This document shows positions 1-64,000 of a stretch of 64,000 bases of DNA, piece by piece. The number at the start of each line of letters is the position of its first letter. Positions within the stretch are counted from its first letter, which is position 1. The position numbers were made by a program, and so were the translations under genes. The stretch spans positions 1-64,000 of the IMG/VR virus record IMGVR_UViG_3300026544_000001; one strand, given 5' to 3'. The stretch is from a virus. Under the pieces are notes generated by a model, which saw nothing but the letters and a program-made list of their open reading frames with translations, was not told the origin of the DNA and made no database searches.

Positions 1-1
1 C

Positions 2-3000
2 TCAAATGGTATAGGTACTAAGTCTACTACAAGATTAGGAGACCCTGAAGACTCAACTGCTTCATATGTCAACGCTCCAGAAGCCCCTAATACAATAAGA
101 CACAAGTTCCATAGAGAGCCTACAGCCGATGAGTTAGCTAGGTATAATGCATCAATGATGGCTAAGAATAACTACGCTATGGGTACTACTCCAACTAGTA
201 AGGAAGCATATGCTGGAATAATAAATGATCCATTAACCTCTGAGAATCAAGTTATATACGATACAGAGATGAAGAAGCTACTTGCAGAGCAGGGAGATAA
301 CTTGGTATTTACTGGTAACGAAGGGCAATTAGGTAAGTATGGAAGACAAGTTGGTAATGTATATAATACTACATATGGAGATGGCACAGAGAGTTTGAAA
401 AATAGATTATTAGATACAGGTACTGCACAAATGTACTCATATGGTAAACCTATAGAGAATATTACTGATAGTAGTAGTAGTAGTAGTAGATATACTAAAA
501 AAGAATTACTAGCTAAAGCACGTGAGAAAGTATATGGTAAAAATTACGAACCAAGTACTTGGGAAAATATATTAGATACTCCAGGTGAGTTCGCAGCAGG
601 TGCAGTAGAAGGTGGGATGAGTTTAGTTGATGGTATAGGTAAACTAGGAGCTAAAGGGATTAATGCGTTATTTGATACTGACTATAGTGGTGAAGCATTT
701 GGTAAGAAAGACATAGATGATGCTAGTAATTACATTAGTGAAGCTATGGGAGTAGATGAATACGATAAAGAACTTAGACAAGAGAAAGCTGATAAGCTAG
801 TTGGTGACGCACTAAATAAGTTTGATATATGGCATCCTATAGATACATTTGGTGAGATAGATTGGGGTAATGCAGCTAAGGCTACAGTAGAGTTTCTTAA
901 AGATCCTAGTATGGCTGGACACTCACTTGGTTACATGGGTGGAGGAGCTGGTATGTACGGTACAGCTAGTGAGACACTAGTTAAAGGAATACTGAAAGCT
1001 TCAAGTAAAAAGATGGCTGAAAAAGTGTCTACTAGAGTTGCTGCAAAGAACTTAAGTAAAGAATCAGCTGATAAGCTAAGTAGTAAGTATTATGGTATAA
1101 CTGAGAAGAGGTTAGATAAATTAAGTGGTAATAAGCATTCAATGGAAATAGGATACGCATTCGCACAGACTAATGATTTAGATAATCAATATGCTGAGAA
1201 TAATAATGGTGAGCATATGAGTTTAGCTAAGTATACTGCTACATTAGTTGGTACAGCTGCATTAGCATTTCCTGAGATAGCGGCTATGAAGTTTGGATTA
1301 GGTAAAGCAGGTAAAGATATACTAAAAAATAAAAGTGTTAAAGATAAGGTTATTACAGTTAGTAAAGACTTATTAAAAGCTGGTATGTATGAACATGCTC
1401 AAGAAACAGCTGAACAAGCTTATCAAGAAGCAATTACTAAGTATGGTACTGCTAAATATAAAGATAAATCATTCGGTGAAATACTAAGTGAAAGTACTCA
1501 AAATATTATAGGTGCTGGTATGCAAGCAGGTCCTAGTGGTATTCATACAGCTAGTATTGGTATAGCTAGAAATTCGTTTGGCAGTAGTAAGGCTACTGAA
1601 GAAGCTAATACAGTATACAGCACTAAAGCTGATGTAGTTAATGATATTAATAAAGTTACTAAAGATATAGCAACTGCTAAGACTCCTGAAGATAAAGTAG
1701 TACTAGAGAAGAAGCTACAAGACTTACAAGATATAGATAGTAACTATATAGATACTCCTGATGACATAGACAATAGTGAGTTAGCTAGTAAGATTACTGG
1801 AGATACTAAAGAAGAGTATGCTAATAATGTTAAAAACGTATTAAACACATATATTAACGATTCTGTGTCTAAAGATAATATAGATAAGCTGTATGATAAA
1901 CTAGCTATAGATGAAACTAAAATTGATAAAGATACATTCAGTAAGTTAGTTACTGAAGATATTGCTGATAGTAGTGTTGATAACGATGTGACAAATAATA
2001 CTATACATGATGAGCTAGTTAGTGACTTTAGTAAAGATACAAATACTATTAACGATAAGATTAATTACTTACATAAGTACAATGATAAGTTACAAGATAT
2101 GGTCAGTAAGAATGGTACAAATGCTGAAGCAGTTAAACTACAACTAGCTATAGACAATTATAAAACTAAGTTGTATAAAGAGATCGCTGATCAAAATAAT
2201 AGTGAAGTTAGTAATGATACTACTATGCAGTCAACTGGTGATATGTCAACTATAAACAAGAAGATGCTTGATGAATTAGATACATCAATTAATACCTCAA
2301 TGGATAATAATCCTGATAGTAAGTTGCTTAATGATACTATGACAGACTTAGCTACTAATTACTCAGTTGATACTGTTAGTAAGTATAATAAAATGCTAGA
2401 GGATATGGTAGATACAGGTAAAAGTAGTAAAGGTACAATAGAAGCACTAGGAATAATAATAGATCATTATAAAAATAGATTACTAGAAGATGGTGTTAAA
2501 GAAGCTAGTGATATTGTTGTACCAGTTAATACTACTAAATATAAAGATGCTAACGCTATGGATTACATTACTACATTAGACGATGCTACTAGTGTAAAGG
2601 AGGATAAAGTACCAACTGGTAGTAATAATATAAATACTAATACAACTGAGCAAAATGATTATAAATTAGCTAAAGAGGGTGAACTATACACAGAACCAAA
2701 AATGAAAGATACTCGTACTGAACAAGCTACTGATAATAGTAGTAAAACTAATGATAAAATAATTAATAACAATACTGAAGATACTAGAGTAGATGAAGTA
2801 GCATCTGCTAATGATGATTCTAGTACAATATTAGTTACTAGTGCAAATGAAGGTACTGTACATACTATTCCTCATATAGATGAGTTAAAGAGTACTCATA
2901 AGAATGCGCTAGGGTGGATTAAACTAAGTGATGGTAAATATATTACAGAAGTTCAAAGTGACCTATACCAAAAAGGTATAAAAGCTGACTATTCTGGTAT

Positions 3001-6000
3001 GAGTGAAGAAGATATTGCTAGACTTACAGATGATGAGAAAGCTATAGTAGCTACTGCTAAAGTTAAAGGAACTAGTAAGGAATCTGAAGCTATAGCTAAA
3101 TATAAGAATACATGGGTAAAGAAGTTGTTAGAGGCTACTGAAGGTAAAGGAATTATACGTGTACCTATAGCAGGTACTATAAATAACTTCCAAACAGGAG
3201 TAGATAAAATAGTACCAATACAGAAAAGATACAATAAAACTATCCCTAAAGTGATGGAAGAGTTATACGGTAAAGGTAAAGAAGTTACTGTAAAGGAAGG
3301 TAAATACGTTGGTAAATGGTTAGAATTTGATACTACTAAAGGTAGTAGTAAGAAAGTAGATAATACAGAAACTGTCGCAACTAGTACTGAGAATACTAGC
3401 ATAAAAACTGATAATAGTGTAGTTACTAGTAATAGTGATGTATTATTCACAGGTAAGAATATAAGCAAAGTGTTTAGTATCAACCCAGCTTACAGACAAT
3501 ATGCTATGGATATATGGAATAAAGTTACATTACATACAACTGATAGTGTTAATGAAATATTATCTACACATACAGATAGTATTAATAAGTATAGTAAAAT
3601 TATAAATAAAATGTCACTTAATGGTAAGTTAACAGGTATTACATTATTCAATGTAATAGAAGATCCATTTACATTTCTTACTACTGAAGTGGTTAATAAA
3701 GGCACTAGTAATGCTAAAGATGCTAATACTAATAAATATTATTCATTCACTAGTTCAACAGTTAGGTACAAAAAAGAAGTTATAGCAGCTATTGCTAAAG
3801 TTACTAGTGAGTTTATGCTAGAGAATAAAAATAAATTAAGTTCACTTACTAATGAGGATATTGAAGCATACTATCCAGAGTACAAAGGTAATAATGCTGA
3901 TATACGAAATATTGGTATTCCTCAGAAGCTGTTAGTTAATACTTTAGGTAAAAAGGTAATGAAAGAGTTAGGTAGTAAGGTAGCTAGAGATATACCAGAT
4001 ACACAGATTAAGAGTTTATATGCTAGTGCTGGTTATAAAGTACTACAGTTATTACAAGGATTAGATGTAGTTAAAGTCGATAGCTTAGATAACTCATTAG
4101 ATACTGAACTAGTTAAAAAGTTATACGGTGAAGATGCTAATACTAAAGTTAAAGTATACAATGTACAAGCTACGGATAACTTCAAAACAGGTACAGTTAA
4201 ATTACGCGAATTGTACTCAATAGGAATAGATAGCACTAGTTCTGAAGATACTGGTAGAGTTCCTACTACAAGTAAACCAAAAGTACTTACTAAAGCTAAG
4301 GTTAAAAATAGTGTGTTTGGATCTGATGTAAGTAAAAAGAGTTTAAAAACACTTAATACATTAAATGCTACTGAGTATAAAATTGATCATGATATTGTTA
4401 AGTATATTAGTAAGTTAGTTGGTAGTAATAAAACCAATGTACTTAAAGCTATGGGAGCTAAAACAACTAAACAGCTGAGTAGTATGATATATGATGATGC
4501 TGAAGGAGCTAAAGCTAAGAATAAAGTACTAAATGATGAGCTTACTATAGCACTAGATGAAGCTAAACGCATAGGAGATAGCTCTGTATGGTTTAAATGG
4601 TTTGAGACTAGAAATGGTAGATTCATATTAGATAGCTTAACACTTAACCCACAATCAAATAAACAGGTAGATAGGTGGGTATCAGTACCAAGTAAAGCTA
4701 TTACAGCTATAGACCCTACTAAAGATAGTAAAGAAAATGATTTATTCAAGTTCGGTATAGCACAAGCATTCGGAGTTGCTACAGATAAGATTCCGTTCAA
4801 AGAATCAGTTAATATAGGTAATAATATACTTAGTATGGATGTTGATAAAGTAGTTAGTAAACTACTAGATGGTAAAGAAGTTAAAGTAGGTAATACTGAG
4901 TTAGAGATAGAACATTTTGGACAAATGGTTAGTGGGGCCGTTAACGCTAAACGATGGCAACAAGGTAAAGAGTTTGATAGTACATTACTATTTGAAGTAG
5001 ATGGAATTACAAATGGCATAATGCTCAAGTTGCTACAGTTTCCAATAAAGACTGCTAAAGAATGGTTATATAAAGGTGGTATAAATATAGGAAGTAATAA
5101 TACTACTCCATATAATGATTATAAAAGTGTTGGTAATATCAATGATGCATACCAATCACTAGTTATAGATACAGTATTACCTACTCCTAATAACGCCTTA
5201 GCTAAGAGTGTTATAGACGTACTTCCTAAGTTAAAAGATAGTAAAGGTAAAGTAACATCTGCAGGTAGGAACTTTGCTAAACCAATACTAATGTTATTCG
5301 GATATGGTGCTAGTACTCAAAGAATTATAAGTGACAGTGCTAGAGAGATCACTAAAAGCATATTAAATGGTATAGTAAAAGATAAAAATAACTTAACCAT
5401 AGAGCAAAAGAAGTTCCTTATAGGAATTAATAAAAGTACTGTAAATATTTCACATGTAGACTTCATTAATAAAGTGATAGGATTACTTGTTACTAAACCA
5501 ATGGACAGCATTACATATGGAGATATAGATGGTAATTATAGGAATACTAGAAAGTTACTAGAGTATACTAATATAAATGTTGCAGAAAACATTACTGAAC
5601 CAATAGTCAATAATCTAGTCGATACATTCAAAGAATTAACTGATGCTACAGAATTATTAAATGATTTAGGCAATACACAATTTAAAGTATATAAGAATAC
5701 AATAGACAAAGCTGTTAATATGGCTGAAGCAATTAAAGGTTCAACACTTACACAAAAAGAAAAAAGTAAAATAGCTAAAATGTACGAAAGCGCTAGACCA
5801 TTAGTTAAATCATTTGGTAGAAATATTGAAGCTATAGGAAAAGGTGTTGATAATATAAGTAGTGGTGAGAAGACACAAGTTAAAACTAATAAAAGTATAT
5901 ATGGTAAGGAAACACATACTATAAACTTATTCAAAGAGAAGTTAATAGATCCAGGTGCATCAATGGGGGTATTTCCTATTCACTTTACAGATGGTACAAT

Positions 6001-6616
6001 AATGAGTAATGTTATAGACGAGCTAGATGGAGGAATTACTGAAGTACATGATGCTATGGTAGTTGGTCCGGGTAATGCTGAAAAAGCTGTACTATCCTAT
6101 AATAAAAATGTACATAGTACTGCTATAAGCAATAGTGTATTATACAATGCTGCTGAAGGGTTAATTAATACTATTAATCATAAAGGTATAGTAGATAGTA
6201 GTATGCAAGATAGTATTAATGATGCATTAAAACAGTACTATACTACTAGTAAGATGATAGATAAAAATAGAAATAAGTTATTTAGTAAAGAAGTAGCGTA
6301 TAGCCAAGTACCATTAAATAATGATAGTACGTATATTGGAGATAACCAAGTTAAAAGTAATAGTGAGTTACCTAATGTAAAGTTCAATGATAAGTTAGAT
6401 GTTATAAAAATAGCTCGTATTGTTAAAAGTAATACTGATGGCATTAATGAAAAATTTTATCAGTATAATGAAGAAGCTATAAATAGTATACTTAACAGTG
6501 AAGAAGATAGTAACAAGATAAATAAATTAGTTAGTATGTTGTATACAGGTACCATAAAAGATATTCAAGATTATGTTAATAGTACATATGATATTATGTT
6601 AGTTAATAAATGTTAA
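2..6616 (+). CDS. Virion RNA polymerase, N4 gp50-like (5' end outside window)
   Basis: The frame is open from the first full codon of the window, so the protein continues upstream; at least 2204 codons are present and the ATGs at 155/158 are internal. Single-subunit RNAP motifs lie near the C-terminus: TxxGR (TRNGR, 4607-4621) followed by an NPQ; motif A with Asp in FEVDGITNG (codon 5000); motif B RNFAKPILMLFGYG (Rx3Kx7YG, Lys codon 5279, Tyr eight residues later, the spacing of N4 vRNAP); motif C VHDAM (Asp codon 6050). Upstream are a Gly/Ala-rich hydrophobic stretch (about 590-670) and a polyvalent-protein-like domain (about 2860-3345). In N4 this enzyme is packaged, injected and transcribes early genes from hairpin promoters. 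A Ser run (AGT repeats, about 470-490) is visible. Unlike N4, the gene stops soon after motif C. Confidence 0.85.
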   Translation, partial: SNGIGTKSTTRLGDPEDSTASYVNAPEAPNTIRHKFHREPTADELARYNASMMAKNNYAMGTTPTSKEAYAGIINDPLTSENQVIYDTEMKKLLAEQGDNLVFTGNEGQLGKYGRQVGNVYNTTYGDGTESLKNRLLDTGTAQMYSYGKPIENITDSSSSSSRYTKKELLAKAREKVYGKNYEPSTWENILDTPGEFAAGAVEGGMSLVDGIGKLGAKGINALFDTDYSGEAFGKKDIDDASNYISEAMGVDEYDKELRQEKADKLVGDALNKFDIWHPIDTFGEIDWGNAAKATVEFLKDPSMAGHSLGYMGGGAGMYGTASETLVKGILKASSKKMAEKVSTRVAAKNLSKESADKLSSKYYGITEKRLDKLSGNKHSMEIGYAFAQTNDLDNQYAENNNGEHMSLAKYTATLVGTAALAFPEIAAMKFGLGKAGKDILKNKSVKDKVITVSKDLLKAGMYEHAQETAEQAYQEAITKYGTAKYKDKSFGEILSESTQNIIGAGMQAGPSGIHTASIGIARNSFGSSKATEEANTVYSTKADVVNDINKVTKDIATAKTPEDKVVLEKKLQDLQDIDSNYIDTPDDIDNSELASKITGDTKEEYANNVKNVLNTYINDSVSKDNIDKLYDKLAIDETKIDKDTFSKLVTEDIADSSVDNDVTNNTIHDELVSDFSKDTNTINDKINYLHKYNDKLQDMVSKNGTNAEAVKLQLAIDNYKTKLYKEIADQNNSEVSNDTTMQSTGDMSTINKKMLDELDTSINTSMDNNPDSKLLNDTMTDLATNYSVDTVSKYNKMLEDMVDTGKSSKGTIEALGIIIDHYKNRLLEDGVKEASDIVVPVNTTKYKDANAMDYITTLDDATSVKEDKVPTGSNNINTNTTEQNDYKLAKEGELYTEPKMKDTRTEQATDNSSKTNDKIINNNTEDTRVDEVASANDDSSTILVTSANEGTVHTIPHIDELKSTHKNALGWIKLSDGKYITEVQSDLYQKGIKADYSGMSEEDIARLTDDEKAIVATAKVKGTSKESEAIAKYKNTWVKKLLEATEGKGIIRVPIAGTINNFQTGVDKIVPIQKRYNKTIPKVMEELYGKGKEVTVKEGKYVGKWLEFDTTKGSSKKVDNTETVATSTENTSIKTDNSVVTSNSDVLFTGKNISKVFSINPAYRQYAMDIWNKVTLHTTDSVNEILSTHTDSINKYSKIINKMSLNGKLTGITLFNVIEDPFTFLTTEVVNKGTSNAKDANTNKYYSFTSSTVRYKKEVIAAIAKVTSEFMLENKNKLSSLTNEDIEAYYPEYKGNNADIRNIGIPQKLLVNTLGKKVMKELGSKVARDIPDTQIKSLYASAGYKVLQLLQGLDVVKVDSLDNSLDTELVKKLYGEDANTKVKVYNVQATDNFKTGTVKLRELYSIGIDSTSSEDTGRVPTTSKPKVLTKAKVKNSVFGSDVSKKSLKTLNTLNATEYKIDHDIVKYISKLVGSNKTNVLKAMGAKTTKQLSSMIYDDAEGAKAKNKVLNDELTIALDEAKRIGDSSVWFKWFETRNGRFILDSLTLNPQSNKQVDRWVSVPSKAITAIDPTKDSKENDLFKFGIAQAFGVATDKIPFKESVNIGNNILSMDVDKVVSKLLDGKEVKVGNTELEIEHFGQMVSGAVNAKRWQQGKEFDSTLLFEVDGITNGIMLKLLQFPIKTAKEWLYKGGINIGSNNTTPYNDYKSVGNINDAYQSLVIDTVLPTPNNALAKSVIDVLPKLKDSKGKVTSAGRNFAKPILMLFGYGASTQRIISDSAREITKSILNGIVKDKNNLTIEQKKFLIGINKSTVNISHVDFINKVIGLLVTKPMDSITYGDIDGNYRNTRKLLEYTNINVAENITEPIVNNLVDTFKELTDATELLNDLGNTQFKVYKNTIDKAVNMAEAIKGSTLTQKEKSKIAKMYESARPLVKSFGRNIEAIGKGVDNISSGEKTQVKTNKSIYGKETHTINLFKEKLIDPGASMGVFPIHFTDGTIMSNVIDELDGGITEVHDAMVVGPGNAEKAVLSYNKNVHSTAISNSVLYNAAEGLINTINHKGIVDSSMQDSINDALKQYYTTSKMIDKNRNKLFSKEVAYSQVPLNNDSTYIGDNQVKSNSELPNVKFNDKLDVIKIARIVKSNTDGINEKFYQYNEEAINSILNSEEDSNKINKLVSMLYTGTIKDIQDYVNSTYDIMLVNKC

Positions 6617-6625
6617 GGAAAATAT

Positions 6626-9600
6626 ATGAATTGTAAGATAAAAATAAGTAATAGGACAGTTAACAAAACAGAAGCTAAAAACATAGCAACATACTTTATG
6701 AAAAGTTCTAAAGAACTGGCAGATGAAGCTTATAATAAAATAGATAATCTAGCTAAAGAATCTGTAGTTACTTCTATATACCCTAGTAGTACATCTAAAA
6801 TAAAAGCATTAAAAGATAGTGTTCCTATAGTTATTGAGAGTATAGAAAATTATGACCTGTTTGATAAAACAATGACTATTATAGGTAAGAATTTATATAC
6901 TAATAAGAATGTTGTATATAATATGCAATTAGTTGATATGTATGATAATAGATTAATGCTACAAAGCACTAATAGATTAAGTGATGGAGGCGTGCTTAAA
7001 ATAACAGATCCTATAGCTATATCAAGTATAACTAGTAAACTAAAAGCAATAAGTAATACTCAAAGTACTATTAAATTTGAATCAACTAGTAATAGTAAAA
7101 TTAATAGTAATGCTAATCCAGAAGCTACTGAATTATTATCTGAAGAGTCTGTCACTAGATTGATAGATGAACATAGTAATGGTAATAAGTATATGAAAGA
7201 AGTTGCTAAAGAGTTATTTAGTACTAACGGGTTATTGAATAACATTAATGTAGAGCACTTTAGTAATACTGCTGAAACATCTGCTAATGTTATATTCGAT
7301 AGTAGGTTAAACCCTAAAAATATAGCTTTATTCTATAATAAATATGATGAAACTGGTATGGATATAGGTGAAAGATACTTACATGAAGTGTTCCATGCTA
7401 CATTAGTACCGTTATTAGAAAGTACTAGTAGTTTGTATACGGTACAATTAAGTAAGTTAGAAAACGTATATACTAAAGTACTTCCACATATGACTGTTGA
7501 TAAGCTAGTTAAGAATGGTATTAACGATAGATTAGCTAATAGTATGATTGAGCATATAAATGAGGGATCACAAGGATTTCATGAGTTTCTTGCATATGCT
7601 AAAACTAACGAGGCATTCAGAAAAGTACTTAATGAAATTAATGTTGATACTATTGTAGAACCTAAGAATATGATGGGCATGTTAATGAAGTTAGTTAAAT
7701 CATTCTTTAGCAAATTATCAAGTAGTAAGATTGATGGCAACTCAAAGAAGATTATAGATGGATTAGTTACAGACATATTGCAGATACAGAGTAATAATAT
7801 ACAGAGATCAAATGTAGCTAAAGCATTCAATAAGCTAGGTAAAGTAATAGATAAATTCAATAATAATGCAGCAGCTAAGATTAAGTTAGCTGAGGATAAG
7901 CTATCAGAAGCTTCAAGAGTTAAATATACTAAATTAAGAAATAGTATAAATAATGATGGTAGTATTACTGATAAGATTAAACTATTCGGTATAGCTATTA
8001 GTTTATTGTACTCTAACGCAGATAAAGCTAAAGGTGTGTTCACTGGTATACTAAAAAGTGTTGGTATGGATCCTAATGGGGTGGCTATGCAAGGTATTAA
8101 TTCATTCATGGAGCAAGATAACTTAGCTAATGAAGTAGAGAATTTAGGCTTACTATCACAACAAATTGATGAGAAGAAGCAAAGTATTGCTAATCTGATA
8201 TCCAATACAATACATGAGAGTTTTACTACTAAACTTGACTGGGATACTAAAGAAGCTATTACTAATATATTTATTAAAACTGATATACAAAGTATATTTA
8301 CTAAGTTCAATGAAATTACTGAAGATAATATTTATAAGTTACTGGATAAGAATAAGAGAAAAACTATGTTGATTAGTAATATTAGTAAGTTACAAGATAT
8401 AGTTAAAAATAAAGATGTTATGGAGTATATTGATAGACAGTCTGATATACTGGCTAAGTATATGGTACATGGTACTACACATATAGGATTATTGAAGAAT
8501 AGTTTACAAGTAGCATATGGTACTGGATATAAGAAGCAATTAGATTTATTTAACAATGACGAAGCTATTCGTTTAATAGATTCTATCACTAGTTTAAAAG
8601 CTCTAGAACTAACAGATACTAGTAAGGTTAGTGATTTACTAGCTAAAGATAAAACTAACGTAGAAGGGCTTACTACGTTGTTAAAGATGCATAAAGAGCA
8701 TGTAGCTAAAAGTGCTAAAGAATTATTTAAATATGATAAAGTAAATGTGATAAAAGGCTATACTAAATTTATTCCGGATCCTAATATAGATGTAGTTATT
8801 AAATCAATAAGTGAGACTGCTGCATTGAAGAAAGATGGTTATGCGTTAAGTCATATGGTTAAAGTCCCTGGTATGGATGGTACATATGGATTATTCGTTA
8901 ATAAGTACAAACCAAAAGTAGGTTTCAATAAACAAGCTGTTAGAGTAATCGATAGTTATAGAACGGGTACTAGTGTTACACAGCTACTTAAAGATCAGTT
9001 AGCTAGTGGAGCTATTAGTTCATACAGTGAGTTTGAGAGTAAGCGTAATAAAGTGCTAGCACAGTATGATAGATTGTTTGATAGGTACAAGAGAACTGGT
9101 AAAGATACGGGATTGAAACACATAGCTCCAATATTTAGTACTGATGGAACTGTTATAGATTATGCTATCCATATGGATACTAAGACTAAAGATAGTATAT
9201 ACAATACTGATAATAGAGTAGACAATGTTATGGCTGGGATGTATAATACACTAGTAGATAAGACACTAAGTAATGAATTCAATACTAAAATAGTTGATGA
9301 TTTAGTTGATTACCATAAAGAGTTCTACAAAGAAGACGCTAATATGCTAGTTAGTAAGGATGGTTATCCAATAGTTATGCTCGGACCTGGTGAGTTAGCT
9401 AGTGATGAAAGAGCTAAAAAAATATGGGGTATGTTACCTAGTTATATGCAAAAAGGTATAGAAAAACAGCTGTCAGTTGGTGGTAAACCATTCAAAGGAT
9501 TAGCTGTTAGAGAAGACTTGATCAGACCATGGTTTGGTGAACATGACTATAATTTCTCAGAAGGTAAAATTGGTAAGTTGTCTCCGGCTAAGGTTAAACG

Positions 9601-10546
9601 AGTATCACAAATAGCTACTAGTATATGGAAAGAGATAGTTAGTATAGCTAAAATAGATATAGTAATTAGAACTCCAGCTGTATTAGTTGGTAATATTATG
9701 AGTAATGTTATGTTATGTATGCAGTTTGGTATGTCCCCTAAAGAAGTGTTGAAATTACAAATAGAAGGTGTTAGAGAATTAGAAATATATAGAAAAGATA
9801 AAGAAGAGTTAGATAAACTTGTACTAAAGAAAGAAGTACTAGGTAGTTCAGTTGATAATCAGATTGAAAGATTACAAGCTAAGATTAATAGAAATTCTGT
9901 TAAGCCTTTAGTAGATGCGGGGTTCTTTACGTATATAATGGAAGATGTGAATATTGGTGAAAGTAAAAACAATAGTACAATAACTAGATGGGTAGATAAG
10001 AAATTAGATGGTAAGCCAGAAGGTATTAAAACTATAGCTAACTACTTGTACTTTACTGAAAGAACTAAGCCATTTCAAATTATGGTTAAAGCTACACAAG
10101 ATAGTGATTTTGCAGCTAGGTATGCTATGTATCATGCTAATAAGAAAAAGATAGATAGCATGGATGTATCAGTTAAAGTTAAAGCTAAGATGATTAGCGA
10201 TTTACTTAAACAAACAAGAGATGCCTTTATTAATTACGGTAAATTGGACAATGTATTCATTAAATACGCTAATGATATGGGGTTAGTTATGTTTACGAAA
10301 TTCTTAATAGGTACTCAAAGAACTATTAAAATGTTAATTAAAGGTAAACCAGTTAGTGCAATGCTTGTAGGATTATCACAAAATATTACTGGAGACATTG
10401 ATGATGTTATAGATCATAATATACTACAATATGATGTTGATAAGTTATTGTATAACCCAACTAGTATATTAGAAGCTGCAGCTACTCCCACATTATTTGA
10501 AGTTCCTTCATTACTAGAGCAATCATTAAGGCTAACTAGAAATTAG
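6626..10546 (+). CDS. Large virion protein with HExxH motif, possible detached vRNAP C-terminal domain
   Basis: This 1306-aa protein starts 10 bp after the polymerase stop, with SD AAGGAAAATAT before the ATG. Residues around 252-256 read HEVFH, a zinc-metallopeptidase HExxH, and a downstream HEFLAYA (about 7576-7600) could supply a third ligand. The rest is mostly helical and Ser/Lys/Asp-rich, with a conserved-looking patch RTPAVLVGNIMSNVM near 9668-9712. N4 vRNAP carries a C-terminal domain of roughly 1400 residues after its polymerase domain; the position and size of this protein match that domain as a separate chain. It could instead be an unrelated ejection protein. No catalytic activity is proven. 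It ends 13 bp from the convergent minus-strand operon with no terminator in between. Confidence 0.6.
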   Translation: MNCKIKISNRTVNKTEAKNIATYFMKSSKELADEAYNKIDNLAKESVVTSIYPSSTSKIKALKDSVPIVIESIENYDLFDKTMTIIGKNLYTNKNVVYNMQLVDMYDNRLMLQSTNRLSDGGVLKITDPIAISSITSKLKAISNTQSTIKFESTSNSKINSNANPEATELLSEESVTRLIDEHSNGNKYMKEVAKELFSTNGLLNNINVEHFSNTAETSANVIFDSRLNPKNIALFYNKYDETGMDIGERYLHEVFHATLVPLLESTSSLYTVQLSKLENVYTKVLPHMTVDKLVKNGINDRLANSMIEHINEGSQGFHEFLAYAKTNEAFRKVLNEINVDTIVEPKNMMGMLMKLVKSFFSKLSSSKIDGNSKKIIDGLVTDILQIQSNNIQRSNVAKAFNKLGKVIDKFNNNAAAKIKLAEDKLSEASRVKYTKLRNSINNDGSITDKIKLFGIAISLLYSNADKAKGVFTGILKSVGMDPNGVAMQGINSFMEQDNLANEVENLGLLSQQIDEKKQSIANLISNTIHESFTTKLDWDTKEAITNIFIKTDIQSIFTKFNEITEDNIYKLLDKNKRKTMLISNISKLQDIVKNKDVMEYIDRQSDILAKYMVHGTTHIGLLKNSLQVAYGTGYKKQLDLFNNDEAIRLIDSITSLKALELTDTSKVSDLLAKDKTNVEGLTTLLKMHKEHVAKSAKELFKYDKVNVIKGYTKFIPDPNIDVVIKSISETAALKKDGYALSHMVKVPGMDGTYGLFVNKYKPKVGFNKQAVRVIDSYRTGTSVTQLLKDQLASGAISSYSEFESKRNKVLAQYDRLFDRYKRTGKDTGLKHIAPIFSTDGTVIDYAIHMDTKTKDSIYNTDNRVDNVMAGMYNTLVDKTLSNEFNTKIVDDLVDYHKEFYKEDANMLVSKDGYPIVMLGPGELASDERAKKIWGMLPSYMQKGIEKQLSVGGKPFKGLAVREDLIRPWFGEHDYNFSEGKIGKLSPAKVKRVSQIATSIWKEIVSIAKIDIVIRTPAVLVGNIMSNVMLCMQFGMSPKEVLKLQIEGVRELEIYRKDKEELDKLVLKKEVLGSSVDNQIERLQAKINRNSVKPLVDAGFFTYIMEDVNIGESKNNSTITRWVDKKLDGKPEGIKTIANYLYFTERTKPFQIMVKATQDSDFAARYAMYHANKKKIDSMDVSVKVKAKMISDLLKQTRDAFINYGKLDNVFIKYANDMGLVMFTKFLIGTQRTIKMLIKGKPVSAMLVGLSQNITGDIDDVIDHNILQYDVDKLLYNPTSILEAAATPTLFEVPSLLEQSLRLTRN

Positions 10547-10559
10547 CCCCATGATTTAG

Positions 10560-11036
10560 TCAATTGATACATTTATCTAGGATAAGTTGTAATTTGGGTT
10601 CAGGCTTCTCAAAATCCTTAGGTTTAATGACTTTGCCTTCAGAGTCTTTTGTATTTGACTTCTGAGTGTTAGCATCATGTACTATTTGAAGTGCATCTAC
10701 CATTTGGTCTGGATTAAGGCCTAGTTTATGAAGTTCCCCTACAGCTATGTATATAGTATCTAATATCTTATCTAATTGATCTACTGTACTAGAAGTATCT
10801 GGCGTGTCTATAAGTAACTCTACTATAGCTCTAGATACACTCTTATGTGTAGCAGTAGTTGGAGTTAAGCCCAACTTCTCTGCTAAAGCAGATACATCAA
10901 AAGTTTCAATAGATTCTTCTATAAGCATAGATGAAGCTAATCTATTATCAAATGAATGTTTAGGGTTATCCCATACATCGTTGTTTAACTTAGCTATGTC
11001 ACATACCAAATTGTAGAGTTGCTTTTTATGAAGCAC
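10560..11036 (-). CDS. MazG/PRA-PH-like nucleotide pyrophosphohydrolase
   Basis: This 158-aa protein starts at a GTG with SD GGAGG five to six bases upstream and overlaps the preceding gene by 11 bp. The helical layout matches the phosphoribosyl-ATP pyrophosphohydrolase-like/MazG-like phage family: EESIET helix (about residues 39-44), a DQLDKILDTIYIAVGELHKLGLNPD segment with the Asp/Glu expected for Mg binding, then VHDANTQKS and a DSEGKVIKPKDFEKP tail. Members hydrolyse NTPs or alarmone-like nucleotides to monophosphates. It is the last gene of the nucleotide-metabolism block with NrdA, NrdB and ThyX. Substrate is not predictable. Confidence 0.7.
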   Translation of the reverse strand: MLHKKQLYNLVCDIAKLNNDVWDNPKHSFDNRLASSMLIEESIETFDVSALAEKLGLTPTTATHKSVSRAIVELLIDTPDTSSTVDQLDKILDTIYIAVGELHKLGLNPDQMVDALQIVHDANTQKSNTKDSEGKVIKPKDFEKPEPKLQLILDKCIN

Positions 11037-11451
11037 TTCGCACCTCCGTTAGGATAGATCTAAGTTCTAGTAGTTTCTCCATTGTAGTAGCTGCACTTAT
11101 ATCTATGATACCATCTTGTCTAAGAGTGTCATTAACAATCTTATCAATTAACTTAATGTTATGTTTAATGATATCGTAGTCTTCTTCTGGTTCCTCTACA
11201 GGTTCTTCTGAAGGGACAGGAGGTGTTTTTTCTATAAAAGCTTTTATAGTTTCTATAAATATCCTTACATCCTTTTTAGTTTTTAACTTAGATATTGGTA
11301 TATTTAAATCCGCTAATGGTATAGTTGTTTCACCTAAAACTACAGAGATAGTTGCTATTATAGTATCTTCAGATGCAGTTACTTCTAGATAGATACCTTT
11401 TGGTAACTCTAGTTTATCTACTTGTTTTCTTAGTTGTTTATTTAAATTCAT
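11026..11451 (-). CDS. Unrecognised 141-aa protein
   Basis: I do not recognise a family. It has a beta-rich N-terminal half (residues 20-55), a short Pro/Glu-rich linker (PPVPSEEPVEEPEED, about 76-90) and a helical C-terminus. SD AAGGAATAAT precedes the ATG. Its 3' end overlaps the MazG-like gene by 11 bp, so the two are probably translationally coupled. Confidence 0.7.
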   Translation of the reverse strand: MNLNKQLRKQVDKLELPKGIYLEVTASEDTIIATISVVLGETTIPLADLNIPISKLKTKKDVRIFIETIKAFIEKTPPVPSEEPVEEPEEDYDIIKHNIKLIDKIVNDTLRQDGIIDISAATTMEKLLELRSILTEVRSAS

Positions 11452-11459
11452 ATTATTCC

Positions 11460-11546
11460 TTATTTGTTATACTCTGGGCTTATTGTACCTACTCTACCTA
11501 TCTGCCAGTATATAGGTGATGTACGCGATACATACACATAACGCAT
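11460..11546 (-). CDS. Small ORF, 28 aa
   Basis: An ATG-initiated frame (MRYVYVSRTSPIYWQIGRVG...) fills the otherwise empty 107-bp gap between DUF3310 and the next gene. It begins 12 bp after the upstream stop, with AGGT nine bases upstream as a weak SD, and its stop lies just before the SD of the following gene. The fit in a tightly packed operon supports it; no function is recognisable. Confidence 0.4.
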   Translation of the reverse strand: MRYVYVSRTSPIYWQIGRVGTISPEYNK

Positions 11547-11558
11547 AGGTACACCTAA

Positions 11559-11849
11559 TTACTTGTTAAGTTCTATAAGTCTATCTATATACCATTTACA
11601 TTTCTCTAAGTCTTCTAAACCATTTTTATTTTTATACCTTGTAATATATTTTATAATTGATCCTTCGTGAAAGCCTAGATTGTTAGCTTCTATGTATTCA
11701 ATAGGTTGTATAGCTACTTCATAATGAGATCCACCTACTTGTTGTTTAGGAGGATTAATAGTACGTTCAATAACTATATCTTCTACAACTGTTTTAGGTT
11801 CTGTAGTAATAGGATTATCCATTTCTACATATTGTTCTGTTATTGCCAT
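11559..11849 (-). CDS. DUF3310 (SaV-like) protein
   Basis: This 96-aa protein carries the DUF3310 signature QVGGSHYEVAIQPIEYI, then GSIIKYITRYKNKNGLEDLEKCKWYIDRLI. The family is widespread in phages, usually beside nucleotide metabolism or replication genes as here (next to NrdB), and is thought to bind nucleotides, though its biochemistry is unclear. The N-terminal 35 residues are a variable extension. SD AAGGAGTAACT precedes the ATG. Confidence 0.85.
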   Translation of the reverse strand: MAITEQYVEMDNPITTEPKTVVEDIVIERTINPPKQQVGGSHYEVAIQPIEYIEANNLGFHEGSIIKYITRYKNKNGLEDLEKCKWYIDRLIELNK

Positions 11850-11858
11850 AGTTACTCC

Positions 11859-12893
11859 TTATAGATCAGACATATCTAAACCAGACATGTCGTAATCAGC
11901 TACTTTAGATTCCATAAAGTTAGATTTTATGTCAGACTCAAGCATACTAAACTTTTTAAGTAAAGATTGTAAAGGTCCACCATCTGTATCTTCGTATAAT
12001 AACGAAATACCTAAATTTTTACATACTGAATTAGCTTTATGTTCTACATAAATTCTAATAGATTGTTCAGAGAACCCAAGTACTCCTTCTGTAGCGTATG
12101 TAGTCCATCTAATTTCAGCATCTGTCATAGCAGTTATCATGTCATGTAGTTCAGATGTGAAAGATATTTCTCTAGCTAGATCTATATTATTTTCTCTGCA
12201 AGTAGTTCTAAATATATTCTTGAATAAGGGTACGTGAGTCCCTGACTCATCTTTATGAATAAAACTAATCATCTTAGCTGAGCCTATCATAATATGTCCA
12301 ATAGAGTAGATAGCTACGAAGCCACCTGGGAATACTAGTTCTTCTAAGATTTGATTAGCACAAAATGCTTTTAGTACATCATAGGTTGAAGGTTCTGTTC
12401 CTTGGTACAGTGTTTGATACATATCTGATACTGCTTGGTTCTTTATGAATAGTTCCTTATCATGTTGATGCATAGAGAATATTCTATCAGTATCACCACA
12501 TATGTCTTCTGCCATAACAGAATATGATAATGCATGATTAGACTCTTCATAAGCTTGTCTAGATAAACAGGCATTAACTACTGGACTAGTAATATATTGA
12601 TTAATAGAATCCATTAGTTGATTAGTCTGTATAGAGTCATTACTGATCAGTTGAGCTAGTATTAGATCATACATACGTTTATGCTGTTCTGATAGTTCGT
12701 TATACTTAGTTTTGTCTTGTGATATGTCTACTTCACCACTGAACCAGTTGTATGACTGCATAACTTTGTATAAGCTAGCTGCCCACTTATGGTTAGTTCG
12801 TTCATAGTTTATAATACCATCTGGATTACCTCCTATGATACGAGCTTGATCATGTGGCTCCATAGATGTTTGATTATATATTTGTTTCTTCAT
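11859..12893 (-). CDS. nrdB: Ribonucleotide reductase small subunit (class I beta)
   Basis: This 344-aa protein houses the metal centre and tyrosyl radical used by NrdA to reduce ribonucleotides. Visible ligands: Asp in QLMDSI, Glu and His in EESNHALSY with the radical Tyr four residues after the His as in class Ia enzymes, Glu in LEELVF, and Glu/His in KDESGTHVPLF (the E-to-H gap is one residue longer than the usual ExxH). The C-terminus is acidic (DMSGLDMSDL), as expected for the NrdA-docking tail. It lies 12 bp after nrdA, probably in the same transcript. Confidence 0.93.
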   Translation of the reverse strand: MKKQIYNQTSMEPHDQARIIGGNPDGIINYERTNHKWAASLYKVMQSYNWFSGEVDISQDKTKYNELSEQHKRMYDLILAQLISNDSIQTNQLMDSINQYITSPVVNACLSRQAYEESNHALSYSVMAEDICGDTDRIFSMHQHDKELFIKNQAVSDMYQTLYQGTEPSTYDVLKAFCANQILEELVFPGGFVAIYSIGHIMIGSAKMISFIHKDESGTHVPLFKNIFRTTCRENNIDLAREISFTSELHDMITAMTDAEIRWTTYATEGVLGFSEQSIRIYVEHKANSVCKNLGISLLYEDTDGGPLQSLLKKFSMLESDIKSNFMESKVADYDMSGLDMSDL

Positions 12894-12905
12894 TTGTTTT
12901 CCTTT

Positions 12906-15449
12906 CTATTGGCACCCTGTGCACGATATCGTTGATGATAGTGAATCATCATTTTGTGCTTTTTGTGATTTAGATCTAAGATAGTATAATGTTTTAACAC
13001 CTATCTTCCATGCATATATGATAGTATCTGCTATTTTACCTGCTGTTAATCCTTCTGGTCTGAAATATAGATTATGTGAGATAGATTGATCTACATACTG
13101 CTGATGAGCTGCACATACATCTAACATTTTCTTCTGATCTATATCATATGCTGATTTATAGTACTGATAGTTATCAGGATTGATATTAGGTGCTGTTAAT
13201 GTAGTTGGTCCAAATAAACCATCTTCATTCCACTTGTATCCAAATACAGGTTCATGTGCTGATGTAGTACCTGCTATAAGAGAAATAGATGCAGTTGGAG
13301 CTATAGCCATTTGGTATGCACAACGTATGTGTTCATCTGTACTAAAGATAGGCGCTGATCCACGTTCTTTAGCTAGTTCTACATTAACTTCATCTATTGC
13401 TGTACGGATTGTTCCCATTACTTCATGAACATACTCAATGTGCTCAGTTGAACCGTAATGAATTTGTTTATTAGCTATATCTTCCGCTTCTCCCATGATA
13501 CCCATACCAATAGCTCTACGAGATAGTTCAGTAAGTTTAGACTTCTCTGTAGGGTAGTTAGATAGATCAATAGTATTATCTAACATACGAAATAGAAGCT
13601 TACTGTAGTACGATAGTTCATATGAATCTTCATTTACTATTCTGGCTAGATTAAGTGAACCTAGTATACATACAGAGGTTTCATCTTCATTGTTTGGTTG
13701 AAGTATTTCCATGCAGTTTCCGGTAATAATACCATTAAAGCATAGTTTATTTACTTTTGGTTCGGTACCACAGTATAAAGGATGTGAACCTTTAAGTTTT
13801 TCTATAGATCTTACTGTTAGTTTACCTGTCCTAACAATGTTGTCTCTAGATACTACATCTCCTACTTCTAATTCATGAGTTCTTACACATTCACAAAAAT
13901 TATCTGGTGTTTGCTCTACATACCACTTGTGATAGTCAGATGCATTTATAAATTCACCATTACTAAATGTTACAGTATACACTTCATCATAAGATGGGTG
14001 TGTTTTATATAATGGAGTCCATGACCACTCACTACCATTCCAACATTCAAGAGTTTTACCTGCAACATTTTGTATAGGTATGTAACCATATTCTTTAGTT
14101 AGTACTTTAGTATCTCCAGTAACACATAAATTAGATGATCTTACAATACCATTCTCTGGATGGTTATGTGTTCTATTCACTGTGTCCTTAAAGAAAATAT
14201 ATGGAGCACCACGAGTAAAATAAGAACTAATCATTTTAGCCCAAAGTTCTTTAGCTTTAATTTGTTTAGGGGGGTTAGTAAATTTAAAATGAGATCCATC
14301 ATCTAAATCTACTAATAGCTTATCTTCATAGAATTCATAAGCTGCTGTAAATTCTTCTCCATGTAATTCTGTAAGATTAGGTACATCATAAGGATCAAAC
14401 AATGTCCACATACTGTCCCTAGTAACTCGTTTCATGAATAAGTCAGATACAGATAGAGATAAGAATAGATCCTCTGCTCTTCTACGTTCTTCACCAGATG
14501 TTTTCTTAAGGTCTATGAAGTCAAACACATCTAAATGCCAGTTCTCTATAGAAGCGTTCTCTGAGCCTTTTCTCGTACCGAGCTGATCTACGGCATTAGA
14601 AAAATCGTTCTGTAATTTAAGCCAAGGTACTATACCGCCAGCTGCGTTAGATTGTCCTTGTATAGTTCCACCTAATGCCCTAACTCTAGTCCAATCACAA
14701 CCAAATCCTCCTCCGTTCTTACTACCGAATGAGAATGATGAATAATGATCTAGTATACCTTGTAGTGAATCCTCTACAGAATCAACGAAGCAAGATATGT
14801 GTGTAGCGCCTTTACGTCTACCTTTAGATAGAATAGGAGTAGATAGTACTATTTTAAGTTGAGACATTGCATCATAGAATTCAATAGCTCGTTCAGTTGG
14901 ATTATCTTCATTCTGAGCTAACCACATAGCTAATCCCATAAACATGTGCTGAGGTAATTCAGTAATATTATCATTCTGTTTAATTAGGTATCTGCTAATA
15001 AGCGTAGATATACCTATATAGTTAAATAGTAGATCACGTTCTGGTTTAATAGTATTTTCTAGTTTATTTAAATCAAATATAGATTTATCAAAATCAAGTA
15101 TATTTTCATTATCTATTAGATAATTATCTAGCCAGATAGTATCATATACGTTATCTGAACCTACTCTATCATATGTTCGTTTAACTTTATGGTATAGATC
15201 GTATAGAGTTAATCTAGCTGCTACATATGTCCAATTAGGTTTATCTATATCTATCTTAGATGATGCTGCATTTACTAATGCTTTTTGTATATCCTGTGTA
15301 GATATACCATCTGTAAAAACTATTTGAGCTTCTAGTTCAAGTTCATCTGCTGATGTACCTGGTAGGTTATCACATGCAGGAATAGTTTGCTTACGTATTT
15401 GTTCGATGGATAATTTACTTTTAGACCCATCACGTTTTGTCACTTTCAA
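12906..15449 (-). CDS. nrdA: Ribonucleotide reductase large subunit with in-frame mini-intein
   Basis: The 847-aa precursor contains a 137-aa intein (residues 442-578); excision leaves about 710 aa, normal for class I NrdA. N-terminal ATP-cone-like region (1-90), active-site Cys220 (HISCF), then SSNL, intein, and CMEI, so the residue after the intein is the thiyl-radical Cys equivalent to E. coli Cys439. The other redox Cys follows in TSVCILGSLNL. LKTLYYLRSKS supplies the radical-transfer tyrosines, and the C-terminal CTGC pair shuttles electrons from thioredoxin or glutaredoxin. The enzyme makes dNDPs with NrdB, encoded 12 bp downstream. Activity depends on protein splicing. Confidence 0.93.
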   Translation of the reverse strand: MKVTKRDGSKSKLSIEQIRKQTIPACDNLPGTSADELELEAQIVFTDGISTQDIQKALVNAASSKIDIDKPNWTYVAARLTLYDLYHKVKRTYDRVGSDNVYDTIWLDNYLIDNENILDFDKSIFDLNKLENTIKPERDLLFNYIGISTLISRYLIKQNDNITELPQHMFMGLAMWLAQNEDNPTERAIEFYDAMSQLKIVLSTPILSKGRRKGATHISCFVDSVEDSLQGILDHYSSFSFGSKNGGGFGCDWTRVRALGGTIQGQSNAAGGIVPWLKLQNDFSNAVDQLGTRKGSENASIENWHLDVFDFIDLKKTSGEERRRAEDLFLSLSVSDLFMKRVTRDSMWTLFDPYDVPNLTELHGEEFTAAYEFYEDKLLVDLDDGSHFKFTNPPKQIKAKELWAKMISSYFTRGAPYIFFKDTVNRTHNHPENGIVRSSNLCVTGDTKVLTKEYGYIPIQNVAGKTLECWNGSEWSWTPLYKTHPSYDEVYTVTFSNGEFINASDYHKWYVEQTPDNFCECVRTHELEVGDVVSRDNIVRTGKLTVRSIEKLKGSHPLYCGTEPKVNKLCFNGIITGNCMEILQPNNEDETSVCILGSLNLARIVNEDSYELSYYSKLLFRMLDNTIDLSNYPTEKSKLTELSRRAIGMGIMGEAEDIANKQIHYGSTEHIEYVHEVMGTIRTAIDEVNVELAKERGSAPIFSTDEHIRCAYQMAIAPTASISLIAGTTSAHEPVFGYKWNEDGLFGPTTLTAPNINPDNYQYYKSAYDIDQKKMLDVCAAHQQYVDQSISHNLYFRPEGLTAGKIADTIIYAWKIGVKTLYYLRSKSQKAQNDDSLSSTISCTGCQ
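13716..14126 (-). mobile_element. Mini-intein in NrdA (no endonuclease domain)
   Basis: The insert starts with Cys (CVTGDTKVL, block A), has block-B-like NASDYHKWYV with Ser in place of the usual Thr, and ends FNGIITGN before Cys+1. At 137 residues it has room only for the Hint splicing fold, with no LAGLIDADG motif. The penultimate residue is Gly instead of the canonical His. It sits exactly before the catalytic cysteine codon, a conserved insertion point. Confidence 0.9.
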
Positions 15450-15468
15450 TTTATTCTCCTTATTGTTG

Positions 15469-15675
15469 TTATGCTATACCTTTATAGTATCCAAATAGTT
15501 TTTTAGCTGGCATGATAGTTGTGTTCTTTCTACATATAGGACAAATTCCTTTACGAGCTGTATATGTACCATCGTATGGCTCATTGTCTCTATGTTTCTT
15601 AGCACAATCTGCACAACAAAAAGCTATTAAATTATCCTTAACTGATTGTCTATATGCTTGACTTGTATCTAACAT
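15469..15675 (-). CDS. Small zinc-ribbon protein, 68 aa
   Basis: Four cysteines form CADC near residues 20-23 and CPIC near 45-48, typical of a small zinc ribbon; the rest is basic. It overlaps the 3' end of thyX by 7 bp and precedes nrdA, so it is expressed with the nucleotide genes. Role unknown; a binding or adaptor function is only inference. Confidence 0.7.
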   Translation of the reverse strand: MLDTSQAYRQSVKDNLIAFCCADCAKKHRDNEPYDGTYTARKGICPICRKNTTIMPAKKLFGYYKGIA

Positions 15676-16379
15676 GATTGATTCTCCAATGGATCTGGTT
15701 CAATAATACAATCCTCTAGTAAGTAATGATACTCTTCTGGTATTGCATTATATATAAGATGAGCTAAATGTCTATATTCAGCTAGTGCTGATTTAGCTGT
15801 ACGAAGTTGTAACATATGTCTTAGAGCTCTAAGATTGAAAGAGCAAGTTAATGATGTACGAAATGCTTCAGGTAATGTATATTTTGCTACATCGTTAGAT
15901 ACACCGTTCTTAAGTGCTATTCGAAGATTATCTAATGCTTGTATATTATAGCTATTAATTTCTATGTCTTTTGTCATACATATATACTTTTCAGCTTGCT
16001 TTCTTTGATTTGGTAGTATACAATCTATACCAACAAATGAGTCTTCCTCTTTTAGTTCTTGTAGTGTATAACGACTACTACGAACTGTTTGTGAGAAACC
16101 TATTCGTGTTCTGCTCCATTCTTGAAGTAATGCACGTGAAATATCATCTACATCAAAAGCAAACCACACTAATTCCAGTACAGATTCATGTTTAAATTTA
16201 CAACCAACACGATGAATAAGGTCACGATCTTTAGAGCCAATATTAAATGACTGATTATTTGAAAATATTGAAGTTGGTATACTATCTGATTTATCTTCAG
16301 TGCCTTTAGAACGCCTGATTGCTTGTGCTGCTATCCATAAAGGGGTAGCATGCAATAGTTCTACTTTTATGTTTTTCAT
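15669..16379 (-). CDS. thyX: Flavin-dependent thymidylate synthase ThyX
   Basis: This 236-aa protein carries the ThyX signature as RTRIGFSQTVRSSRY (residues 90-104, form RxRxxSxxxxxSxRY), which binds dUMP and FAD. A second conserved patch, LRALRHMLQLRTAKSALAEYR, lies near the C-terminus. ThyX methylates dUMP to dTMP with methylene-tetrahydrofolate and FADH2. A terminator lies between the HU gene and this start, so thyX may be expressed partly by read-through or from its own promoter. SD GGAG at about 16385. Confidence 0.92.
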   Translation of the reverse strand: MKNIKVELLHATPLWIAAQAIRRSKGTEDKSDSIPTSIFSNNQSFNIGSKDRDLIHRVGCKFKHESVLELVWFAFDVDDISRALLQEWSRTRIGFSQTVRSSRYTLQELKEEDSFVGIDCILPNQRKQAEKYICMTKDIEINSYNIQALDNLRIALKNGVSNDVAKYTLPEAFRTSLTCSFNLRALRHMLQLRTAKSALAEYRHLAHLIYNAIPEEYHYLLEDCIIEPDPLENQSC

Positions 16380-16390
16380 TTTTTCTCCAA

Positions 16391-16420
16391 TAAAAAAGTC
16401 CCATCGGTGTGATGAGACTT
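16391..16420 (-). terminator. Rho-independent terminator after the HU gene
   Basis: On the minus strand a 10-bp stem (AAGTCTCATC / GATGGGACTT, one G-U pair, loop ACACC) is followed by TTTTTTATT. It separates the HU gene from thyX. Confidence 0.8.
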
Positions 16421-16452
16421 GGTTTATTAATATTAATTTGGCTTAATTAGAT

Positions 16453-16740
16453 TTAGTTGATAGCTTGTTTGATAGCTGAACCGAATTTTAATTTAGCTCT
16501 GTTATGTTTAGGGATAGTAATCTTTGCACCTGTAGATGGATTTACTCCTGGTCTTTCTGGTACTTTAGTTGTAGAAAATGTCCCTAATCCTGTTAATGCT
16601 AATGCATTACCTTTACTCATTTGTTTGCTAATGATAGAAACAAATTCCTTATAGATTCTATTAGCTGCTGCTTTAGATGCAATATCTGGTTGTTTAGCTA
16701 ATTCAGTGATAAAATCACCTGTTGATAATCTCTTTGCCAT
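16453..16740 (-). CDS. HU/IHF-family DNA-binding protein
   Basis: This 95-aa protein matches the full length of HU. The helical N-terminal dimerisation part is followed by GLGTFSTTKVPERPGVNPSTGAKITIP, whose beta-arm contains the R-x-G-x-N-P-x-T-G signature that intercalates the minor groove. It likely bends DNA during replication, transcription or packaging. It is the last gene before the terminator at 16391. SD AAGGAGCC precedes the ATG. Confidence 0.92.
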   Translation of the reverse strand: MAKRLSTGDFITELAKQPDIASKAAANRIYKEFVSIISKQMSKGNALALTGLGTFSTTKVPERPGVNPSTGAKITIPKHNRAKLKFGSAIKQAIN

Positions 16741-16810
16741 AATGGCTCCTTGTATATTGATTTGTAATGTAAGTATAACTATGATACGCTTATATACTGC
16801 TTAATAGAAG

Positions 16811-17215
16811 TTAGTTTTCTCTAACGTAGATATACTCACTATTGTATTGCATTTCACCATAGTTAGATGAGTCAAGTAAATAAGATTCATCTGTTTCATA
16901 TATAACATCTTTTTTGTATTTATCCTCATCAAAATACCATTGTAGGTGTTTAGGTATTTCATCTAAAGCCGTATCTAGTATAGAGTTTGCATAATCATCT
17001 TTCATATTTGATATAGCATTCTCGTCTAAAAGTTCATAGTTATCCATATAATCTATTGCACATTCGAGATCATGCTCTAGTCCCATATGAGCTACTAAGA
17101 AAGCTAATTCGTACTCTTCGAATGCTTCGTTGTAGTCTTCTGGTAAATCTGGATTCTCTAACCTAATAGAAAAGTATTCCTTTGCATATAATTGTTTAAG
17201 TTCTTCTGGTGTCAT
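16811..17215 (-). CDS. Unrecognised acidic protein, 134 aa
   Basis: The ATG at 17215 (MTPEELKQLY) is chosen because AGGAG lies eight bases upstream and the ATG overlaps the helicase stop as ATGA. The protein is Glu/Asp/Tyr-rich and helical. No family recognised. Coupling to the upstream helicase gene suggests co-expression. Confidence 0.75.
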   Translation of the reverse strand: MTPEELKQLYAKEYFSIRLENPDLPEDYNEAFEEYELAFLVAHMGLEHDLECAIDYMDNYELLDENAISNMKDDYANSILDTALDEIPKHLQWYFDEDKYKKDVIYETDESYLLDSSNYGEMQYNSEYIYVREN

Positions 17216-18699
17216 TCTGTATCTCCTAACCATTTAGCATTGTTTAGTTTATATCTACAGCGCGAAATCGCTACATAGTACAAAAATAGCTCAGCTATTT
17301 CCTCTTGTTTAGTTGGTATGATTCCGCTCTTAATGTAATCTTCCATAATATCTTCAATAGATTCATTCATATCATCTGCTAGAGTCACTTCATCTAAGGT
17401 AGTACCTTTAGAAGTGTGCCCGGTTAGTAACTGAAGATTAGCTCCTGATTTGAGATGAGACTTAGCGGAGTTGTATGCATTTACTATACCTTGTGGTGTA
17501 TGTGTCATTATAAGATTAGCTGCTTGTTCTATAGCAGGGTTATCTTTATTATTAGCTATAAGATAAGGTAGTAATGTAGCATATTGCTCTTGTAACGAAT
17601 CAGATGATCTATAGTCATTAGCATCTTGTTCTAGATATTTATACTTCTTGTTCTTCTCAGGTTGTCCTGATAATGCTCTAAGTATAGCTAAAGGTAATTC
17701 AAACATTTGATTGATCTTTGTACCTGTAGATAACCTATACGGTGTATTAGTTTCATTTAGTTCTATCATCTTAGATATTAAACTAGAGTTAGTTCTAGTT
17801 ATATATCCTTTAGTTTTGATAGGTGGTAATGGTATAGGATACTCCATACCTTTGAATACAAAATCAGGATCAACTAAACTCTGCATAAATATTTCTATCT
17901 TATTTGCAATAGGTGTATTAACTCTGAATGACTTAGTTAGATGTAACTTAGTTGCATCTGTGTATATGTCAAAAGCATTCTTACATCCCATGAATGAGAA
18001 TATAGCTTGTTTAGGATCACCTACTAGTACTTTAACTTTAGCTGGAATTTTATTAATTACATCTAATGTTGTAGTAGATAAATCTTGTATTTCATCAATA
18101 AGCAGTACATCTACTTCTGGTAGTTGTATAGAACCGTTCATTAGTCTATTGTGAAATACTTTAAGATACACAGAATGCGTACATGGTATAGTTCCAAGTG
18201 CAGCTAGTTTATACAGCTCTTTAGTTAGAGTTATGATAGGTTTGCGTACTTGGATGTTCTCTTCTAAACAATAATGCTCTAGTTTATTATATCCTGATTC
18301 ACAGAATGCATTTAATAGATTAATAGCGTCCATATCTATTCCAAATGGTCTTTTAATAGATTTAGGTATATCTTTCCATGACATAAAACCTGTTTGTGAT
18401 AGATGCATACTAGTTTGTTTAATAGTATAATCATGAGCTAACTTATGCAATGTAGATACAGCTGCTGTATGTTTAAATTCTAACCTAGCCTCTTGTGAAG
18501 CTAGTGAACCAAATACTAGATAGTTTATTCTAGTACTTGGATTTACAGTAGTTAAACGTTTAGCTAGTTCTACTAATGTAGTAGTTTTCGATGATCCAGC
18601 AATTGCATTTATAGTAACTATACTATTTTCTGGTTGCTCTATAAGGTTAGATATTTCTGAAAAGATATGTTCTTGTTCTTCAGACCAATTGAATGACAT
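17212..18699 (-). CDS. UvrD/Rep-type superfamily 1 DNA helicase
   Basis: This 495-aa protein has SF1 motifs in order: Q-like FNWSEEQEHIF, Walker A AIAGSSKTTT (residues 32-41; Ser-Ser instead of Gly before Lys), Walker B LLIDEIQDLS, motif III VLVGDPKQAIFSF, motif IV LTKSFRV, motif V TGHTSKGTTLDEV, motif VI LYYVAISRCR. It unwinds DNA 3'-5' in replication or recombination. It sits right after the SSB-like gene, supporting a replisome role. SD AGGAGAACAC. Confidence 0.9.
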   Translation of the reverse strand: MSFNWSEEQEHIFSEISNLIEQPENSIVTINAIAGSSKTTTLVELAKRLTTVNPSTRINYLVFGSLASQEARLEFKHTAAVSTLHKLAHDYTIKQTSMHLSQTGFMSWKDIPKSIKRPFGIDMDAINLLNAFCESGYNKLEHYCLEENIQVRKPIITLTKELYKLAALGTIPCTHSVYLKVFHNRLMNGSIQLPEVDVLLIDEIQDLSTTTLDVINKIPAKVKVLVGDPKQAIFSFMGCKNAFDIYTDATKLHLTKSFRVNTPIANKIEIFMQSLVDPDFVFKGMEYPIPLPPIKTKGYITRTNSSLISKMIELNETNTPYRLSTGTKINQMFELPLAILRALSGQPEKNKKYKYLEQDANDYRSSDSLQEQYATLLPYLIANNKDNPAIEQAANLIMTHTPQGIVNAYNSAKSHLKSGANLQLLTGHTSKGTTLDEVTLADDMNESIEDIMEDYIKSGIIPTKQEEIAELFLYYVAISRCRYKLNNAKWLGDTE

Positions 18700-18717
18700 G
18701 TGTTCTCCTAGTTATTT

Positions 18718-19449
18718 TTATATATCATCTGAATCGTCGTTTACTGCTGCTTGTTGTTGAGCAGGTTGTGTTGTTTGTTGAGGTGTAGATGATTGTTGTG
18801 CAGCTGGTGCTGTACCTAATTTTTGTTCTAATAGTTGATTCTTTAATTGAATACAAGCTGGGTTTTGTTCTTTACCATATTGGATTGTGATATTTTCTTT
18901 AGCTTCTGCATCGAATGCTTCTAATCTATCTCTACCCATTGGGTCTTTACCGTCTTTGTCTAAGAACTTAAATGTATCAACTACTTGGTTAGCATATGCT
19001 TTAGTTCCATCTTTGTCTGGTTGAATCTCAGTTGAACTAACAATGTATAGTTTCTTACCTTCTACTTTAGGGAAGATAGTGATTGCATTACCTTTATCAT
19101 CTGTTCCTGATTGTGAGTTAGCTGTAGCTTGTTTTACATCTTTAATACCAATAGATTTAACTAATCTTGCAATAATTGCTGCAACTCTTTTATCTGCTTT
19201 TGCTGCTTTTGCTATCTCTTCTGGTGAATTATCTTTTGGGTTACCAAAGAAACTAGTTATATCTAATGCTTCACCTGCTGCAGTTGTAAAATCTATATTG
19301 AATCTATCCCATCCATTACCTGCTGTTTCATACATTCTAGCTATAGTAACTAAGTGTGCACCTGCTTCTCTACATTTATCTGATGTATTACCTAATGATG
19401 CAATCGCATCGTTGTCCATTTCATTAATTGTGTTTAATAATCTACTCAT
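18718..19449 (-). CDS. SSB-like protein with acidic C-terminal tail (N4 gp45-type candidate)
   Basis: This 243-aa protein has a globular N-terminal part (1-205), a low-complexity Gln/Ala/Thr/Pro linker (about 206-235) and a terminal DDSDDI, the architecture of single-strand binding proteins whose acidic tip recruits partners. In N4 the SSB also activates host sigma70 RNAP at late promoters, which would fit the sigma70 promoter in front of the terminase. Position between the ATPase and helicase genes supports the call; the OB-fold itself is not obvious from motifs. Confidence 0.65.
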   Translation of the reverse strand: MSRLLNTINEMDNDAIASLGNTSDKCREAGAHLVTIARMYETAGNGWDRFNIDFTTAAGEALDITSFFGNPKDNSPEEIAKAAKADKRVAAIIARLVKSIGIKDVKQATANSQSGTDDKGNAITIFPKVEGKKLYIVSSTEIQPDKDGTKAYANQVVDTFKFLDKDGKDPMGRDRLEAFDAEAKENITIQYGKEQNPACIQLKNQLLEQKLGTAPAAQQSSTPQQTTQPAQQQAAVNDDSDDI

Positions 19450-19467
19450 TTTTATTTCCTTTTATAT

Positions 19468-20262
19468 TTATTTAGTTGTTGCTGTATCAGCGTCAGTTTG
19501 TGGTAAGTAAAGTTTAGTAAGAACTTCTTCTAATTCATGTAAGCTATTGCCGTCTGATTCGTATGGTGATAGTGATTTATGTATTTTAGTTGGTGAATAC
19601 ATATCTTCGTTATCTGCAATGAACTTATGGTCTTCTAGTGTAAGTACTGTATTGAAGTTTGCTTCGTATGTACCTTTAGGGAAAGTTGATCCTTTGATTT
19701 GAATATATGGATCTGCTTCATCTGTGTTCTTATTGTTCTTAGGCGGAACATTATGTCCAAGGATATACACCAGCTTATTGTTAAAGTTAGTTTCTTCTTT
19801 CAATAGTTGTAGCCAAGTACCTACTTCATCGGCGAAAAGCTGCCAAATAGTAAAACCCTTAGAGACCGATACATAATGCTTCTCTAACTGTGCATGCATT
19901 GATGTTGTAGAATCAAATATCATTCTATCTACATCTTTATGAGCTAATGCTTTTCTAACTAGTAACTTAAGTTCTTCTAGTGTTTTGTATTTTACATTCT
20001 CATAATCTACATATAGATGTTGTTCATCTGGTGGTATTAATCCTGATGGTTTAACACAGTATATACTTCTGTACTCATCACCAAAGTCATTTGGTAAGTT
20101 CTTGTTTTCAAAATTAACATATACTGTTCTAGCTTTCTCTTCTGGAGTTAGCTGTTCCATTGCATATGTTTTTCCTGCACCTTGCTTACCTGTAATTAAT
20201 ACAGGATACGCTCTTGTCATTCTTCTTCGTATAGATCTCTCTACACCTTCTAATGTTGCCAT
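19468..20262 (-). CDS. P-loop ATPase, RecA-like
   Basis: The start at 20262 (MATLEGVERS) is preferred over an in-frame start 20 codons upstream because AAAGGA sits eight to nine bases before it. The 264-aa protein has Walker A GKQGAGKT, a VDRMIFDSTTS Walker-B-like strand and a later VYILGH strand, as in phage RecA/Sak4-type nucleotide-binding proteins. It lies between the primase-like and SSB-like genes, suggesting a replication or recombination role. Confidence 0.75.
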   Translation of the reverse strand: MATLEGVERSIRRRMTRAYPVLITGKQGAGKTYAMEQLTPEEKARTVYVNFENKNLPNDFGDEYRSIYCVKPSGLIPPDEQHLYVDYENVKYKTLEELKLLVRKALAHKDVDRMIFDSTTSMHAQLEKHYVSVSKGFTIWQLFADEVGTWLQLLKEETNFNNKLVYILGHNVPPKNNKNTDEADPYIQIKGSTFPKGTYEANFNTVLTLEDHKFIADNEDMYSPTKIHKSLSPYESDGNSLHELEEVLTKLYLPQTDADTATTK

Positions 20263-20340
20263 TAAAATTTCCTTTATAACGTTATTAAATTTGTTTGAGT
20301 TTGACGTGGCTAATCTCAACAACTAAAAGAGCCAAGCTGA

Positions 20341-22701
20341 TTAGAACCAGCTTTCCACTTGTGATTTTACAGTAATATCAAATCTAGTAGAATTCATTGG
20401 TACATCCCAACAGCTGTTGATGTAGTTTAGTAAGTCCATTATTTCTTCATAGTTGAAGCCTTCGTCTCTAGCATGTTTAGCTGCTCTAATTAGTTGGAAT
20501 GACCAATTAGAATCAGGATAGAACGCATAGTGGAATATAGTATCCATATTATCTAGTATCTTATCTACATGAGCTTTACGTGCTTTAGGGGATCTGGTTT
20601 TAACTAGTTTTTTAATTGGTTTAACTTCTTCATCTGAAGCATATTCATTTAAGAATTCAGTAACATCAAATAGTTGCTTATCCTCTACAGTTAGTACTTC
20701 TGCATCTTTGTATCCATAGAATGCTTGTGCTGCTACTGCACTAGCTGGATCTATATTAAGTAGAAGTTCTGCTGCAACTCTTTTAACCACAAAAGAATAC
20801 TGTTTAGGATTAGACCCATCTAATTCTACATTAATAGGTAGAATAATTCTGAACTTACGTTTGTTAGTAATATCAGAAGTAGTAGCTATTAGATGGTTGT
20901 ACTCTTCTAGATAATCATGTACTGCATATAGATCTACATCAGACTTATCTATATCTAGTATAATAAGTTTAGTAGATGATATTATATTGTCAGTATGTCT
21001 ATGCATAGTAGCTTTGTCATCATCTTTGTACTCAAATGGATTGAATATAGTATCTTTAGTAAGAAGATTCTTTATGTTAGCAAAACATAGATCAGATCTA
21101 TATCTATCGAAATTCAATAGATGTGGTTTACGTTGGTCTTTAGGTATATCTGATACCATTTTGTATGACATAGAATAACCACAGTTAGGTTTGTCTTTAG
21201 GTGTTTCTTCTACTTTCTTGAATGGGCTATATACAAAAGTTTTCAAGTCTTCATTGTATGAACATATACCATCTTTACGTAGAACTGAGTTAAGTGGTTC
21301 AATAAGTTCTGCGAAAGTAGGTGTAACTCTGTTGATATAACCATTAGTTAGTGCTGAATCTAGTGTGATATATGTTTGCTTACCTGCTAGGAACACATCT
21401 GCTAATAATTCATATGGTTTAGCTGTAGTTAGTTTAACAAATTTTTGTAGATATTTGTTAGAATACTCAGCTAGATAAATAACGGCTTCCATTATGTCTC
21501 TAGTAATGATAGATGATCCACCTGCTAATGTCCATACTGCAGCTAATTTACCTAATCGGAATGATCTACCTGATAGTTCTATCTGTAGGATAGATGAGTC
21601 TTCTAGTAGTTCTGCTTTACGTTGACAATACTCATAGTAATCTGCATATAGTGTAGCTGCACTATGATCGAATTTAACTAACCTATTCTCTTCATTAGTT
21701 AGTAGACGTTCAACTGCTTTAGTCATATTGTCTGATATGTCTGGAGTTTTGTGAGCTACTATTTCTCTTCTAGCATGAGCTAGGTTTCTACTAGCTTCTA
21801 TAGTATTTGGTACTACATTGTTTTCTACAGTTTCATCTTGATCTGGAAAGAAAAAGAATGATCTTCTAGCAAAACTAGTTGAAAATAACATAGATAATTG
21901 ATCTCTAACTGAATCAGTAGAGAATATGATCTTAGGACTAGAATGAGCTAATAGGTTAATAGCCATATTAGATATAGATGTTTCTTTAACTTCTACATTC
22001 TTAAACTCAGGAGATTCAATATTACCTATGTCAAATGCTTCTGTTAAAAGATGCATAACTTCTGCTGTAGTTGGTCCTGATTTAAGTGACATACCTAGTT
22101 CATCAAAAGTAAGACCTAGACTTGAGAATTTCTCTGATTGTAGTCTAGATAGTAGCGTACTAACTCCTCCTCTCGTGCTGCTTGATGAGACTACTGTCCT
22201 TGGAAGAGGTTTAAGATATTGTTCGTAGTCATCAGGTTGTACTTGATCTATTGTAAGAGTTGGTTCATCCTTAGATAGTTCACGATAGGCTATGTTTTTA
22301 GCTACTTCTATTTGAGCTTTCATTCTTTCACCGTTAACTAGATCTAGTGCGGGTTGGAATGCCTTCAAGAGTCCATTAGTTGAAGATGACTTACCTGAAC
22401 CGCTGCCAGATATAATTACAGAATAGGTGTTTATGATCAATCTATCTGAAGAGAATACTAGGTCATCTATTAATGGTCTACACTGCCCTATTACATGAGA
22501 TATAGCATAGTTAGCTGTAGCTAATGCTGCTACATTAGAATAGTTAGGAGCTTTAGCAGTAACTACTTCTATAATATCTTGTATATGCTGAGGTAGTCTA
22601 TTTAGTTCAAACTTATGTGATGTAGCTAATACATCCTTAAGATCTGCTTCGTATAGATTAACTAGGTTGGATATAGCTTCTTTACGTTCTTCATAAGTCA
22701 T
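20341..22701 (-). CDS. DUF3987-type ATPase with C-terminal primase-like domain
   Basis: The N-terminal half of this 786-aa protein is a P-loop ATPase of DUF3987 style: Walker A SGSGSGKSSS (about 98-107) and Walker B LTFDELG. The C-terminal half has a strand with paired acids (LIILDIDKS) and later KRKFRIILPIN, resembling the metal-binding core of archaeo-eukaryotic primases. A primase-helicase role is inferred; a comparable protein sits at this place in N4-like phages. It overlaps the next upstream gene by ATGA. A gap of 78 bp follows its stop. Confidence 0.7.
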   Translation of the reverse strand: MTYEERKEAISNLVNLYEADLKDVLATSHKFELNRLPQHIQDIIEVVTAKAPNYSNVAALATANYAISHVIGQCRPLIDDLVFSSDRLIINTYSVIISGSGSGKSSSTNGLLKAFQPALDLVNGERMKAQIEVAKNIAYRELSKDEPTLTIDQVQPDDYEQYLKPLPRTVVSSSSTRGGVSTLLSRLQSEKFSSLGLTFDELGMSLKSGPTTAEVMHLLTEAFDIGNIESPEFKNVEVKETSISNMAINLLAHSSPKIIFSTDSVRDQLSMLFSTSFARRSFFFFPDQDETVENNVVPNTIEASRNLAHARREIVAHKTPDISDNMTKAVERLLTNEENRLVKFDHSAATLYADYYEYCQRKAELLEDSSILQIELSGRSFRLGKLAAVWTLAGGSSIITRDIMEAVIYLAEYSNKYLQKFVKLTTAKPYELLADVFLAGKQTYITLDSALTNGYINRVTPTFAELIEPLNSVLRKDGICSYNEDLKTFVYSPFKKVEETPKDKPNCGYSMSYKMVSDIPKDQRKPHLLNFDRYRSDLCFANIKNLLTKDTIFNPFEYKDDDKATMHRHTDNIISSTKLIILDIDKSDVDLYAVHDYLEEYNHLIATTSDITNKRKFRIILPINVELDGSNPKQYSFVVKRVAAELLLNIDPASAVAAQAFYGYKDAEVLTVEDKQLFDVTEFLNEYASDEEVKPIKKLVKTRSPKARKAHVDKILDNMDTIFHYAFYPDSNWSFQLIRAAKHARDEGFNYEEIMDLLNYINSCWDVPMNSTRFDITVKSQVESWF

Positions 22702-23117
22702 GCTGTATCTCCTGTTATGTAGTAACTATTACGTTTACGATAGATAAGATTAGCTTTAACTGCTTGTTTAAGAGTTTGTTTAATTTCTTTATCTGTAAAA
22801 GGTAATATTTCTACCATGGCTTCTATAGTAGATTTAACTTTACCTGTATCGTTATAGTTATATGCTAGAACTATACTAGTTAGATTATCTATCTTAACAG
22901 GTTCAGTAGATTCTACTGGTACATCTCTACCTAGTTTTCTAAGGGCTAGTTCTTTTTCTAGTTCATCTGCTCTGTATTGTTCAGTATTTAGTTTAGCTGT
23001 TAGAGATTCTATTGTCTTAATTAGATTCTCATTTGTTTGTTTAACTATTGCAGAAGGTTGTGAGTCCATAAGCTCATCAAGTTCTTCTTGTGTTAGTATG
23101 TATACTGGTTTCATCAT
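22698..23117 (-). CDS. Coiled-coil plus winged-helix-like protein, 139 aa
   Basis: Residues 20-60 look like a coiled coil; the C-terminal 70 residues (DNLTSIVLAYN ... LIYRKRNSYYITGD) look like a small winged-helix domain. Both ends overlap neighbours by ATGA, so it is coupled to the primase-like gene. It may be an accessory replication factor; no family recognised. Confidence 0.7.
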   Translation of the reverse strand: MMKPVYILTQEELDELMDSQPSAIVKQTNENLIKTIESLTAKLNTEQYRADELEKELALRKLGRDVPVESTEPVKIDNLTSIVLAYNYNDTGKVKSTIEAMVEILPFTDKEIKQTLKQAVKANLIYRKRNSYYITGDTA

Positions 23118-23368
23118 TGTTCCTCTAATTTATAGTGACTAAGTTTACTTTGTAACCATTTTCGATTTTCTTCTTCTGTATTTAACCAAGAGTAAAATTG
23201 TAAACGAGTTATATCAACTTCATTACATTCGTCATCTAATTCTAAATTGAATAAGTCAGATACGGGACTAAAATCATCTTTATATCCTTGCGCTTCATAT
23301 AGTACTGTTCCGTCATGGTTAGCATATAAGAAGTAATGTTTATAGCTATTTATGAAATATAATTTCAT
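23114..23368 (-). CDS. Unrecognised 84-aa protein
   Basis: A short aromatic-rich protein (MKLYFINSYKHYFLY...) between the DNA polymerase gene and the coiled-coil gene. It starts one base after the polymerase stop region and overlaps the next gene by four bases. No family recognised. Confidence 0.65.
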   Translation of the reverse strand: MKLYFINSYKHYFLYANHDGTVLYEAQGYKDDFSPVSDLFNLELDDECNEVDITRLQFYSWLNTEEENRKWLQSKLSHYKLEEQ

Positions 23369-23369
23369 G

Positions 23370-25208
23370 TTATTCCTTTAGTTTATCTAATGTTTGTTGT
23401 ATTTCTTCTATAGATGCTGTTTTACTTAATACTAATGTATTAGATAAGTTATAACTTAATTCACATTCTGCGTCATTAGCTACTGTTTGATTTATTAGAA
23501 AATCTACATTCATACATTCTACTAATGCTTCATTTGCCCATTTTATTGTAGTAGGATCATTACGTACTTCTAGATATATAGCATCATAAATAGTATTTAC
23601 TATAAGTACATCATCTTGTAGATTAGCTTCTTGTATTTTAAAATGTAATTTAGCTAATGCTATAAGAGTAAGTATTGACCAGAACTGGGATTGGCTATTA
23701 AAGACCGTTCTAGCGTCTTTATCTATATTATCTACTATGATATGTGCGCCTAGGCCCATTTCAATTTCACCTTGTTGTTTAGCTTTAGCTAATACTTCAT
23801 CTCTCCATGCAGATATACCAGGATACATATCATTATGGTAAGCATCAAATATTTGTTTACCTTCTTCTAATGAACAACCTATAGAATCTGCAATTTTTTG
23901 AGGAAACGCTCCGTAAGAAGCGCCAAAAGTTACTCCTTTACTGGATTGTCGTAATGCTTTGATTTCTTTATTACCATTATCCATTGCTTCTTTAGCAGCA
24001 ATAGTTAATTCACGATGAGGTAAATCACCTAATATTGCTGTAAACTTATCTCTAAAATAAATTGTAGCATGAAATAGATGAGCATCTAGTTCAGAATCTG
24101 TTTGTGTAATTATTTTATTTTTATCATGAGATAAACAACTTATTACTTTGTCTTCTAAGCTACTATAATCACTTGATAATTGAATAAAACCTTCTCTAGC
24201 TATGATACATTCCTTGATAGGTTTACTGAATATAGAACCTGTTGAAGGCATGTTAAGGAAATTGATATATCCTGTACCTCCACTAGTTGGGCGGAAAGTT
24301 TTAGTTCCAAAAATCTTAATATTCCCTTTAAGATTACCATTAATCGAACAATCTATGAATCCTTTAACAAAGTTATTCTTTATAATAGCTCCTTGTGAAT
24401 ATTCTATCATAGATTGAATAGCATCTTTTAGATCAGTATCTGTAGTAGTATGTAGTAACTCTTTAAGTTCTGCTCTACCCCAACTTGGATTACCTGTGTC
24501 TTTGGAAAAAGCTATAGGTGCTACATTAAGGAAATCAAAGAACTCTGTTTTCTGTTTAGTAGATCCTGGATTGAATGGAGGTAAAATAGATTCATCTACA
24601 TTTTCTATAGCATCTATATAACGTTTATTGTATAGATTAGCTTTAGTTATAGCTAACATTCTCATTGCAGCTAATGCTACAGTAGAATTTGGATTCATAG
24701 ATTTATCCGCTACTTGTTCAACTAGGTGATGTGATTGTATAGTAAGAAGGTGTTTAACATCTTTAGCAGTCCATTTAGTAGTACCATCTGGTAAAAGAGT
24801 AGATGGTGTATATGGTAAAGGGCTGATTATATTGATATAGTTCATTACATATGACCTATGATCTACTTTAGATAAGTCTAAAGGTTTAATATAATAAGCT
24901 ACTGATCTTTGTTTAGCTTTTTGTTCTTCTATATAAGTAGATTTAGCTTTCTTGTACTGGTGCTGCTGAAATTTACTTACTAAAGGATTATTAGCTAAGT
25001 CTGATTCAACTTTAGCTAATACTTCATCTAGTTCTTTATCTAATGCATATACTCTTTGCATATCTAGTGATATACCATTTTCACACATAGTTATTAATGG
25101 TGGTAGTAGATCTTTTATTACATTGTTATAAAAATATGCTCTTGTAAATCCTGAGTCCATAGGTTCTGGTATAGGTAATAGTTTATTAAGTCTATCTAAT
25201 GCTGACAT
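23370..25208 (-). CDS. DNA polymerase family A, polymerase domain (split gene)
   Basis: This 612-aa protein contains only the Pol I-type polymerase part. Motif A reads SSDYSSLEDKV (catalytic Asp), motif B RQSSKGVTFGASYGAF (O-helix Arg, Lys, Tyr-Gly) and motif C NTIYDAIYLEV (Asp; the usual VHD is IYD). The exonuclease domain is encoded immediately upstream as a separate chain, joined by TAATG in which the stop and start share one A; SD AAGGACACATA lies inside the exonuclease gene. N4 gp39 is a single chain with both activities, so the split is notable. It is the phage replicative polymerase. Confidence 0.92.
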   Translation of the reverse strand: MSALDRLNKLLPIPEPMDSGFTRAYFYNNVIKDLLPPLITMCENGISLDMQRVYALDKELDEVLAKVESDLANNPLVSKFQQHQYKKAKSTYIEEQKAKQRSVAYYIKPLDLSKVDHRSYVMNYINIISPLPYTPSTLLPDGTTKWTAKDVKHLLTIQSHHLVEQVADKSMNPNSTVALAAMRMLAITKANLYNKRYIDAIENVDESILPPFNPGSTKQKTEFFDFLNVAPIAFSKDTGNPSWGRAELKELLHTTTDTDLKDAIQSMIEYSQGAIIKNNFVKGFIDCSINGNLKGNIKIFGTKTFRPTSGGTGYINFLNMPSTGSIFSKPIKECIIAREGFIQLSSDYSSLEDKVISCLSHDKNKIITQTDSELDAHLFHATIYFRDKFTAILGDLPHRELTIAAKEAMDNGNKEIKALRQSSKGVTFGASYGAFPQKIADSIGCSLEEGKQIFDAYHNDMYPGISAWRDEVLAKAKQQGEIEMGLGAHIIVDNIDKDARTVFNSQSQFWSILTLIALAKLHFKIQEANLQDDVLIVNTIYDAIYLEVRNDPTTIKWANEALVECMNVDFLINQTVANDAECELSYNLSNTLVLSKTASIEEIQQTLDKLKE

Positions 25209-26125
25209 TATGTGTCCTTTAATTTAAGTTGTGCTTCATTAAATAAATATAATGTAGCCATAGAATCCGTCCCTGAGTATTTAATTAGCTCTGGATTGTA
25301 TTTATGTTCTATACCAAAAAAATCTTGGCTTATCGCCCACTCTTTGTATATCTCTTTAGCTAGTTCTTTTAGTCCTACTTTAGATAAGAATGAATTAGTG
25401 TTATTCTTAATAGTTGCCCACATTAGTTGTGTATCTTCGTAGTGTTTAATAAACTTACCTGTACGATTGTAAACTAATCGCATATCATACATAGCATTAT
25501 GCATAACTACAGTAGAATCTGTAGAAGTTAGAAAATCTAATACTATAGGATTAGTTTCTTCATTAGCATCTATTACAAATGCTTCTGATTCAGATATAGA
25601 AAAAGAATACATTGTAGTTTGGTTTTTTGCCATAACTAATGCATTAGAAGCTAATTTAGATCTAATAGGTTGTGCTTCCTCTAAAGAAATTGTTTGCTCC
25701 AATTGTTCAACTAATTGTAGTTTATCTTCATCAGAATAGAGTGAAGCGGTTTCAGTATCGAAAGCAAATAGATCTGGTAACGAGTTAAGCCATTGTTTAG
25801 CTTCTACTGGGTCCTTTGTATAATGTACTACTGGATTAATTACTAATGATCTAAGATGCTTGTGTGTTAGTTCATTTAGTGAAGGTACTAGTATATGAGG
25901 ATGTAGCTTAGATGGTAATTGGTGTGCTTGGTATGCAGCTAGTATTACCGGCACATCTGGTATAAGCTCATCTATTGAATTGATAACTACTAGTTTAGTA
26001 GCTAATGATTCATTCCATCTTTTCTTATATGCAGCTAATGTGTTCCTAATAGTTTGACGTAATTGTCCTGTATGGTCAAATACTTGAATTAGTGGAATGT
26101 CTGTTGATTCTTTAAATCTATACAT
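25208..26125 (-). CDS. DNA polymerase 3'-5' exonuclease domain (split gene)
   Basis: This 305-aa protein has DnaQ/Pol I exonuclease motifs: Exo I LFAFDTETASL (Asp123, Glu125), Exo II VMHNAMYDMRLV and Exo III YSGTDSMATLY. Together these are the two-metal proofreading residues. It ends by TAATG overlap with the polymerase-domain gene, so 1:1 synthesis is expected and the two chains probably assemble. Strong SD AAGGAGGCGTA. Confidence 0.9.
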   Translation of the reverse strand: MYRFKESTDIPLIQVFDHTGQLRQTIRNTLAAYKKRWNESLATKLVVINSIDELIPDVPVILAAYQAHQLPSKLHPHILVPSLNELTHKHLRSLVINPVVHYTKDPVEAKQWLNSLPDLFAFDTETASLYSDEDKLQLVEQLEQTISLEEAQPIRSKLASNALVMAKNQTTMYSFSISESEAFVIDANEETNPIVLDFLTSTDSTVVMHNAMYDMRLVYNRTGKFIKHYEDTQLMWATIKNNTNSFLSKVGLKELAKEIYKEWAISQDFFGIEHKYNPELIKYSGTDSMATLYLFNEAQLKLKDT

Positions 26126-26322
26126 TACGCCTCCTTAAATTTCTGATTGAATTCTTTAGTACTACAGACATACTTTATTTTAGGGTTAGTAGATTCAAAG
26201 TAAATATAAGCTTTAGTCCATTTGTCGTTTACTTGTATCTTGTGATTATCTACTTCTGCTAAATGATATATCTTGTGGTTCTTGTAGTGTTTATATGCCT
26301 TATAGAGCATTGTCGATTGCAT
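26125..26322 (-). CDS. Small protein, 65 aa, possibly DUF1653-like
   Basis: The YKHYKNHKIYHLAEVDNHK segment followed by a strand resembles the start of DUF1653 proteins, but the match is by eye only. It overlaps the exonuclease gene by one base (TAATG) and the upstream gene by 23 bp. The SD is weak, so an alternative start at 26307 is possible. Confidence 0.55.
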   Translation of the reverse strand: MQSTMLYKAYKHYKNHKIYHLAEVDNHKIQVNDKWTKAYIYFESTNPKIKYVCSTKEFNQKFKEA

Positions 26323-26518
26323 GCTTTACTGCGTTTATTGCTGCATTATATGCACATATCTCTATGTGAGTATTAGCATTTGCTTCCATTGAGGCTTCTA
26401 TAACATCTGGTATATCATGAATTAGTTCTTCTAGTTCTAGTATATACTGACGTTGTTCTTGTATAAGATCTAAGTTATCTTGTATTGTGTCTATTTTTTC
26501 ATGCATATTATTCTCCAA
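26300..26518 (-). CDS. Small helical acidic protein, 72 aa
   Basis: Predicted largely helical (DNLDLIQEQRQYILELEELIHD). SD TTGGAG precedes the ATG. It overlaps both neighbours. No family recognised. Confidence 0.6.
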   Translation of the reverse strand: MENNMHEKIDTIQDNLDLIQEQRQYILELEELIHDIPDVIEASMEANANTHIEICAYNAAINAVKHAIDNAL

Positions 26519-26726
26519 AGTCTCTTACTGATTCATCTACATCTGTGATGAATGTTTTACCTAAGTTATTCCATATACGTTGTCCCCATTGATTGTACTT
26601 TACTTCTGTATGGATATTAGTTTTAAGAACTAATCCTGAGTAAGGTTCACATGTATCTTTGGGTGCAGGGAATACTTTAGGTTTGTTGGTTTTTAACCAC
26701 TTTGCTCTAAGTTGTTCGTCTGTCAT
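26508..26726 (-). CDS. Unrecognised 72-aa protein
   Basis: Basic N-terminus, Trp/Asn-rich C-terminal part. SD AGGAGAAATA precedes the ATG at 26726, and its start overlaps the upstream stop by one base. No family recognised. Confidence 0.6.
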   Translation of the reverse strand: MTDEQLRAKWLKTNKPKVFPAPKDTCEPYSGLVLKTNIHTEVKYNQWGQRIWNNLGKTFITDVDESVRDFGE

Positions 26727-26914
26727 TATTTCTCCTGAAGTTTGTGTACTCTATCCATGAGTTGGCGTGATGTTGTGAATATTTCAATTTCACGTGAATT
26801 ATCAATTTCTGGTAAATCATGATCATACTTAATGAAAGTAAGATAAAACTTACCATCATTGAAAGCAATAAAAAAATTACCAAACACATTATCTGAGTTA
26901 AACTGGACATTCAT
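26726..26914 (-). CDS. Unrecognised 62-aa protein
   Basis: The frame starting MNVQFNSDNVFGNFF is chosen over an overlapping frame (26707-26910) because its stop joins the next gene by one-base overlap and its composition is protein-like; the other frame is a run of hydrophobic residues. It starts inside the preceding gene. Weak SD. Confidence 0.55.
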   Translation of the reverse strand: MNVQFNSDNVFGNFFIAFNDGKFYLTFIKYDHDLPEIDNSREIEIFTTSRQLMDRVHKLQEK

Positions 26915-27137
26915 CTACAACCTTTTTAATAGTTTCTATTGCATTAAAGTATGTACTTAATTCCTCTTCTAGTTCATCAATCTGCTCTGCAGCATTTTCT
27001 AAGTTATTCTCTAGATCTTCATAGTCTACTAATACTTCCGAGAATAGTTCATTAAACTCTTCTATAGATAATACTATCTTTCTACCTGAATCTAGTATAT
27101 ACTCTGTTTGATCACTACCTAAATATGTACTTGTCAT
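26898..27137 (-). CDS. Small coiled-coil protein, 79 aa
   Basis: Residues about 38-65 are a Glu/Leu-rich coiled coil (LENNLENAAEQIDELEEEL). It starts by ATGA overlap with the nuclease gene. No family recognised. Confidence 0.6.
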   Translation of the reverse strand: MTSTYLGSDQTEYILDSGRKIVLSIEEFNELFSEVLVDYEDLENNLENAAEQIDELEEELSTYFNAIETIKKVVDECPV

Positions 27138-28039
27138 ATATCCATCTCCTGTTGAGTAAAGTTATACTTATTTTGGGGTTGCATTGTTTTCCATCTATTG
27201 TCTTGTGCTATGATATGCCGTAGTTCTGGTTTATCGTTGAATAGTTTAACAGAGTCAACTATCATATAGATAATACCTTCTATTAGATCTAGTGAACTAC
27301 TAGTTACTTCTTCAGTTAAGTTATATACTTCTGAAGGATATACTTTTAGAGGTTTACCAGATTTACCTGTACCACCGCCTTGTTGCTTAGATATAAATAG
27401 TAGTTCTATCTGAGTTACTTTGATACCGTACTTAGCTAATACCCATGCATAAGATAGTTGTTGAAACTTATAAGATTTACTCCACTTAGATACTCTAGTC
27501 TTAGCTGAAGTTGTTTTATAGTCAATTATCTTATATAGATGATCTCTAGGTAGTTCGTCTAATGAATTGTACTTAGCTCCTGGATCAGTTAGATCTACTA
27601 AAGAATCAATAGATCCTCCTACTATTAGGTTGTTAGCTAGTTCATGGTATATGAATGGTTCATTAAGTGATGATGGGTTAGCTAATAGATACTCTTTAGC
27701 TACTTTCCACATAGGTTTAATCATAGATCTAACTTCATTAGGATCTACATCTTCACTAGCTTGTAAGTCAATATACTCATATACTTCTTCTCTATCTGTA
27801 TCTGTAATAACACCATTGTTAGAGAATTGTTCACATAAAAAATGTATACAAGTTCCTGCAACACTAGATGTACTGCCTAAAAATGCTTTATCATTGTTAA
27901 ACTTCTCTTGATACCAAGAAGGTGTATAATCAAAAAAGTTAGCTATAGATGAAGAGTTACATCTAAATATGTTTGGATTGTGTTGTGGTAGATGTTCTTC
28001 ACCTGTAGCTATATAGTTGTAATCTAATTTATTTTTCAT
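27134..28039 (-). CDS. PD-(D/E)XK nuclease, RecB/Cas4-like
   Basis: Start 28039 (MKNKLDYNYI) follows SD AAAGGAAAACA and overlaps the upstream stop as ATGA. The 301-aa protein has GTCIHFLCE (His/Glu helix), GGSIDSLVDL (Asp) and KIIDYKTTS (Asp-x-Lys), then QQLSYAWVL (Gln helix), the order of the RecB-family nuclease core. A cluster with the helicase at 28723 and the RecA-like ATPase at 30924 suggests end-processing or recombination. Confidence 0.85.
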   Translation of the reverse strand: MKNKLDYNYIATGEEHLPQHNPNIFRCNSSSIANFFDYTPSWYQEKFNNDKAFLGSTSSVAGTCIHFLCEQFSNNGVITDTDREEVYEYIDLQASEDVDPNEVRSMIKPMWKVAKEYLLANPSSLNEPFIYHELANNLIVGGSIDSLVDLTDPGAKYNSLDELPRDHLYKIIDYKTTSAKTRVSKWSKSYKFQQLSYAWVLAKYGIKVTQIELLFISKQQGGGTGKSGKPLKVYPSEVYNLTEEVTSSSLDLIEGIIYMIVDSVKLFNDKPELRHIIAQDNRWKTMQPQNKYNFTQQEMDI

Positions 28040-28392
28040 TTGTTTTCCTTTAGTTGTTCTAGTACCCATTCACCTGCTGCAAATATGGCATCTGGTTCTG
28101 TATCTTCTATAAATTCAATCTCTAATGCCATAATAGCTTTATGGTTAGGATCTATAGGATAAACTCTACATTCACCTGTTATATCTGATTCTAATAGAAA
28201 GGCATCAAGAGCCCATTCTTTAACTAAATGTGCAAGTTCATATATGTTAATAAATTTCCATTCTATATTAAAGTAGGCTATAGTTCCTTCAGTTATTGAT
28301 CCATTTATATTATAATTTATCTTTTTTATATCAGACTCTATATACTTTATAGGTCTATCTAATACAGTACTTAATAGTTCTTGTGATATCAT
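28036..28392 (-). CDS. Unrecognised 118-aa protein
   Basis: It has an N-terminal alpha/beta part and INIYELAHLVKEWALDA, a pattern I associate with small uncharacterised phage proteins without a known function. SD AAGGAATAATAA; coupled by ATGA to the nuclease gene. Confidence 0.65.
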   Translation of the reverse strand: MISQELLSTVLDRPIKYIESDIKKINYNINGSITEGTIAYFNIEWKFINIYELAHLVKEWALDAFLLESDITGECRVYPIDPNHKAIMALEIEFIEDTEPDAIFAAGEWVLEQLKENK

Positions 28393-28395
28393 TTA

Positions 28396-28473
28396 TTATT
28401 CCTTATATAATGGTACTGAGTTGTTTTTGTAAACATTATCAGCTTCTATGTTATGATAGTTAGAAGTTCCCAT
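28396..28473 (-). CDS. Small ORF, 25 aa
   Basis: An ATG frame (MGTSNYHNIEADNVYKNNSV...) fills the gap between two genes. It starts three bases after the upstream stop with AAAGAG as SD, and its stop lies in the SD region of the next gene. Its end (VPLYKE) resembles the end of the upstream protein (MPLYSKS), so it could be a remnant or duplicate. Confidence 0.4.
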   Translation of the reverse strand: MGTSNYHNIEADNVYKNNSVPLYKE

Positions 28474-28476
28474 TAG

Positions 28477-28713
28477 TTAACTCTTTGAGTATAATGGCAT
28501 ATCTCCACAGTAAAGGTCTGCTTCAACTTCTTGTTGTAGTTGGTTATACTTACTAGTATTTGGATCTAATTTATCTTTAACAAATTTAGCTATATCTATT
28601 ATATTCTGCAGTTCTTCTACTGGTATAGTGTATGCTTGATAGCTAATTATTAATTCTATTTCATTTGCTTTAATATCTACTGATATATCTCCATAGTTAT
28701 ATGTTAGTTTCAT
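28477..28713 (-). CDS. Unrecognised 78-aa protein
   Basis: Beta-rich start (MKLTYNYGDISVDIKANEIELIIS in three pieces), helical end. SD AAGGATAACAA. No family recognised. Confidence 0.6.
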   Translation of the reverse strand: MKLTYNYGDISVDIKANEIELIISYQAYTIPVEELQNIIDIAKFVKDKLDPNTSKYNQLQQEVEADLYCGDMPLYSKS

Positions 28714-28722
28714 TTGTTATCC

Positions 28723-30939
28723 TTATAGTTTATTCTGTTTATAGTTGCTTATATTAAAGTTTCGTTTGTTGGTTACAGCTTCGTATACATCATGTGATAT
28801 AGCATTATCGCTAACTAGTATATTTACAGGAACTATATGATTGTTATTAACATTAACAGTTCTTTCAACTACTTGTGTATACTTAGCACCACTGAATGTA
28901 AGACTAGTTAGTATGAATACATCTGCGTGAGAATAATCTACACCTTCTGCTTTACTTATTACGGACTCTACTGTAGCTTGTGGAAAGTGTTTACGAAGAA
29001 GATCTCTTTCACCTATGAATGCTGATAAGATTACTGAGTCTTTAGTTATAGTGAAGTTATTCTTTATATAATCTATTGTCTCTGTATTACCTACTTCATA
29101 GTAGTCATCATCTATCTTAGCTACGCCTTTCTCTAACATATATAGACTAGTGTTTAATTTCATTATAGAATCAGCTACTAGTAGAGTATCACCTATAGGT
29201 ATGACTCTATCTGTTTGTAGTTTATTGTATAATACCTTAGTAAAGTTAGATAATTCCACTTTATGTAGTACTATGTTAGATTGTAAACTTTCATCAATCC
29301 CTGCATCTTTTTGTGTCATATAAACAGAGAAAGTGTTGATATACTGCAAAAGTTGGGGTTGCGCGAGCTTATATGTCTCACGGAACTCAGTTCTACTAAT
29401 TTGTATAGGATTTGGAATACCATATTCCTTAAAAAATGTGTAAAAGGACTTATGTGGAAATGGTGTCTTAGTAGAGAAACTAGTTGCATAGTATATTTGA
29501 TTAGGTGTCTCTACAAATGATGTACCAGACATAGCTAACCAAGGTTTATCACCAGCAAATATCTTAAGTAGTTTGTATCTCTTAGATGGTTTACCTACTT
29601 TACCTAGTACATGATGTTCATCACATATGATAAAGTCATAGTCATCTGGATTAAGTTTGAACTGTGGTTCCTCTACAGGCTTGATAGTCTTACCTGATTT
29701 AGATTTAGTACGAGTTACAAATCTACCTAATGCTTCATAGTTAGTTACATAATGAGACTGATGTTCCCAATACTTAGTTAGTTCAGGGTCATTGATAAAT
29801 TTCTCGATCCCTTTTATAGCTGCTTTTTTAGTAAGAATAAGTATAGACTTAATAGTACGTGACTTAGCTATAGCTAGTAATGCTGTAAGGCTCTTACCTG
29901 AGTTCCCAGTAGGTATAACTTTATTATTCCTACGCATTAACCACATACCTGAATTGGTAGTAAAACAGTAACTAGTTCCTATATGCTTAGTTATTTCTGT
30001 TTGGTTTTTCTTTTGTAATAATCTATATTTCCCTTGTAAAATATTTACCTCGTATATATCATTATTTACGTAAGTTCTCTTATCTTTATGCATTACAACT
30101 TGTTTTTCTGTTACACAACTAAATATATGTTGTACTATAGTACAGTCTTGTTTATTTCCTGTAAACTTTTTTACAGTTTGTTTTGTATCATTTCGTACAT
30201 AAATACTACCATCCCAGAATAGTAAGTCATAAAATAATAGTTTCATTTGTTTTTTATTTAATCCCCATAAAGGTTCTAAAGATTTAAAATTTATGCATTT
30301 AGGTGGTGTATACACATAACGTTTGTACCCTTCTGAAGATTTATAAATTTCATATGGTATATTAGCTTCTTTTAAAAGAAATTCACAATACATTTGCTTT
30401 TTTTCTTTTTTAACGTTAATTGCCATCTTACTACTCATAGTAGTCCTATCTATAATAGAACCATCTGCAGAATGCATTATCAGTACTCGTAATAATTCTA
30501 TAGATATATCTAATCCGTTAGATTCAGGGCTTTTATAAAATGCTGGTATACGTAATGAATGTAATTTAACAGCTTCATCAAAACGTTTTTTACGTATATG
30601 ACCTCTGCTTGTTTCATATACTATATCATGATTAGCTGTTACACACATATCTATTATAGGTGTTTGTAATGTATATAACTCACTATTAGGATATTTATGA
30701 TATTCTAAAGGTTCTATAAGTTTAGTTGTACCATCTTCATACCATTCGCATACAAGATCACCTGGTTCATACTCTGATATATACTTCCATCCATTCGGTG
30801 TTAGAAATTCTGTAGTTTCATCTACACAACGAACTTCGCCCTGTAGTAAGCAATATTTCTTCCTTTTAAGCATGTCAAAAACTTCTTCTGATTTAGTTAG
30901 TTGATGAGGTAGAGGCTGCATTTCTATCTCCTCATCCAA
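28723..30939 (-). CDS. SF2 DNA helicase with intein in the Walker A loop
   Basis: The 738-aa precursor contains a 309-aa intein (residues 38-346). Joining the exteins restores LLQGEVRSGKSLTALLAI, a Walker A, in a 429-aa helicase. Walker B is FIICDEHHVLG (DEHH), motif III is LAMSGTSF, and the C-terminal RecA-like lobe includes DVFILTSLTFSGAKYTQVVERTVN. The helicase cannot bind ATP without splicing. It overlaps the RecA-like ATPase gene by 16 bp and sits near the RecB-like nuclease. Confidence 0.88.
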   Translation of the reverse strand: MDEEIEMQPLPHQLTKSEEVFDMLKRKKYCLLQGEVRCVDETTEFLTPNGWKYISEYEPGDLVCEWYEDGTTKLIEPLEYHKYPNSELYTLQTPIIDMCVTANHDIVYETSRGHIRKKRFDEAVKLHSLRIPAFYKSPESNGLDISIELLRVLIMHSADGSIIDRTTMSSKMAINVKKEKKQMYCEFLLKEANIPYEIYKSSEGYKRYVYTPPKCINFKSLEPLWGLNKKQMKLLFYDLLFWDGSIYVRNDTKQTVKKFTGNKQDCTIVQHIFSCVTEKQVVMHKDKRTYVNNDIYEVNILQGKYRLLQKKNQTEITKHIGTSYCFTTNSGMWLMRRNNKVIPTGNSGKSLTALLAIAKSRTIKSILILTKKAAIKGIEKFINDPELTKYWEHQSHYVTNYEALGRFVTRTKSKSGKTIKPVEEPQFKLNPDDYDFIICDEHHVLGKVGKPSKRYKLLKIFAGDKPWLAMSGTSFVETPNQIYYATSFSTKTPFPHKSFYTFFKEYGIPNPIQISRTEFRETYKLAQPQLLQYINTFSVYMTQKDAGIDESLQSNIVLHKVELSNFTKVLYNKLQTDRVIPIGDTLLVADSIMKLNTSLYMLEKGVAKIDDDYYEVGNTETIDYIKNNFTITKDSVILSAFIGERDLLRKHFPQATVESVISKAEGVDYSHADVFILTSLTFSGAKYTQVVERTVNVNNNHIVPVNILVSDNAISHDVYEAVTNKRNFNISNYKQNKL
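29902..30828 (-). mobile_element. Intein with LAGLIDADG-type homing endonuclease domain
   Basis: It begins CVDETTEFL (Cys1), has block B CVTANHDIVYE with Thr and His, two dodecapeptide-like motifs (LLRVLIMHSADGS and LLFYDLLFWDGS) and ends KVIPTGN before Ser+1. The endonuclease domain lies roughly at residues 145-250 of the precursor. The penultimate residue is Gly, as in the NrdA intein. Insertion between GEVR and SGKS in a P-loop is a typical intein site. Confidence 0.9.
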
Positions 30940-31469
30940 TTAGGTATTATCCTATCACCAGCGTAATTACGTAATTTCTCTATATGGAGATTTACTCCTT
31001 CTGGTCTAGGGTTTGTTTTAGTACTACTACCTTTATCATATTCAAGATATAGTTTACTATCCATATGGTTAGCTATTCGTCTATCCATATCAGGTATATT
31101 TTGTTTAGTAGCTAGATCTTTATTATGTGCAACTATAACTACTGTATTACCTAACTTAGCTATTTCCTTTAAAAAGTCAATAGTACCTCCTGCATCTATG
31201 AATAGTTGCCATGTATCTACTATGAATACACCATTGTCTGGTATGTCAATACCTTCAGTATCTTCTTTATGTAACTTAAGTATTTCTACTCCGTCTAAAT
31301 GTACAAATTCAAGTCCTGTTGTTTCTGGACTTAGGTTGTTATCAAAATCTATAAGATAAGGTGTTATGTTATCTTCGTTTAGTGCTTTAATAGTTGAAAA
31401 TGTTTTACCTAATCCACTAGCACCATATATTAAATTTAATCCGTTCTTTACGAATACGTTTCCTACCAT
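30924..31469 (-). CDS. RecA-like ATPase (AAA_24-type phage nucleotide-binding protein)
   Basis: Start 31469 (MVGNVFVKNG) has SD AAGGAATATATT. The 181-aa protein has Walker A GASGLGKT near its N-terminus, LIDFDNN, Walker B GVFIVDTW, and VVIVAHN as the sensor strand. Such short RecA-core proteins accompany phage helicases and recombinases. It overlaps the helicase start by 16 bp. Confidence 0.78.
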   Translation of the reverse strand: MVGNVFVKNGLNLIYGASGLGKTFSTIKALNEDNITPYLIDFDNNLSPETTGLEFVHLDGVEILKLHKEDTEGIDIPDNGVFIVDTWQLFIDAGGTIDFLKEIAKLGNTVVIVAHNKDLATKQNIPDMDRRIANHMDSKLYLEYDKGSSTKTNPRPEGVNLHIEKLRNYAGDRIIPNWMRR

Positions 31470-31547
31470 AATATATTCCTTATAGTTAGTTATTTTTGTT
31501 CTTAACATTATTATTTTCCTGTGTGTAATTTACAGACTTGAAGAGTA

Positions 31548-31631
31548 GGTTACTAGGCTGCTCTGATATCTGCATTATTATAATTACTTATGTGGAGGCA
31601 CGAGGGCCTCAGAAAGAACAGGCTAGTAACC
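31548..31631. ncRNA. Structured element A, closed by a 9-bp stem
   Basis: GGTTACTAG (31548-31556) pairs perfectly with CTAGTAACC (31623-31631). Inside, CTG/CAG and TCTGA/TCAGA continue the helix with an asymmetric loop, and an AGGC/GCCT hairpin lies at 31596-31609. There is no coding frame with an SD. No tRNA T-loop is present. Function and transcribed strand unknown. Confidence 0.5.
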
Positions 31632-31652
31632 ATAATAATATAGATGTTTGTA

Positions 31653-31689
31653 AATTTTACTAATAAATTTAATAAATTTATGTAAAATT
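31653..31689. other. AT-only extended hairpin
   Basis: AATTTTAC (31653) pairs with GTAAAATT (31689 end) and, after a 2-nt bulge, ATAAATTT pairs with AAATTTAT around a three-base AAT loop. Sixteen perfect A/T-rich pairs between structured elements A and B. It could be a promoter hairpin, terminator or spacer. Confidence 0.55.
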
Positions 31690-31742
31690 ATACCCAAAAA
31701 AATAACATTTGTCAAGTAAAAATATATTAACACAACTGAATA

Positions 31743-31865
31743 GCTATAAGTTGAAGAGGTGCGCCTATGAGAGACCATGAGTCTTTGACTATGTGACAGG
31801 CGATGAGCCTGACGCGTAGGCAATAGGGAATGTCTCGATTAGGTGTGCGTCTGATGACTTATAGC
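31743..31865 (+). ncRNA. Structured element B, multi-helix junction
   Basis: Closing stem GCTATAAGT/ACTTATAGC (31743-31751/31857-31865); second stem GTGCGCCTA/TAGGTGTGC (31759-31767/31840-31848) with three G-U pairs on the plus strand; a symmetric TGA/GAT loop able to form tandem sheared G-A pairs; third stem GAGAC/GTCTC; then two hairpins (31776-31793, loop TTT; 31797-31811, loop GATGA). G-U and G-A pairing favour a plus-strand RNA, opposite to the flanking genes. It is more GC-rich than neighbouring genes. Confidence 0.55.
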
Positions 31866-31901
31866 GGTATGCTCGTATGCGTATACTTATATAGATATAT
31901 A

Positions 31902-32029
31902 AACCAACTCCCATAAATTTGCACACTACGTCTTCGACTTGATTGTAGACTTATCTTCGAGCCTCGTCGGCTGAATAAGTAGTCTAAAATCGGCGTCTCA
32001 TCCTTGGTACAAATTTATTCCCGTTGGTT
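31902..32029. ncRNA. Structured element C
   Basis: AACCAAC (31902-31908) pairs with GTTGGTT (32023-32029); after a symmetric TCCC/TCCC loop, ATAAATTTG pairs with CAAATTTAT. Inside, TAGACTTAT pairs with ATAAGTAGTCTA around a 3-nt bulge and AGCC/GGCT forms a hairpin. The right arm touches the stop codon of the gene at 32028. No coding frame with an SD. Confidence 0.5.
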
Positions 32030-32576
32030 ATTTGTAGATAGTAAAATCATATATTAACGGTTGTATTGTATAGTAGTCTGTATTATTAGGATCATATGGT
32101 TCAACAATACATCTACCATTACGGTAGTTACATACTACTAGTTCATCATTAGTAGGTTCCCAAATTGTTAATGAGCTAGGTCTACTTACACCCATTCCAG
32201 CAGGCCATTGAACTTGGATTGTTTGATTAGTTTTAGATGGTACAAAAGCAAGAATATGTCCTATAGTACCATCATTATGGATAACCCAATCACCTACTTT
32301 AAATTCAGGTTCATCTGGTTTTATACGATAGTCTTCTGCAGTAAGTTTGTTATACTTAAAAGCTTGTTGAAAACTATACTTTACTGGTAAATCAACCCAT
32401 TTCATTTCTATATTTAAATATTGTACTGTTTTACTGTCTTCTATTGCTTTTCTATACTCGCTGTAACTATCGTTGATAACATATTCACATTCAATGTTCC
32501 AAGTTGGTTGAGCACTTAAATTCCATTCGTTTAAACTACCTTTACACCATATCTCAGCTCCTTCTGGTTGATCCAT
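32028..32576 (-). CDS. Phage protein with YRIKP motif, probably 5'-frameshifted paralog of the gene at 46330
   Basis: The visible frame starts at an internal Met (MDQPEGAEIWCKG). It shares a long near-identical stretch (GAEIWCKGSLN-WNLSAQPTW and so on) with the 46330-47058 protein, and about 95 bp of DNA are almost identical. The expected start is ATG at 32623 behind CAGGAGAAGTAACATT, but that ATG is one base out of frame; with one extra base the 22 N-terminal residues align without gaps to the paralog. The C-terminal half has a KVGDWVIHNDGTIGHI beta-barrel-like segment. Function unknown. Confidence 0.6.
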   Translation of the reverse strand: MDQPEGAEIWCKGSLNEWNLSAQPTWNIECEYVINDSYSEYRKAIEDSKTVQYLNIEMKWVDLPVKYSFQQAFKYNKLTAEDYRIKPDEPEFKVGDWVIHNDGTIGHILAFVPSKTNQTIQVQWPAGMGVSRPSSLTIWEPTNDELVVCNYRNGRCIVEPYDPNNTDYYTIQPLIYDFTIYK

Positions 32577-32627
32577 AAACCATATAATAGTTTCTCTATG
32601 TTTAGCCCATTCTGTTTTATCATAATG

Positions 32628-32855
32628 TTACTTCTCCTGTGTTAATATATCAAGTTCTTCTATAGAAGATATAATATCAAATTCTAGTATTTTATTACTT
32701 GTAAAATCTTTTCTATGAAGATATTCTTCAGCTAATTCTTTAGTTGAAAATACTTTATCTAATACTAGTTCTCCGTTAGGTCCACTTATAAAATTATAAG
32801 ATGGATATACGTGTTGGTTTCCGCTATTATAATGTGTTGGTATGTATATTTTCAT
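32628..32855 (-). CDS. Unrecognised 75-aa protein
   Basis: Starts behind CAGGAGAAGTAACATT, the same leader that precedes the next gene downstream, so the leader (which includes the end of each upstream gene) looks duplicated. No family recognised. Confidence 0.65.
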   Translation of the reverse strand: MKIYIPTHYNSGNQHVYPSYNFISGPNGELVLDKVFSTKELAEEYLHRKDFTSNKILEFDIISSIEELDILTQEK

Positions 32856-33337
32856 AATGTTACTTCTCCTGAATTAAGTAGATTACATATTTTTTGTGCT
32901 GTTATGTGGTTCATTTGTATTCCGCCTATATGTTGTGTTACAGCATTAGACAATTTGTAAGTATTATCTGCATCTAAGTATATATAACAGGTATCCTTAT
33001 ATGTTACTTCATTTTGAAATTGATACACTAGTTGCTCTAATACATTAGATTGTACCATACGTGCGTGTGAGTCTTCTGCTTGTTTTCTAGTAGAACGGAT
33101 AATACCTAAATCTACAATATCTGCTATTATATTACATTCTGCTGTTCCATAATTGTCTGCACGGTATGTAGTAGGTGGAAAACTCCATTCAAATGATGGT
33201 TTGATACGATATAGACAATCTTTCCAGTTCCATGATGGCTTAGGTGCTGAACGCCATATATTATACCTATCTATAAATTCTATTTCTCTACCATCTGCAT
33301 ATGCCTGCATAATTTCTATTTGTTCTAATATAGTCAT
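32852..33337 (-). CDS. Phage protein with WNW/YRIKP motif, 161 aa
   Basis: Residues about 10-45 (MQAYADGREIEFIDRYNIW, then PSWNWKDCLYRIKPS) match a module shared with the 32028 and 46330 proteins (W...YRIKPDEP). Such proteins are common in phage early regions and have no known biochemistry. Its stop overlaps the next ATG (ATGA). Confidence 0.65.
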   Translation of the reverse strand: MTILEQIEIMQAYADGREIEFIDRYNIWRSAPKPSWNWKDCLYRIKPSFEWSFPPTTYRADNYGTAECNIIADIVDLGIIRSTRKQAEDSHARMVQSNVLEQLVYQFQNEVTYKDTCYIYLDADNTYKLSNAVTQHIGGIQMNHITAQKICNLLNSGEVTL

Positions 33338-33346
33338 TTAGTTTCC

Positions 33347-33883
33347 TTAGTATTCATATTTTCCATGTACTTGATCTATAGGATACTTACGTTCTCCGCC
33401 GTTATCATAGAACTTCTGAACGTAATCTTTTATCTCAGATCGTTTTAGCTTTCTATTTAGTCTACGTCTAGATTCAATAAACCAATTTCTTTCTTTAGGT
33501 TTACTGATAGCTATACCACCATCTATAATATCTGTTGTAATACCTTGTTTCTTATATTTAGTTATAAAAGACTGTCCTAATGCTATTATACATAGATCAA
33601 TAAACCCATCGTCATCTAATAGTCCTTCAGGTATTCTGTTTATATTGAATTCTTCAACATAACCTCTGTTCTCTGCCATTAGTAATACTTTTATTACATT
33701 CTTTATTTCTTGAAAATTATACCCTGCTAGTAACCTATTACGTTCATTTGCATTCTTATTTAATTCATCATAAATTCTCTTGTCTTTCTTATACTGCTCA
33801 ATGAGAGACTGCTTATGTTTTTGTAGATCTACTATTTGTTTAGATATATCATCTATTTGCTGTTGTTGTTCATGCAGATTCAT
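33347..33883 (-). CDS. Unrecognised 178-aa protein with N-terminal coiled coil
   Basis: The first 45 residues are a Gln/Lys/Glu coiled coil (EQQQQIDDISKQIVDLQKHK). The rest is basic and alpha/beta with no recognisable motif. It overlaps the upstream small membrane protein gene by 14 bp. Confidence 0.65.
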   Translation of the reverse strand: MNLHEQQQQIDDISKQIVDLQKHKQSLIEQYKKDKRIYDELNKNANERNRLLAGYNFQEIKNVIKVLLMAENRGYVEEFNINRIPEGLLDDDGFIDLCIIALGQSFITKYKKQGITTDIIDGGIAISKPKERNWFIESRRRLNRKLKRSEIKDYVQKFYDNGGERKYPIDQVHGKYEY

Positions 33884-34061
33884 TTAGTTTCCTTATTTCT
33901 ATAATAACACCATATGCTGCTAGGAATATCATAGCTGTTGTTAGTAGATAATTTTGGTTTGCTTCATTATTAGCAAATGCTGACATTATTGCAAATGCTG
34001 ACATTATTGCAAATGCAATAGATATTACAAATTCTGCTGTTATCTTATTTTTCCAATTCAT
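33870..34061 (-). CDS. Small two-helix membrane protein, 63 aa
   Basis: Two hydrophobic helices (about 10-30 and 38-55) separated by NNEANQN. The first helix contains a tandem peptide repeat IMSAFA twice, from an 18-bp DNA repeat. Role unknown. Confidence 0.6.
   Translation of the reverse strand: MNWKNKITAEFVISIAFAIMSAFAIMSAFANNEANQNYLLTTAMIFLAAYGVIIEIRKLNESA
33973..34008. repeat. Two tandem copies of an 18-bp repeat
   Basis: GCAAATGCTGACATTATT occurs twice in tandem (33973-33990, 33991-34008) followed by a partial third copy. It lies in frame within the transmembrane helix of the 63-aa protein. Confidence 0.9.
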
Positions 34062-34227
34062 TTAGATACTCCTCTAGTGTGTCTGTTAGTCTGTATTTAC
34101 TGATACTGAATTCAATACCATATTCTTCTGCTATGTATGATAGATACTCTGCTATTTCTACTTGATCTAGTGCTACTTGATTATTGAAAGCTATTTCTAG
34201 CAGTTCATTAAAACATTCTGTGGTCAT
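34045..34227 (-). CDS. Small acidic protein, 60 aa
   Basis: Helical and acidic (YLSYIAEEYGIEFSISKY). It overlaps both neighbours by 17-20 bp. No family recognised. Confidence 0.55.
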   Translation of the reverse strand: MTTECFNELLEIAFNNQVALDQVEIAEYLSYIAEEYGIEFSISKYRLTDTLEEYLNELEK

Positions 34228-34396
34228 TTGGTTTACTCCTTAATGATAGTTTAGTTGAATACCCCTTGTAAAAATCATTCTTATAGAGAATACAGCCAAA
34301 AGTGTGTTTAGTTATAGATTGATCTACCTTAATAGCTTCTGTTAGAATTTGGCATGTTTCTAGTCGATTACAAGTGTTACATGTTAAGTAGGTCAT
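34208..34396 (-). CDS. Small Cys-rich protein, 62 aa
   Basis: CNTCNRLETC near the N-terminus and a later FGC could form a metal site. It starts by ATGA overlap with the VRR-NUC gene. Function unknown. Confidence 0.55.
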   Translation of the reverse strand: MTYLTCNTCNRLETCQILTEAIKVDQSITKHTFGCILYKNDFYKGYSTKLSLRSKPNDHRMF

Positions 34397-34683
34397 ACTT
34401 CGTCTGTATTAGGTTCAAGAAATCGTTTGACATCTTCTACTGATGTTGCTACGAATGCTGTACCACCTGATTGTATAATAGCATCTATGTTGTATTGTTG
34501 TATAGGAGTAGTAGTATGTACTGTATTAGGTTTCTTTACTTCTATACCATAGAATACTCCATTATGACATGCTATAATGTCTGGTACACCTGATCTATTA
34601 GTAGATATAGTTACAAATGTATATGCACCTATAGATGTAAGATACTTTGAGATCTGTTTCTGTATTTGTTGTTCTGTAACCAT
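34393..34683 (-). CDS. VRR-NUC domain nuclease
   Basis: This 96-aa protein is a complete stand-alone VRR-NUC: N-terminal EQQIQKQISKYL helix, NRSGVPDIIACHNGVFYGIEVKKP (PD ... ExK catalytic core) and a QQYNIDAIIQSGG helix. The family are structure-specific nucleases in phages and restriction-like contexts. It sits two genes from DNA ligase. Confidence 0.88.
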   Translation of the reverse strand: MVTEQQIQKQISKYLTSIGAYTFVTISTNRSGVPDIIACHNGVFYGIEVKKPNTVHTTTPIQQYNIDAIIQSGGTAFVATSVEDVKRFLEPNTDEV

Positions 34684-34685
34684 TT

Positions 34686-35108
34686 TTAATCCTTTACGTC
34701 TGGTAGTACTTCTGGTTTATTAGGTAATTTACCGTATTTGTAATAATGTTCTATTACATCCGTACCCATTAGTACTCTATAGTACTTAGTACCATCTTTA
34801 CCTGTATCACTTAAAACTAGTAGATACTTTTTATCTTTTAGTTCTTTACGTATACGTTTAACTTTAGCTACTGACCAATGTAGCTTTTTAGCTATGTACT
34901 CATTGTCATTAGGTTTAAAGTAATTAAATGTAGCTTTTCTATAATAAAAATGGTATAGTTTATATGCACTGTCTGTTAGTTCTGTATTTAGTTCATCTAG
35001 GTATTTATCTGTAAACATGTATACTCCTCGTTCGTATTTAGTATTTTCTGACAAAGGCTTATATACCTTTGTAGAAATATTAAGATAATTTTCGCTATAC
35101 TTATCCAT
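34686..35108 (-). CDS. Winged-helix DNA-binding regulator (paralog of the 55067 gene)
   Basis: The ATG at 35108 has SD AAGGATTGCTT; a second in-frame ATG at 35018 has a stronger SD (GAGGAGTATAC) giving a 110-aa form. The domain (SAYKLYHFYYRKATFNYF ... NEYIAKKLHWSVAKVKRIRKEL) matches the 55067-55528 protein in order and spacing, an HTH-type layout. Both genes share the leader and the double start. Probably a regulator of phage transcription or replication; target unknown. Confidence 0.65.
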   Translation of the reverse strand: MDKYSENYLNISTKVYKPLSENTKYERGVYMFTDKYLDELNTELTDSAYKLYHFYYRKATFNYFKPNDNEYIAKKLHWSVAKVKRIRKELKDKKYLLVLSDTGKDGTKYYRVLMGTDVIEHYYKYGKLPNKPEVLPDVKD

Positions 35109-35170
35109 AAGCAATCCTTGTAATTTATTGTGGTGATAAAATTATAGCTCATATTTGCTTAAACTAACTT

Positions 35171-35194
35171 AATAAAAGCTCAGATTTGAGCTTT
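35171..35194 (-). terminator. Possible terminator hairpin
   Basis: AAAGCTCA (35175-35182) and TGAGCTTT (35187-35194) form a perfect 8-bp stem with a 4-nt loop. On the minus strand it is followed by TTTTATT, a short U tract. Confidence 0.5.
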
Positions 35195-35291
35195 ATCTTA
35201 CTAGAATAGATCAAATATATACCTGATATTAAATAGAATCCCAATGTTTAAAGCATTTATACTTAATTTAGTATAGTACTACTTACATATA

Positions 35292-35391
35292 TAATATATT
35301 AGTGAACTGGTATAACTTTGTGATCAAAAATCTGTCAAAGGAATAACAATAATATGTGTGTGTTTAGTTATACCAGCTCGCTAATATATTA
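35292..35391. other. 26-bp long-range inverted repeat at a stop codon
   Basis: The arms 35292-35317 and 35366-35391 pair over 26 positions with two differences, both compatible with wobble in RNA; the loop is 48 nt. The right arm begins at the stop codon of the 35389 gene. With the terminator at 35171 this makes the 280-bp gap a regulatory segment without genes. Confidence 0.75.
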
Positions 35392-35700
35392 CTGTATTAG
35401 ATCTTTATAGTAGATACATTTACTATGTTTAGAGGATGCTATATGACATGTAAGTAGTTTAGAAGGTTCAGGATCATCTAGATGAGTGAAAATAAATAGA
35501 GGAGTACCTTTAGATATTTTAAGGAACCTGTTATCTTTTGACCATCTATATAAGTCCTCTAGTATATTAGTTATAGAACCCTTTAGGCATGGATCCCAGT
35601 AAAAACCAAGATTACGTAATTTAGCTATAAGACTATTAGCTTCATCTATAGATTCACATAAGATAGCATCATGTGATTTAAGTAGAAATGGGTTTAGCAT
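35389..35700 (-). CDS. Unrecognised 103-aa protein
   Basis: Alpha/beta protein with DAILCESIDEANSLIAKLRNLGF at the start. SD TTGGAG. It follows the DNA ligase gene by three bases. No family recognised. Confidence 0.65.
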   Translation of the reverse strand: MLNPFLLKSHDAILCESIDEANSLIAKLRNLGFYWDPCLKGSITNILEDLYRWSKDNRFLKISKGTPLFIFTHLDDPEPSKLLTCHIASSKHSKCIYYKDLIQ

Positions 35701-35703
35701 AGT

Positions 35704-36792
35704 TTACTCCAAGGGTTCTCCAGTATTGTCACATTTACGTAAAGATATAAAAATTGGCTTTGTAGGAATTCCTCCATCTGAAAGCATTTCATACTCTATT
35801 GTACCATAGTTGTTACGGTATAGTTTGTCGAAGTCTTTTACTATCTGTTTACGTTCTACGTCAGTACCTTTAGGTTTAGTTTTGAATTGTTTATCGTTAT
35901 ATTCTACTATAAATACTGGATGATCATTCTTATCTAAGTTATAATCTAGTATCTTTACTTCTGTAGATTGTACTGGTTTAAGTTTCCACATTTGATTAGA
36001 TCTAACACCGTGCCTATATTCTGCTTCTGGGTGTTTAATAACTATACCTTCATAATCATCACGTATAGTACTATAGTAAAATTCTGCTAATTCTGTTTCA
36101 TTGTTTACTATTTTAGTATATGCTGGAAGTATATGTGTATATGCAAATATAACATTATCTGTTAAATATTTCCATCTATTTTGGAAATTCATAATAGGCA
36201 AGTCCCCTATATCAAATAACATAAATCTAATAATGTTAGAAAATTCCTTTGGTTTTTTAACATAAGATACTATTTCTTGTAAAGAAAGACTATCAGCCCA
36301 TAGCTCACCTACTAATTCATTACATTGTAGTTTATCCATTAAATCTAACACTTCTTGTTTATTCTCAGGAAGTATAGGATATTCTTCACCTGTCCTAGAT
36401 AGTAGTTGTAGAGTGTTGTTTGTTCTCTTATATGTAGCATTAAGTCCATTGTATTTAATCTGTACGTATAGAGGATAATCTGGCATTTTCTTAGGAGGCC
36501 ATTTGCTTATCTTCATAGCTTGATGTCTAGTAGAAGTTGTATCCTGTGATGTAGTATATCCTAGTTTGATCTTCTTAGCATGTAGTGCCTTAGCTTCTAG
36601 TAAGGCTTGTTCTTCATCTGTAGTAGCATTAGATCTACCTATATTCTTTGGTAAGGCTGTTGTAGTTTTAGATTGCTCTTTACCGTCTACATACCCCCAA
36701 GTTACTGTATATGTATTTGAAGTAACTTGTATATCAAATAATTGTAGTTTACCTGCTTTAGATCGTTTGTATAGTGTAGGTAGATTTAACAT
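35704..36792 (-). CDS. ATP-dependent DNA ligase with N-terminal WGR-like domain
   Basis: The 362-aa protein has a WGR-like N-terminus (YTVTWGYVDGKEQ, residues 28-40) and a nucleotidyltransferase core: motif I KYNG with Lys113 (Asn replaces the usual Asp of KxDG), motif III VGELW, motif IV EGIVIK (248-253), motif V WKLKP (269-273), then an OB-like C-terminal part. It seals nicks in replication or repair. SD GAGGAACTTAA; overlaps the upstream gene by 7 bp. Confidence 0.88.
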   Translation of the reverse strand: MLNLPTLYKRSKAGKLQLFDIQVTSNTYTVTWGYVDGKEQSKTTTALPKNIGRSNATTDEEQALLEAKALHAKKIKLGYTTSQDTTSTRHQAMKISKWPPKKMPDYPLYVQIKYNGLNATYKRTNNTLQLLSRTGEEYPILPENKQEVLDLMDKLQCNELVGELWADSLSLQEIVSYVKKPKEFSNIIRFMLFDIGDLPIMNFQNRWKYLTDNVIFAYTHILPAYTKIVNNETELAEFYYSTIRDDYEGIVIKHPEAEYRHGVRSNQMWKLKPVQSTEVKILDYNLDKNDHPVFIVEYNDKQFKTKPKGTDVERKQIVKDFDKLYRNNYGTIEYEMLSDGGIPTKPIFISLRKCDNTGEPLE

Positions 36793-36998
36793 TTAAGTTC
36801 CTCTAGTAGTTTAGCATTGAATTTGATTGCTTTATGTATATCATGTATCCGTATATCATCTCTGATTGGATGAGATACTTCATACAACTCCTCTATAAGA
36901 ATAGATGCTTTACCTATTTTATATTGTAAAGCTATAGAATAAGGTAAATCACTAAACTCAGTAGGAGATACTCCATATAGGTATTGTGTAGTTTTCAT
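36786..36998 (-). CDS. Unrecognised 70-aa protein
   Basis: Small helical protein (MKTTQYLYGVSPTEF) with SD AAAGGACC. Overlaps the ligase start by 7 bp. No family recognised. Confidence 0.6.
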   Translation of the reverse strand: MKTTQYLYGVSPTEFSDLPYSIALQYKIGKASILIEELYEVSHPIRDDIRIHDIHKAIKFNAKLLEELKC

Positions 36999-37007
36999 AT
37001 AGGTCCT

Positions 37008-37091
37008 TTAGAATGTATGATTAGCTAAGTACATAATAGTTACTACAGCTGCGAAGTATGCTAGTAGATCAGCTTCGTTGAATTGTATCAT
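37008..37091 (-). CDS. Small membrane ORF, 27 aa
   Basis: ATG behind AAGGAACTATATA opens a 27-residue frame with one hydrophobic helix (LLAYFAAVVTIMYLA). It overlaps the 3' end of the upstream gene by 23 bp and fills the gap before the next gene. Confidence 0.5.
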   Translation of the reverse strand: MIQFNEADLLAYFAAVVTIMYLANHTF

Positions 37092-37728
37092 TATATAGTT
37101 CCTTAGTTGCTTGTAATATGTATGTTTGTTCTTGTATAAGTTCTTCAGTTACAGGGTCATTTTCTGATTCCCGGTCATTTGGTTTGTTTCTGTAGTAGTT
37201 GTATAGCTGAGTAAGAACTGTATATTTACCTGTATTAGGTAAAGATAAATCTAGTGACTTAATAGCTATAGGCAGTCTAACTCTATCATCAAGTGTTACA
37301 TGATATTTATGTGCTATAGATAATACATATATATTTAGATTTGGAAATGGTTTATCTTGAGCTATTTCAGCAAATAGTTTAACAGTTTCTAAGTTTGTAT
37401 AACTTATATAGATATTATAGAATTCAAATAGGTTAACTATTGTACTATAATCTACTATATGTTTTTTAAGGTAATCTACTATTCTATTTGAAATACTATT
37501 AAGATCTTTTTCATAGAATAGAGGATAATTATCTGTTTTAGTTTGTATTAATTTAAAAGCTTTAGTAGCTACTCTGAAATGATAGATTGTTCCTTGTTTA
37601 AGTTCTTTAGATATACGTTGTCTACTAATATAATCTAGTGAAGATCTAATAGTAGCATGTAAATACTTTAGTGTAAGTTTAGGTTTATTTAGTTCATTCA
37701 TTATTAATGTATGTTCTAGTTCATTCAT
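37069..37728 (-). CDS. Unrecognised 219-aa protein
   Basis: Helical, Tyr/Leu-rich protein. SD TAGGAGCTAACT before ATG; the start overlaps the upstream stop (TAATG). No motif recognised. Confidence 0.65.
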   Translation of the reverse strand: MNELEHTLIMNELNKPKLTLKYLHATIRSSLDYISRQRISKELKQGTIYHFRVATKAFKLIQTKTDNYPLFYEKDLNSISNRIVDYLKKHIVDYSTIVNLFEFYNIYISYTNLETVKLFAEIAQDKPFPNLNIYVLSIAHKYHVTLDDRVRLPIAIKSLDLSLPNTGKYTVLTQLYNYYRNKPNDRESENDPVTEELIQEQTYILQATKELYNDTIQRS

Positions 37729-38234
37729 TAGTTAGCTCCTAGTTGTAATTTAGCTTCAAATATATGCTTATGTAGTTCTTCCATTCTATCTGGTATATTG
37801 AATTGAATGTAATTTGGATGTAAAGCTAGAATAGATACAAAATCATGTGCTTCTGTTATAAGTTGTTCTAGTTCTCTTCTACGATTTTGTTTATGCTTAT
37901 ATGCTCGTTTATACTTTCCTTGTGCAGTTATTATGTTAGTTACAAAATAATCATAAGCAATTCTAGGTCTAGTGAATAAGGGAAAGACTCTATATTTATC
38001 AGGAATAAGATCTATAAGTTTTCTTATTTGTCTTGATGTTGTATTAGAATACTTATGTGAAGTAATAAACATAAAGTTATTATCTCTATCTATTTGTGCT
38101 ATACGTGTTGAGTATGAATATAGAGAGTCATTTTTATATTTCATTCTATTACAATATGTTCTACCTTCTGTGTTAGCCTTAACTAACCATGATTCGATAA
38201 GAGATATATAGTCAGAAGATTTGAATTTATACAT
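37728..38234 (-). CDS. Unrecognised 168-aa protein
   Basis: Basic helical protein with a Lys/Arg-rich middle (KRAYKHKQNRRRELEQL) that could bind nucleic acid. SD AAGGAACAACA. Coupled on both sides by overlaps. Confidence 0.65.
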   Translation of the reverse strand: MYKFKSSDYISLIESWLVKANTEGRTYCNRMKYKNDSLYSYSTRIAQIDRDNNFMFITSHKYSNTTSRQIRKLIDLIPDKYRVFPLFTRPRIAYDYFVTNIITAQGKYKRAYKHKQNRRRELEQLITEAHDFVSILALHPNYIQFNIPDRMEELHKHIFEAKLQLGAN

Positions 38235-38499
38235 TGTTGTTCCTTAAGTTAATTTCTTTTCTGAATAAATTGAATTTGAATCTATCTTCATCCACTATAA
38301 GGGCTTCGAATACTTGATAGGTATGGTTGTCTACTAACACATGAATAGTTGACATCAGTTCTATTAACTGTAGTTCTTTACCTGATATCGCTTTTGCAGT
38401 ATTTTTAGGTACTATTATATCTTCTACTATTATATAAGTAAACTTATTATCTAACTGTGATTTACTATATTCAGATATTTGTTTAAAACGTACTGTCAT
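38227..38499 (-). CDS. Unrecognised 90-aa protein
   Basis: Beta-rich (YIIVEDIIVPKNTAKAISGKE). Weak SD. Overlaps the next gene by 8 bp. Confidence 0.55.
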   Translation of the reverse strand: MTVRFKQISEYSKSQLDNKFTYIIVEDIIVPKNTAKAISGKELQLIELMSTIHVLVDNHTYQVFEALIVDEDRFKFNLFRKEINLRNNNV

Positions 38500-38503
38500 T
38501 AAT

Positions 38504-38845
38504 TTACTTTAATTTGATATTATATATAGCTGAATTAGCAAATACATATAATTTATGTTGTTCATTAGTTTTTAGTATGAAATTAAATTCAAGATCACTT
38601 AATTCGTTGCCTAGTAGTTTTTCAAATAATAGTTTTGCATCACAGGTTGTAAAATAGTTATAAGGTCTGGTCTTAGTTTGTTCCGTATAAATATCATGAT
38701 ATTTATCAAAATATACATTTGCTCGTGTATGAATTCGCCCATCCAATAATGTGATAGATAGTAATCTACTTTCATGATTTATACTAATATGAGCAGCATC
38801 GAATCTAGGTTCAAATTGATTTTTAAATATTTCTGAAAATAGCAT
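38504..38845 (-). CDS. Unrecognised 113-aa protein
   Basis: Beta-rich protein (SRLLSITLLDGRIHTRANVYFDKY in two pieces). SD AAGGAGAACTA lies directly downstream of the hairpin at 38858-38882. No family recognised. Confidence 0.6.
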   Translation of the reverse strand: MLFSEIFKNQFEPRFDAAHISINHESRLLSITLLDGRIHTRANVYFDKYHDIYTEQTKTRPYNYFTTCDAKLLFEKLLGNELSDLEFNFILKTNEQHKLYVFANSAIYNIKLK

Positions 38846-38857
38846 TAGTTCTCCTTA

Positions 38858-38882
38858 ATAAGTAAGGAAGAACCTTACTTAT
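38858..38882 (-). promoter_or_regulatory. 10-bp hairpin directly upstream of a ribosome binding site
   Basis: ATAAGTAAGG and CCTTACTTAT pair perfectly around a 5-nt loop. One arm covers the VWA gene stop codon; the SD AAGGAG of the next gene follows within a few bases. No U tract, so a leader or processing hairpin is more likely than a terminator. Confidence 0.65.
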
Positions 38883-40276
38883 GGTAATTTAATATTTAGG
38901 CCATGGCAGATGTTGGTGTCTACTTCTGGGCAGTTCTGTGGAGATAGAAAGAACCAAGTGAATTTCTTCATACTTGGATAAGCTTTCCATGCTTCATTAC
39001 CATCATCATAATTGTCACTCATTTTTATACAAATATATTTAGATTTATCTTTAATACTTAGTTCATCTATATATTTTATAGTAGACATAATAGATGTACC
39101 ACCATTTGCATACCTTTTAGATAGAGCTTCTTTAAACTTAGGTGATTGTGATATATCAAAATCACTTGTAATCTTTGTAGTATAAACTAGATCAACATCA
39201 TAGATACATACTATAAGTTCGTTTATCTTATGGCTTTGCGATTCAAATATACCTAATAGTTTTTGTAGGTCATTGATTTGTATTGAGCCACTTTGATCAA
39301 TAGTTAGGATAATGTTTACTTTGTTATCTGCATATACATCTGCTGGGGCTTTGAATATATGTCTATATGTTCGTTTAAGATTCTTCCAGCTTCTGTCATG
39401 TTTGTTTGTTTTGTTATAGATAGTATTGGTGATAGTACCTTTAAGTTTATCAAACCATGCTGCATCTGTTTTGATTGATTCAAATGACTCTATCATAATA
39501 TCTGCACCATATGTACCTTTAGAGTTAGTTCTAATAACGTTAATGATAGCATTAGCTAGATTCTGTGTTTGTATATCTTGAGCTATGTTACCTGATATTA
39601 GATTCTTTGGTGTGATATATTTAAAGCCATTTATCTCTGATACTATGTATCTATCACTGTTAGTAACAGGAAGACATTTATGAGATTGCTTCTTAAGATG
39701 CTTAACTATTTCTATTTCAGATAGTTCTTTGTAATCTTCGTTAAAAGCTATATGTTCTCTGATAGTAGACCATTCTGATCTAAGGCTACTTTGTGTAAAT
39801 AAACTATCCATGATATTGTTTACTTTATAGTCACAAGCTAGTTTGATAGTAAAGTGAGGGTCAGTACGTTGTTTATACTTCTTAAGTAGCATAGATTGAA
39901 ATGGTGCTGTATAATGCTTACGTAAAATATGTTGTACTTCTTTCATATAGTGATATGCAAAGAATATAGATTGTTTCTTAGCTATCTTAGCTATATACTT
40001 AAGTTGTTTAGCATCTCTGTAAAAGAAAGTAAAGTGTACTTGTTGTTCTATTGGATCTGTATAACAAGAGAATACTTCCATTAGATCTGGTAATTGCAGC
40101 TTCTTAGATTCTGCATCATTTGGGTACTTATGTACTTCTACTGTAATAGGTAGTTTAAGAAACATACCTAATGCTGTGAATGCTACTTTATCTGAACCTA
40201 TGATTTGGTTGTTAAGATATGCTAATTCTTGTATTATATGATTTGCTGTTTGTTCAATAAAAATTGATTCTGTCAT
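38879..40276 (-). CDS. VWA-domain protein of the MoxR/VWA pair (DUF2201-like)
   Basis: The 465-aa protein has an N-terminal region with HYMKEVQHILRKHY and CDYKVNNIMDSL, like the putative metallopeptidase part of DUF2201 proteins, and a C-terminal VWA domain with MIDAS DQSGS (residues 327-331) and GGTSI. Its gene follows the AAA ATPase at 40973. The pair is conserved in N4-like phages (gp24/gp25) and by analogy with MoxR-VWA pairs may act as a metal-dependent chaperone or remodelling complex. SD AAAGGAAACAAC. Confidence 0.8.
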   Translation of the reverse strand: MTESIFIEQTANHIIQELAYLNNQIIGSDKVAFTALGMFLKLPITVEVHKYPNDAESKKLQLPDLMEVFSCYTDPIEQQVHFTFFYRDAKQLKYIAKIAKKQSIFFAYHYMKEVQHILRKHYTAPFQSMLLKKYKQRTDPHFTIKLACDYKVNNIMDSLFTQSSLRSEWSTIREHIAFNEDYKELSEIEIVKHLKKQSHKCLPVTNSDRYIVSEINGFKYITPKNLISGNIAQDIQTQNLANAIINVIRTNSKGTYGADIMIESFESIKTDAAWFDKLKGTITNTIYNKTNKHDRSWKNLKRTYRHIFKAPADVYADNKVNIILTIDQSGSIQINDLQKLLGIFESQSHKINELIVCIYDVDLVYTTKITSDFDISQSPKFKEALSKRYANGGTSIMSTIKYIDELSIKDKSKYICIKMSDNYDDGNEAWKAYPSMKKFTWFFLSPQNCPEVDTNICHGLNIKLP

Positions 40277-40767
40277 GTTGTTTCCTTTGTTTCATTTGAT
40301 TCATTATACCATAATACATCTTCAGGGTCTATATCGGCCTTGTTTAATATGGTTAGGAGATCTTCTGGTATATCGTCTACTGTTTTATAGTCTTCAAATA
40401 TATATGTAAATTCATCTATACCGTAATAGTTAATAGATGCAACTGAAAAGTATTTAGTATAATAGTCACATATACTTTCGTTATTATTTTCTTCGTACTC
40501 ATAGAAGAAGTCATTACCCGGTTCAGATTCAGCTATATGTATGTATACTGGGTTAAACTCATGTAGATCAGATAGAAGATTTGATTTATCTGCTTCCCAT
40601 CTACCTTCTCCTCCTATAGTCATAGTGGTACCTTGTATACCTAAATAGTGTGTTTGTATATTATACTCATAACATTCATCTTTAGTAAAATGGTGTTCTC
40701 TATAATGTTTAAGTTCGAATATATTATCAAACGTAATAGTTATATCTATTTGTGTCCAATTAGCGAT
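40273..40767 (-). CDS. Unrecognised acidic protein, 164 aa, apparent AUC start
   Basis: The first ATG is at 40623, but the same frame is open for 48 further codons up to an ATC at 40767, which sits six bases after AAAGGA; no ATG, GTG or TTG lies there. The upstream stretch (IDITITFDNIFELKHYREHHF ...) looks coding and fills a gap of 155 bp between tightly packed genes. An in-frame ATG AAA GGA TAA lies just before it. If the AUC is not used, the product is 116 aa. Acidic C-terminal half; no family recognised. ATGA overlap with the VWA gene. Confidence 0.55.
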   Translation of the reverse strand: MANWTQIDITITFDNIFELKHYREHHFTKDECYEYNIQTHYLGIQGTTMTIGGEGRWEADKSNLLSDLHEFNPVYIHIAESEPGNDFFYEYEENNNESICDYYTKYFSVASINYYGIDEFTYIFEDYKTVDDIPEDLLTILNKADIDPEDVLWYNESNETKETT

Positions 40768-40778
40768 GAGTTATCCTT

Positions 40779-40973
40779 TCATTTAATAGGTGTTGATTTA
40801 GTTGTACGTCTATTTACTATTGTTATAAAAGTTTTTAAATAGTTTACTCTAAACCACACTTTACAGCTATTACAGTAGGCATTCTTATCTAAAGTATTTC
40901 CACATAACGGGCATAATTTAGATTTAACTGCTTTAGCATCAAACATATTGAAAGATTCTGGTAGATTCTTCAT
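40779..40973 (-). CDS. Small zinc-ribbon protein, 64 aa
   Basis: CPLCGNTLDKNAYCNSC gives two Cys pairs of a zinc ribbon; the C-terminus is basic. It overlaps the AAA ATPase stop by one base (TAATG), so it belongs to the AAA/VWA operon. Confidence 0.7.
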   Translation of the reverse strand: MKNLPESFNMFDAKAVKSKLCPLCGNTLDKNAYCNSCKVWFRVNYLKTFITIVNRRTTKSTPIK

Positions 40974-42148
40974 TAGATAATATACTGATTCATAATAGTT
41001 AGTATAGCTGGTCTGTCTTCGAAGGTAGCTTCTTTAACTAGTTTAGTATCTTTCTTAGATAACTTATATTCAGCTATATTGTCTTTATCTAGTATCTTAT
41101 CTAGTAATATAGATTGAGCTATAGTGATAGGTTTCTTGTTAATATATTCATTTTGGTAGTATGCCCAGAATTTACCTGCACTGAATCCTATGAATGAATG
41201 ATTATCTTTGTTAAGATTCATTAGATCTATACAATATACTGCATCTTGTATAGTCTCTGCCCAATCAAGGATAAATGGATATACTATCTGATCTATTGCT
41301 GATAGCTTAGATATATCTAATGGTTTCTTGTCATCTAGTATTTTTCTGAAGTTAATCTTCTCTAAGTATGCAACATGCGATGCTAGTTCTGTAGCAGCTT
41401 CAGATGATACATATTGCTTAGCTATAGTTAGAATATTATCTTGTATGAACTGATCATCTAGATTATTAAGACAAGTAGATAAGAAATCCCAAGATCTAGG
41501 CGTACCATACGGTGTCTCTGTAGATTCTTGTTCTTGTAAGAAGTTCAGGTTAAGTTTCAAGAATGAAGATACATATCTATGTAACTGAATACCTACTGTT
41601 TCATACCATTGAGCTGGATTGAATTGTATCTTAAGTATTTGCATACGATTGATAATAGCTGAACCAAATCCATCAAACCCTGCTTCAGTAGAATCATTAG
41701 CTGTTGCTATGATAGCTACATTAGGTAGAAGTTTATATTGTTGCAGTTTACGGTTAAGTAATAGTTCATATAGAGCATCTTGTGCTGTCTTCTGCATAGC
41801 ATGTACATCATCTATAAGAATAATAGCTCCAGCTGGATTATCCATAGCCATTGAGTTAGCTTGATAGATAACTTCTGGTACAGACCATTGAGTGTATCTA
41901 TGTTCAGTAGATTTTGATAGTGCGTATTTATCTATTGCTTTGTCTTTAAGTTCACTGGGTAATCCCAACCACTGCTCTGTAGATATAGTGGCACCAGATA
42001 GATCAAGTAGACTCATACCTAGTTCTTTAGCAATAGAAGCTACTTTAGTTGATTTACCTGAACCTGGAGATCCCATAAGAACTATAGGTGCTATATATTG
42101 ACCTGTAGTTTGGGCTTTAATATTTGATTTGATTATAGTTGCTTCCAT
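40973..42148 (-). CDS. MoxR-type AAA+ ATPase
   Basis: The 391-aa protein has Walker A GSPGSGKS (26-33), Walker B AIILIDDVH, sensor 1 IIATAND and an Arg in NRMQILK as candidate arginine finger. MoxR ATPases work with VWA partners; the partner is encoded two genes downstream. The N4 counterpart would be gp24. Its role in infection is not established. SD AAGGAATCAAAAA. Confidence 0.88.
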   Translation of the reverse strand: MEATIIKSNIKAQTTGQYIAPIVLMGSPGSGKSTKVASIAKELGMSLLDLSGATISTEQWLGLPSELKDKAIDKYALSKSTEHRYTQWSVPEVIYQANSMAMDNPAGAIILIDDVHAMQKTAQDALYELLLNRKLQQYKLLPNVAIIATANDSTEAGFDGFGSAIINRMQILKIQFNPAQWYETVGIQLHRYVSSFLKLNLNFLQEQESTETPYGTPRSWDFLSTCLNNLDDQFIQDNILTIAKQYVSSEAATELASHVAYLEKINFRKILDDKKPLDISKLSAIDQIVYPFILDWAETIQDAVYCIDLMNLNKDNHSFIGFSAGKFWAYYQNEYINKKPITIAQSILLDKILDKDNIAEYKLSKKDTKLVKEATFEDRPAILTIMNQYII

Positions 42149-42168
42149 TTTTTGATTCCTTATATTAT

Positions 42169-42423
42169 TTAACTAGTTAATTTTTCACTTAATATTTCTT
42201 TTACTATACCTGTTAGTGATGTTGCTATTTGTTCTTCTACCTCTATTTTTATAATTTCTAACCTACTTTTCAATATACTATCTAATTCCAATTCTACAAT
42301 AGTATATACTTTATCTGCTAGACTATCAGACTCCCATATATCCAATCGTTCTATTTCATTATCTATATATTTTTCAAGTGATTGTTTTACTATATCGTTA
42401 GTTATATCTATAGTTATATTCAT
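42169..42423 (-). CDS. Unrecognised helical protein, 84 aa
   Basis: Glu/Ile/Leu-rich, predicted all-helical. SD AAAGAGGTAAAT. No family recognised. Confidence 0.6.
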   Translation of the reverse strand: MNITIDITNDIVKQSLEKYIDNEIERLDIWESDSLADKVYTIVELELDSILKSRLEIIKIEVEEQIATSLTGIVKEILSEKLTS

Positions 42424-42428
42424 TTTAT

Positions 42429-42674
42429 TTACCTCTTTATGTTATTTTCTTTCCATTCTACCCATTTACCTTTAGCTTTTAAAGCTATACTGGCAGGTCC
42501 ATTAGTTGTATAGTATGGCTCTTTACAGTAATACCATATACAATTATCGTCTTTATTAAAATAAATATATTCATCATAATCCGGAAATCCCCAATTTATA
42601 TTACATAGTTTTAGATCAGGGTTTAATTCGAATAGAAATAGTAGTTTAGTTTTTATTCTTTCCATTCTAACCAT
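42429..42674 (-). CDS. Tandem paralog 2, about 78-81 aa
   Basis: KTKLLFLFELNPDLKL ... EYIYFNK ... YYCKE ... GKWVEWKE matches the adjacent 42653-42871 protein along its length. Starts at the ATG at 42674 or 42665; the start lies inside the upstream copy. Function unknown. Confidence 0.65.
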   Translation of the reverse strand: MVRMERIKTKLLFLFELNPDLKLCNINWGFPDYDEYIYFNKDDNCIWYYCKEPYYTTNGPASIALKAKGKWVEWKENNIKR

Positions 42675-42871
42675 TCTCCGGTATAATCTAAAGCTGTATA
42701 TGCTGGTTCATCTAATTTATCTATTTCATTGTGATTACAATAATAATGGATTTTGTTAGTTCTTTTATTAAAATATATGTATTCTATACACCCTACATCT
42801 TCCCAAGCTGTGTTATATAACTTAAGGTCAGGATTCATATTGAATAAGAATAATAGTTTATTTTTCATCAT
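42653..42871 (-). CDS. Tandem paralog 1, 72 aa
   Basis: KNKLLFLFNMNPDLKL ... EYIYFNKRTNKIHYYC ... GEWLEWKE, the partner of the 42429 protein. An aromatic, possibly beta-barrel fold. A local gene duplication is the simplest origin. Confidence 0.65.
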   Translation of the reverse strand: MMKNKLLFLFNMNPDLKLYNTAWEDVGCIEYIYFNKRTNKIHYYCNHNEIDKLDEPAYTALDYTGEWLEWKE

Positions 42872-43007
42872 AGTCCCAATTTAACCAAAATGCTTTAGAG
42901 TTAAAGTTGTGTGTTCTATTGTAAGTAGTACACATATCTACTTCATGTGATAATGCTCCTAGTACTAATAATATTCCTGCTATTATAATCAATGATATAG
43001 CTTTCAT
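42858..43007 (-). CDS. Small membrane or exported protein, 49 aa
   Basis: ATG behind AAGGAACTGTA, overlapping the upstream stop (TAATG). Residues 3-20 are a hydrophobic helix (ISLIIIAGILLVLGAL), then a polar tail with Cys and Trp. It fills the gap before the tandem paralogs. Confidence 0.6.
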   Translation of the reverse strand: MKAISLIIIAGILLVLGALSHEVDMCTTYNRTHNFNSKAFWLNWDYDEK

Positions 43008-43213
43008 TACAGTTCCTTAATGAGTAAAGATGTATAGATTATTATTCCAGGATTGCCACTTGGTTGGCATACTGATACTGGTTGCTGAGTAATTACTTTT
43101 ACATTATGTGTAGTTCTAAGTTCATTTATCTTAGCTGCTGTTTTATCTAATGAGGTAGCAAAGTTAATATATTTGCCTTGTTGATATGGTTTAGTTATAC
43201 CTAGATTAGTCAT
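43007..43213 (-). CDS. Unrecognised 68-aa protein
   Basis: Alpha/beta small protein (SLDKTAAKINELRTTHNVKVI). Coupled by one-base overlaps on both sides. Confidence 0.6.
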   Translation of the reverse strand: MTNLGITKPYQQGKYINFATSLDKTAAKINELRTTHNVKVITQQPVSVCQPSGNPGIIIYTSLLIKEL

Positions 43214-43425
43214 TAGTTACTCCATTTTTTAACTTCTTTGATTCTATCTTCTAAAGCTTTGTATGTTTTCTTTAATAAAGTAGATGTCTTACCTATCGGG
43301 TACCTACCTTGATAGATGCGAACTATAGATTTCATATCATATAGTTTAGCTATAGGATATGTATTTAGGTTATCTAGTGTATTGTTACAACTAAATACTA
43401 CTTGTTCTTCTGTATGTTCTCTCAT
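43213..43425 (-). CDS. Unrecognised 70-aa protein
   Basis: Small basic protein ending in a Lys-rich helix. SD AAGGAACTAAT. No family recognised. Confidence 0.6.
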   Translation of the reverse strand: MREHTEEQVVFSCNNTLDNLNTYPIAKLYDMKSIVRIYQGRYPIGKTSTLLKKTYKALEDRIKEVKKWSN

Positions 43426-43485
43426 ATTAGTTCCTTGTGTTAAATTTATTATTTATGTCATCCAGCTCCCGCATATGGATAGACT

Positions 43486-43535
43486 GCTATTCCCACTAAG
43501 TTTCGACACCTATTGATCAAGTAGGTCTGAATAGC
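43486..43535. other. Structured intergenic element G
   Basis: GCTATTC (43486-43492) pairs with GAATAGC (43529-43535); inside, ACCTATT pairs with AGTAGGT around GATCA. It is GC-enriched relative to neighbours and lies in the 120-bp gap 43426-43548, which has no supported gene. Not a tRNA. Confidence 0.45.
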
Positions 43536-43548
43536 TCCCAACTGTTTA

Positions 43549-43713
43549 TTATAAATCAAATTGTTTATAGTTTAATATATCACATATATGTTGTGCATCT
43601 TCTTTTGTTTTAAAATAAATTTTACATAATGAGTATTGTAAATCATCTGTGTTACAATTAAATGCACGTGATCCTGTTAATGTATAATTAGCTAATAGTT
43701 CATCTATTGTCAT
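43549..43713 (-). CDS. Small protein, 54 aa
   Basis: ATG overlapping the upstream stop (TAATG) opens MTIDELLANYTLTGSRAFNC ..., ending KQFDL. Length, coupling and composition support a gene. No family recognised. Confidence 0.55.
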   Translation of the reverse strand: MTIDELLANYTLTGSRAFNCNTDDLQYSLCKIYFKTKEDAQHICDILNYKQFDL

Positions 43714-44318
43714 TACTCTATACCAAATTCAGATAAAGTATCTAATAGTCCTTGCATATCACATTCAGATAGATTTAGTTTACGATATGTTTGTTCACAT
43801 TGTTTATAGATATTTTCACCTTTACGCATAGATTCAATATTGTCTACATAACCAAAGTCCTCTAAAAAGTCGTCCATAGTGTACTGAATGAATAATAATG
43901 CATTTTCTAGTATTGCTCTAAAAGCAAATAGGAGATATTCATCTGATAACTGTTTAGGTAATAGAGGGTTAAGTATACTAATATGGTTTCCTGTATTGTA
44001 TATTTTATAGTTAAACGTTTTTCTATACTCTAGTTCAAGCTGATTATTATCGGAGCTGCAGATGGTAGTGATTTGTGACTTATCTATATCTTTTGGTATT
44101 TCAATTTTCCAATGAATATTCTTTTGGTTAAGAACATTTTCTTTTAAAAACTGAGCTGATTGATGGTATTGATATGACTCATTATCGATTAATATATTAT
44201 ACTTAGGGCATAGTATATAGTGAGTAGATTTATAATCTTGTAGTTTATAGTCTGATTTGACTACAGTATCAAATTGGGATGATATATTAAATTTATTTAT
44301 TAGTTCTTGTTTAGTCAT
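43713..44318 (-). CDS. Unrecognised 201-aa protein
   Basis: Alpha/beta protein with no recognisable motif. SD AAGGAATAGTA. Downstream small gene coupled by TAATG. Confidence 0.65.
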   Translation of the reverse strand: MTKQELINKFNISSQFDTVVKSDYKLQDYKSTHYILCPKYNILIDNESYQYHQSAQFLKENVLNQKNIHWKIEIPKDIDKSQITTICSSDNNQLELEYRKTFNYKIYNTGNHISILNPLLPKQLSDEYLLFAFRAILENALLFIQYTMDDFLEDFGYVDNIESMRKGENIYKQCEQTYRKLNLSECDMQGLLDTLSEFGIE

Positions 44319-44331
44319 TACTATTCCTTAT

Positions 44332-44619
44332 TTAATTTAAGGTTGTCTCTTTAGCATATTGCTTAATTAACCTAATTACATTTTTAGTATATTTATAATC
44401 ATAACCTATGTGAAGTAATACTTTTTCTAAAAATATAGTATCGTTTCTAAATATATCTAAAGCTTTTGCTATTTGATATCCTGATGTTTTATTAATATTT
44501 ACTTGCGTTCTAATAGATCCAATTATGGCATAATATAATTCTGTTTTATCTTCTTTTTCTTGTCTTGTTAATCGCATATTATCAATAAGAGATTCTGGAG
44601 GTAGAGATAATTGTATCAT
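44332..44619 (-). CDS. Unrecognised 95-aa protein
   Basis: Helical, Lys-rich; SD AAGGAATAATA lies 20 bp downstream of the tRNA 3' end. No family recognised. Confidence 0.6.
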   Translation of the reverse strand: MIQLSLPPESLIDNMRLTRQEKEDKTELYYAIIGSIRTQVNINKTSGYQIAKALDIFRNDTIFLEKVLLHIGYDYKYTKNVIRLIKQYAKETTLN

Positions 44620-44639
44620 TATTATTCCTTATATTAAGG

Positions 44640-44718
44640 TGGTGAAGTAGGTAGATACTCGAAATCTACAATTCTCACTTAAAAGGCGAGTGTCAATTAC
44701 CGCTTAGACTACTACTTC
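44640..44718 (-). tRNA. tRNA-Lys (anticodon UUU)
   Basis: Read on the minus strand: acceptor GAAGTAG/CTACTTC, U8-A9, D arm with AAGCGGTAA loop, anticodon stem CTCGC/GTGAG with loop CTTTTAA (anticodon TTT, U33 and A37 in place), T loop TTCGAGT on a six-bp stem GTAGAT/ATCTAC, discriminator A and encoded CCA. The 4-nt variable region with the long T stem is slightly unusual. It would read the abundant AAA/AAG codons. Confidence 0.85.
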
Positions 44719-44732
44719 ATTTGTAGTTGAGC

Positions 44733-44790
44733 AGGCTAGGTCTCAACTGGTCTTTATAGCCAAGTACTATGTACTAAGGAGTTACCTATG
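44733..44790. other. Hairpins between tRNA-Lys and the next gene
   Basis: An AGTTGAG/CTCAACT hairpin and an AGTAC-TAT-GTACT hairpin with a three-base loop lie upstream of the tRNA. A plus-strand AAGGAG-ATG pair opening only 20 codons follows at about 44787. No gene is supported in 44719-44863. Confidence 0.5.
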
Positions 44791-44863
44791 AAAACATATG
44801 AATCCAAAGGATACAGGATTTCACTGCATGCACCTCCATCTTGCATATGAGGCTCTGGGTGTA

Positions 44864-45037
44864 TTACTCTTTCCATCTCCATAGAGATGTAATTAAGAAT
44901 CTAGTGCCATTGGTATCTTCAATAGGTACTAGATGTTGTGCTGTAAGTTCTATAGTGTATCCTGAAGATACCCAAGTTCGTATTTTCTTTTGTGTATCAT
45001 GTATGGTTTCTTCCATACATACGAATTCTTTTTTCAT
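44864..45037 (-). CDS. Small protein, 57 aa
   Basis: ATG behind AAAGGATAACTA opens MKKEFVCMEETIHDTQKK ..., ending SLWRWKE. The strong SD shared with neighbouring genes and the fit to the gap support it. Function unknown. Confidence 0.6.
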   Translation of the reverse strand: MKKEFVCMEETIHDTQKKIRTWVSSGYTIELTAQHLVPIEDTNGTRFLITSLWRWKE

Positions 45038-45047
45038 TAGTTATCCT

Positions 45048-45482
45048 TTAATTAAAGCAATTATCTTTAAAATCTTCTATTGCTTCTTCTTTTTCAGTCT
45101 TTACATAATCTCTAATTGATTTAATTATGTTTAGTTCTTCATCAGATACTAGATTAGAAGATACTCTTCTTTTTCCTGTGTCCCAACCTTCTCGTAATCC
45201 ATTAAGGTATAGATTTAAGTCTCGTTTAGTATATGGTATTATTGTATGTACAGTACATATTGTTCTAAAATGTGGTTTACTCCATTCGCTAAATTGATTC
45301 CATTTAATATCCAGTACTCCCCATACACCTTTATCTGAAGGGTGTTTATCATTTGTACCTATATAGATATCTACTTCTGCATATAATGCTGCATATACTT
45401 CTACTTTTATGGTATCAAATAGTTTAAAGTTTTTATTGTTCGATACATCATTATAATTTGAATACTTTAGCGGTATTTTCAT
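45048..45482 (-). CDS. Unrecognised 144-aa protein
   Basis: Beta-rich middle (VEVYAALYAEVDIYIGTND), helical acidic C-terminus. SD AAAGGATAATTA. No family recognised. Confidence 0.62.
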   Translation of the reverse strand: MKIPLKYSNYNDVSNNKNFKLFDTIKVEVYAALYAEVDIYIGTNDKHPSDKGVWGVLDIKWNQFSEWSKPHFRTICTVHTIIPYTKRDLNLYLNGLREGWDTGKRRVSSNLVSDEELNIIKSIRDYVKTEKEEAIEDFKDNCFN

Positions 45483-45607
45483 TAATTATCCTTTGTATCG
45501 AAATATTTGCTGTTTATAATTAGATAGTAACTATCTCTTACACCTTCTATGTAATCATAACTATAACCTTGATTTCTTAAATCTGTTAAATATGCTTCCT
45601 CTTCCAT
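45482..45607 (-). CDS. Small protein, 41 aa
   Basis: ATG behind AAAGGATAATTA opens MEEEAYLTDLRNQGYSYD ...; stop overlaps the next ATG (TAATG). Acidic, Tyr-rich. No family recognised. Confidence 0.55.
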   Translation of the reverse strand: MEEEAYLTDLRNQGYSYDYIEGVRDSYYLIINSKYFDTKDN

Positions 45608-45622
45608 TAATTATCCTTTATG

Positions 45623-45715
45623 TTAATATTCAATAGTTATAAAATCATTTTTCCATAGATATATTTTACCTATTGATGAAACAAATACTAAATCTTCATT
45701 AAATGTAAATACTAT
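45623..45715 (-). CDS. Small ORF, 30 aa, possible AUA start
   Basis: A protein-like frame (VFTFNEDLVFVSSIGKIYLW ...) begins at ATA (45715), seven bases after GGAG, and overlaps the upstream stop as ATAG. No ATG, GTG or TTG is available. It otherwise would be an unexplained gap. Low confidence as a gene. Confidence 0.3.
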   Translation of the reverse strand: MVFTFNEDLVFVSSIGKIYLWKNDFITIEY

Positions 45716-45852
45716 TTACGTACTCCGTTAGTATACCTTTTAACACTTTCTGTAGCCTTAATTAAAATACCTTTATCTGCCATAACTTCAAATACTTGTA
45801 AGTCTATCTCCATCTTTAGTTTACTGTTAGTATCTTGTAGTTGTATTTTCAT
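45712..45852 (-). CDS. Small protein, 46 aa
   Basis: ATG behind AAAGGATAACTA opens MKIQLQDTNSKLKMEIDLQV ..., ending NGVRK. Good SD and fit. Function unknown. Confidence 0.55.
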   Translation of the reverse strand: MKIQLQDTNSKLKMEIDLQVFEVMADKGILIKATESVKRYTNGVRK

Positions 45853-45878
45853 TAGTTATCCTTTTGTGTTAAATTACT

Positions 45879-46065
45879 CTAGTAGGTATATATCAATGAT
45901 GTTGTTTAGCCTAACACCATTGAGTGTTTACTTAGTAAAACCAAACTTTAAAAGTATGGTAATTAAATCTCAATATTGCAAATCTAATAACACTTATTGT
46001 GTTTATTTTGATTAAGACTAGACATCTTATATGGCTCTGGTTTGTTTCTGATGTATACCTGCTAG
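45879..46065. ncRNA. Structured intergenic element F with 12-bp closing stem
   Basis: CTAGTAGGTATA (45879-45890) pairs with TATACCTGCTAG (46054-46065), one U-G pair on the plus strand. Inside, CAATGATGTT pairs with AACACCATTG with one mismatch, and TTTAC-TTA-GTAAA and AACAC/GTGTT hairpins follow. No supported gene occupies 45853-46071. Confidence 0.45.
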
Positions 46066-46071
46066 AATAAT

Positions 46072-46326
46072 CTAGCTAATGTTAGCTTTTATTCTAGTTG
46101 CGAATTGTCTTAGTTCTTTCTTTAGCTGCCCTCTACCTTTAGATGATATAACCTCATCACATAGTTTGATCACAATAGATTGCTTAGTAGTCATATACTG
46201 TATAAACTGTATAGATTCTTGTATGTGTTTGTCTTTTAGTAATTCTTGTTCTTTTGTGTTACATAGCTTATTGTACTTACGGATGAGAGTTTTAAGTTGA
46301 CGCTTGTTAGTATATAGTTTAGGCAT
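46072..46326 (-). CDS. Unrecognised basic protein, 84 aa
   Basis: Lys/Arg-rich helical protein that could bind nucleic acid. SD AAAGGATAATTA. A small GCTAGA/TCTAGC hairpin overlaps its stop codon. Confidence 0.6.
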   Translation of the reverse strand: MPKLYTNKRQLKTLIRKYNKLCNTKEQELLKDKHIQESIQFIQYMTTKQSIVIKLCDEVISSKGRGQLKKELRQFATRIKANIS

Positions 46327-46329
46327 TAA

Positions 46330-47058
46330 TTATCCTTTGATAATACTAGGATGTTCTCCTACAAATGGTTCACAATAGATATATCTTGTGTTTTCATCAG
46401 TATAATAGCAATCGTATTCTGTGTGACTAAATTGTCTTAAATCAGGTTCTTTTCGTTTTTTACAGTCATAGAACCAACACCACTCACCTTTAGATGGCTC
46501 CCATGGTTTTAACTCATCTGCATGAAACACTTCATTAGCAAAGCCCTTTTCTCGTATTACATATGATTCATCCCATGTTTGACTTTTTTCATTTACTATG
46601 AGTATTCTATATGGATGTTTAGATTGTGAATATCTTACTAATTTATTTCTATCTACATCTGAAAATTCTGTCATTTTATCTACTAATGGAGTAACCCAGT
46701 CACCTACTTGGTACTGTGGCTCATCTGGTTTGATACGAAATTCTATATCAGAATATTGCAAGCTACTTCTAAATTCTTTTATAGTTGTATCTATCCATTC
46801 TGTTTTGTGATTACACTCTTCTACAGTATCCCCAAAGTGATTGTATGTTCTATATTGAATTTGTTTGCCCTCTATTTCTGCCTTCTTGTATTCAGCATAT
46901 TTATCGTTGATAACATATTCACATTCAATGTTCCAAGTTGGTTGAGCACTTAAATTCCATTTGTTTAAACTACCTTTACACCATATCTCAGCTCCTTCTG
47001 GTTTATCTTTCCACCATGCAAGCGCTTCCCAATGTTTATTTAATGCTTCTTTTGTCAT
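46330..47058 (-). CDS. Phage protein with YRIKP motif, 242 aa (paralog of the 32028 gene)
   Basis: Start 47058 (MTKEALNKHWEAL) has SD AAGGAGAACTAAA. The N-terminal 55 residues and about 95 bp of DNA are nearly identical to the 32028 gene; IEFRIKPDEPQYQVGDWV marks the shared module. The second half has a Trp-rich GEWCWFYDCKKR segment. A hairpin leader lies upstream. Function unknown. Confidence 0.68.
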   Translation of the reverse strand: MTKEALNKHWEALAWWKDKPEGAEIWCKGSLNKWNLSAQPTWNIECEYVINDKYAEYKKAEIEGKQIQYRTYNHFGDTVEECNHKTEWIDTTIKEFRSSLQYSDIEFRIKPDEPQYQVGDWVTPLVDKMTEFSDVDRNKLVRYSQSKHPYRILIVNEKSQTWDESYVIREKGFANEVFHADELKPWEPSKGEWCWFYDCKKRKEPDLRQFSHTEYDCYYTDENTRYIYCEPFVGEHPSIIKG

Positions 47059-47083
47059 TTTAGTTCTCCTTAATTTAATATTC

Positions 47084-47122
47084 TTATATGAGTAGTGAAT
47101 GGAAGAAACACTACTCATATAA
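47084..47122 (-). promoter_or_regulatory. 14-bp perfect hairpin in the 5' leader
   Basis: TTATATGAGTAGTG (47084-47097) pairs perfectly with CACTACTCATATAA (47109-47122), loop 11 nt, 26 bp upstream of the start of the 46330-47058 gene. No U tract follows, so a leader or processing hairpin is likelier than a terminator. Confidence 0.7.
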
Positions 47123-47129
47123 AGATAAG

Positions 47130-47210
47130 TAGTCATACATTCCTATGTCCAGTGACAGTGAGGCAATTAAAGGTAGCTTACTCCTGTATTAATTGGTTAA
47201 CGTATGACTA
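47130..47210. ncRNA. Structured element E, closed by a 9-bp stem
   Basis: TAGTCATAC (47130-47138) pairs with GTATGACTA (47202-47210); inside, CAATTAA pairs with TTAATTG. The size and plan resemble element A. A 12-bp palindrome CAATAATTATTG follows at about 47250. No supported gene in 47059-47286. Not a tRNA: no T loop. Confidence 0.45.
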
Positions 47211-47286
47211 TATCTAGTTTCAAAATTTAGTTTATTACAATAGTTATGCCAATAATTATTGTATTAGTATGACCTACGTCAGGGAC

Positions 47287-47475
47287 TTAGCTAACTGTAT
47301 ATGTTATATGTGCACTTGATTTATGCCATTGTATGTCTAGTATATCTACTACTGATTGTCCATCTCTAGTTACTACTTTAGCAAAATCTTTTAGTACTGC
47401 TTCAGGTTCTGATCCTTGTATTTTAATTACGTTAAAACGTAGATCACCTTTATATGTTATAGTTGTATGTTTCAC
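47287..47475 (-). CDS. Unrecognised 62-aa protein (GTG start)
   Basis: GTG follows AAGGATAACTA and overlaps the upstream stop. Beta-rich with VVTRDGQSVVDILDIQWHK. No family recognised. Confidence 0.6.
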   Translation of the reverse strand: MKHTTITYKGDLRFNVIKIQGSEPEAVLKDFAKVVTRDGQSVVDILDIQWHKSSAHITYTVS

Positions 47476-47678
47476 TAGTTATCCTTATATTTAGTTAGTA
47501 CTTTATTAACTTCTATTGCAATTGTTGCTTCAATAAGTTCGTATAACTGTTTAGTTGTTATACTTTTATATTGATCATAGTTTATATTCATCGGTAAATG
47601 AGGATCTGACAGCTTGATATAACTAAAGTCTCCTGTATCACATACTATTGCTACTTCTGTTTCTTTATATTTAATCAT
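47475..47678 (-). CDS. Unrecognised 67-aa protein
   Basis: Small alpha/beta protein (VAIVCDTGDFSYIKLSDPH). SD GGATAACATTT. No family recognised. Confidence 0.58.
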   Translation of the reverse strand: MIKYKETEVAIVCDTGDFSYIKLSDPHLPMNINYDQYKSITTKQLYELIEATIAIEVNKVLTKYKDN

Positions 47679-47683
47679 AAATG

Positions 47684-48136
47684 TTATCCATGTTTAATAA
47701 GGAAAGCTATGTATTTAGCTCTGCTTTTAGTTTGTTTAGCATATAGACTATCTAGTAATCTATTAGATGCGGCCTTGTAGTATTTATTTTTAATACACCA
47801 TATCATGTCTTTAAAGGTAAGAAGTCCTGTATACCCTATATTATATGCTAAATCTATTATAGCTACTTGTCTTACAGGGTTTAGTTTATTAAACCAATCT
47901 AGGTTATCTAATCTATGCCTAAGTCTAATAAGTCTGAACTGTAGTAGGTAAAGTGCTTCTTCTTTAGATATACCATGTGTTAGATTAGTACCATACCCAA
48001 TAGATATTCCATTAATGTCTACATATGGAGTAGATACAAATCCTTCATGTTTCTGTATTAGTGTGGTTGCTGTATTAAGAACAGAGTCTGCTATTAATAG
48101 CCGGAAGGAGAATAGTAGTATAAGTAGGTATCTCAT
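47684..48136 (-). CDS. Endolysin, glycoside hydrolase family 24 (T4 lysozyme-like)
   Basis: Start 48136 (MRYLLILLFSFRLL) overlaps the upstream stop by ATGA. The 150-aa protein has an N-terminal hydrophobic segment (signal peptide or SAR anchor) followed by QKHEGF (catalytic Glu), PYVDINGISIGYGTNLTHG (Asp and Thr) and QVAIIDLAYNIG, the lysozyme core. It cleaves peptidoglycan. Placement in the minus-strand early/middle cluster, away from late genes, is unusual for a lysis gene. Confidence 0.88.
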   Translation of the reverse strand: MRYLLILLFSFRLLIADSVLNTATTLIQKHEGFVSTPYVDINGISIGYGTNLTHGISKEEALYLLQFRLIRLRHRLDNLDWFNKLNPVRQVAIIDLAYNIGYTGLLTFKDMIWCIKNKYYKAASNRLLDSLYAKQTKSRAKYIAFLIKHG

Positions 48137-48507
48137 TGTTTTATACCAGTGATTGTACAATCTTTAAAATTCCAGTAATGTAGGTTCAACTTTAAGTTAA
48201 TACTATTTATCTCTTTACCAATAAAACACCCGTTTTTATTATCATATATAATATACCAACTATTTAAATCTTTTAAAATATCTCCACCTTTTCCATCTTC
48301 ACTTAAACTAGCGAATATTTTATTATTGTTAGAATCTAGCATATTAGAAAAGTGGATTGATAGGGTTGATTGATCGATTTCAGTATTGAAAGGTTCATCA
48401 ACATCATAATTAACAATATTTCTTGTATAATCATCAGCGTAGCAATATCCTTCTACCCACTCATCACTGTTTAATTTTTTTGCTCGGTATATTGGTATTT
48501 GTGTCAT
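48133..48507 (-). CDS. YopX-family protein
   Basis: IYRAKKLNSDEWVEGYCY, EIDQSTLSIHFSNMLDSNNNKIF, GGDIL and a late CFIGKEI match the YopX layout (phage proteins of unknown function, small barrel plus beta domain). 124 aa. SD GGAGTAATT. Confidence 0.75.
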   Translation of the reverse strand: MTQIPIYRAKKLNSDEWVEGYCYADDYTRNIVNYDVDEPFNTEIDQSTLSIHFSNMLDSNNNKIFASLSEDGKGGDILKDLNSWYIIYDNKNGCFIGKEINSINLKLNLHYWNFKDCTITGIKQ

Positions 48508-48509
48508 AA

Positions 48510-48650
48510 TTACTCCTTTATAGGTACTATTTGTATTATTCCTAATATTATAGCTAACACTCCTGTTGTAGTTGGGCCAAATGCTAAATAAGATCCTCCT
48601 AGTACAAGAGGTATAGCTAATATTACATTGTGATTATATATTGTTTTCAT
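48510..48650 (-). CDS. Small membrane protein, 46 aa
   Basis: Start 48650 (MKTIYNHNVILAI) with SD AAGGAAATATCT, overlapping the upstream stop (ATGA). Two hydrophobic segments (VILAIPLVLGGSYLAF, GVLAIILGIIQIV). Role unknown; a holin is possible given the endolysin two genes away but not shown. Confidence 0.6.
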   Translation of the reverse strand: MKTIYNHNVILAIPLVLGGSYLAFGPTTTGVLAIILGIIQIVPIKE

Positions 48651-48760
48651 AGATATTTCCTTATTAATGTTTCTAGCTCTTGTGTAGATAATGTAGTATG
48701 AATACCAAAGCAATTACCTTCAGCTAGATTGAGAAGGTATATTAGATATGCTCTATACAT
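48647..48760 (-). CDS. Small protein, 37 aa
   Basis: ATG behind AAGGATAAACT opens MYRAYLIYLLNLAEGNCFGI ..., ending LIRKYL. Coupled to the next gene. Function unknown. Confidence 0.55.
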   Translation of the reverse strand: MYRAYLIYLLNLAEGNCFGIHTTLSTQELETLIRKYL

Positions 48761-48769
48761 AGTTTATCC

Positions 48770-49000
48770 TTATAAGGAAGCTAATAGTTCTTCTTTAGAG
48801 AAGAATACTTTATTATTATTACTTCTAGTGAATTGTCCATCACATAGATCATTGAAATATAGTGTTATACCTGCATCTTTAATTATACTTACTTCAACTA
48901 GTTCTGCTTCAGTTACTTTATTATTGTGCATGAAATACATAGTTTGACCTAATGTATATTCTATTGGGCTATATGTATCTTGTGTGATTGTTATTGTCAT
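48770..49000 (-). CDS. Unrecognised 76-aa protein
   Basis: Beta-rich (GQTMYFMHNNKVTEAELVEV), likely small barrel. SD AAGGATAAATT; ATGA overlap upstream. Confidence 0.6.
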   Translation of the reverse strand: MTITITQDTYSPIEYTLGQTMYFMHNNKVTEAELVEVSIIKDAGITLYFNDLCDGQFTRSNNNKVFFSKEELLASL

Positions 49001-49236
49001 AATTTATCCTTAATTATTTCTTCTAGTATTAATATGTTATTAGAAGGTACTGTTATGTTATAGGTTATATCTTTATAGGTTAATACAAGATTACTATCTT
49101 TATTAAAATCTATTTTAGAATTTGTAAACTTTAGTTTATTCTTAAAGAAGTATCCATGATCTTTATAAGTATTAGAATATATCTCAACTAGCTGATTATG
49201 TCTATCTTCATTTGATATAATTTCTAATTTATTCAT
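48997..49236 (-). CDS. Unrecognised 79-aa protein
   Basis: SD AAGGAGCAGTT. Lys/Asn-rich small protein with a beta C-terminus. No family recognised. Confidence 0.58.
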   Translation of the reverse strand: MNKLEIISNEDRHNQLVEIYSNTYKDHGYFFKNKLKFTNSKIDFNKDSNLVLTYKDITYNITVPSNNILILEEIIKDKL

Positions 49237-49245
49237 AACTGCTCC

Positions 49246-49389
49246 TTAGTTTAATGTTGCTACTACTTTGCAGTGTTCGTCTCTAGTTATTACACTATTG
49301 CCTATGAGTGTGTAGTATAGTATAGAATAGTTAGTAACTGTCCCTTGTCTATGTACTGTTATATATTTCTTACTTTGTTTAATAGTCAT
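49246..49389 (-). CDS. Small protein, 47 aa
   Basis: ATG just downstream of the 24-aa ORF opens MTIKQSKKYITVHRQGTVTN ..., ending CKVVATLN. Beta-rich, basic. Weak SD, probably coupled. Confidence 0.5.
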   Translation of the reverse strand: MTIKQSKKYITVHRQGTVTNYSILYYTLIGNSVITRDEHCKVVATLN

Positions 49390-49391
49390 GA

Positions 49392-49466
49392 CTATAGTCC
49401 ATACTCTACTAGAGTAAGAAGTATATTTAGATCTAAATCTATAATTGGTGTGTAATCTAATATCAT
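49392..49466 (-). CDS. Micro-ORF, 24 aa (related to the 56869 micro-ORF)
   Basis: ATG behind AAAGGATAACAA, overlapping the upstream stop by ATGA. Begins MILDYTPIIDLDLN and ends VEYGL. The same pattern LDYTxIIDLDL ... EYxL appears in the 23-aa ORF at 56869-56940, which supports both as genes. Confidence 0.6.
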   Translation of the reverse strand: MILDYTPIIDLDLNILLTLVEYGL

Positions 49467-49846
49467 TTGTTATCCTTTACTAATGAATTAAAGTGATAGT
49501 GTCCATCTAGTTTAGTTACTTTAGGATGTTCACTTTTAAGAAGTTGTTTAAGCTGTTTATTATATGTACCATTGATCTTTGTAACTACATTTAAATTAAT
49601 ATCTGATAATAGATCTTCTGTTATTTTGCCATTCTTTTCTAGTAAAGATAATGAGTCCATATCAAATATTGCGTATCTTGTTACTTTGTTATCTGTAGGA
49701 GCTAGATGTTTATATACATCTATAGTATTTGTTCTAGGAGCATACCTAACATCATACAATGTATTAGCTAAATTGTTTATATCTTCTTTAAGTTGTTGTT
49801 CTGCTTTTTTATACTGTTTGTATTGTTCTCTTAATGTTTGTTTCAT
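49463..49846 (-). CDS. Unrecognised 127-aa protein
   Basis: Basic helical N-terminus (REQYKQYKKAEQQLKEDI) then alpha/beta. SD AAAGGATAATA. No family recognised. Confidence 0.62.
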   Translation of the reverse strand: MKQTLREQYKQYKKAEQQLKEDINNLANTLYDVRYAPRTNTIDVYKHLAPTDNKVTRYAIFDMDSLSLLEKNGKITEDLLSDINLNVVTKINGTYNKQLKQLLKSEHPKVTKLDGHYHFNSLVKDNK

Positions 49847-49866
49847 TTATTATCCTTTATTTATTG

Positions 49867-50175
49867 TTATGCCCATATCTCTGTTATTCTACCTAATGAA
49901 GGAGTAGGTATACTTAGTTTATTGTATAGATCAGTAATAAGACTAGATTTGATATGTGTGTCTTTTCTTAGAGCTGAGTTATTAGCTTTAAGTAAATCTA
50001 TTTGTGTATCTTTCTCTTTGCACTGATCCAGAAGATCCTCTACTAGTTCATTTCTATGATCTAGTTGATTACGTAGCAGTGCAATAAGATCGTCTTGGTC
50101 TTGTAGTTCTTTGTTAATAGCTGCTGCATGTTCCGCTGGTAGTGTATAAGTGTTGGTTAATTTATTAAATTTCAT
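49867..50175 (-). CDS. Coiled-coil protein, 102 aa
   Basis: Residues 20-75 form a long coiled coil (LQDQDDLIALLRNQLDHRNEL and onward). Strong SD AAAGGAGACATT. No family recognised. Confidence 0.62.
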   Translation of the reverse strand: MKFNKLTNTYTLPAEHAAAINKELQDQDDLIALLRNQLDHRNELVEDLLDQCKEKDTQIDLLKANNSALRKDTHIKSSLITDLYNKLSIPTPSLGRITEIWA

Positions 50176-50185
50176 AATGTCTCCT

Positions 50186-50377
50186 TTAGTTAGATGTATA
50201 TACTGTTATAAGTTTAACGTAGAAAAAATCGTTAATACTCGTTAAAAAATCTTCTGCATGTTCTATAGATTCAAATTTATACGCTTCGCTAGTACATTCT
50301 ACATATGTTATTTCATCTGATTCTATATCTATATATCGTTCAGAACCTATGCTCTGTAAAACAAATTCTTTTTTCAT
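50186..50377 (-). CDS. Unrecognised 63-aa protein
   Basis: MKKEFVLQSIGSERYIDIES ...; shares the MKKEFV start with the 57-aa protein at 44864 but no more. SD AAAGGAGACACT, ATGA overlap upstream. Confidence 0.58.
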   Translation of the reverse strand: MKKEFVLQSIGSERYIDIESDEITYVECTSEAYKFESIEHAEDFLTSINDFFYVKLITVYTSN

Positions 50378-50607
50378 AGTGTCTCCTTTATATTAAGTGA
50401 TTGTATTGCTAAGTGTAATGTTGGATAGCGTGTAGGTTCTGTAGTTTGATTAAGTTGTAGTTGTGGTCTAGTGTTAAATCTAACTACACAAAATGTGTTA
50501 GTGATTGTATCAAGTCCTATGAACTGATGGTTGTGAGTTACATAAATCTGATAGTTATATGATCTAGCTAATTCATTTAGATTATCGTACTGATGAAATG
50601 CTAACAT
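50374..50607 (-). CDS. Unrecognised 77-aa protein
   Basis: QIYVTHNHQFIGLDTITNTF gives a small beta sheet. SD AAAGGAGACAAA. No family recognised. Confidence 0.58.
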   Translation of the reverse strand: MLAFHQYDNLNELARSYNYQIYVTHNHQFIGLDTITNTFCVVRFNTRPQLQLNQTTEPTRYPTLHLAIQSLNIKETL

Positions 50608-50618
50608 TTTGTCTCCTT

Positions 50619-50822
50619 TTAGTGTATAATAGAACTTTTAGTTACTTGTTCCTTTATACCACTATCTGTTAGATGATATGCTTGTAGGCAGTAATCATTA
50701 AAAGATTCTGGTGTATAATTTTCATCTACTACAGCAGCAACTCTTAGATAATCTATATATAGTTTAAGTAACTTATCTCTGTTATTTTCTATGAATTCCT
50801 CTTGGGTATATATTCTTGTCAT
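50619..50822 (-). CDS. Unrecognised 67-aa protein
   Basis: Helical small protein (TQEEFIENNRDKLLKLYIDY). SD AGGAGGAAGTA; one-base overlap upstream. Confidence 0.58.
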   Translation of the reverse strand: MTRIYTQEEFIENNRDKLLKLYIDYLRVAAVVDENYTPESFNDYCLQAYHLTDSGIKEQVTKSSIIH

Positions 50823-51133
50823 TACTTCCTCCTGTTATATTTTCTTTTAGCTGGATTGGCATGTTCTATGAATACTAGATCAGATACATCTCGTAAAGTA
50901 TATTGATGTGTATCTTCTAGAGGTTTATAGTACTTTTTTAGTTTAGCTGTGAATTTACATCTACGTTTGTTATTACGATAGATTCCTCTTAATGCTTTCT
51001 GTAGATTGGGTGTTAGTTCAACCCAGCAATGGTCTCTATCTAGGTCTAGTGCTTTAACATGTGTTAATAGTACTAGAGTAGTAGTTGGGTTAATATAACG
51101 TAAGTTTGGTGTTAAATATGCTTTAACTTCCAT
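50822..51133 (-). CDS. Unrecognised basic protein, 103 aa
   Basis: Lys/Arg-rich (RGIYRNNKRRCKFTAKLKKY and a KRKYNRRK tail), possibly nucleic-acid binding. SD AAGGAGATCTTC. Lies just after a terminator. Confidence 0.6.
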   Translation of the reverse strand: MEVKAYLTPNLRYINPTTTLVLLTHVKALDLDRDHCWVELTPNLQKALRGIYRNNKRRCKFTAKLKKYYKPLEDTHQYTLRDVSDLVFIEHANPAKRKYNRRK

Positions 51134-51162
51134 ATGAAGATCTCCTTGATTAAAAATTGATT

Positions 51163-51193
51163 AAAAAATAAGAATACTAATTAAAGTATTCTT
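51163..51193 (-). terminator. Rho-independent terminator
   Basis: Minus-strand stem AAGAATACT/AGTATTCTT, loop TTAATT, followed by ATTTTTT. It lies after the HNH gene. Confidence 0.82.
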
Positions 51194-51197
51194 GAGT

Positions 51198-51656
51198 TTA
51201 CACTAATGGTAAATATGTAGTTTTTCTATCATATCCATAGTGATTATGTTGTCGTTGGTGACATCCATTTATTCCACCACATAGTATACGAACATCTCGT
51301 ATATCTTCTTGTCCAAGTCTGACGTAACTTATATGATGTAAATTTAGATTATTAGTTGATCCACATATCTCACATTTATTGTTTACTATAAGCATTCTGT
51401 CTTTCTTTAATTGTTTCCAGTAATTAGATTGCATATGCTTTAGTTTAGCTTCTCTAGATATAAACATAGAAGCATGATATTCTTCATTATCTGTTCTAGC
51501 AGTATTAAGCCAATTACTTTTACTTGGATTCTTAGCTGAAAAAATAAATAATAGCGGTATGAATATTATAAAACCTATAAAAAAAGAATCTGTTAAAGAT
51601 CCTATTGTACATGCTATTATAAGTGGTACTATTTCATTAAATTGTTCTGTTGTCAT
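51198..51656 (-). CDS. HNH endonuclease with N-terminal membrane helices
   Basis: The 152-aa protein has one or two hydrophobic helices at residues 9-40 and a C-terminal HNH: CEICGSTNNLNLHHISYVRLG, then LCGGINGCHQRQH. HNH enzymes in phages act in homing, packaging or nicking. Membrane helices fused to an HNH are unusual. Flanked by terminators on both sides, so it is nearly monocistronic. SD TAGGAGATGTA. Confidence 0.8.
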   Translation of the reverse strand: MTTEQFNEIVPLIIACTIGSLTDSFFIGFIIFIPLLFIFSAKNPSKSNWLNTARTDNEEYHASMFISREAKLKHMQSNYWKQLKKDRMLIVNNKCEICGSTNNLNLHHISYVRLGQEDIRDVRILCGGINGCHQRQHNHYGYDRKTTYLPLV

Positions 51657-51671
51657 TACATCTCCTAGAGC

Positions 51672-51700
51672 AAAAAAAGAAATAGACTAATTAAAGTCTA
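51672..51700 (-). terminator. Rho-independent terminator overlapping the gene end
   Basis: Minus-strand stem TAGACT/AGTCTA, loop TTAATT, followed by TTTCTTTTTTT. The stem includes the last codons and stop of the 51691 gene. The loop is the same as in the terminator at 51163. Confidence 0.78.
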
Positions 51701-52026
51701 AATCCTGTACATCCTAATATTTTTCCATGTTCATCTTTCTGAACTTGTCCTGGTGCTACTACATCTGTTCTATCCTTATCCTTACAATTAAGAGCTAAGG
51801 CACTAATAATGTAAATAGTATTAGGCTTAGGCTCTGGCAGATAGTCAATATCTCCACTTATTGTTTTATATATAGGTAAATTAGATTGTTTACTTACTCG
51901 TTTTCTATTAGTTGTACATCTTACAACTATACCTGATTTAGGTATAGTTATTCCTGTTGATACTTCTGTTATATCGTGCTTAGTTAGATTTATATAGTTA
52001 ATTCCATTGTGTGTTGTTTGTTTCAT
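51691..52026 (-). CDS. Unrecognised 111-aa protein
   Basis: Beta-rich protein (TGITIPKSGIVVRCTTNRKRV). SD AAGGAGCAAAT, 10 bp after the RNAP gene, so it ends the RNAP transcript. No family recognised. Confidence 0.65.
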   Translation of the reverse strand: MKQTTHNGINYINLTKHDITEVSTGITIPKSGIVVRCTTNRKRVSKQSNLPIYKTISGDIDYLPEPKPNTIYIISALALNCKDKDRTDVVAPGQVQKDEHGKILGCTGFRL

Positions 52027-52035
52027 ATTTGCTCC

Positions 52036-53814
52036 TTATTTCATTGCTGATTGTTCTATTACTGTATCATTAGCTACTTTATCTACAGATAATAGTATCT
52101 TACCAAATGCAATAGCTGCTTTAGTTGATGTAATATTCAATGTTTGTTGATATTGTTTTATTATAGTTTGTCTATTATCAAATAGATCTTGCAATTGTTT
52201 AGTATACTCTACTCTAGCTGTTGATCCTGGTAAGCATAGTATAGCATCATGTATACCTATTGCCCATTCATTAGTATTCATTAATTTAACTAATGTATTG
52301 TTAAGTAATTGACTATCTAGATTATGTACTAAACAAGTTGTATAGTATAATGAGAATCGTTTATAATCAGGTAATCTCATAGGTTTGTGTATCATAGTAG
52401 TCCTAAACTTGTTAATAGATGGATCCCAATATGTGTATACATTTAGTTTACTATCAATAGTCTTAAACTTATTCACTTCTATAGTAAACTCATCATTCCA
52501 TATATTAGCTTTATAGTTTGGTGTAGTTATATTACCAAACATAGTCCAATAGTCTTTAGATTGTCGTACTATACTAAAAGCACCTGATTTAAACTCTTGT
52601 TTTATTGCATTCATTTGCTCTTTAGATAGTTCAATATTCTTTTTAGCTAATAATTGCTTAAATGACTGATTAGAGCCATACGAAATAGGTGTACCAATAG
52701 CTTTAACACCTACTCTAGGTACATCTGCTACATCCCAAAAGTCTTTTAAACTATCTTTATTGATAAGATTAGTTTTATCCATAAGTCTACTATCTCCAAA
52801 TAGTAATCCTGTGATACCAGCTACTGAAGCTGTCATGTCTATCTCAATAGGTATATCCCATTTAACTATATCATTAGTAAATAGGGTATCTAATCTACTA
52901 TAGATTCGCTCTAACCATATATGTTCATGATCTATATGTTTAGGCAGTTCTCGTCTAAGGTATGCTGCTTTACCTGCTAATGCTTTAGTAGCCCATCTAT
53001 TAGATTTAATACCTAATAATTCAGCTATAAATCTATATATATCCTTAAGTTTACTATAGTCCTTAGTAGTAATCATAGTATACTTATTAGATATAAGTAA
53101 AGCTCTTGCATTCTTATCAGCTATAGGATTAAATACTCTTTTAAGTCCGGTATAGATAGATCTACCTCTACTATCACTAATGTTAGCTTCCATATTATAA
53201 CGAGCTTTAGGATTAGCTGTATAGTAAGCAAATAACCATTTAGATATTTCTCCATAGTTAAGTATATCATCTTCAACAAATGAAAATCGTTCCTTCATTT
53301 TAGTTATAGATTTAACTAGTTGTTCAGTGATATAGTCTTCGTACTTAATCATCATAGGTATGTCAAAGCTAAATTGTTGTTTAGCAGCATACTCAAATCC
53401 AGTACGAACTAATCCAATATCCTTAACACCAGATGGTGTACTAGTCAATAAACTAGATGACTCTTCAGTGTTACATTTAAGTGAGTATTGTCTAATCTTA
53501 ATAGATTTTCTATAGTTATCTCGTTCACTCGTAGTAGTATACTTAGCTATAGCTAATGTTGATAACTTAATAGATGCAAATTTAGCTGATCCATTAATAC
53601 TAAGCCAATTAGAATCTTTCTGAGTAAGAGCATAAGTAATCTTATTCATAAGTTCTTGACCTATCTTATCAATCCAATAAGGTATAGATAATGAGTTATT
53701 AAATACCCATGCTCGTTCAAGAGCTAAGATAAATTGTTTAGTTGGTTCCGAAGTTAGTTCAATATAATTTCGTACATTAGTTGTTGTATGTTGTGTTAAT
53801 AGGTTTAGTACCAT
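52036..53814 (-). CDS. Single-subunit phage RNA polymerase (N4 RNAPII-like, one chain)
   Basis: The 592-aa protein carries all T7-family motifs: DSRGR (214-218, the DxxGR motif), motif A EIDMTASVAGITG (Asp326), motif B RVGVKAIGTPISYG (Arg367, Lys371, Tyr379) and motif C GIHDAIL (Asp523). N4 RNAPII, which transcribes middle genes, is made of two polypeptides; here one chain holds the DxxGR and A-C motifs. It sits in the early part of the minus-strand cluster, as expected. Bounded by a terminator upstream (53841). SD AAGGAGAAAATAAA. Confidence 0.9.
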   Translation of the reverse strand: MVLNLLTQHTTTNVRNYIELTSEPTKQFILALERAWVFNNSLSIPYWIDKIGQELMNKITYALTQKDSNWLSINGSAKFASIKLSTLAIAKYTTTSERDNYRKSIKIRQYSLKCNTEESSSLLTSTPSGVKDIGLVRTGFEYAAKQQFSFDIPMMIKYEDYITEQLVKSITKMKERFSFVEDDILNYGEISKWLFAYYTANPKARYNMEANISDSRGRSIYTGLKRVFNPIADKNARALLISNKYTMITTKDYSKLKDIYRFIAELLGIKSNRWATKALAGKAAYLRRELPKHIDHEHIWLERIYSRLDTLFTNDIVKWDIPIEIDMTASVAGITGLLFGDSRLMDKTNLINKDSLKDFWDVADVPRVGVKAIGTPISYGSNQSFKQLLAKKNIELSKEQMNAIKQEFKSGAFSIVRQSKDYWTMFGNITTPNYKANIWNDEFTIEVNKFKTIDSKLNVYTYWDPSINKFRTTMIHKPMRLPDYKRFSLYYTTCLVHNLDSQLLNNTLVKLMNTNEWAIGIHDAILCLPGSTARVEYTKQLQDLFDNRQTIIKQYQQTLNITSTKAAIAFGKILLSVDKVANDTVIEQSAMK

Positions 53815-53840
53815 TTTATTTTCTCCTTATTAGTTAAAAT

Positions 53841-53871
53841 AGTAACCCCATGAATAGTAGATGGGATTACT
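53841..53871 (-). terminator. Probable terminator upstream of the RNAP gene
   Basis: On the minus strand AGTAATCCCAT pairs with ATGGGGTTACT (11 bp, one U-G), loop of 9, followed by ATTTTAAC. It divides the 201-aa gene from the RNAP gene. Confidence 0.65.
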
Positions 53872-53887
53872 AAGTAATTGGTTAGTA

Positions 53888-54493
53888 TTATGCTGATTGT
53901 AATGCTTCACTAGCAGCTTTAGCTAGTTTAATTTCATCAAGTTCACGTTGTATCTTAGTCATAGCAATAGATTCATTCTTAGAGTAAACTTCTTCAGTCA
54001 TTTTGAAATCAACAGCAGATAGATTAGCAGCTTCAGCAAACTCAACATATGCATCATATAGTGCAACATAGTTAGGTTCTTCACCAGATACTACATTATA
54101 CTCATCATCCATAAAGCTATTGAAGCCTTTGTACTCTTTAATATCAAGCATCATATCATGAGTAATATTCCAACCTTTAGATTGTAATGTCTCTATGATT
54201 TCATCTTGTAAGTCAAGTTCCAACTGAGCATCCCATGGCTTATCAATGATAGGTGATGCATATAGAGCTACAAGCTTATTGATAGCAGCAGGTACTTTAC
54301 CATATGAGTCTTTTCTTATACCTCTTCTGAAGAATTGTTGTAAGAATTTATCATCTTTACCTAATTTAGTTGATAGTGATAAAACTATTGGTTTAAGTAC
54401 ATCTACTGATTGAGCTACTAGTCTATTGTTGATTGTTATATCACTGATTGTTCTTGTTGTTCCATCTAGTTTTGTTATTGTATTAATTTCCAT
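53888..54493 (-). CDS. Unrecognised 201-aa early protein
   Basis: Helical acidic protein (DGTTRTISDITINNRLVAQS start) directly upstream of the phage RNAP. A role with the RNAP is possible from position only. SD AAGGAATAATA; a promoter-like motif lies 60-70 bp upstream. Confidence 0.7.
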   Translation of the reverse strand: MEINTITKLDGTTRTISDITINNRLVAQSVDVLKPIVLSLSTKLGKDDKFLQQFFRRGIRKDSYGKVPAAINKLVALYASPIIDKPWDAQLELDLQDEIIETLQSKGWNITHDMMLDIKEYKGFNSFMDDEYNVVSGEEPNYVALYDAYVEFAEAANLSAVDFKMTEEVYSKNESIAMTKIQRELDEIKLAKAASEALQSA

Positions 54494-54535
54494 TATTATT
54501 CCTTTATATGGTTATTAGTGGTTGCTTACTTGAAG

Positions 54536-54694
54536 CTACAGTTTATGTTCCGTTACATTAAATTTATATATTGTAAATACTAGTAATGCTATAATAGTAC
54601 CTACTACTAAGATACTGAATACAGCATAGAGTAGAGATAGTATTAATGATATGACTAGGATGAGAGATGCTAAAAGTTGTAGTTGTTTAATCAT
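54536..54694 (-). CDS. Small membrane protein, 52 aa
   Basis: ATG behind GGAGATAATAG, overlapping the upstream stop. Nearly all of residues 6-42 is hydrophobic (two helices). Its last codons overlap the promoter-like motif at 54551. Role unknown. Confidence 0.65.
   Translation of the reverse strand: MIKQLQLLASLILVISLILSLLYAVFSILVVGTIIALLVFTIYKFNVTEHKL
54551..54565 (-). promoter_or_regulatory. Degenerate copy of the promoter-like motif
   Basis: CGTTACATTAAATTT shares the core ACATTAAATTT and lies 60 bp upstream of the 201-aa gene, inside the end of the 52-aa gene. Being coding sequence, it may be coincidental. Confidence 0.3.
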
Positions 54695-54941
54695 CTATTA
54701 TCTCCTTGAAGGTTGCTTCTATACCAGATAAATCAGGTGGATATAGGTATAGGTAGAATGATATTGTGAATGATGCTACCATTGCGATAGACATACCTGT
54801 CTTAGTTCCTCCGAACATAAGGTTAAGTGCTAAGATCATTAAAAGATCTAATATAGCGTCTAGTTTATGGTTATGGTTGAACTTCCATCGTATTACGATT
54901 AGATTGAATGCTGATAGTACTCCTACTATTAGTACTTCCAT
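54687..54941 (-). CDS. Membrane protein, 84 aa
   Basis: Hydrophobic segments near residues 3-18, 30-46 and 50-68, acidic tail. SD AAGGAGTAAAC. Early membrane proteins may alter the host envelope or block superinfection; that is inference. Confidence 0.68.
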   Translation of the reverse strand: MEVLIVGVLSAFNLIVIRWKFNHNHKLDAILDLLMILALNLMFGGTKTGMSIAMVASFTISFYLYLYPPDLSGIEATFKEIIDD

Positions 54942-54960
54942 GTTTACTCCTTGTGTAGGT

Positions 54961-54985
54961 CACTACATTGAATTTGTTTGTAGTG
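54961..54985 (-). promoter_or_regulatory. Promoter-like motif with inverted repeat
   Basis: CACTACATTGAATTT, one difference from the copies at 56854 and 56994; CACTACA also pairs with TGTAGTG at 54979-54985. It lies 20-45 bp upstream of the ATG at 54941. Confidence 0.5.
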
Positions 54986-55066
54986 TGATTCAATTAATAT
55001 TATAGATGTTCTAAGATTACGTATTGTGCTATTATTGATCTTTTCGATTAGAATGTAGTGTAATAG

Positions 55067-55528
55067 TCATATTTCATTTTTAGTTGATATTTGTACATCA
55101 TAATTTGAATCTATTATAGTTTCTGCTATAACTAAATCATGATCTAATAATTTACTACCTTCTTGAAATTCAGTAACATCTTTTTTACCTAATATCCATG
55201 TAGATCTAACTATACCTTTATGAGTTTCTTGCTCAAAATGTATCCAACCTGTGTTAGATAGTTTTAATCTATAATGTTTAACTTTTCTAGATGTCCATCC
55301 TATAGATCTTCCTACTAATATATCGTCTAATAGATTAAAATGTGTTACATAAGCTTTACTTACATAATAGTTATATAGATATAGTGCCTCTGCATTTATA
55401 TCTGAAACTAACTCTCTTTGTAAAGCTAAACTAAGAGTGTAGGTACTTTTTGAATGATGTTTCTTACTCATAATGCATGTTCCTCGGTAGATAAATTTTT
55501 GTTTAAGCTTACTTTTGCTATACTTCAT
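55067..55528 (-). CDS. Winged-helix DNA-binding regulator (paralog of the 34686 gene)
   Basis: The 153-aa frame starts at an ATG with SD AAGGATTGTTAA; a second in-frame ATG at 55471 has its own SD (GAGGAACATGC). EALYLYNYYVSKAYVTHF ... GRSIGWTSRKVKHYRLKL mirrors the 34686-35108 protein. A palindrome and hairpins upstream could be its own operator region. Likely an early transcription or replication regulator. Confidence 0.65.
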   Translation of the reverse strand: MKYSKSKLKQKFIYRGTCIMSKKHHSKSTYTLSLALQRELVSDINAEALYLYNYYVSKAYVTHFNLLDDILVGRSIGWTSRKVKHYRLKLSNTGWIHFEQETHKGIVRSTWILGKKDVTEFQEGSKLLDHDLVIAETIIDSNYDVQISTKNEI

Positions 55529-55543
55529 TTAACAATCCTTAAT

Positions 55544-55588
55544 GGAAGAGTTAAAATTATTAACCACATCTAAAAGTTAATCTCTTCC
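55544..55588 (-). promoter_or_regulatory. Leader hairpin before the winged-helix gene
   Basis: GGAAGAGTTAA pairs with TTAATCTCTTCC (11 bp, one bulge) immediately upstream of the SD AAGGATTG. Confidence 0.5.
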
Positions 55589-55633
55589 TTCTAACCAAAA
55601 GTTTACCAAATGTTGTCTGATATATACCTTAAC

Positions 55634-55651
55634 TGGACAAGATCTTGTCCA
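55634..55651. promoter_or_regulatory. 18-bp perfect palindrome, operator candidate
   Basis: TGGACAAGATCTTGTCCA is a perfect palindrome. A second, imperfect copy of its left half (AACTGGACAA) begins at 55662. Both precede the regulator gene at 55067. Confidence 0.6.
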
Positions 55652-55737
55652 ATGACCCTATAACTGGACAATATTGTGTTAGTACTGAATTTAACTATAA
55701 TACCGATGTATACTAGCTTATAATCAATTTAATGGTA

Positions 55738-55793
55738 AATTAGAATCACTACCTTATATTATATATTATATATTATATATGTAGATTCTAATT
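55738..55793. repeat. Hairpin enclosing tandem TATATTATA repeats
   Basis: A TTAGAATC-type 10-bp stem (55738-55747/55784-55793), continued by TAC/GTA, encloses about 28 bases of tandem TATATTATA units. It could be an unwinding or origin-like element. The gene-free stretch 55529-55844 otherwise holds the palindrome, leader hairpin and one copy of a 29-bp repeat. Confidence 0.6.
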
Positions 55794-55806
55794 GATAGAG
55801 TGCATA

Positions 55807-55835
55807 AGTAAAAGATATACTCTCTTTAGGATACT
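55807..55835. repeat. 29-bp direct repeat, copy 1
   Basis: Begins AGTAAAAGATATACTCTC and is identical to 56450-56478. It lies just past the stop of the 55845 gene. Confidence 0.85.
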
Positions 55836-55844
55836 AAATAATTA

Positions 55845-56270
55845 CTATAGCCTATTATCCCATTTTAGTTTATACTTATCATAATTAGATGGTAATAATA
55901 GATCAGGATTTATCATATAATTGTATCTATCTATTTTACCTATTATGTTCTTTTTACGTAAGCTACTTACTGCTGTAGATATCTTTTTCTTCTGTGACTC
56001 TGTACAAGCTATTAAACTACGTTGAAATTGTACTATAGGTACATACTCTTTCTCTATTGGACAATAGTTTATCTTGTTCTTAATATACTTAATAACTTCT
56101 TGCTCTGACTTTGTTAATTTCATTACTATGTCTACTAAATCCATTTGTATTGCTCCTCTATCTACACCTAATCGTATAAAAGGTATATGTGCTTTAACAC
56201 TATCCTCTTCAACTATGGTTACTTTTTTACCTTTTTTTAAGGTAACACTTACTATACTGTTATCATCCAT
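55845..56270 (-). CDS. Winged-helix protein, RepL/replication-initiator-like
   Basis: The 141-aa protein has LTKSEQEVIKYIKNKI and a C-terminal wing ISTAVSSLRKKNIIGKIDRY followed by YMINPDLLLP, reminiscent of plasmid RepL-type and MarR-type winged helices. It may bind the paired hairpins 60-110 bp upstream. SD AAGGAGTTGCTAA. Specific function is inference. Confidence 0.6.
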   Translation of the reverse strand: MDDNSIVSVTLKKGKKVTIVEEDSVKAHIPFIRLGVDRGAIQMDLVDIVMKLTKSEQEVIKYIKNKINYCPIEKEYVPIVQFQRSLIACTESQKKKISTAVSSLRKKNIIGKIDRYNYMINPDLLLPSNYDKYKLKWDNRL

Positions 56271-56328
56271 TTAGCAACTCCTTGCTTAATTATTTCTTCG
56301 ACATTATTATAGTAGGTGTTAGCTTAAT

Positions 56329-56381
56329 AGTCCCTTTAAATAGGGATTTTACTAGTTATAAAGTCCCTTTAACTAGGGACT
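56329..56381. promoter_or_regulatory. Paired hairpins 33 bp apart
   Basis: AGTCCCTTTAAATAGGGAT (56329-56347) and AGTCCCTTTAACTAGGGACT (56362-56381) are near-identical inverted repeats whose starts are 33 bp apart, about three helical turns. They precede the 55845-56270 gene: operator, iteron or N4-type hairpin promoter candidates. The 235-bp gap 56271-56505 has no supported gene. Confidence 0.6.
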
Positions 56382-56449
56382 CAAAATAAGTACTAATACG
56401 ATGGTTAAGCTATAGTTACATTCTAAGAGTATATAGCTAACTAGGTAAT

Positions 56450-56478
56450 AGTAAAAGATATACTCTCTTTAGGATACT
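56450..56478. repeat. 29-bp direct repeat, copy 2
   Basis: Identical to 55807-55835, again placed shortly downstream of a minus-strand gene (56506-56787). Confidence 0.85.
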
Positions 56479-56505
56479 CTCATAGAAAAAGATAGTAACA
56501 ACCTA

Positions 56506-56787
56506 TTAGGCTGCTACATCTTTAGCTTGAGTTTCTGCTTTAACTTGTTCATCAGATACTTGTTTACCTGATAGTACCATAGCTATTTGATTGTTAGTTA
56601 CAACTCTTTCTAATGACTCTAATTGTTTAAGTTGCTCATTTCTAACTGAAGCATTAGAGATAAGTATTTCATTACCATAAGTTGATACTGTATCATCTAT
56701 TAGTTGAGCTGAAGTGTCTACTACATTAAGAGTTGTAGTTACTGGAGTCCATACTTGACCGATTGCTTTTTTGATTGATTTAAACAT
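56506..56787 (-). CDS. Unrecognised early protein, 93 aa
   Basis: Start 56787 (MFKSIKKAIGQVW) with SD AAGGATTAATA. Ser/Thr/Val-rich with a possible coiled coil (VRNEQLKQLESLERVV). Among the first early genes. No family recognised. Confidence 0.68.
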   Translation of the reverse strand: MFKSIKKAIGQVWTPVTTTLNVVDTSAQLIDDTVSTYGNEILISNASVRNEQLKQLESLERVVTNNQIAMVLSGKQVSDEQVKAETQAKDVAA

Positions 56788-56843
56788 TATTAATCCTTTA
56801 TGATTATTTGATATATGATTGTACTGTATGTACACTAGTTGCT

Positions 56844-56868
56844 TGGTAATTACCACTACATTAAATTT
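56844..56868 (-). promoter_or_regulatory. Promoter-like motif with palindrome, copy 2
   Basis: CACTACATTAAATTT (56854-56868) overlaps the 12-bp palindrome TGGTAATTACCA (56844-56855), about 60-80 bp upstream of the 56787 start and just after the micro-ORF stop. Confidence 0.5.
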
Positions 56869-56940
56869 CTATAAGCTATATTCAGCACATAGTAATAGCA
56901 TCTCTAAGTCAAGATCTATTATAGAGGTATAGTCTAACAT
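56869..56940 (-). CDS. Micro-ORF, 23 aa, first early gene
   Basis: ATG behind strong SD AAGGAGTTAAT opens MLDYTSIIDLDLEM ... ending EYSL. It is homologous by eye to the 24-aa ORF at 49392-49466. Lies 54 bp downstream of a promoter-like motif. Function unknown. Confidence 0.6.
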   Translation of the reverse strand: MLDYTSIIDLDLEMLLLCAEYSL

Positions 56941-56962
56941 ATTAACTCCTTATTTATTATGT

Positions 56963-57008
56963 GTATAACTATACGATAAATAGTTATACAATTCACTACA
57001 TTAAATTT
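56963..57008 (-). promoter_or_regulatory. Promoter-like motif with 9-bp inverted repeat, copy 1
   Basis: CACTACATTAAATTT (56994-57008) with GTATAACTA/TAGTTATAC (56963-56989, 9-nt loop) next to it, upstream of the first minus-strand gene. A candidate early promoter for the virion RNAP, which in N4 recognises hairpins. Confidence 0.55.
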
Positions 57009-57262
57009 AAAAGGGTCCCCTATAGAAGTATATGGAGACTAGTGGGGGGGTGTAATTTAAATAATAGGCATAGAAACGGAGATACTACCCCTCTTGCTAC
57101 ATAATATAATTTCCTCAAATCTACAAAATTATAAAATTAAGTTGCTTATTAATAGCTCTAAACAGCTCATAGTCGGTCTACAAACAACAAACGTATAGAT
57201 TAAATACCATAAAGTAGGGCAAAAATATTATAGGTTATTTGCTAACTACTAGCTCAATAATA
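57009..57262. other. Gene-free divergent region
   Basis: About 250 bp between the early and late divergent transcription units. Holds a 7-G run (about 57051), a GTCCCCTATA/TATGGAGAC imperfect repeat and AT-rich sequence; no gene is supported. In N4 the genome ends fall between the equivalent genes, but no end or repeat can be proven here. Confidence 0.6.
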
Positions 57263-57291
57263 TTGACATTATAGTTAAATATGTGTATACT
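57263..57291 (+). promoter_or_regulatory. Consensus sigma70 promoter for the terminase operon
   Basis: TTGACA (57263-57268), exactly 17 bp, then TATACT (57286-57291); the SD AGGAG and ATG 57317 follow. N4 late genes use host sigma70 RNAP, so this fits a late promoter. Confidence 0.8.
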
Positions 57292-57316
57292 ATGATAAAC
57301 AGTATAGGAGATTAAT

Positions 57317-58120
57317 ATGAATAATGAGTATGAAAAAGATAATAGTACTAAACAACCATTAATTGATGGGATGACCCCTACTATCAAGGAACAATATTTA
57401 GATAGAGATAAGTTAATGAGATTTCTACCTAAAGGTAGTAGAAGAACTGTTACTGATGAGTTGATGAAAAAGATAAAGAGTATTGAGGAAGATGCAGGGA
57501 TACTACAAGAGTATGCTGAAGAACAAATACTTACACATATAGGTGTGTTGAAGGAAGTTAAGTGTAGTGTTGGTGAGTACATTGATGCTGTTAAGTTTGT
57601 ATCCTTGACTAATAGTGGTATGAGTAATAGTAAGGCTTATGAGATAGTATTTCCTGAGCGAGTTAAGAAGATCATGGATAGAACTGGTGAGATGAATACT
57701 AGTTGGAGTACACAGTATAACCAGAATGCGATAGTTACTAAGTTAAGAGTTGCTATGTATGTACCTGTGCAGATTACACATAAGCCTATTGAAGCGCATG
57801 CTATTAATACATTGTTTGCTTTGAGTAGAGGCGAGAGTCCTGTTGAAGGTATGAGAGTTAGTGCTAATGTTGTTAAAGACAGTGCTATTGGATTATTGAA
57901 TTATTTCAAGGAAGAGAAGGATAAAGGTACCACTATTAACATAGGTGTTGGTGAGAGTGATGAAGCATTAAAGGTTAAGAAACAGATGGCTGATAGTATA
58001 GAGAAGATGATTGAGTTACAAAGAGAAGCTTTTCAAAAAGGTATTCCCGTTGAGGATATACAGAAAATGTATATAGATGTTGAAGTATCTGAAGGAGGCG
58101 ATGAAGATGCTTACTGTTGA
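57317..58120 (+). CDS. Probable terminase small subunit (N4 gp69-position)
   Basis: The 267-aa protein lies directly before the large terminase gene. It has a helical N-terminal part (RTVTDELMKKIKSIEEDAG), a possible HTH segment (SLTNSGMSNSKAYEIVFPERVKK), and an acidic helical C-terminus. The function is assigned mainly by position and HTH-like look. SD AGGAGATTAAT. It overlaps the next gene. Confidence 0.65.
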   Translation: MNNEYEKDNSTKQPLIDGMTPTIKEQYLDRDKLMRFLPKGSRRTVTDELMKKIKSIEEDAGILQEYAEEQILTHIGVLKEVKCSVGEYIDAVKFVSLTNSGMSNSKAYEIVFPERVKKIMDRTGEMNTSWSTQYNQNAIVTKLRVAMYVPVQITHKPIEAHAINTLFALSRGESPVEGMRVSANVVKDSAIGLLNYFKEEKDKGTTINIGVGESDEALKVKKQMADSIEKMIELQREAFQKGIPVEDIQKMYIDVEVSEGGDEDAYC

Positions 58121-60017
58121 TATGTTAGATGAGGAGTTAGCTAAGATATACCCTAATGGTGTTGATTGTCACAAAGGCTTAGCTGTAGGCTCTGATGGTA
58201 TTGTGTTTAAGCACTTGGAAGGTAAAAGACCTACAGTAGATGAGTTATTAGATTGTGTAGATGTAGAACTTACTTGGTATGTTCCTAGTGATTTTGCTAT
58301 AGAGTTTGTTATGTTTATTAGTTTAGTGTTAGGTGAAAGTCCTCAGAATAAGAATAGTAAACCACAGTATTTTATGATAGATTGCATGTTTCAACAGTTA
58401 AATGTTAAACCTTACTTTATGGTAAGAAACATAAACTTTGATGACATGGTTGGAGAGACTGTTATACTATGTTCAAGGGAATTCGGGAAATCTGCACTTG
58501 TTACCTACTTTATATTGTATATGGCGTACAAGCAGTTTGTGCCCGGGTTTGGTAGAGTTAATTATGGGTTATATGTTAGTGATAGTATGCGTAATAATGT
58601 TAAAAAAATGATGGGTAGATTGAAAGGTATTTATAATGAGAGTAGATTTCTACAGGATAAGTTTGAAGAAGTAGCTATAACGCAAGAAGAAGCTGTGTTT
58701 GTTAGAAAACCGGAAACTAAAAAAGAACTAGAGTCTTACAGGCATACAGTAGAGATTGAGAAGAAACCTGCTAATCAAGTTCCTGGTAGAATGAAAAGAA
58801 TATTTAAAGTTGATGGTCTTGGCGCTAGCACTAGTTCTAGAGGGGCCAGTAACTTATTAAGTAGACCTGACTTTTTTATATGTGATGATATGATAGCTAA
58901 TGAGAAGGATGCTAGAAGTGATGCTGTATTAGATAGTATAGAGAGTACTATAGAAAGTGATGTTAGAGGGGGTATGAGCGGTAATGGGTACTTTGGTGTA
59001 TTGATAGGTACGCCTTATAATAAAAGTGATCCTATTTATAGTAGAATAGAGAGTGCTGCAGCATTACCTGTTGTATTTCCTAGAGCGGAACAAATGCCTA
59101 CTGATGACTTAGATAAAAGTGTATTTAAGAGTGTATGGCCTGATAGACACACCTATAAGAACTGTAGAAAGGAGTATGTAGCTGCTAGAATGGCTAAGCA
59201 GATGACAGGTAATAATCAGAAGATGCGAAGTTTACTGCAAGAGCATTACTTACGAATTAGTGATCAGGATGAAAGAATGATACCTGATAGTATGCTGCAG
59301 TGGTATAGTAGGAAGAGTTTAGGCAGGTATTTAGAAGGTTATAAGTTATACATGACTACCGACTTTACCGCTAGTAATACTATTGATAACGGAGACTATA
59401 GTGTAATAGCTATGTGGGCATGTACTAATAATAAGGACTGGTTTATGTTGGACTTAGTGTGCAGAAGGATGACTATACAGCAACAGTTTACTGAATGTGT
59501 TAATATGGTGCAGAAATGGAGTGTTAGTTCTGGTCAGCATATAACAGTAGGTGTAGAGATAGATGGGCAGCAGCAAACTAATATCTATAGTTTACAAGAG
59601 CTACAAAGGAAGCATCAAGTATGGTTTAGTTTTGCTAGTCAGATAGGTCAAGGTACTGATAAGTTTGGTATAAGTCGTAGAAGAAGCGGTAACGATAAGC
59701 ATGGTAACTTTATGCAGATACAGCACTTATTTTTTGATAGAAAGATATTCTTTCCTGAGGAGTTAGCTGAGTCTCCTGATATGCTGGAGTTGATGGATGA
59801 GTTGAAATATATTACTTATACATCTATTAATAGTAAGCATGATGATGCACTTGACGTTATTAGTATGTTAGGACTGGTTAATGTAATATACCCTAATGTA
59901 GACGTAGTTACACATAAGGTAATTGATACAGTAGACAGTAGTTGGAATGTATATAAAAGCAAAGAGAATTTTATGGAAGATGAGTATGAAGACGCTGGTT
60001 GGGCAAGCTATATTTAA
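58107..60017 (+). CDS. terL: Terminase large subunit
   Basis: Start 58107 is preferred because AGGAGG lies eight bases upstream; product 636 aa. ATPase: VILCSREFGKSALV (Walker A variant, SRxxGKS) and DFFICDDMIANEKDA (Walker B). Nuclease: MTTDFTASNTIDNGDYSVIAMW (first Asp) and KHDDALDVISMLG (late Asp pair). It cuts concatemers and pumps DNA into the prohead, matching N4 gp68 by position. Confidence 0.92.
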   Translation: MLTVDMLDEELAKIYPNGVDCHKGLAVGSDGIVFKHLEGKRPTVDELLDCVDVELTWYVPSDFAIEFVMFISLVLGESPQNKNSKPQYFMIDCMFQQLNVKPYFMVRNINFDDMVGETVILCSREFGKSALVTYFILYMAYKQFVPGFGRVNYGLYVSDSMRNNVKKMMGRLKGIYNESRFLQDKFEEVAITQEEAVFVRKPETKKELESYRHTVEIEKKPANQVPGRMKRIFKVDGLGASTSSRGASNLLSRPDFFICDDMIANEKDARSDAVLDSIESTIESDVRGGMSGNGYFGVLIGTPYNKSDPIYSRIESAAALPVVFPRAEQMPTDDLDKSVFKSVWPDRHTYKNCRKEYVAARMAKQMTGNNQKMRSLLQEHYLRISDQDERMIPDSMLQWYSRKSLGRYLEGYKLYMTTDFTASNTIDNGDYSVIAMWACTNNKDWFMLDLVCRRMTIQQQFTECVNMVQKWSVSSGQHITVGVEIDGQQQTNIYSLQELQRKHQVWFSFASQIGQGTDKFGISRRRSGNDKHGNFMQIQHLFFDRKIFFPEELAESPDMLELMDELKYITYTSINSKHDDALDVISMLGLVNVIYPNVDVVTHKVIDTVDSSWNVYKSKENFMEDEYEDAGWASYI

Positions 60018-60063
60018 GTAAAATATTGATATAATAGGTTTAAAATAAATAAGGAAATGTACA

Positions 60064-60525
60064 ATGACATATGGTGAAGTATTAGATTTAGTTTCTGTTT
60101 ACACTACTGGAGATCTTAAAATGCCTCAGGAAGATAGTAAGAAACTAGTTGCATTAAAATCTGCATTCTATTTTGCTGCTGACCATTGTACCGCTCTTAA
60201 ACTACTGACTGCTAATAAAGCCTCATCTATTATACGTATGGGTCCTGGTGGTACTTACGTACGTATGCCAAACTTGCCTAGAGACCTAACTGATGAACTT
60301 GACATAGATAGTGAGTTATGTCCAGCTATTGCTAGGGTAATGGCGTCGTATTTTACTAAAGATATTAGTACTAGGAATTACCATAAAAAAGAAGCTATAG
60401 AAGTATTTCATGCTTATAATGATAAAGTATCAGAGTTTATGGAAGAACAGAACTCTTTAGGGGTATATGATGAAGTAACTGGTGACAGTGCCCAAGCAGT
60501 GTATGGGAATATCTATGCTGTTTAA
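60064..60525 (+). CDS. Unrecognised virion or packaging protein, 153 aa
   Basis: Helical protein (MTYGEVLDLVSVYTTGDL start) behind SD AAGGAAATGTACA. Size and position after TerL suit a head-tail adaptor or tail protein, but no motif confirms it. The 3' end overlaps the next gene. Confidence 0.65.
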   Translation: MTYGEVLDLVSVYTTGDLKMPQEDSKKLVALKSAFYFAADHCTALKLLTANKASSIIRMGPGGTYVRMPNLPRDLTDELDIDSELCPAIARVMASYFTKDISTRNYHKKEAIEVFHAYNDKVSEFMEEQNSLGVYDEVTGDSAQAVYGNIYAV

Positions 60526-60877
60526 TAATGTAGAATTTTATAGAGACTATAATAAGATTAATAAAGCTGTTACAGATGCTACTAACTTATTTGGTGAAAA
60601 TGTTCCTTATGTAAAAGACAGAAGAATAGAAGGTAAAGTTGTTATATTTGATAAACACTTTATTGATGGGGTAATACTTGCATTAACCAATGGCTGTATG
60701 GCTATGTTCAATGATACTGAAGCTGCGTTATTTGAGGATTTCCTCAGATCACAAGATAACTATTCATTTAGAGATATTACGTATGATAATGATGATATAC
60801 TTGTAGCACTAGATAAGTGGTTATTAAATTTAACATTAGAACTAGATAACCCGGTTATAAATAGTTGTATTAAGTAA
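60515..60877 (+). CDS. Unrecognised virion-region protein, 120 aa
   Basis: Start 60515 (MLFNNVEFYRDYNKI) overlaps the preceding stop region, with GGGAAT upstream as weak SD. Alpha/beta composition. It lies between TerL and the repeat protein, in a late gene context. No family recognised. Confidence 0.62.
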   Translation: MLFNNVEFYRDYNKINKAVTDATNLFGENVPYVKDRRIEGKVVIFDKHFIDGVILALTNGCMAMFNDTEAALFEDFLRSQDNYSFRDITYDNDDILVALDKWLLNLTLELDNPVINSCIK

Positions 60878-60895
60878 TAGATAAAAGGTAAATAA

Positions 60896-63800
60896 ATGGC
60901 TGATAATTTTATAGATATATTAAAGGATATTAGAGGTACAGGTACAGACATAAATGCTGTGGGTAATGCTGACAGAGCTGGGGAATTAGTTAGTCAAGAT
61001 GGTGGTGGTATATGGCAAAGGTTTAAAGATAAAGAAGCAGCTGTAACTATAACACATGCTAATGTGGTTACAATGAGTGAAACTGTTGCAACTACTCTAT
61101 ATGGTACTGAGGGAAATAACGGAGAACTTGCTAAGATAGCCACACAAGTAGCTGCAGTTAATGAGGTAAATGAAGTATTAGTAGCAGGAGACAATAATCT
61201 GTTTGATGACTTTAATACTAAGTATAGTACATTCACTAATGATGATCCGGATAACCCAGGGCTATATGAAAGACTAGTTGAGTATACAGATGTGCTTACA
61301 CATGATGGTGAAAATAAGAATATTAATCATTTAGATATAAGTGAGACTCCTGGTTCAGTTGTAGCTGTAGCTAGAGATTTAGAGGCTACTGATATAGATG
61401 GTACAGTTAGATCTGGTGATATGGCTGGGGTATCTTACATAGAGACTGTGTCTATTGATATGAATAGTGATTCTGGTATGCTTCCTACTATAGCTAATGA
61501 TATGCTAAGTACTGATAGTAAGATAGGTATTGTTAGTACTGATTTAAGTACTAATCATTATATAGAAGTAGTACATAATGATTTAACTAGCGTAGATGAA
61601 GATGGTGTAAATATTAGTAAGATAGTTAGTATAGGTACTAATATACAGAAAGGTAGTAGTTACTCTGAATTGTTAGCTACTGGTTCAGATTTACTATTAG
61701 GAGATACAAGCCATATAGTTACAGTTAGTAATGATATTGCAAATGTTGGTTATGTTAGTCAAGATTTACAAGGTAAGAAGTATGATGGTAGTGACTATGA
61801 AAGTAACATCGGAGAATCTAGAATAGAAGTACTTGGTAGCAACATACTTAAAGGTACTAATAGTGAAATGCTTATAGTTGGTGATGACTTACTTAAAGAA
61901 GAGAATAGTAACGTAGTTAAAGTATCTGATATAGTTGATGATGTTACAACAGTAGCTGGTAAAACTACAGAGATAACTGACTTAAGTCAAAATATGTACA
62001 AGATTACTAGTATATATGAAGATTTAGAAGATACACTTAAAGTAGCTGATGAATTAGATGATGTTACTATAGTAGGTAAAGATTTAGATAATAGAGATGC
62101 TAATGGCGATGTATATGAGAATGGTGAAACTTCTAGAGTAATGACAGTTAGTAGAAACTTAGCTAAAAGTACTGAAAGTGAAGTATTACTAGTTGGTACA
62201 GATTTATATAAAGATACTGATAGTAGTATTAAAATAGTAAGTAATAATATAGATAATATAAATGCTGTTAAAGATGATCTAGATAATGATGATAGTTATG
62301 TAGTAGCTGTTGGTACTGATTTAGTTAGTGATGAAAGTGAGATACGTAGATTATATACTATTAGTGATGAAGTAGTAGCTGTTAGTGGTAATAGTACTAA
62401 TATCAATATAATATCAAATGACCTACAAGATAAAGATAAAGACGGTAATGATTATGAAGAAGGTACTAGTAGGATAAAAGTTGTAGGACTTAATATTAGT
62501 AAAACGGATAGCGAGACTATAGCAGTAGGTGAAGATTTACTTAGTACTACTAGTAAGATAGTTAGTGTATATACTAATCAAGATAATATAATAAGTATAG
62601 CTGATAACTTGGCTAAAGGAGATGATAGTACTATATCAATAGTAGCTACTGACTTAAATAGAGATGATAGTAGAATATACCAAGTAGGTGTACATATTGA
62701 TAATGTTATAGTAACTTCTGATAATATTGATTCTATTGTCTCTGTAGCTACAGATTTAGATTTAGGTGATGACTCAACTGTTAAAGCGGTTAGTGATAAT
62801 ATGGAGAATGTTGTAAACGTTGGTCAAGATATTATTAGAGTTGAGAGAGTAGCACAATCTGCCGATAATGTTGATAATGTATCTGATAATATAGGTAATG
62901 TTAATATTGTTGGAGATGACTTAGCACTAGGTAACGATAGTTTAATTAAACAAGCATCTGATGCTGTTGACGATTTACAAGAAATTAAAGATAATATAGA
63001 TGACATAACTACTATCGCTGATGATCTTAATAGCAAAGATGATGATGGTAATAGTACGAGTAAGATTATAACTGTATCAGATAATATTACTAATGTAATA
63101 GCTGTAGGTAATAGTATTGGTAATATAGATACTGTTACTAAAGATCTTGATAAAATCAATAGAGTGTACGATAGTGTTGATAACGTTGATAGGGTAGAAG
63201 ATAGTATAGCTAATATAGATAGAGTATATACTAGTGCCGATGCTATTGATAGAGTTAAGCTATCTGCTGATAATGTTGATACTATTGCTGAAGATATTGA
63301 TAATATTGATGCAGTATCTGATAATGTAACTAAAATTAATACAGTAGCTGATGATATTACTAAAGTTGGTACTGTAGCAGATAGCATAGATAATGTTAAC
63401 ACTGTAAGTGATAACTTAGCTAAAGATGATAGCGAGATTAAATCTGTAGCTGGTAGTATAGATAGTGTAGAAGCTGTTGGTGCTAAGATAAGTCAAGTAA
63501 ACACTGTAAGTGATAACTTAGATGATGGTGATGATAGCACTATAAAAATAGTTAGTGACAATATTACATATGTTCAAGATGTTAGCGCACATATGGATAA
63601 TGTTAGAGACGTTAGTGATAGTACCGATAATATAGACAGTGTTGCAGCTGATGTTAACTTGGGAGATGATTCAACGATTAAAATTACAGCTAATAATATT
63701 ACTGATGTAAATACTGTAGGTACAAATATAGCTGATGTAAGTACAGTTAGCACAGATATAGCTAGTGTGAATACAACTGCTACAGATATAGGGAGTATAA

Positions 63801-64000
63801 AAACTGTTGCTAGTAATTTAGATGATGGGGATACAAGTACGGTTAAGATAGTTAGTGATAATATCTCTAACGTTGACTATGTAGGTGGAAGTATTGATAA
63901 CGTAAATATTGTAGCTGAAAATGTTGATGATGGCGATACTAGTACTATTAAGATTACTGCTGATAATATTGGTAGTGTAGCTACTGTTGGAAGTGCTATA
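60896..64000 (+). CDS. Long repeat-rich tail appendage/fibre protein (3' end outside window)
   Basis: The frame is open from ATG 60896 (SD AAAAGGTAA) to the window end, at least 1035 codons. The first 130 residues are non-repetitive (MADNFIDILKDIRGTGTDIN start). After that the chain is built from imperfect short repeats of about ten residues such as NIADVSTVST and DIASVNTTAT, alternating with DDSTIKIVSDNI-type units. It is very rich in Asp, Asn, Ser, Val and Ile. Such V/N/D repeats occur in phage tail fibres and appendages and suggest an extended beta or coiled fibre. In N4 the appendage genes lie beside the terminase. Confidence 0.75.
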   Translation, partial: MADNFIDILKDIRGTGTDINAVGNADRAGELVSQDGGGIWQRFKDKEAAVTITHANVVTMSETVATTLYGTEGNNGELAKIATQVAAVNEVNEVLVAGDNNLFDDFNTKYSTFTNDDPDNPGLYERLVEYTDVLTHDGENKNINHLDISETPGSVVAVARDLEATDIDGTVRSGDMAGVSYIETVSIDMNSDSGMLPTIANDMLSTDSKIGIVSTDLSTNHYIEVVHNDLTSVDEDGVNISKIVSIGTNIQKGSSYSELLATGSDLLLGDTSHIVTVSNDIANVGYVSQDLQGKKYDGSDYESNIGESRIEVLGSNILKGTNSEMLIVGDDLLKEENSNVVKVSDIVDDVTTVAGKTTEITDLSQNMYKITSIYEDLEDTLKVADELDDVTIVGKDLDNRDANGDVYENGETSRVMTVSRNLAKSTESEVLLVGTDLYKDTDSSIKIVSNNIDNINAVKDDLDNDDSYVVAVGTDLVSDESEIRRLYTISDEVVAVSGNSTNINIISNDLQDKDKDGNDYEEGTSRIKVVGLNISKTDSETIAVGEDLLSTTSKIVSVYTNQDNIISIADNLAKGDDSTISIVATDLNRDDSRIYQVGVHIDNVIVTSDNIDSIVSVATDLDLGDDSTVKAVSDNMENVVNVGQDIIRVERVAQSADNVDNVSDNIGNVNIVGDDLALGNDSLIKQASDAVDDLQEIKDNIDDITTIADDLNSKDDDGNSTSKIITVSDNITNVIAVGNSIGNIDTVTKDLDKINRVYDSVDNVDRVEDSIANIDRVYTSADAIDRVKLSADNVDTIAEDIDNIDAVSDNVTKINTVADDITKVGTVADSIDNVNTVSDNLAKDDSEIKSVAGSIDSVEAVGAKISQVNTVSDNLDDGDDSTIKIVSDNITYVQDVSAHMDNVRDVSDSTDNIDSVAADVNLGDDSTIKITANNITDVNTVGTNIADVSTVSTDIASVNTTATDIGSIKTVASNLDDGDTSTVKIVSDNISNVDYVGGSIDNVNIVAENVDDGDTSTIKITADNIGSVATVGSAI

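Follow-up and report, generated by a model that had tools for sequence, protein, structure and literature searches.

A non-coding island in the replication-gene block

We examined a window of 64,000 nucleotides (bases 1-64000 of a 124,676-bp IMG/VR virus record) that carries genes for a relative of the N4 virion RNA polymerase (155-6616), a terminase, a DNA polymerase, a primase, a ribonucleotide reductase and a DNA ligase. By DNA polymerase, the nearest cultured relatives are Alteromonas phages AD45-P1, PT11-V19 and R22Y (37-39% identity), and matches at 35-43% identity occur in 80 IMG/VR contigs. A search for a close relative of the genome returned none, and on these sequence comparisons we therefore count the phage as an isolated genome within a distantly N4-like group. 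No tRNA genes were found within the window; the only two found in the record so far lie at record positions 82061-82133 and 82200-82272 (L002:19061-19133 and 19200-19272).

Within the replication-gene block, two minus-strand ORFs (30924-31508 and 32028-32576) border a gene-free stretch. The ATG at 31508 has no Shine-Dalgarno sequence, and an in-frame ATG at 31469 is preceded by AAGGAA; the gene annotated at 30924-31508 thus most likely starts at 31469. With the upstream gene ending at 32028, this start gives a non-coding span of about 560 bases, here called the island, whose features are listed in Table 1.

Table 1. Features of the island and of the repeated hairpin in related phage L030 (positions are those of the window, except in the last row, where they are those of L030)
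Feature	Position	Strand	Basis or remark
Non-coding island between two minus-strand genes	31470-32027		ORF map, internal-ORF codon scores, fold z
Likely Shine-Dalgarno sequence AAGGAA of the downstream ATPase-like gene	31476-31481	-	start codon 31469-31467, in frame with ORF 30924-31508
D1 hairpin domain, predicted 5'-leader structure of the sigma-70 transcript	31548-31631	-, strand ambiguous	shuffles, 17-nt inverted repeat
Alternative D1 helix (31568-31588 with 31625-31645)	31568-31645	+	inverted repeat; in plus-strand minimum-energy fold
AT-only inverted repeat across the predicted transcription start	31653-31689		inverted repeats, z -3.1
Perfect sigma-70 promoter match, TTGACA-N17-TATAAT	31687-31715 (read 31715-31687)	-	predicted start near 31680
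D2 rod-like hairpin	31743-31865	+	-59.2 kcal/mol, z -8.5, 8 G-U pairs
D2 apical hairpin, CAGGC-GATGA-GCCTG	31797-31811	+	GAYGA-loop scan
D3 rod-like hairpin, beginning at the stop codon of the upstream gene	31902-32029	-	fold energy, z
D3 apical hairpin, AGCC-GACGA-GGCT	31960-31972	-	GAYGA-loop scan
L030 hairpin copies	3211-3276, 3432-3500, 3692-3756, 4038-4110, 9621-9690		RUGU-N-AUCAY core

Three ORFs of at least 38 aa occur in the island (41, 66 and 45 aa), and their codon scores are negative (-0.15, -0.46 and -0.39), whereas the neighbouring genes have gene-like scores of +0.35 and +0.29. The island is without a credible ORF, and the gene-free stretch reported in the initial annotation is real. 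Its description there as a gap among overlapping genes holds as to the gap but not as to any uniqueness, as the genome has several further intergenic gaps of more than 200 bp, some of them structured too. Other folded intergenic stretches lie at window positions 44620-44840, 43426-43712 and 56271-56505; near 56330-56380, two near-identical hairpins of CCCTTTAA-N-TAGGG type sit inside folded intergenic DNA.

Three domains fold more stably than expected

Inverted repeats close three separate domains, D1, D2 and D3. The closing helices were found as GGTTACTAG/CTAGTAACC (extending to 17 nt at 88%), GCTATAAGT/ACTTATAGC and AACCAACTCCCATAAATTTGCAC/GTACAAATTTATTCCCGTTGGTT (23 nt, 78%). In AT-rich DNA a single 9-bp helix carries little weight, since we estimate that about one arises by chance per 500 bp, and folding was therefore preferred as the test of structure. 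On both strands each domain was more stable than all of its 300 dinucleotide shuffles, which were made per domain and per strand; the island as a whole folds with z = -6.6 on the plus strand and -4.3 on the minus strand. The GC content of the modelled stretches is 0.49 for D2 and 0.43 for D3, against 0.31 for the window. Tandem domains closed by long-range helices, and GC enrichment, had both been proposed beforehand, and both are borne out. Structured domains in the island thus have statistical support from a single sequence, and the island combines an absence of coding potential with a significant fold, as a phage structured non-coding RNA should. Alignments of the three domains with one another, or with other intergenic regions, scored no higher than shuffled sequences.

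D2 is the most stable of these structures. Its plus-strand fold energy of -59.2 kcal/mol was equalled by none of 5112 windows of the same length sampled across the 64 kb (mean -17.8 kcal/mol, sd 5.4); cutting D2 at its own closing helix gives it a slight advantage in this comparison, yet the three top-ranking fixed windows fall on D2 as well. The z-score falls from -8.5 on the plus strand to -4.9 on the minus strand, at a cost of 24 kcal/mol, and the plus-strand fold contains 8 G-U pairs where the minus-strand fold contains none. The energy gap and the G-U pairs are good evidence that D2, if it is an RNA, is read on the plus strand, and a strand bias with such a G-U asymmetry is the trace that selection on RNA, rather than on DNA, would be expected to leave. 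D3 leans the other way (-43.4 kcal/mol and z = -5.6 on the minus strand, -35.7 kcal/mol and z = -4.4 on the plus strand), although its preference of 8 kcal/mol makes a weaker case than that for D2.

On exactly these favoured strands, D2 and D3 each carry a GAYGA apical loop on G-C pairs, and the intergenic DNA that we scanned in the record contained no other hairpins with such a loop (stem of at least 4). In both domains GAAGA and GAUGA also face each other across an internal loop. Such short motifs are no more than suggestive. From the common apical loop and the opposed GAAGA and GAUGA segments, one might take D2 and D3 for two related small phage RNAs, rod-like and convergent, of a new class acting in trans during infection; we think this has a small chance of being correct. 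A candidate kink-turn in D2 was inspected by hand, and its register was unconvincing.

The strand of D1 is ambiguous. Its z-scores are -3.6 (plus) and -4.4 (minus), with 0 of 300 shuffles better on either strand; the closing stem extends better on the minus strand, whereas an alternative helix forms better on the plus strand. In the modelled folds, closing stem and alternative helix would be either mutually exclusive or parts of a pseudoknot.

A perfect sigma-70 promoter match beside D1

In the AT-rich gap beside D1, and directed toward D1 and the ATPase and helicase genes, lies a sigma-70 promoter that matches the consensus at 12 of 12 positions. It is the only such match (spacing 16-18) in the approximately 123 kb examined, with 0.2 expected per 64 kb. 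From the predicted start to the ATG, the predicted leader would be about 210 nt long and would include D1. The AT-only hairpin noted in the initial annotation is present, but it spans this predicted start instead of lying inside a domain; it is possibly an operator or a 5'-end hairpin. Our scan found no good sigma-70 promoter for D2 on the plus strand, and no intrinsic terminator (a G+C-rich stem followed by a T run) was found within the island.

N4 uses a phage polymerase for its replication genes and host sigma-70 polymerase for its late genes (PMC4496689). An active sigma-70 promoter in the island would thus depart from the N4 scheme. Elsewhere in the window, an 11/12 sigma-70 site (57263-57291, plus strand) stands directly before a rightward block that includes the terminase, which fits the late transcription by host sigma-70 polymerase seen in N4.

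Homologue searches and folded gaps in related phages

Searches of Rfam with the island and with the window, the check proposed in the initial annotation, gave nothing at gathering score, and permissive E-values yielded only sub-threshold chance matches. We found no homologue of the domains by blastn against phage and plasmid records, nothing below E = 0.01 by blastn against the relatives that we fetched, and no homologue of D1-D3 among the 80 DNA-polymerase relatives. Pattern matches for D2 and D3 in IMG/VR were rejected as GC-rich and largely from one recurring coding-like context, or as isolated chance matches; the 16-mer pattern of D2 in particular had many matches, mostly in this one context, which we take to be a putative phage structural gene. 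Covariance models built from single sequences of D2 and D3 recovered nothing beyond the window itself and, for D2, short coding-like matches. The ATPase protein as bait returned no relative, and the helicase protein led to L224, where the island is absent. The SNF2-type helicase gene itself (window 28723-30939, minus strand) is interrupted by an intein-like insertion, which its relative in L224 does not have.

Intergenic gaps of related phages often fold well. The clearest case is L030 (122,779 bp; DNA polymerase 39% identical), which has five copies of a hairpin of about 68 nt with a UNAU loop, four in a gene-free island of about 1 kb and one just before the polymerase gene. In an alignment of the five copies, both partners have changed in 16 of 22 pairs, and the share of cells that pair is 90%, as against 35-55% when the alignment is slid; this covariation is strong but not final evidence, as these five sequences also served to derive the structure and all are copies within a single genome. 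Several copies sit inside domains of about 200-260 nt closed by long helices. The L030 hairpin had no noteworthy match in Rfam and no blastn match in phages, and its model had no match in the window. In L030, as in our phage, long helices close tandem domains within a gene-free island, which lies some 6-7 kb upstream of the gene for DNA polymerase; L030 differs in that its five covarying copies are of one hairpin, unrelated to D1-D3. The covarying closed domains of L030 show that selection can act on gene-free islands of this sort within the group.

Other arrangements were noted in passing. In L030, a segment at the 5' base is followed by its complement and appears again after a second hairpin, a bistable layout. 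Structured gaps lie directly upstream of a DnaD-like/HTH gene (34686-35114) and its homologues in several relatives (window 35115-35388; L027:5856-6327; L038:9105-9493; L045:4165-4542), possibly as an origin or a shared leader. In related phages (L007:4185-4320 and L053:3570-3745), an intrinsic terminator is immediately followed by a hairpin with a closing stem of about 20 bp, after which a gene begins.

Interpretation and alternatives

The reading that we favour, to which we give about even weight, is that of a control region without protein-coding genes from which structured RNA is made, with D1 as a leader and D2 and D3 as plus- and minus-strand RNAs. Host-type sigma-70 polymerase would initiate leftward within the AT-rich gap and produce a transcript with folded D1 in its leader, ahead of the ATPase and helicase genes, and D1 may tune the translation or stability of that transcript. 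The opposite strand would give rise to D2 as an independent structured RNA of rod-like shape; D3, a rod at the 3' end of the minus-strand gene upstream, could yield an RNA derived from the 3' UTR or act as a 3'-end stabiliser. Island RNAs of this kind would most likely be uncatalogued regulatory RNAs. We infer transcription, strand use, processing and regulatory roles from the lack of a coding signal, the non-random folds, the G-U bias of D2, the promoter, the GAYGA loops and the parallel in L030. The same reading is weakened by the lack of a homologue, of a good promoter for D2 and of a terminator, by the ambiguity of D1, by domains that do not align with one another, and by the N4 scheme.

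Alternatively, the domains may be double-stranded structures for processing or stability in a read-through mRNA, comparable to the RNase III sites of T7, in which case no small RNA would exist on its own. In agreement with this, irregular rods of 84-128 nt lie between genes that share one operon direction, and rods with stems of about 20 bp stand between terminator and gene in L007 and L053; mRNA processing leaves unexplained, however, why D2 gains 24 kcal/mol on the strand that is antisense to the operon, and we regard this alternative as unlikely.

The island may also have no selected function and be a remnant or fast-changing filler that folds well by accident. The genes around it (28477-34683) have no homologue in the relatives' loci, which indicates that the region turns over fast, and other gaps fold well too. 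Such filler would hardly be expected to contain a fold with the z-score of D2, unmatched in 64 kb, adjoining a perfect promoter, and we think it improbable.

Slightly more improbable still is that the hairpins act as DNA, either as extruded promoters for the virion RNA polymerase or within a replication origin that unwinds at an AT-rich region. The virion RNA polymerase of the phage is of the N4 type, and its N4 counterpart needs extruded hairpins (PMC4496689), and strong hairpins flank an AT-rich gap inside the replication block; but the island contains no hairpin with a 3-nt loop, a stem of at least 5 and at least three G-C pairs, and a role as DNA predicts no G-U strand bias, against the 8 versus 0 of D2. 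A single large RNA of the ROOL/GOLLD type across the island, as first suggested from its size and phage location, is very improbable, given no meaningful Rfam match, a differing architecture, tRNA genes about 50 kb away, and folding preferences that place D2 and D3 on opposite strands, so that they would not share one transcript.

The non-coding RNAs that large environmental phages encode are still poorly catalogued. On the favoured reading of the island as an RNA-encoding control region, D2, if transcribed, would be a very stable phage RNA beside a replication-gene promoter. Under the same condition, D2 and L030 together would suggest that closed hairpin islands arise repeatedly in this phage group and are missed by sequence and Rfam searches.

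Comparison with known systems

ROOL and GOLLD are large structured non-coding RNAs encoded by phages, with poorly known function (PMC12286853); they are single RNAs of about 600 to over 800 nt, multibranched and pseudoknotted, and are often found near tRNA islands. In contrast, the island consists of separate hairpins of 84-128 nt, and the ROOL and GOLLD models matched neither at gathering score nor at E-values up to 5 (island) or 3 (window). The hairpins required by the N4 virion RNA polymerase are short, with a stem of 5-7 bp and a 3-nt loop (PMC4496689). Our phage is similar in having a related virion polymerase and intergenic hairpins, although none of that shape was found in the island. 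In T7 early mRNA, RNase III processing hairpins lie between the early genes. The island resembles these sites in placing irregular rod-like hairpins between phage genes; its rods are longer than the T7 sites, and the strand that D2 prefers is antisense to the genes.
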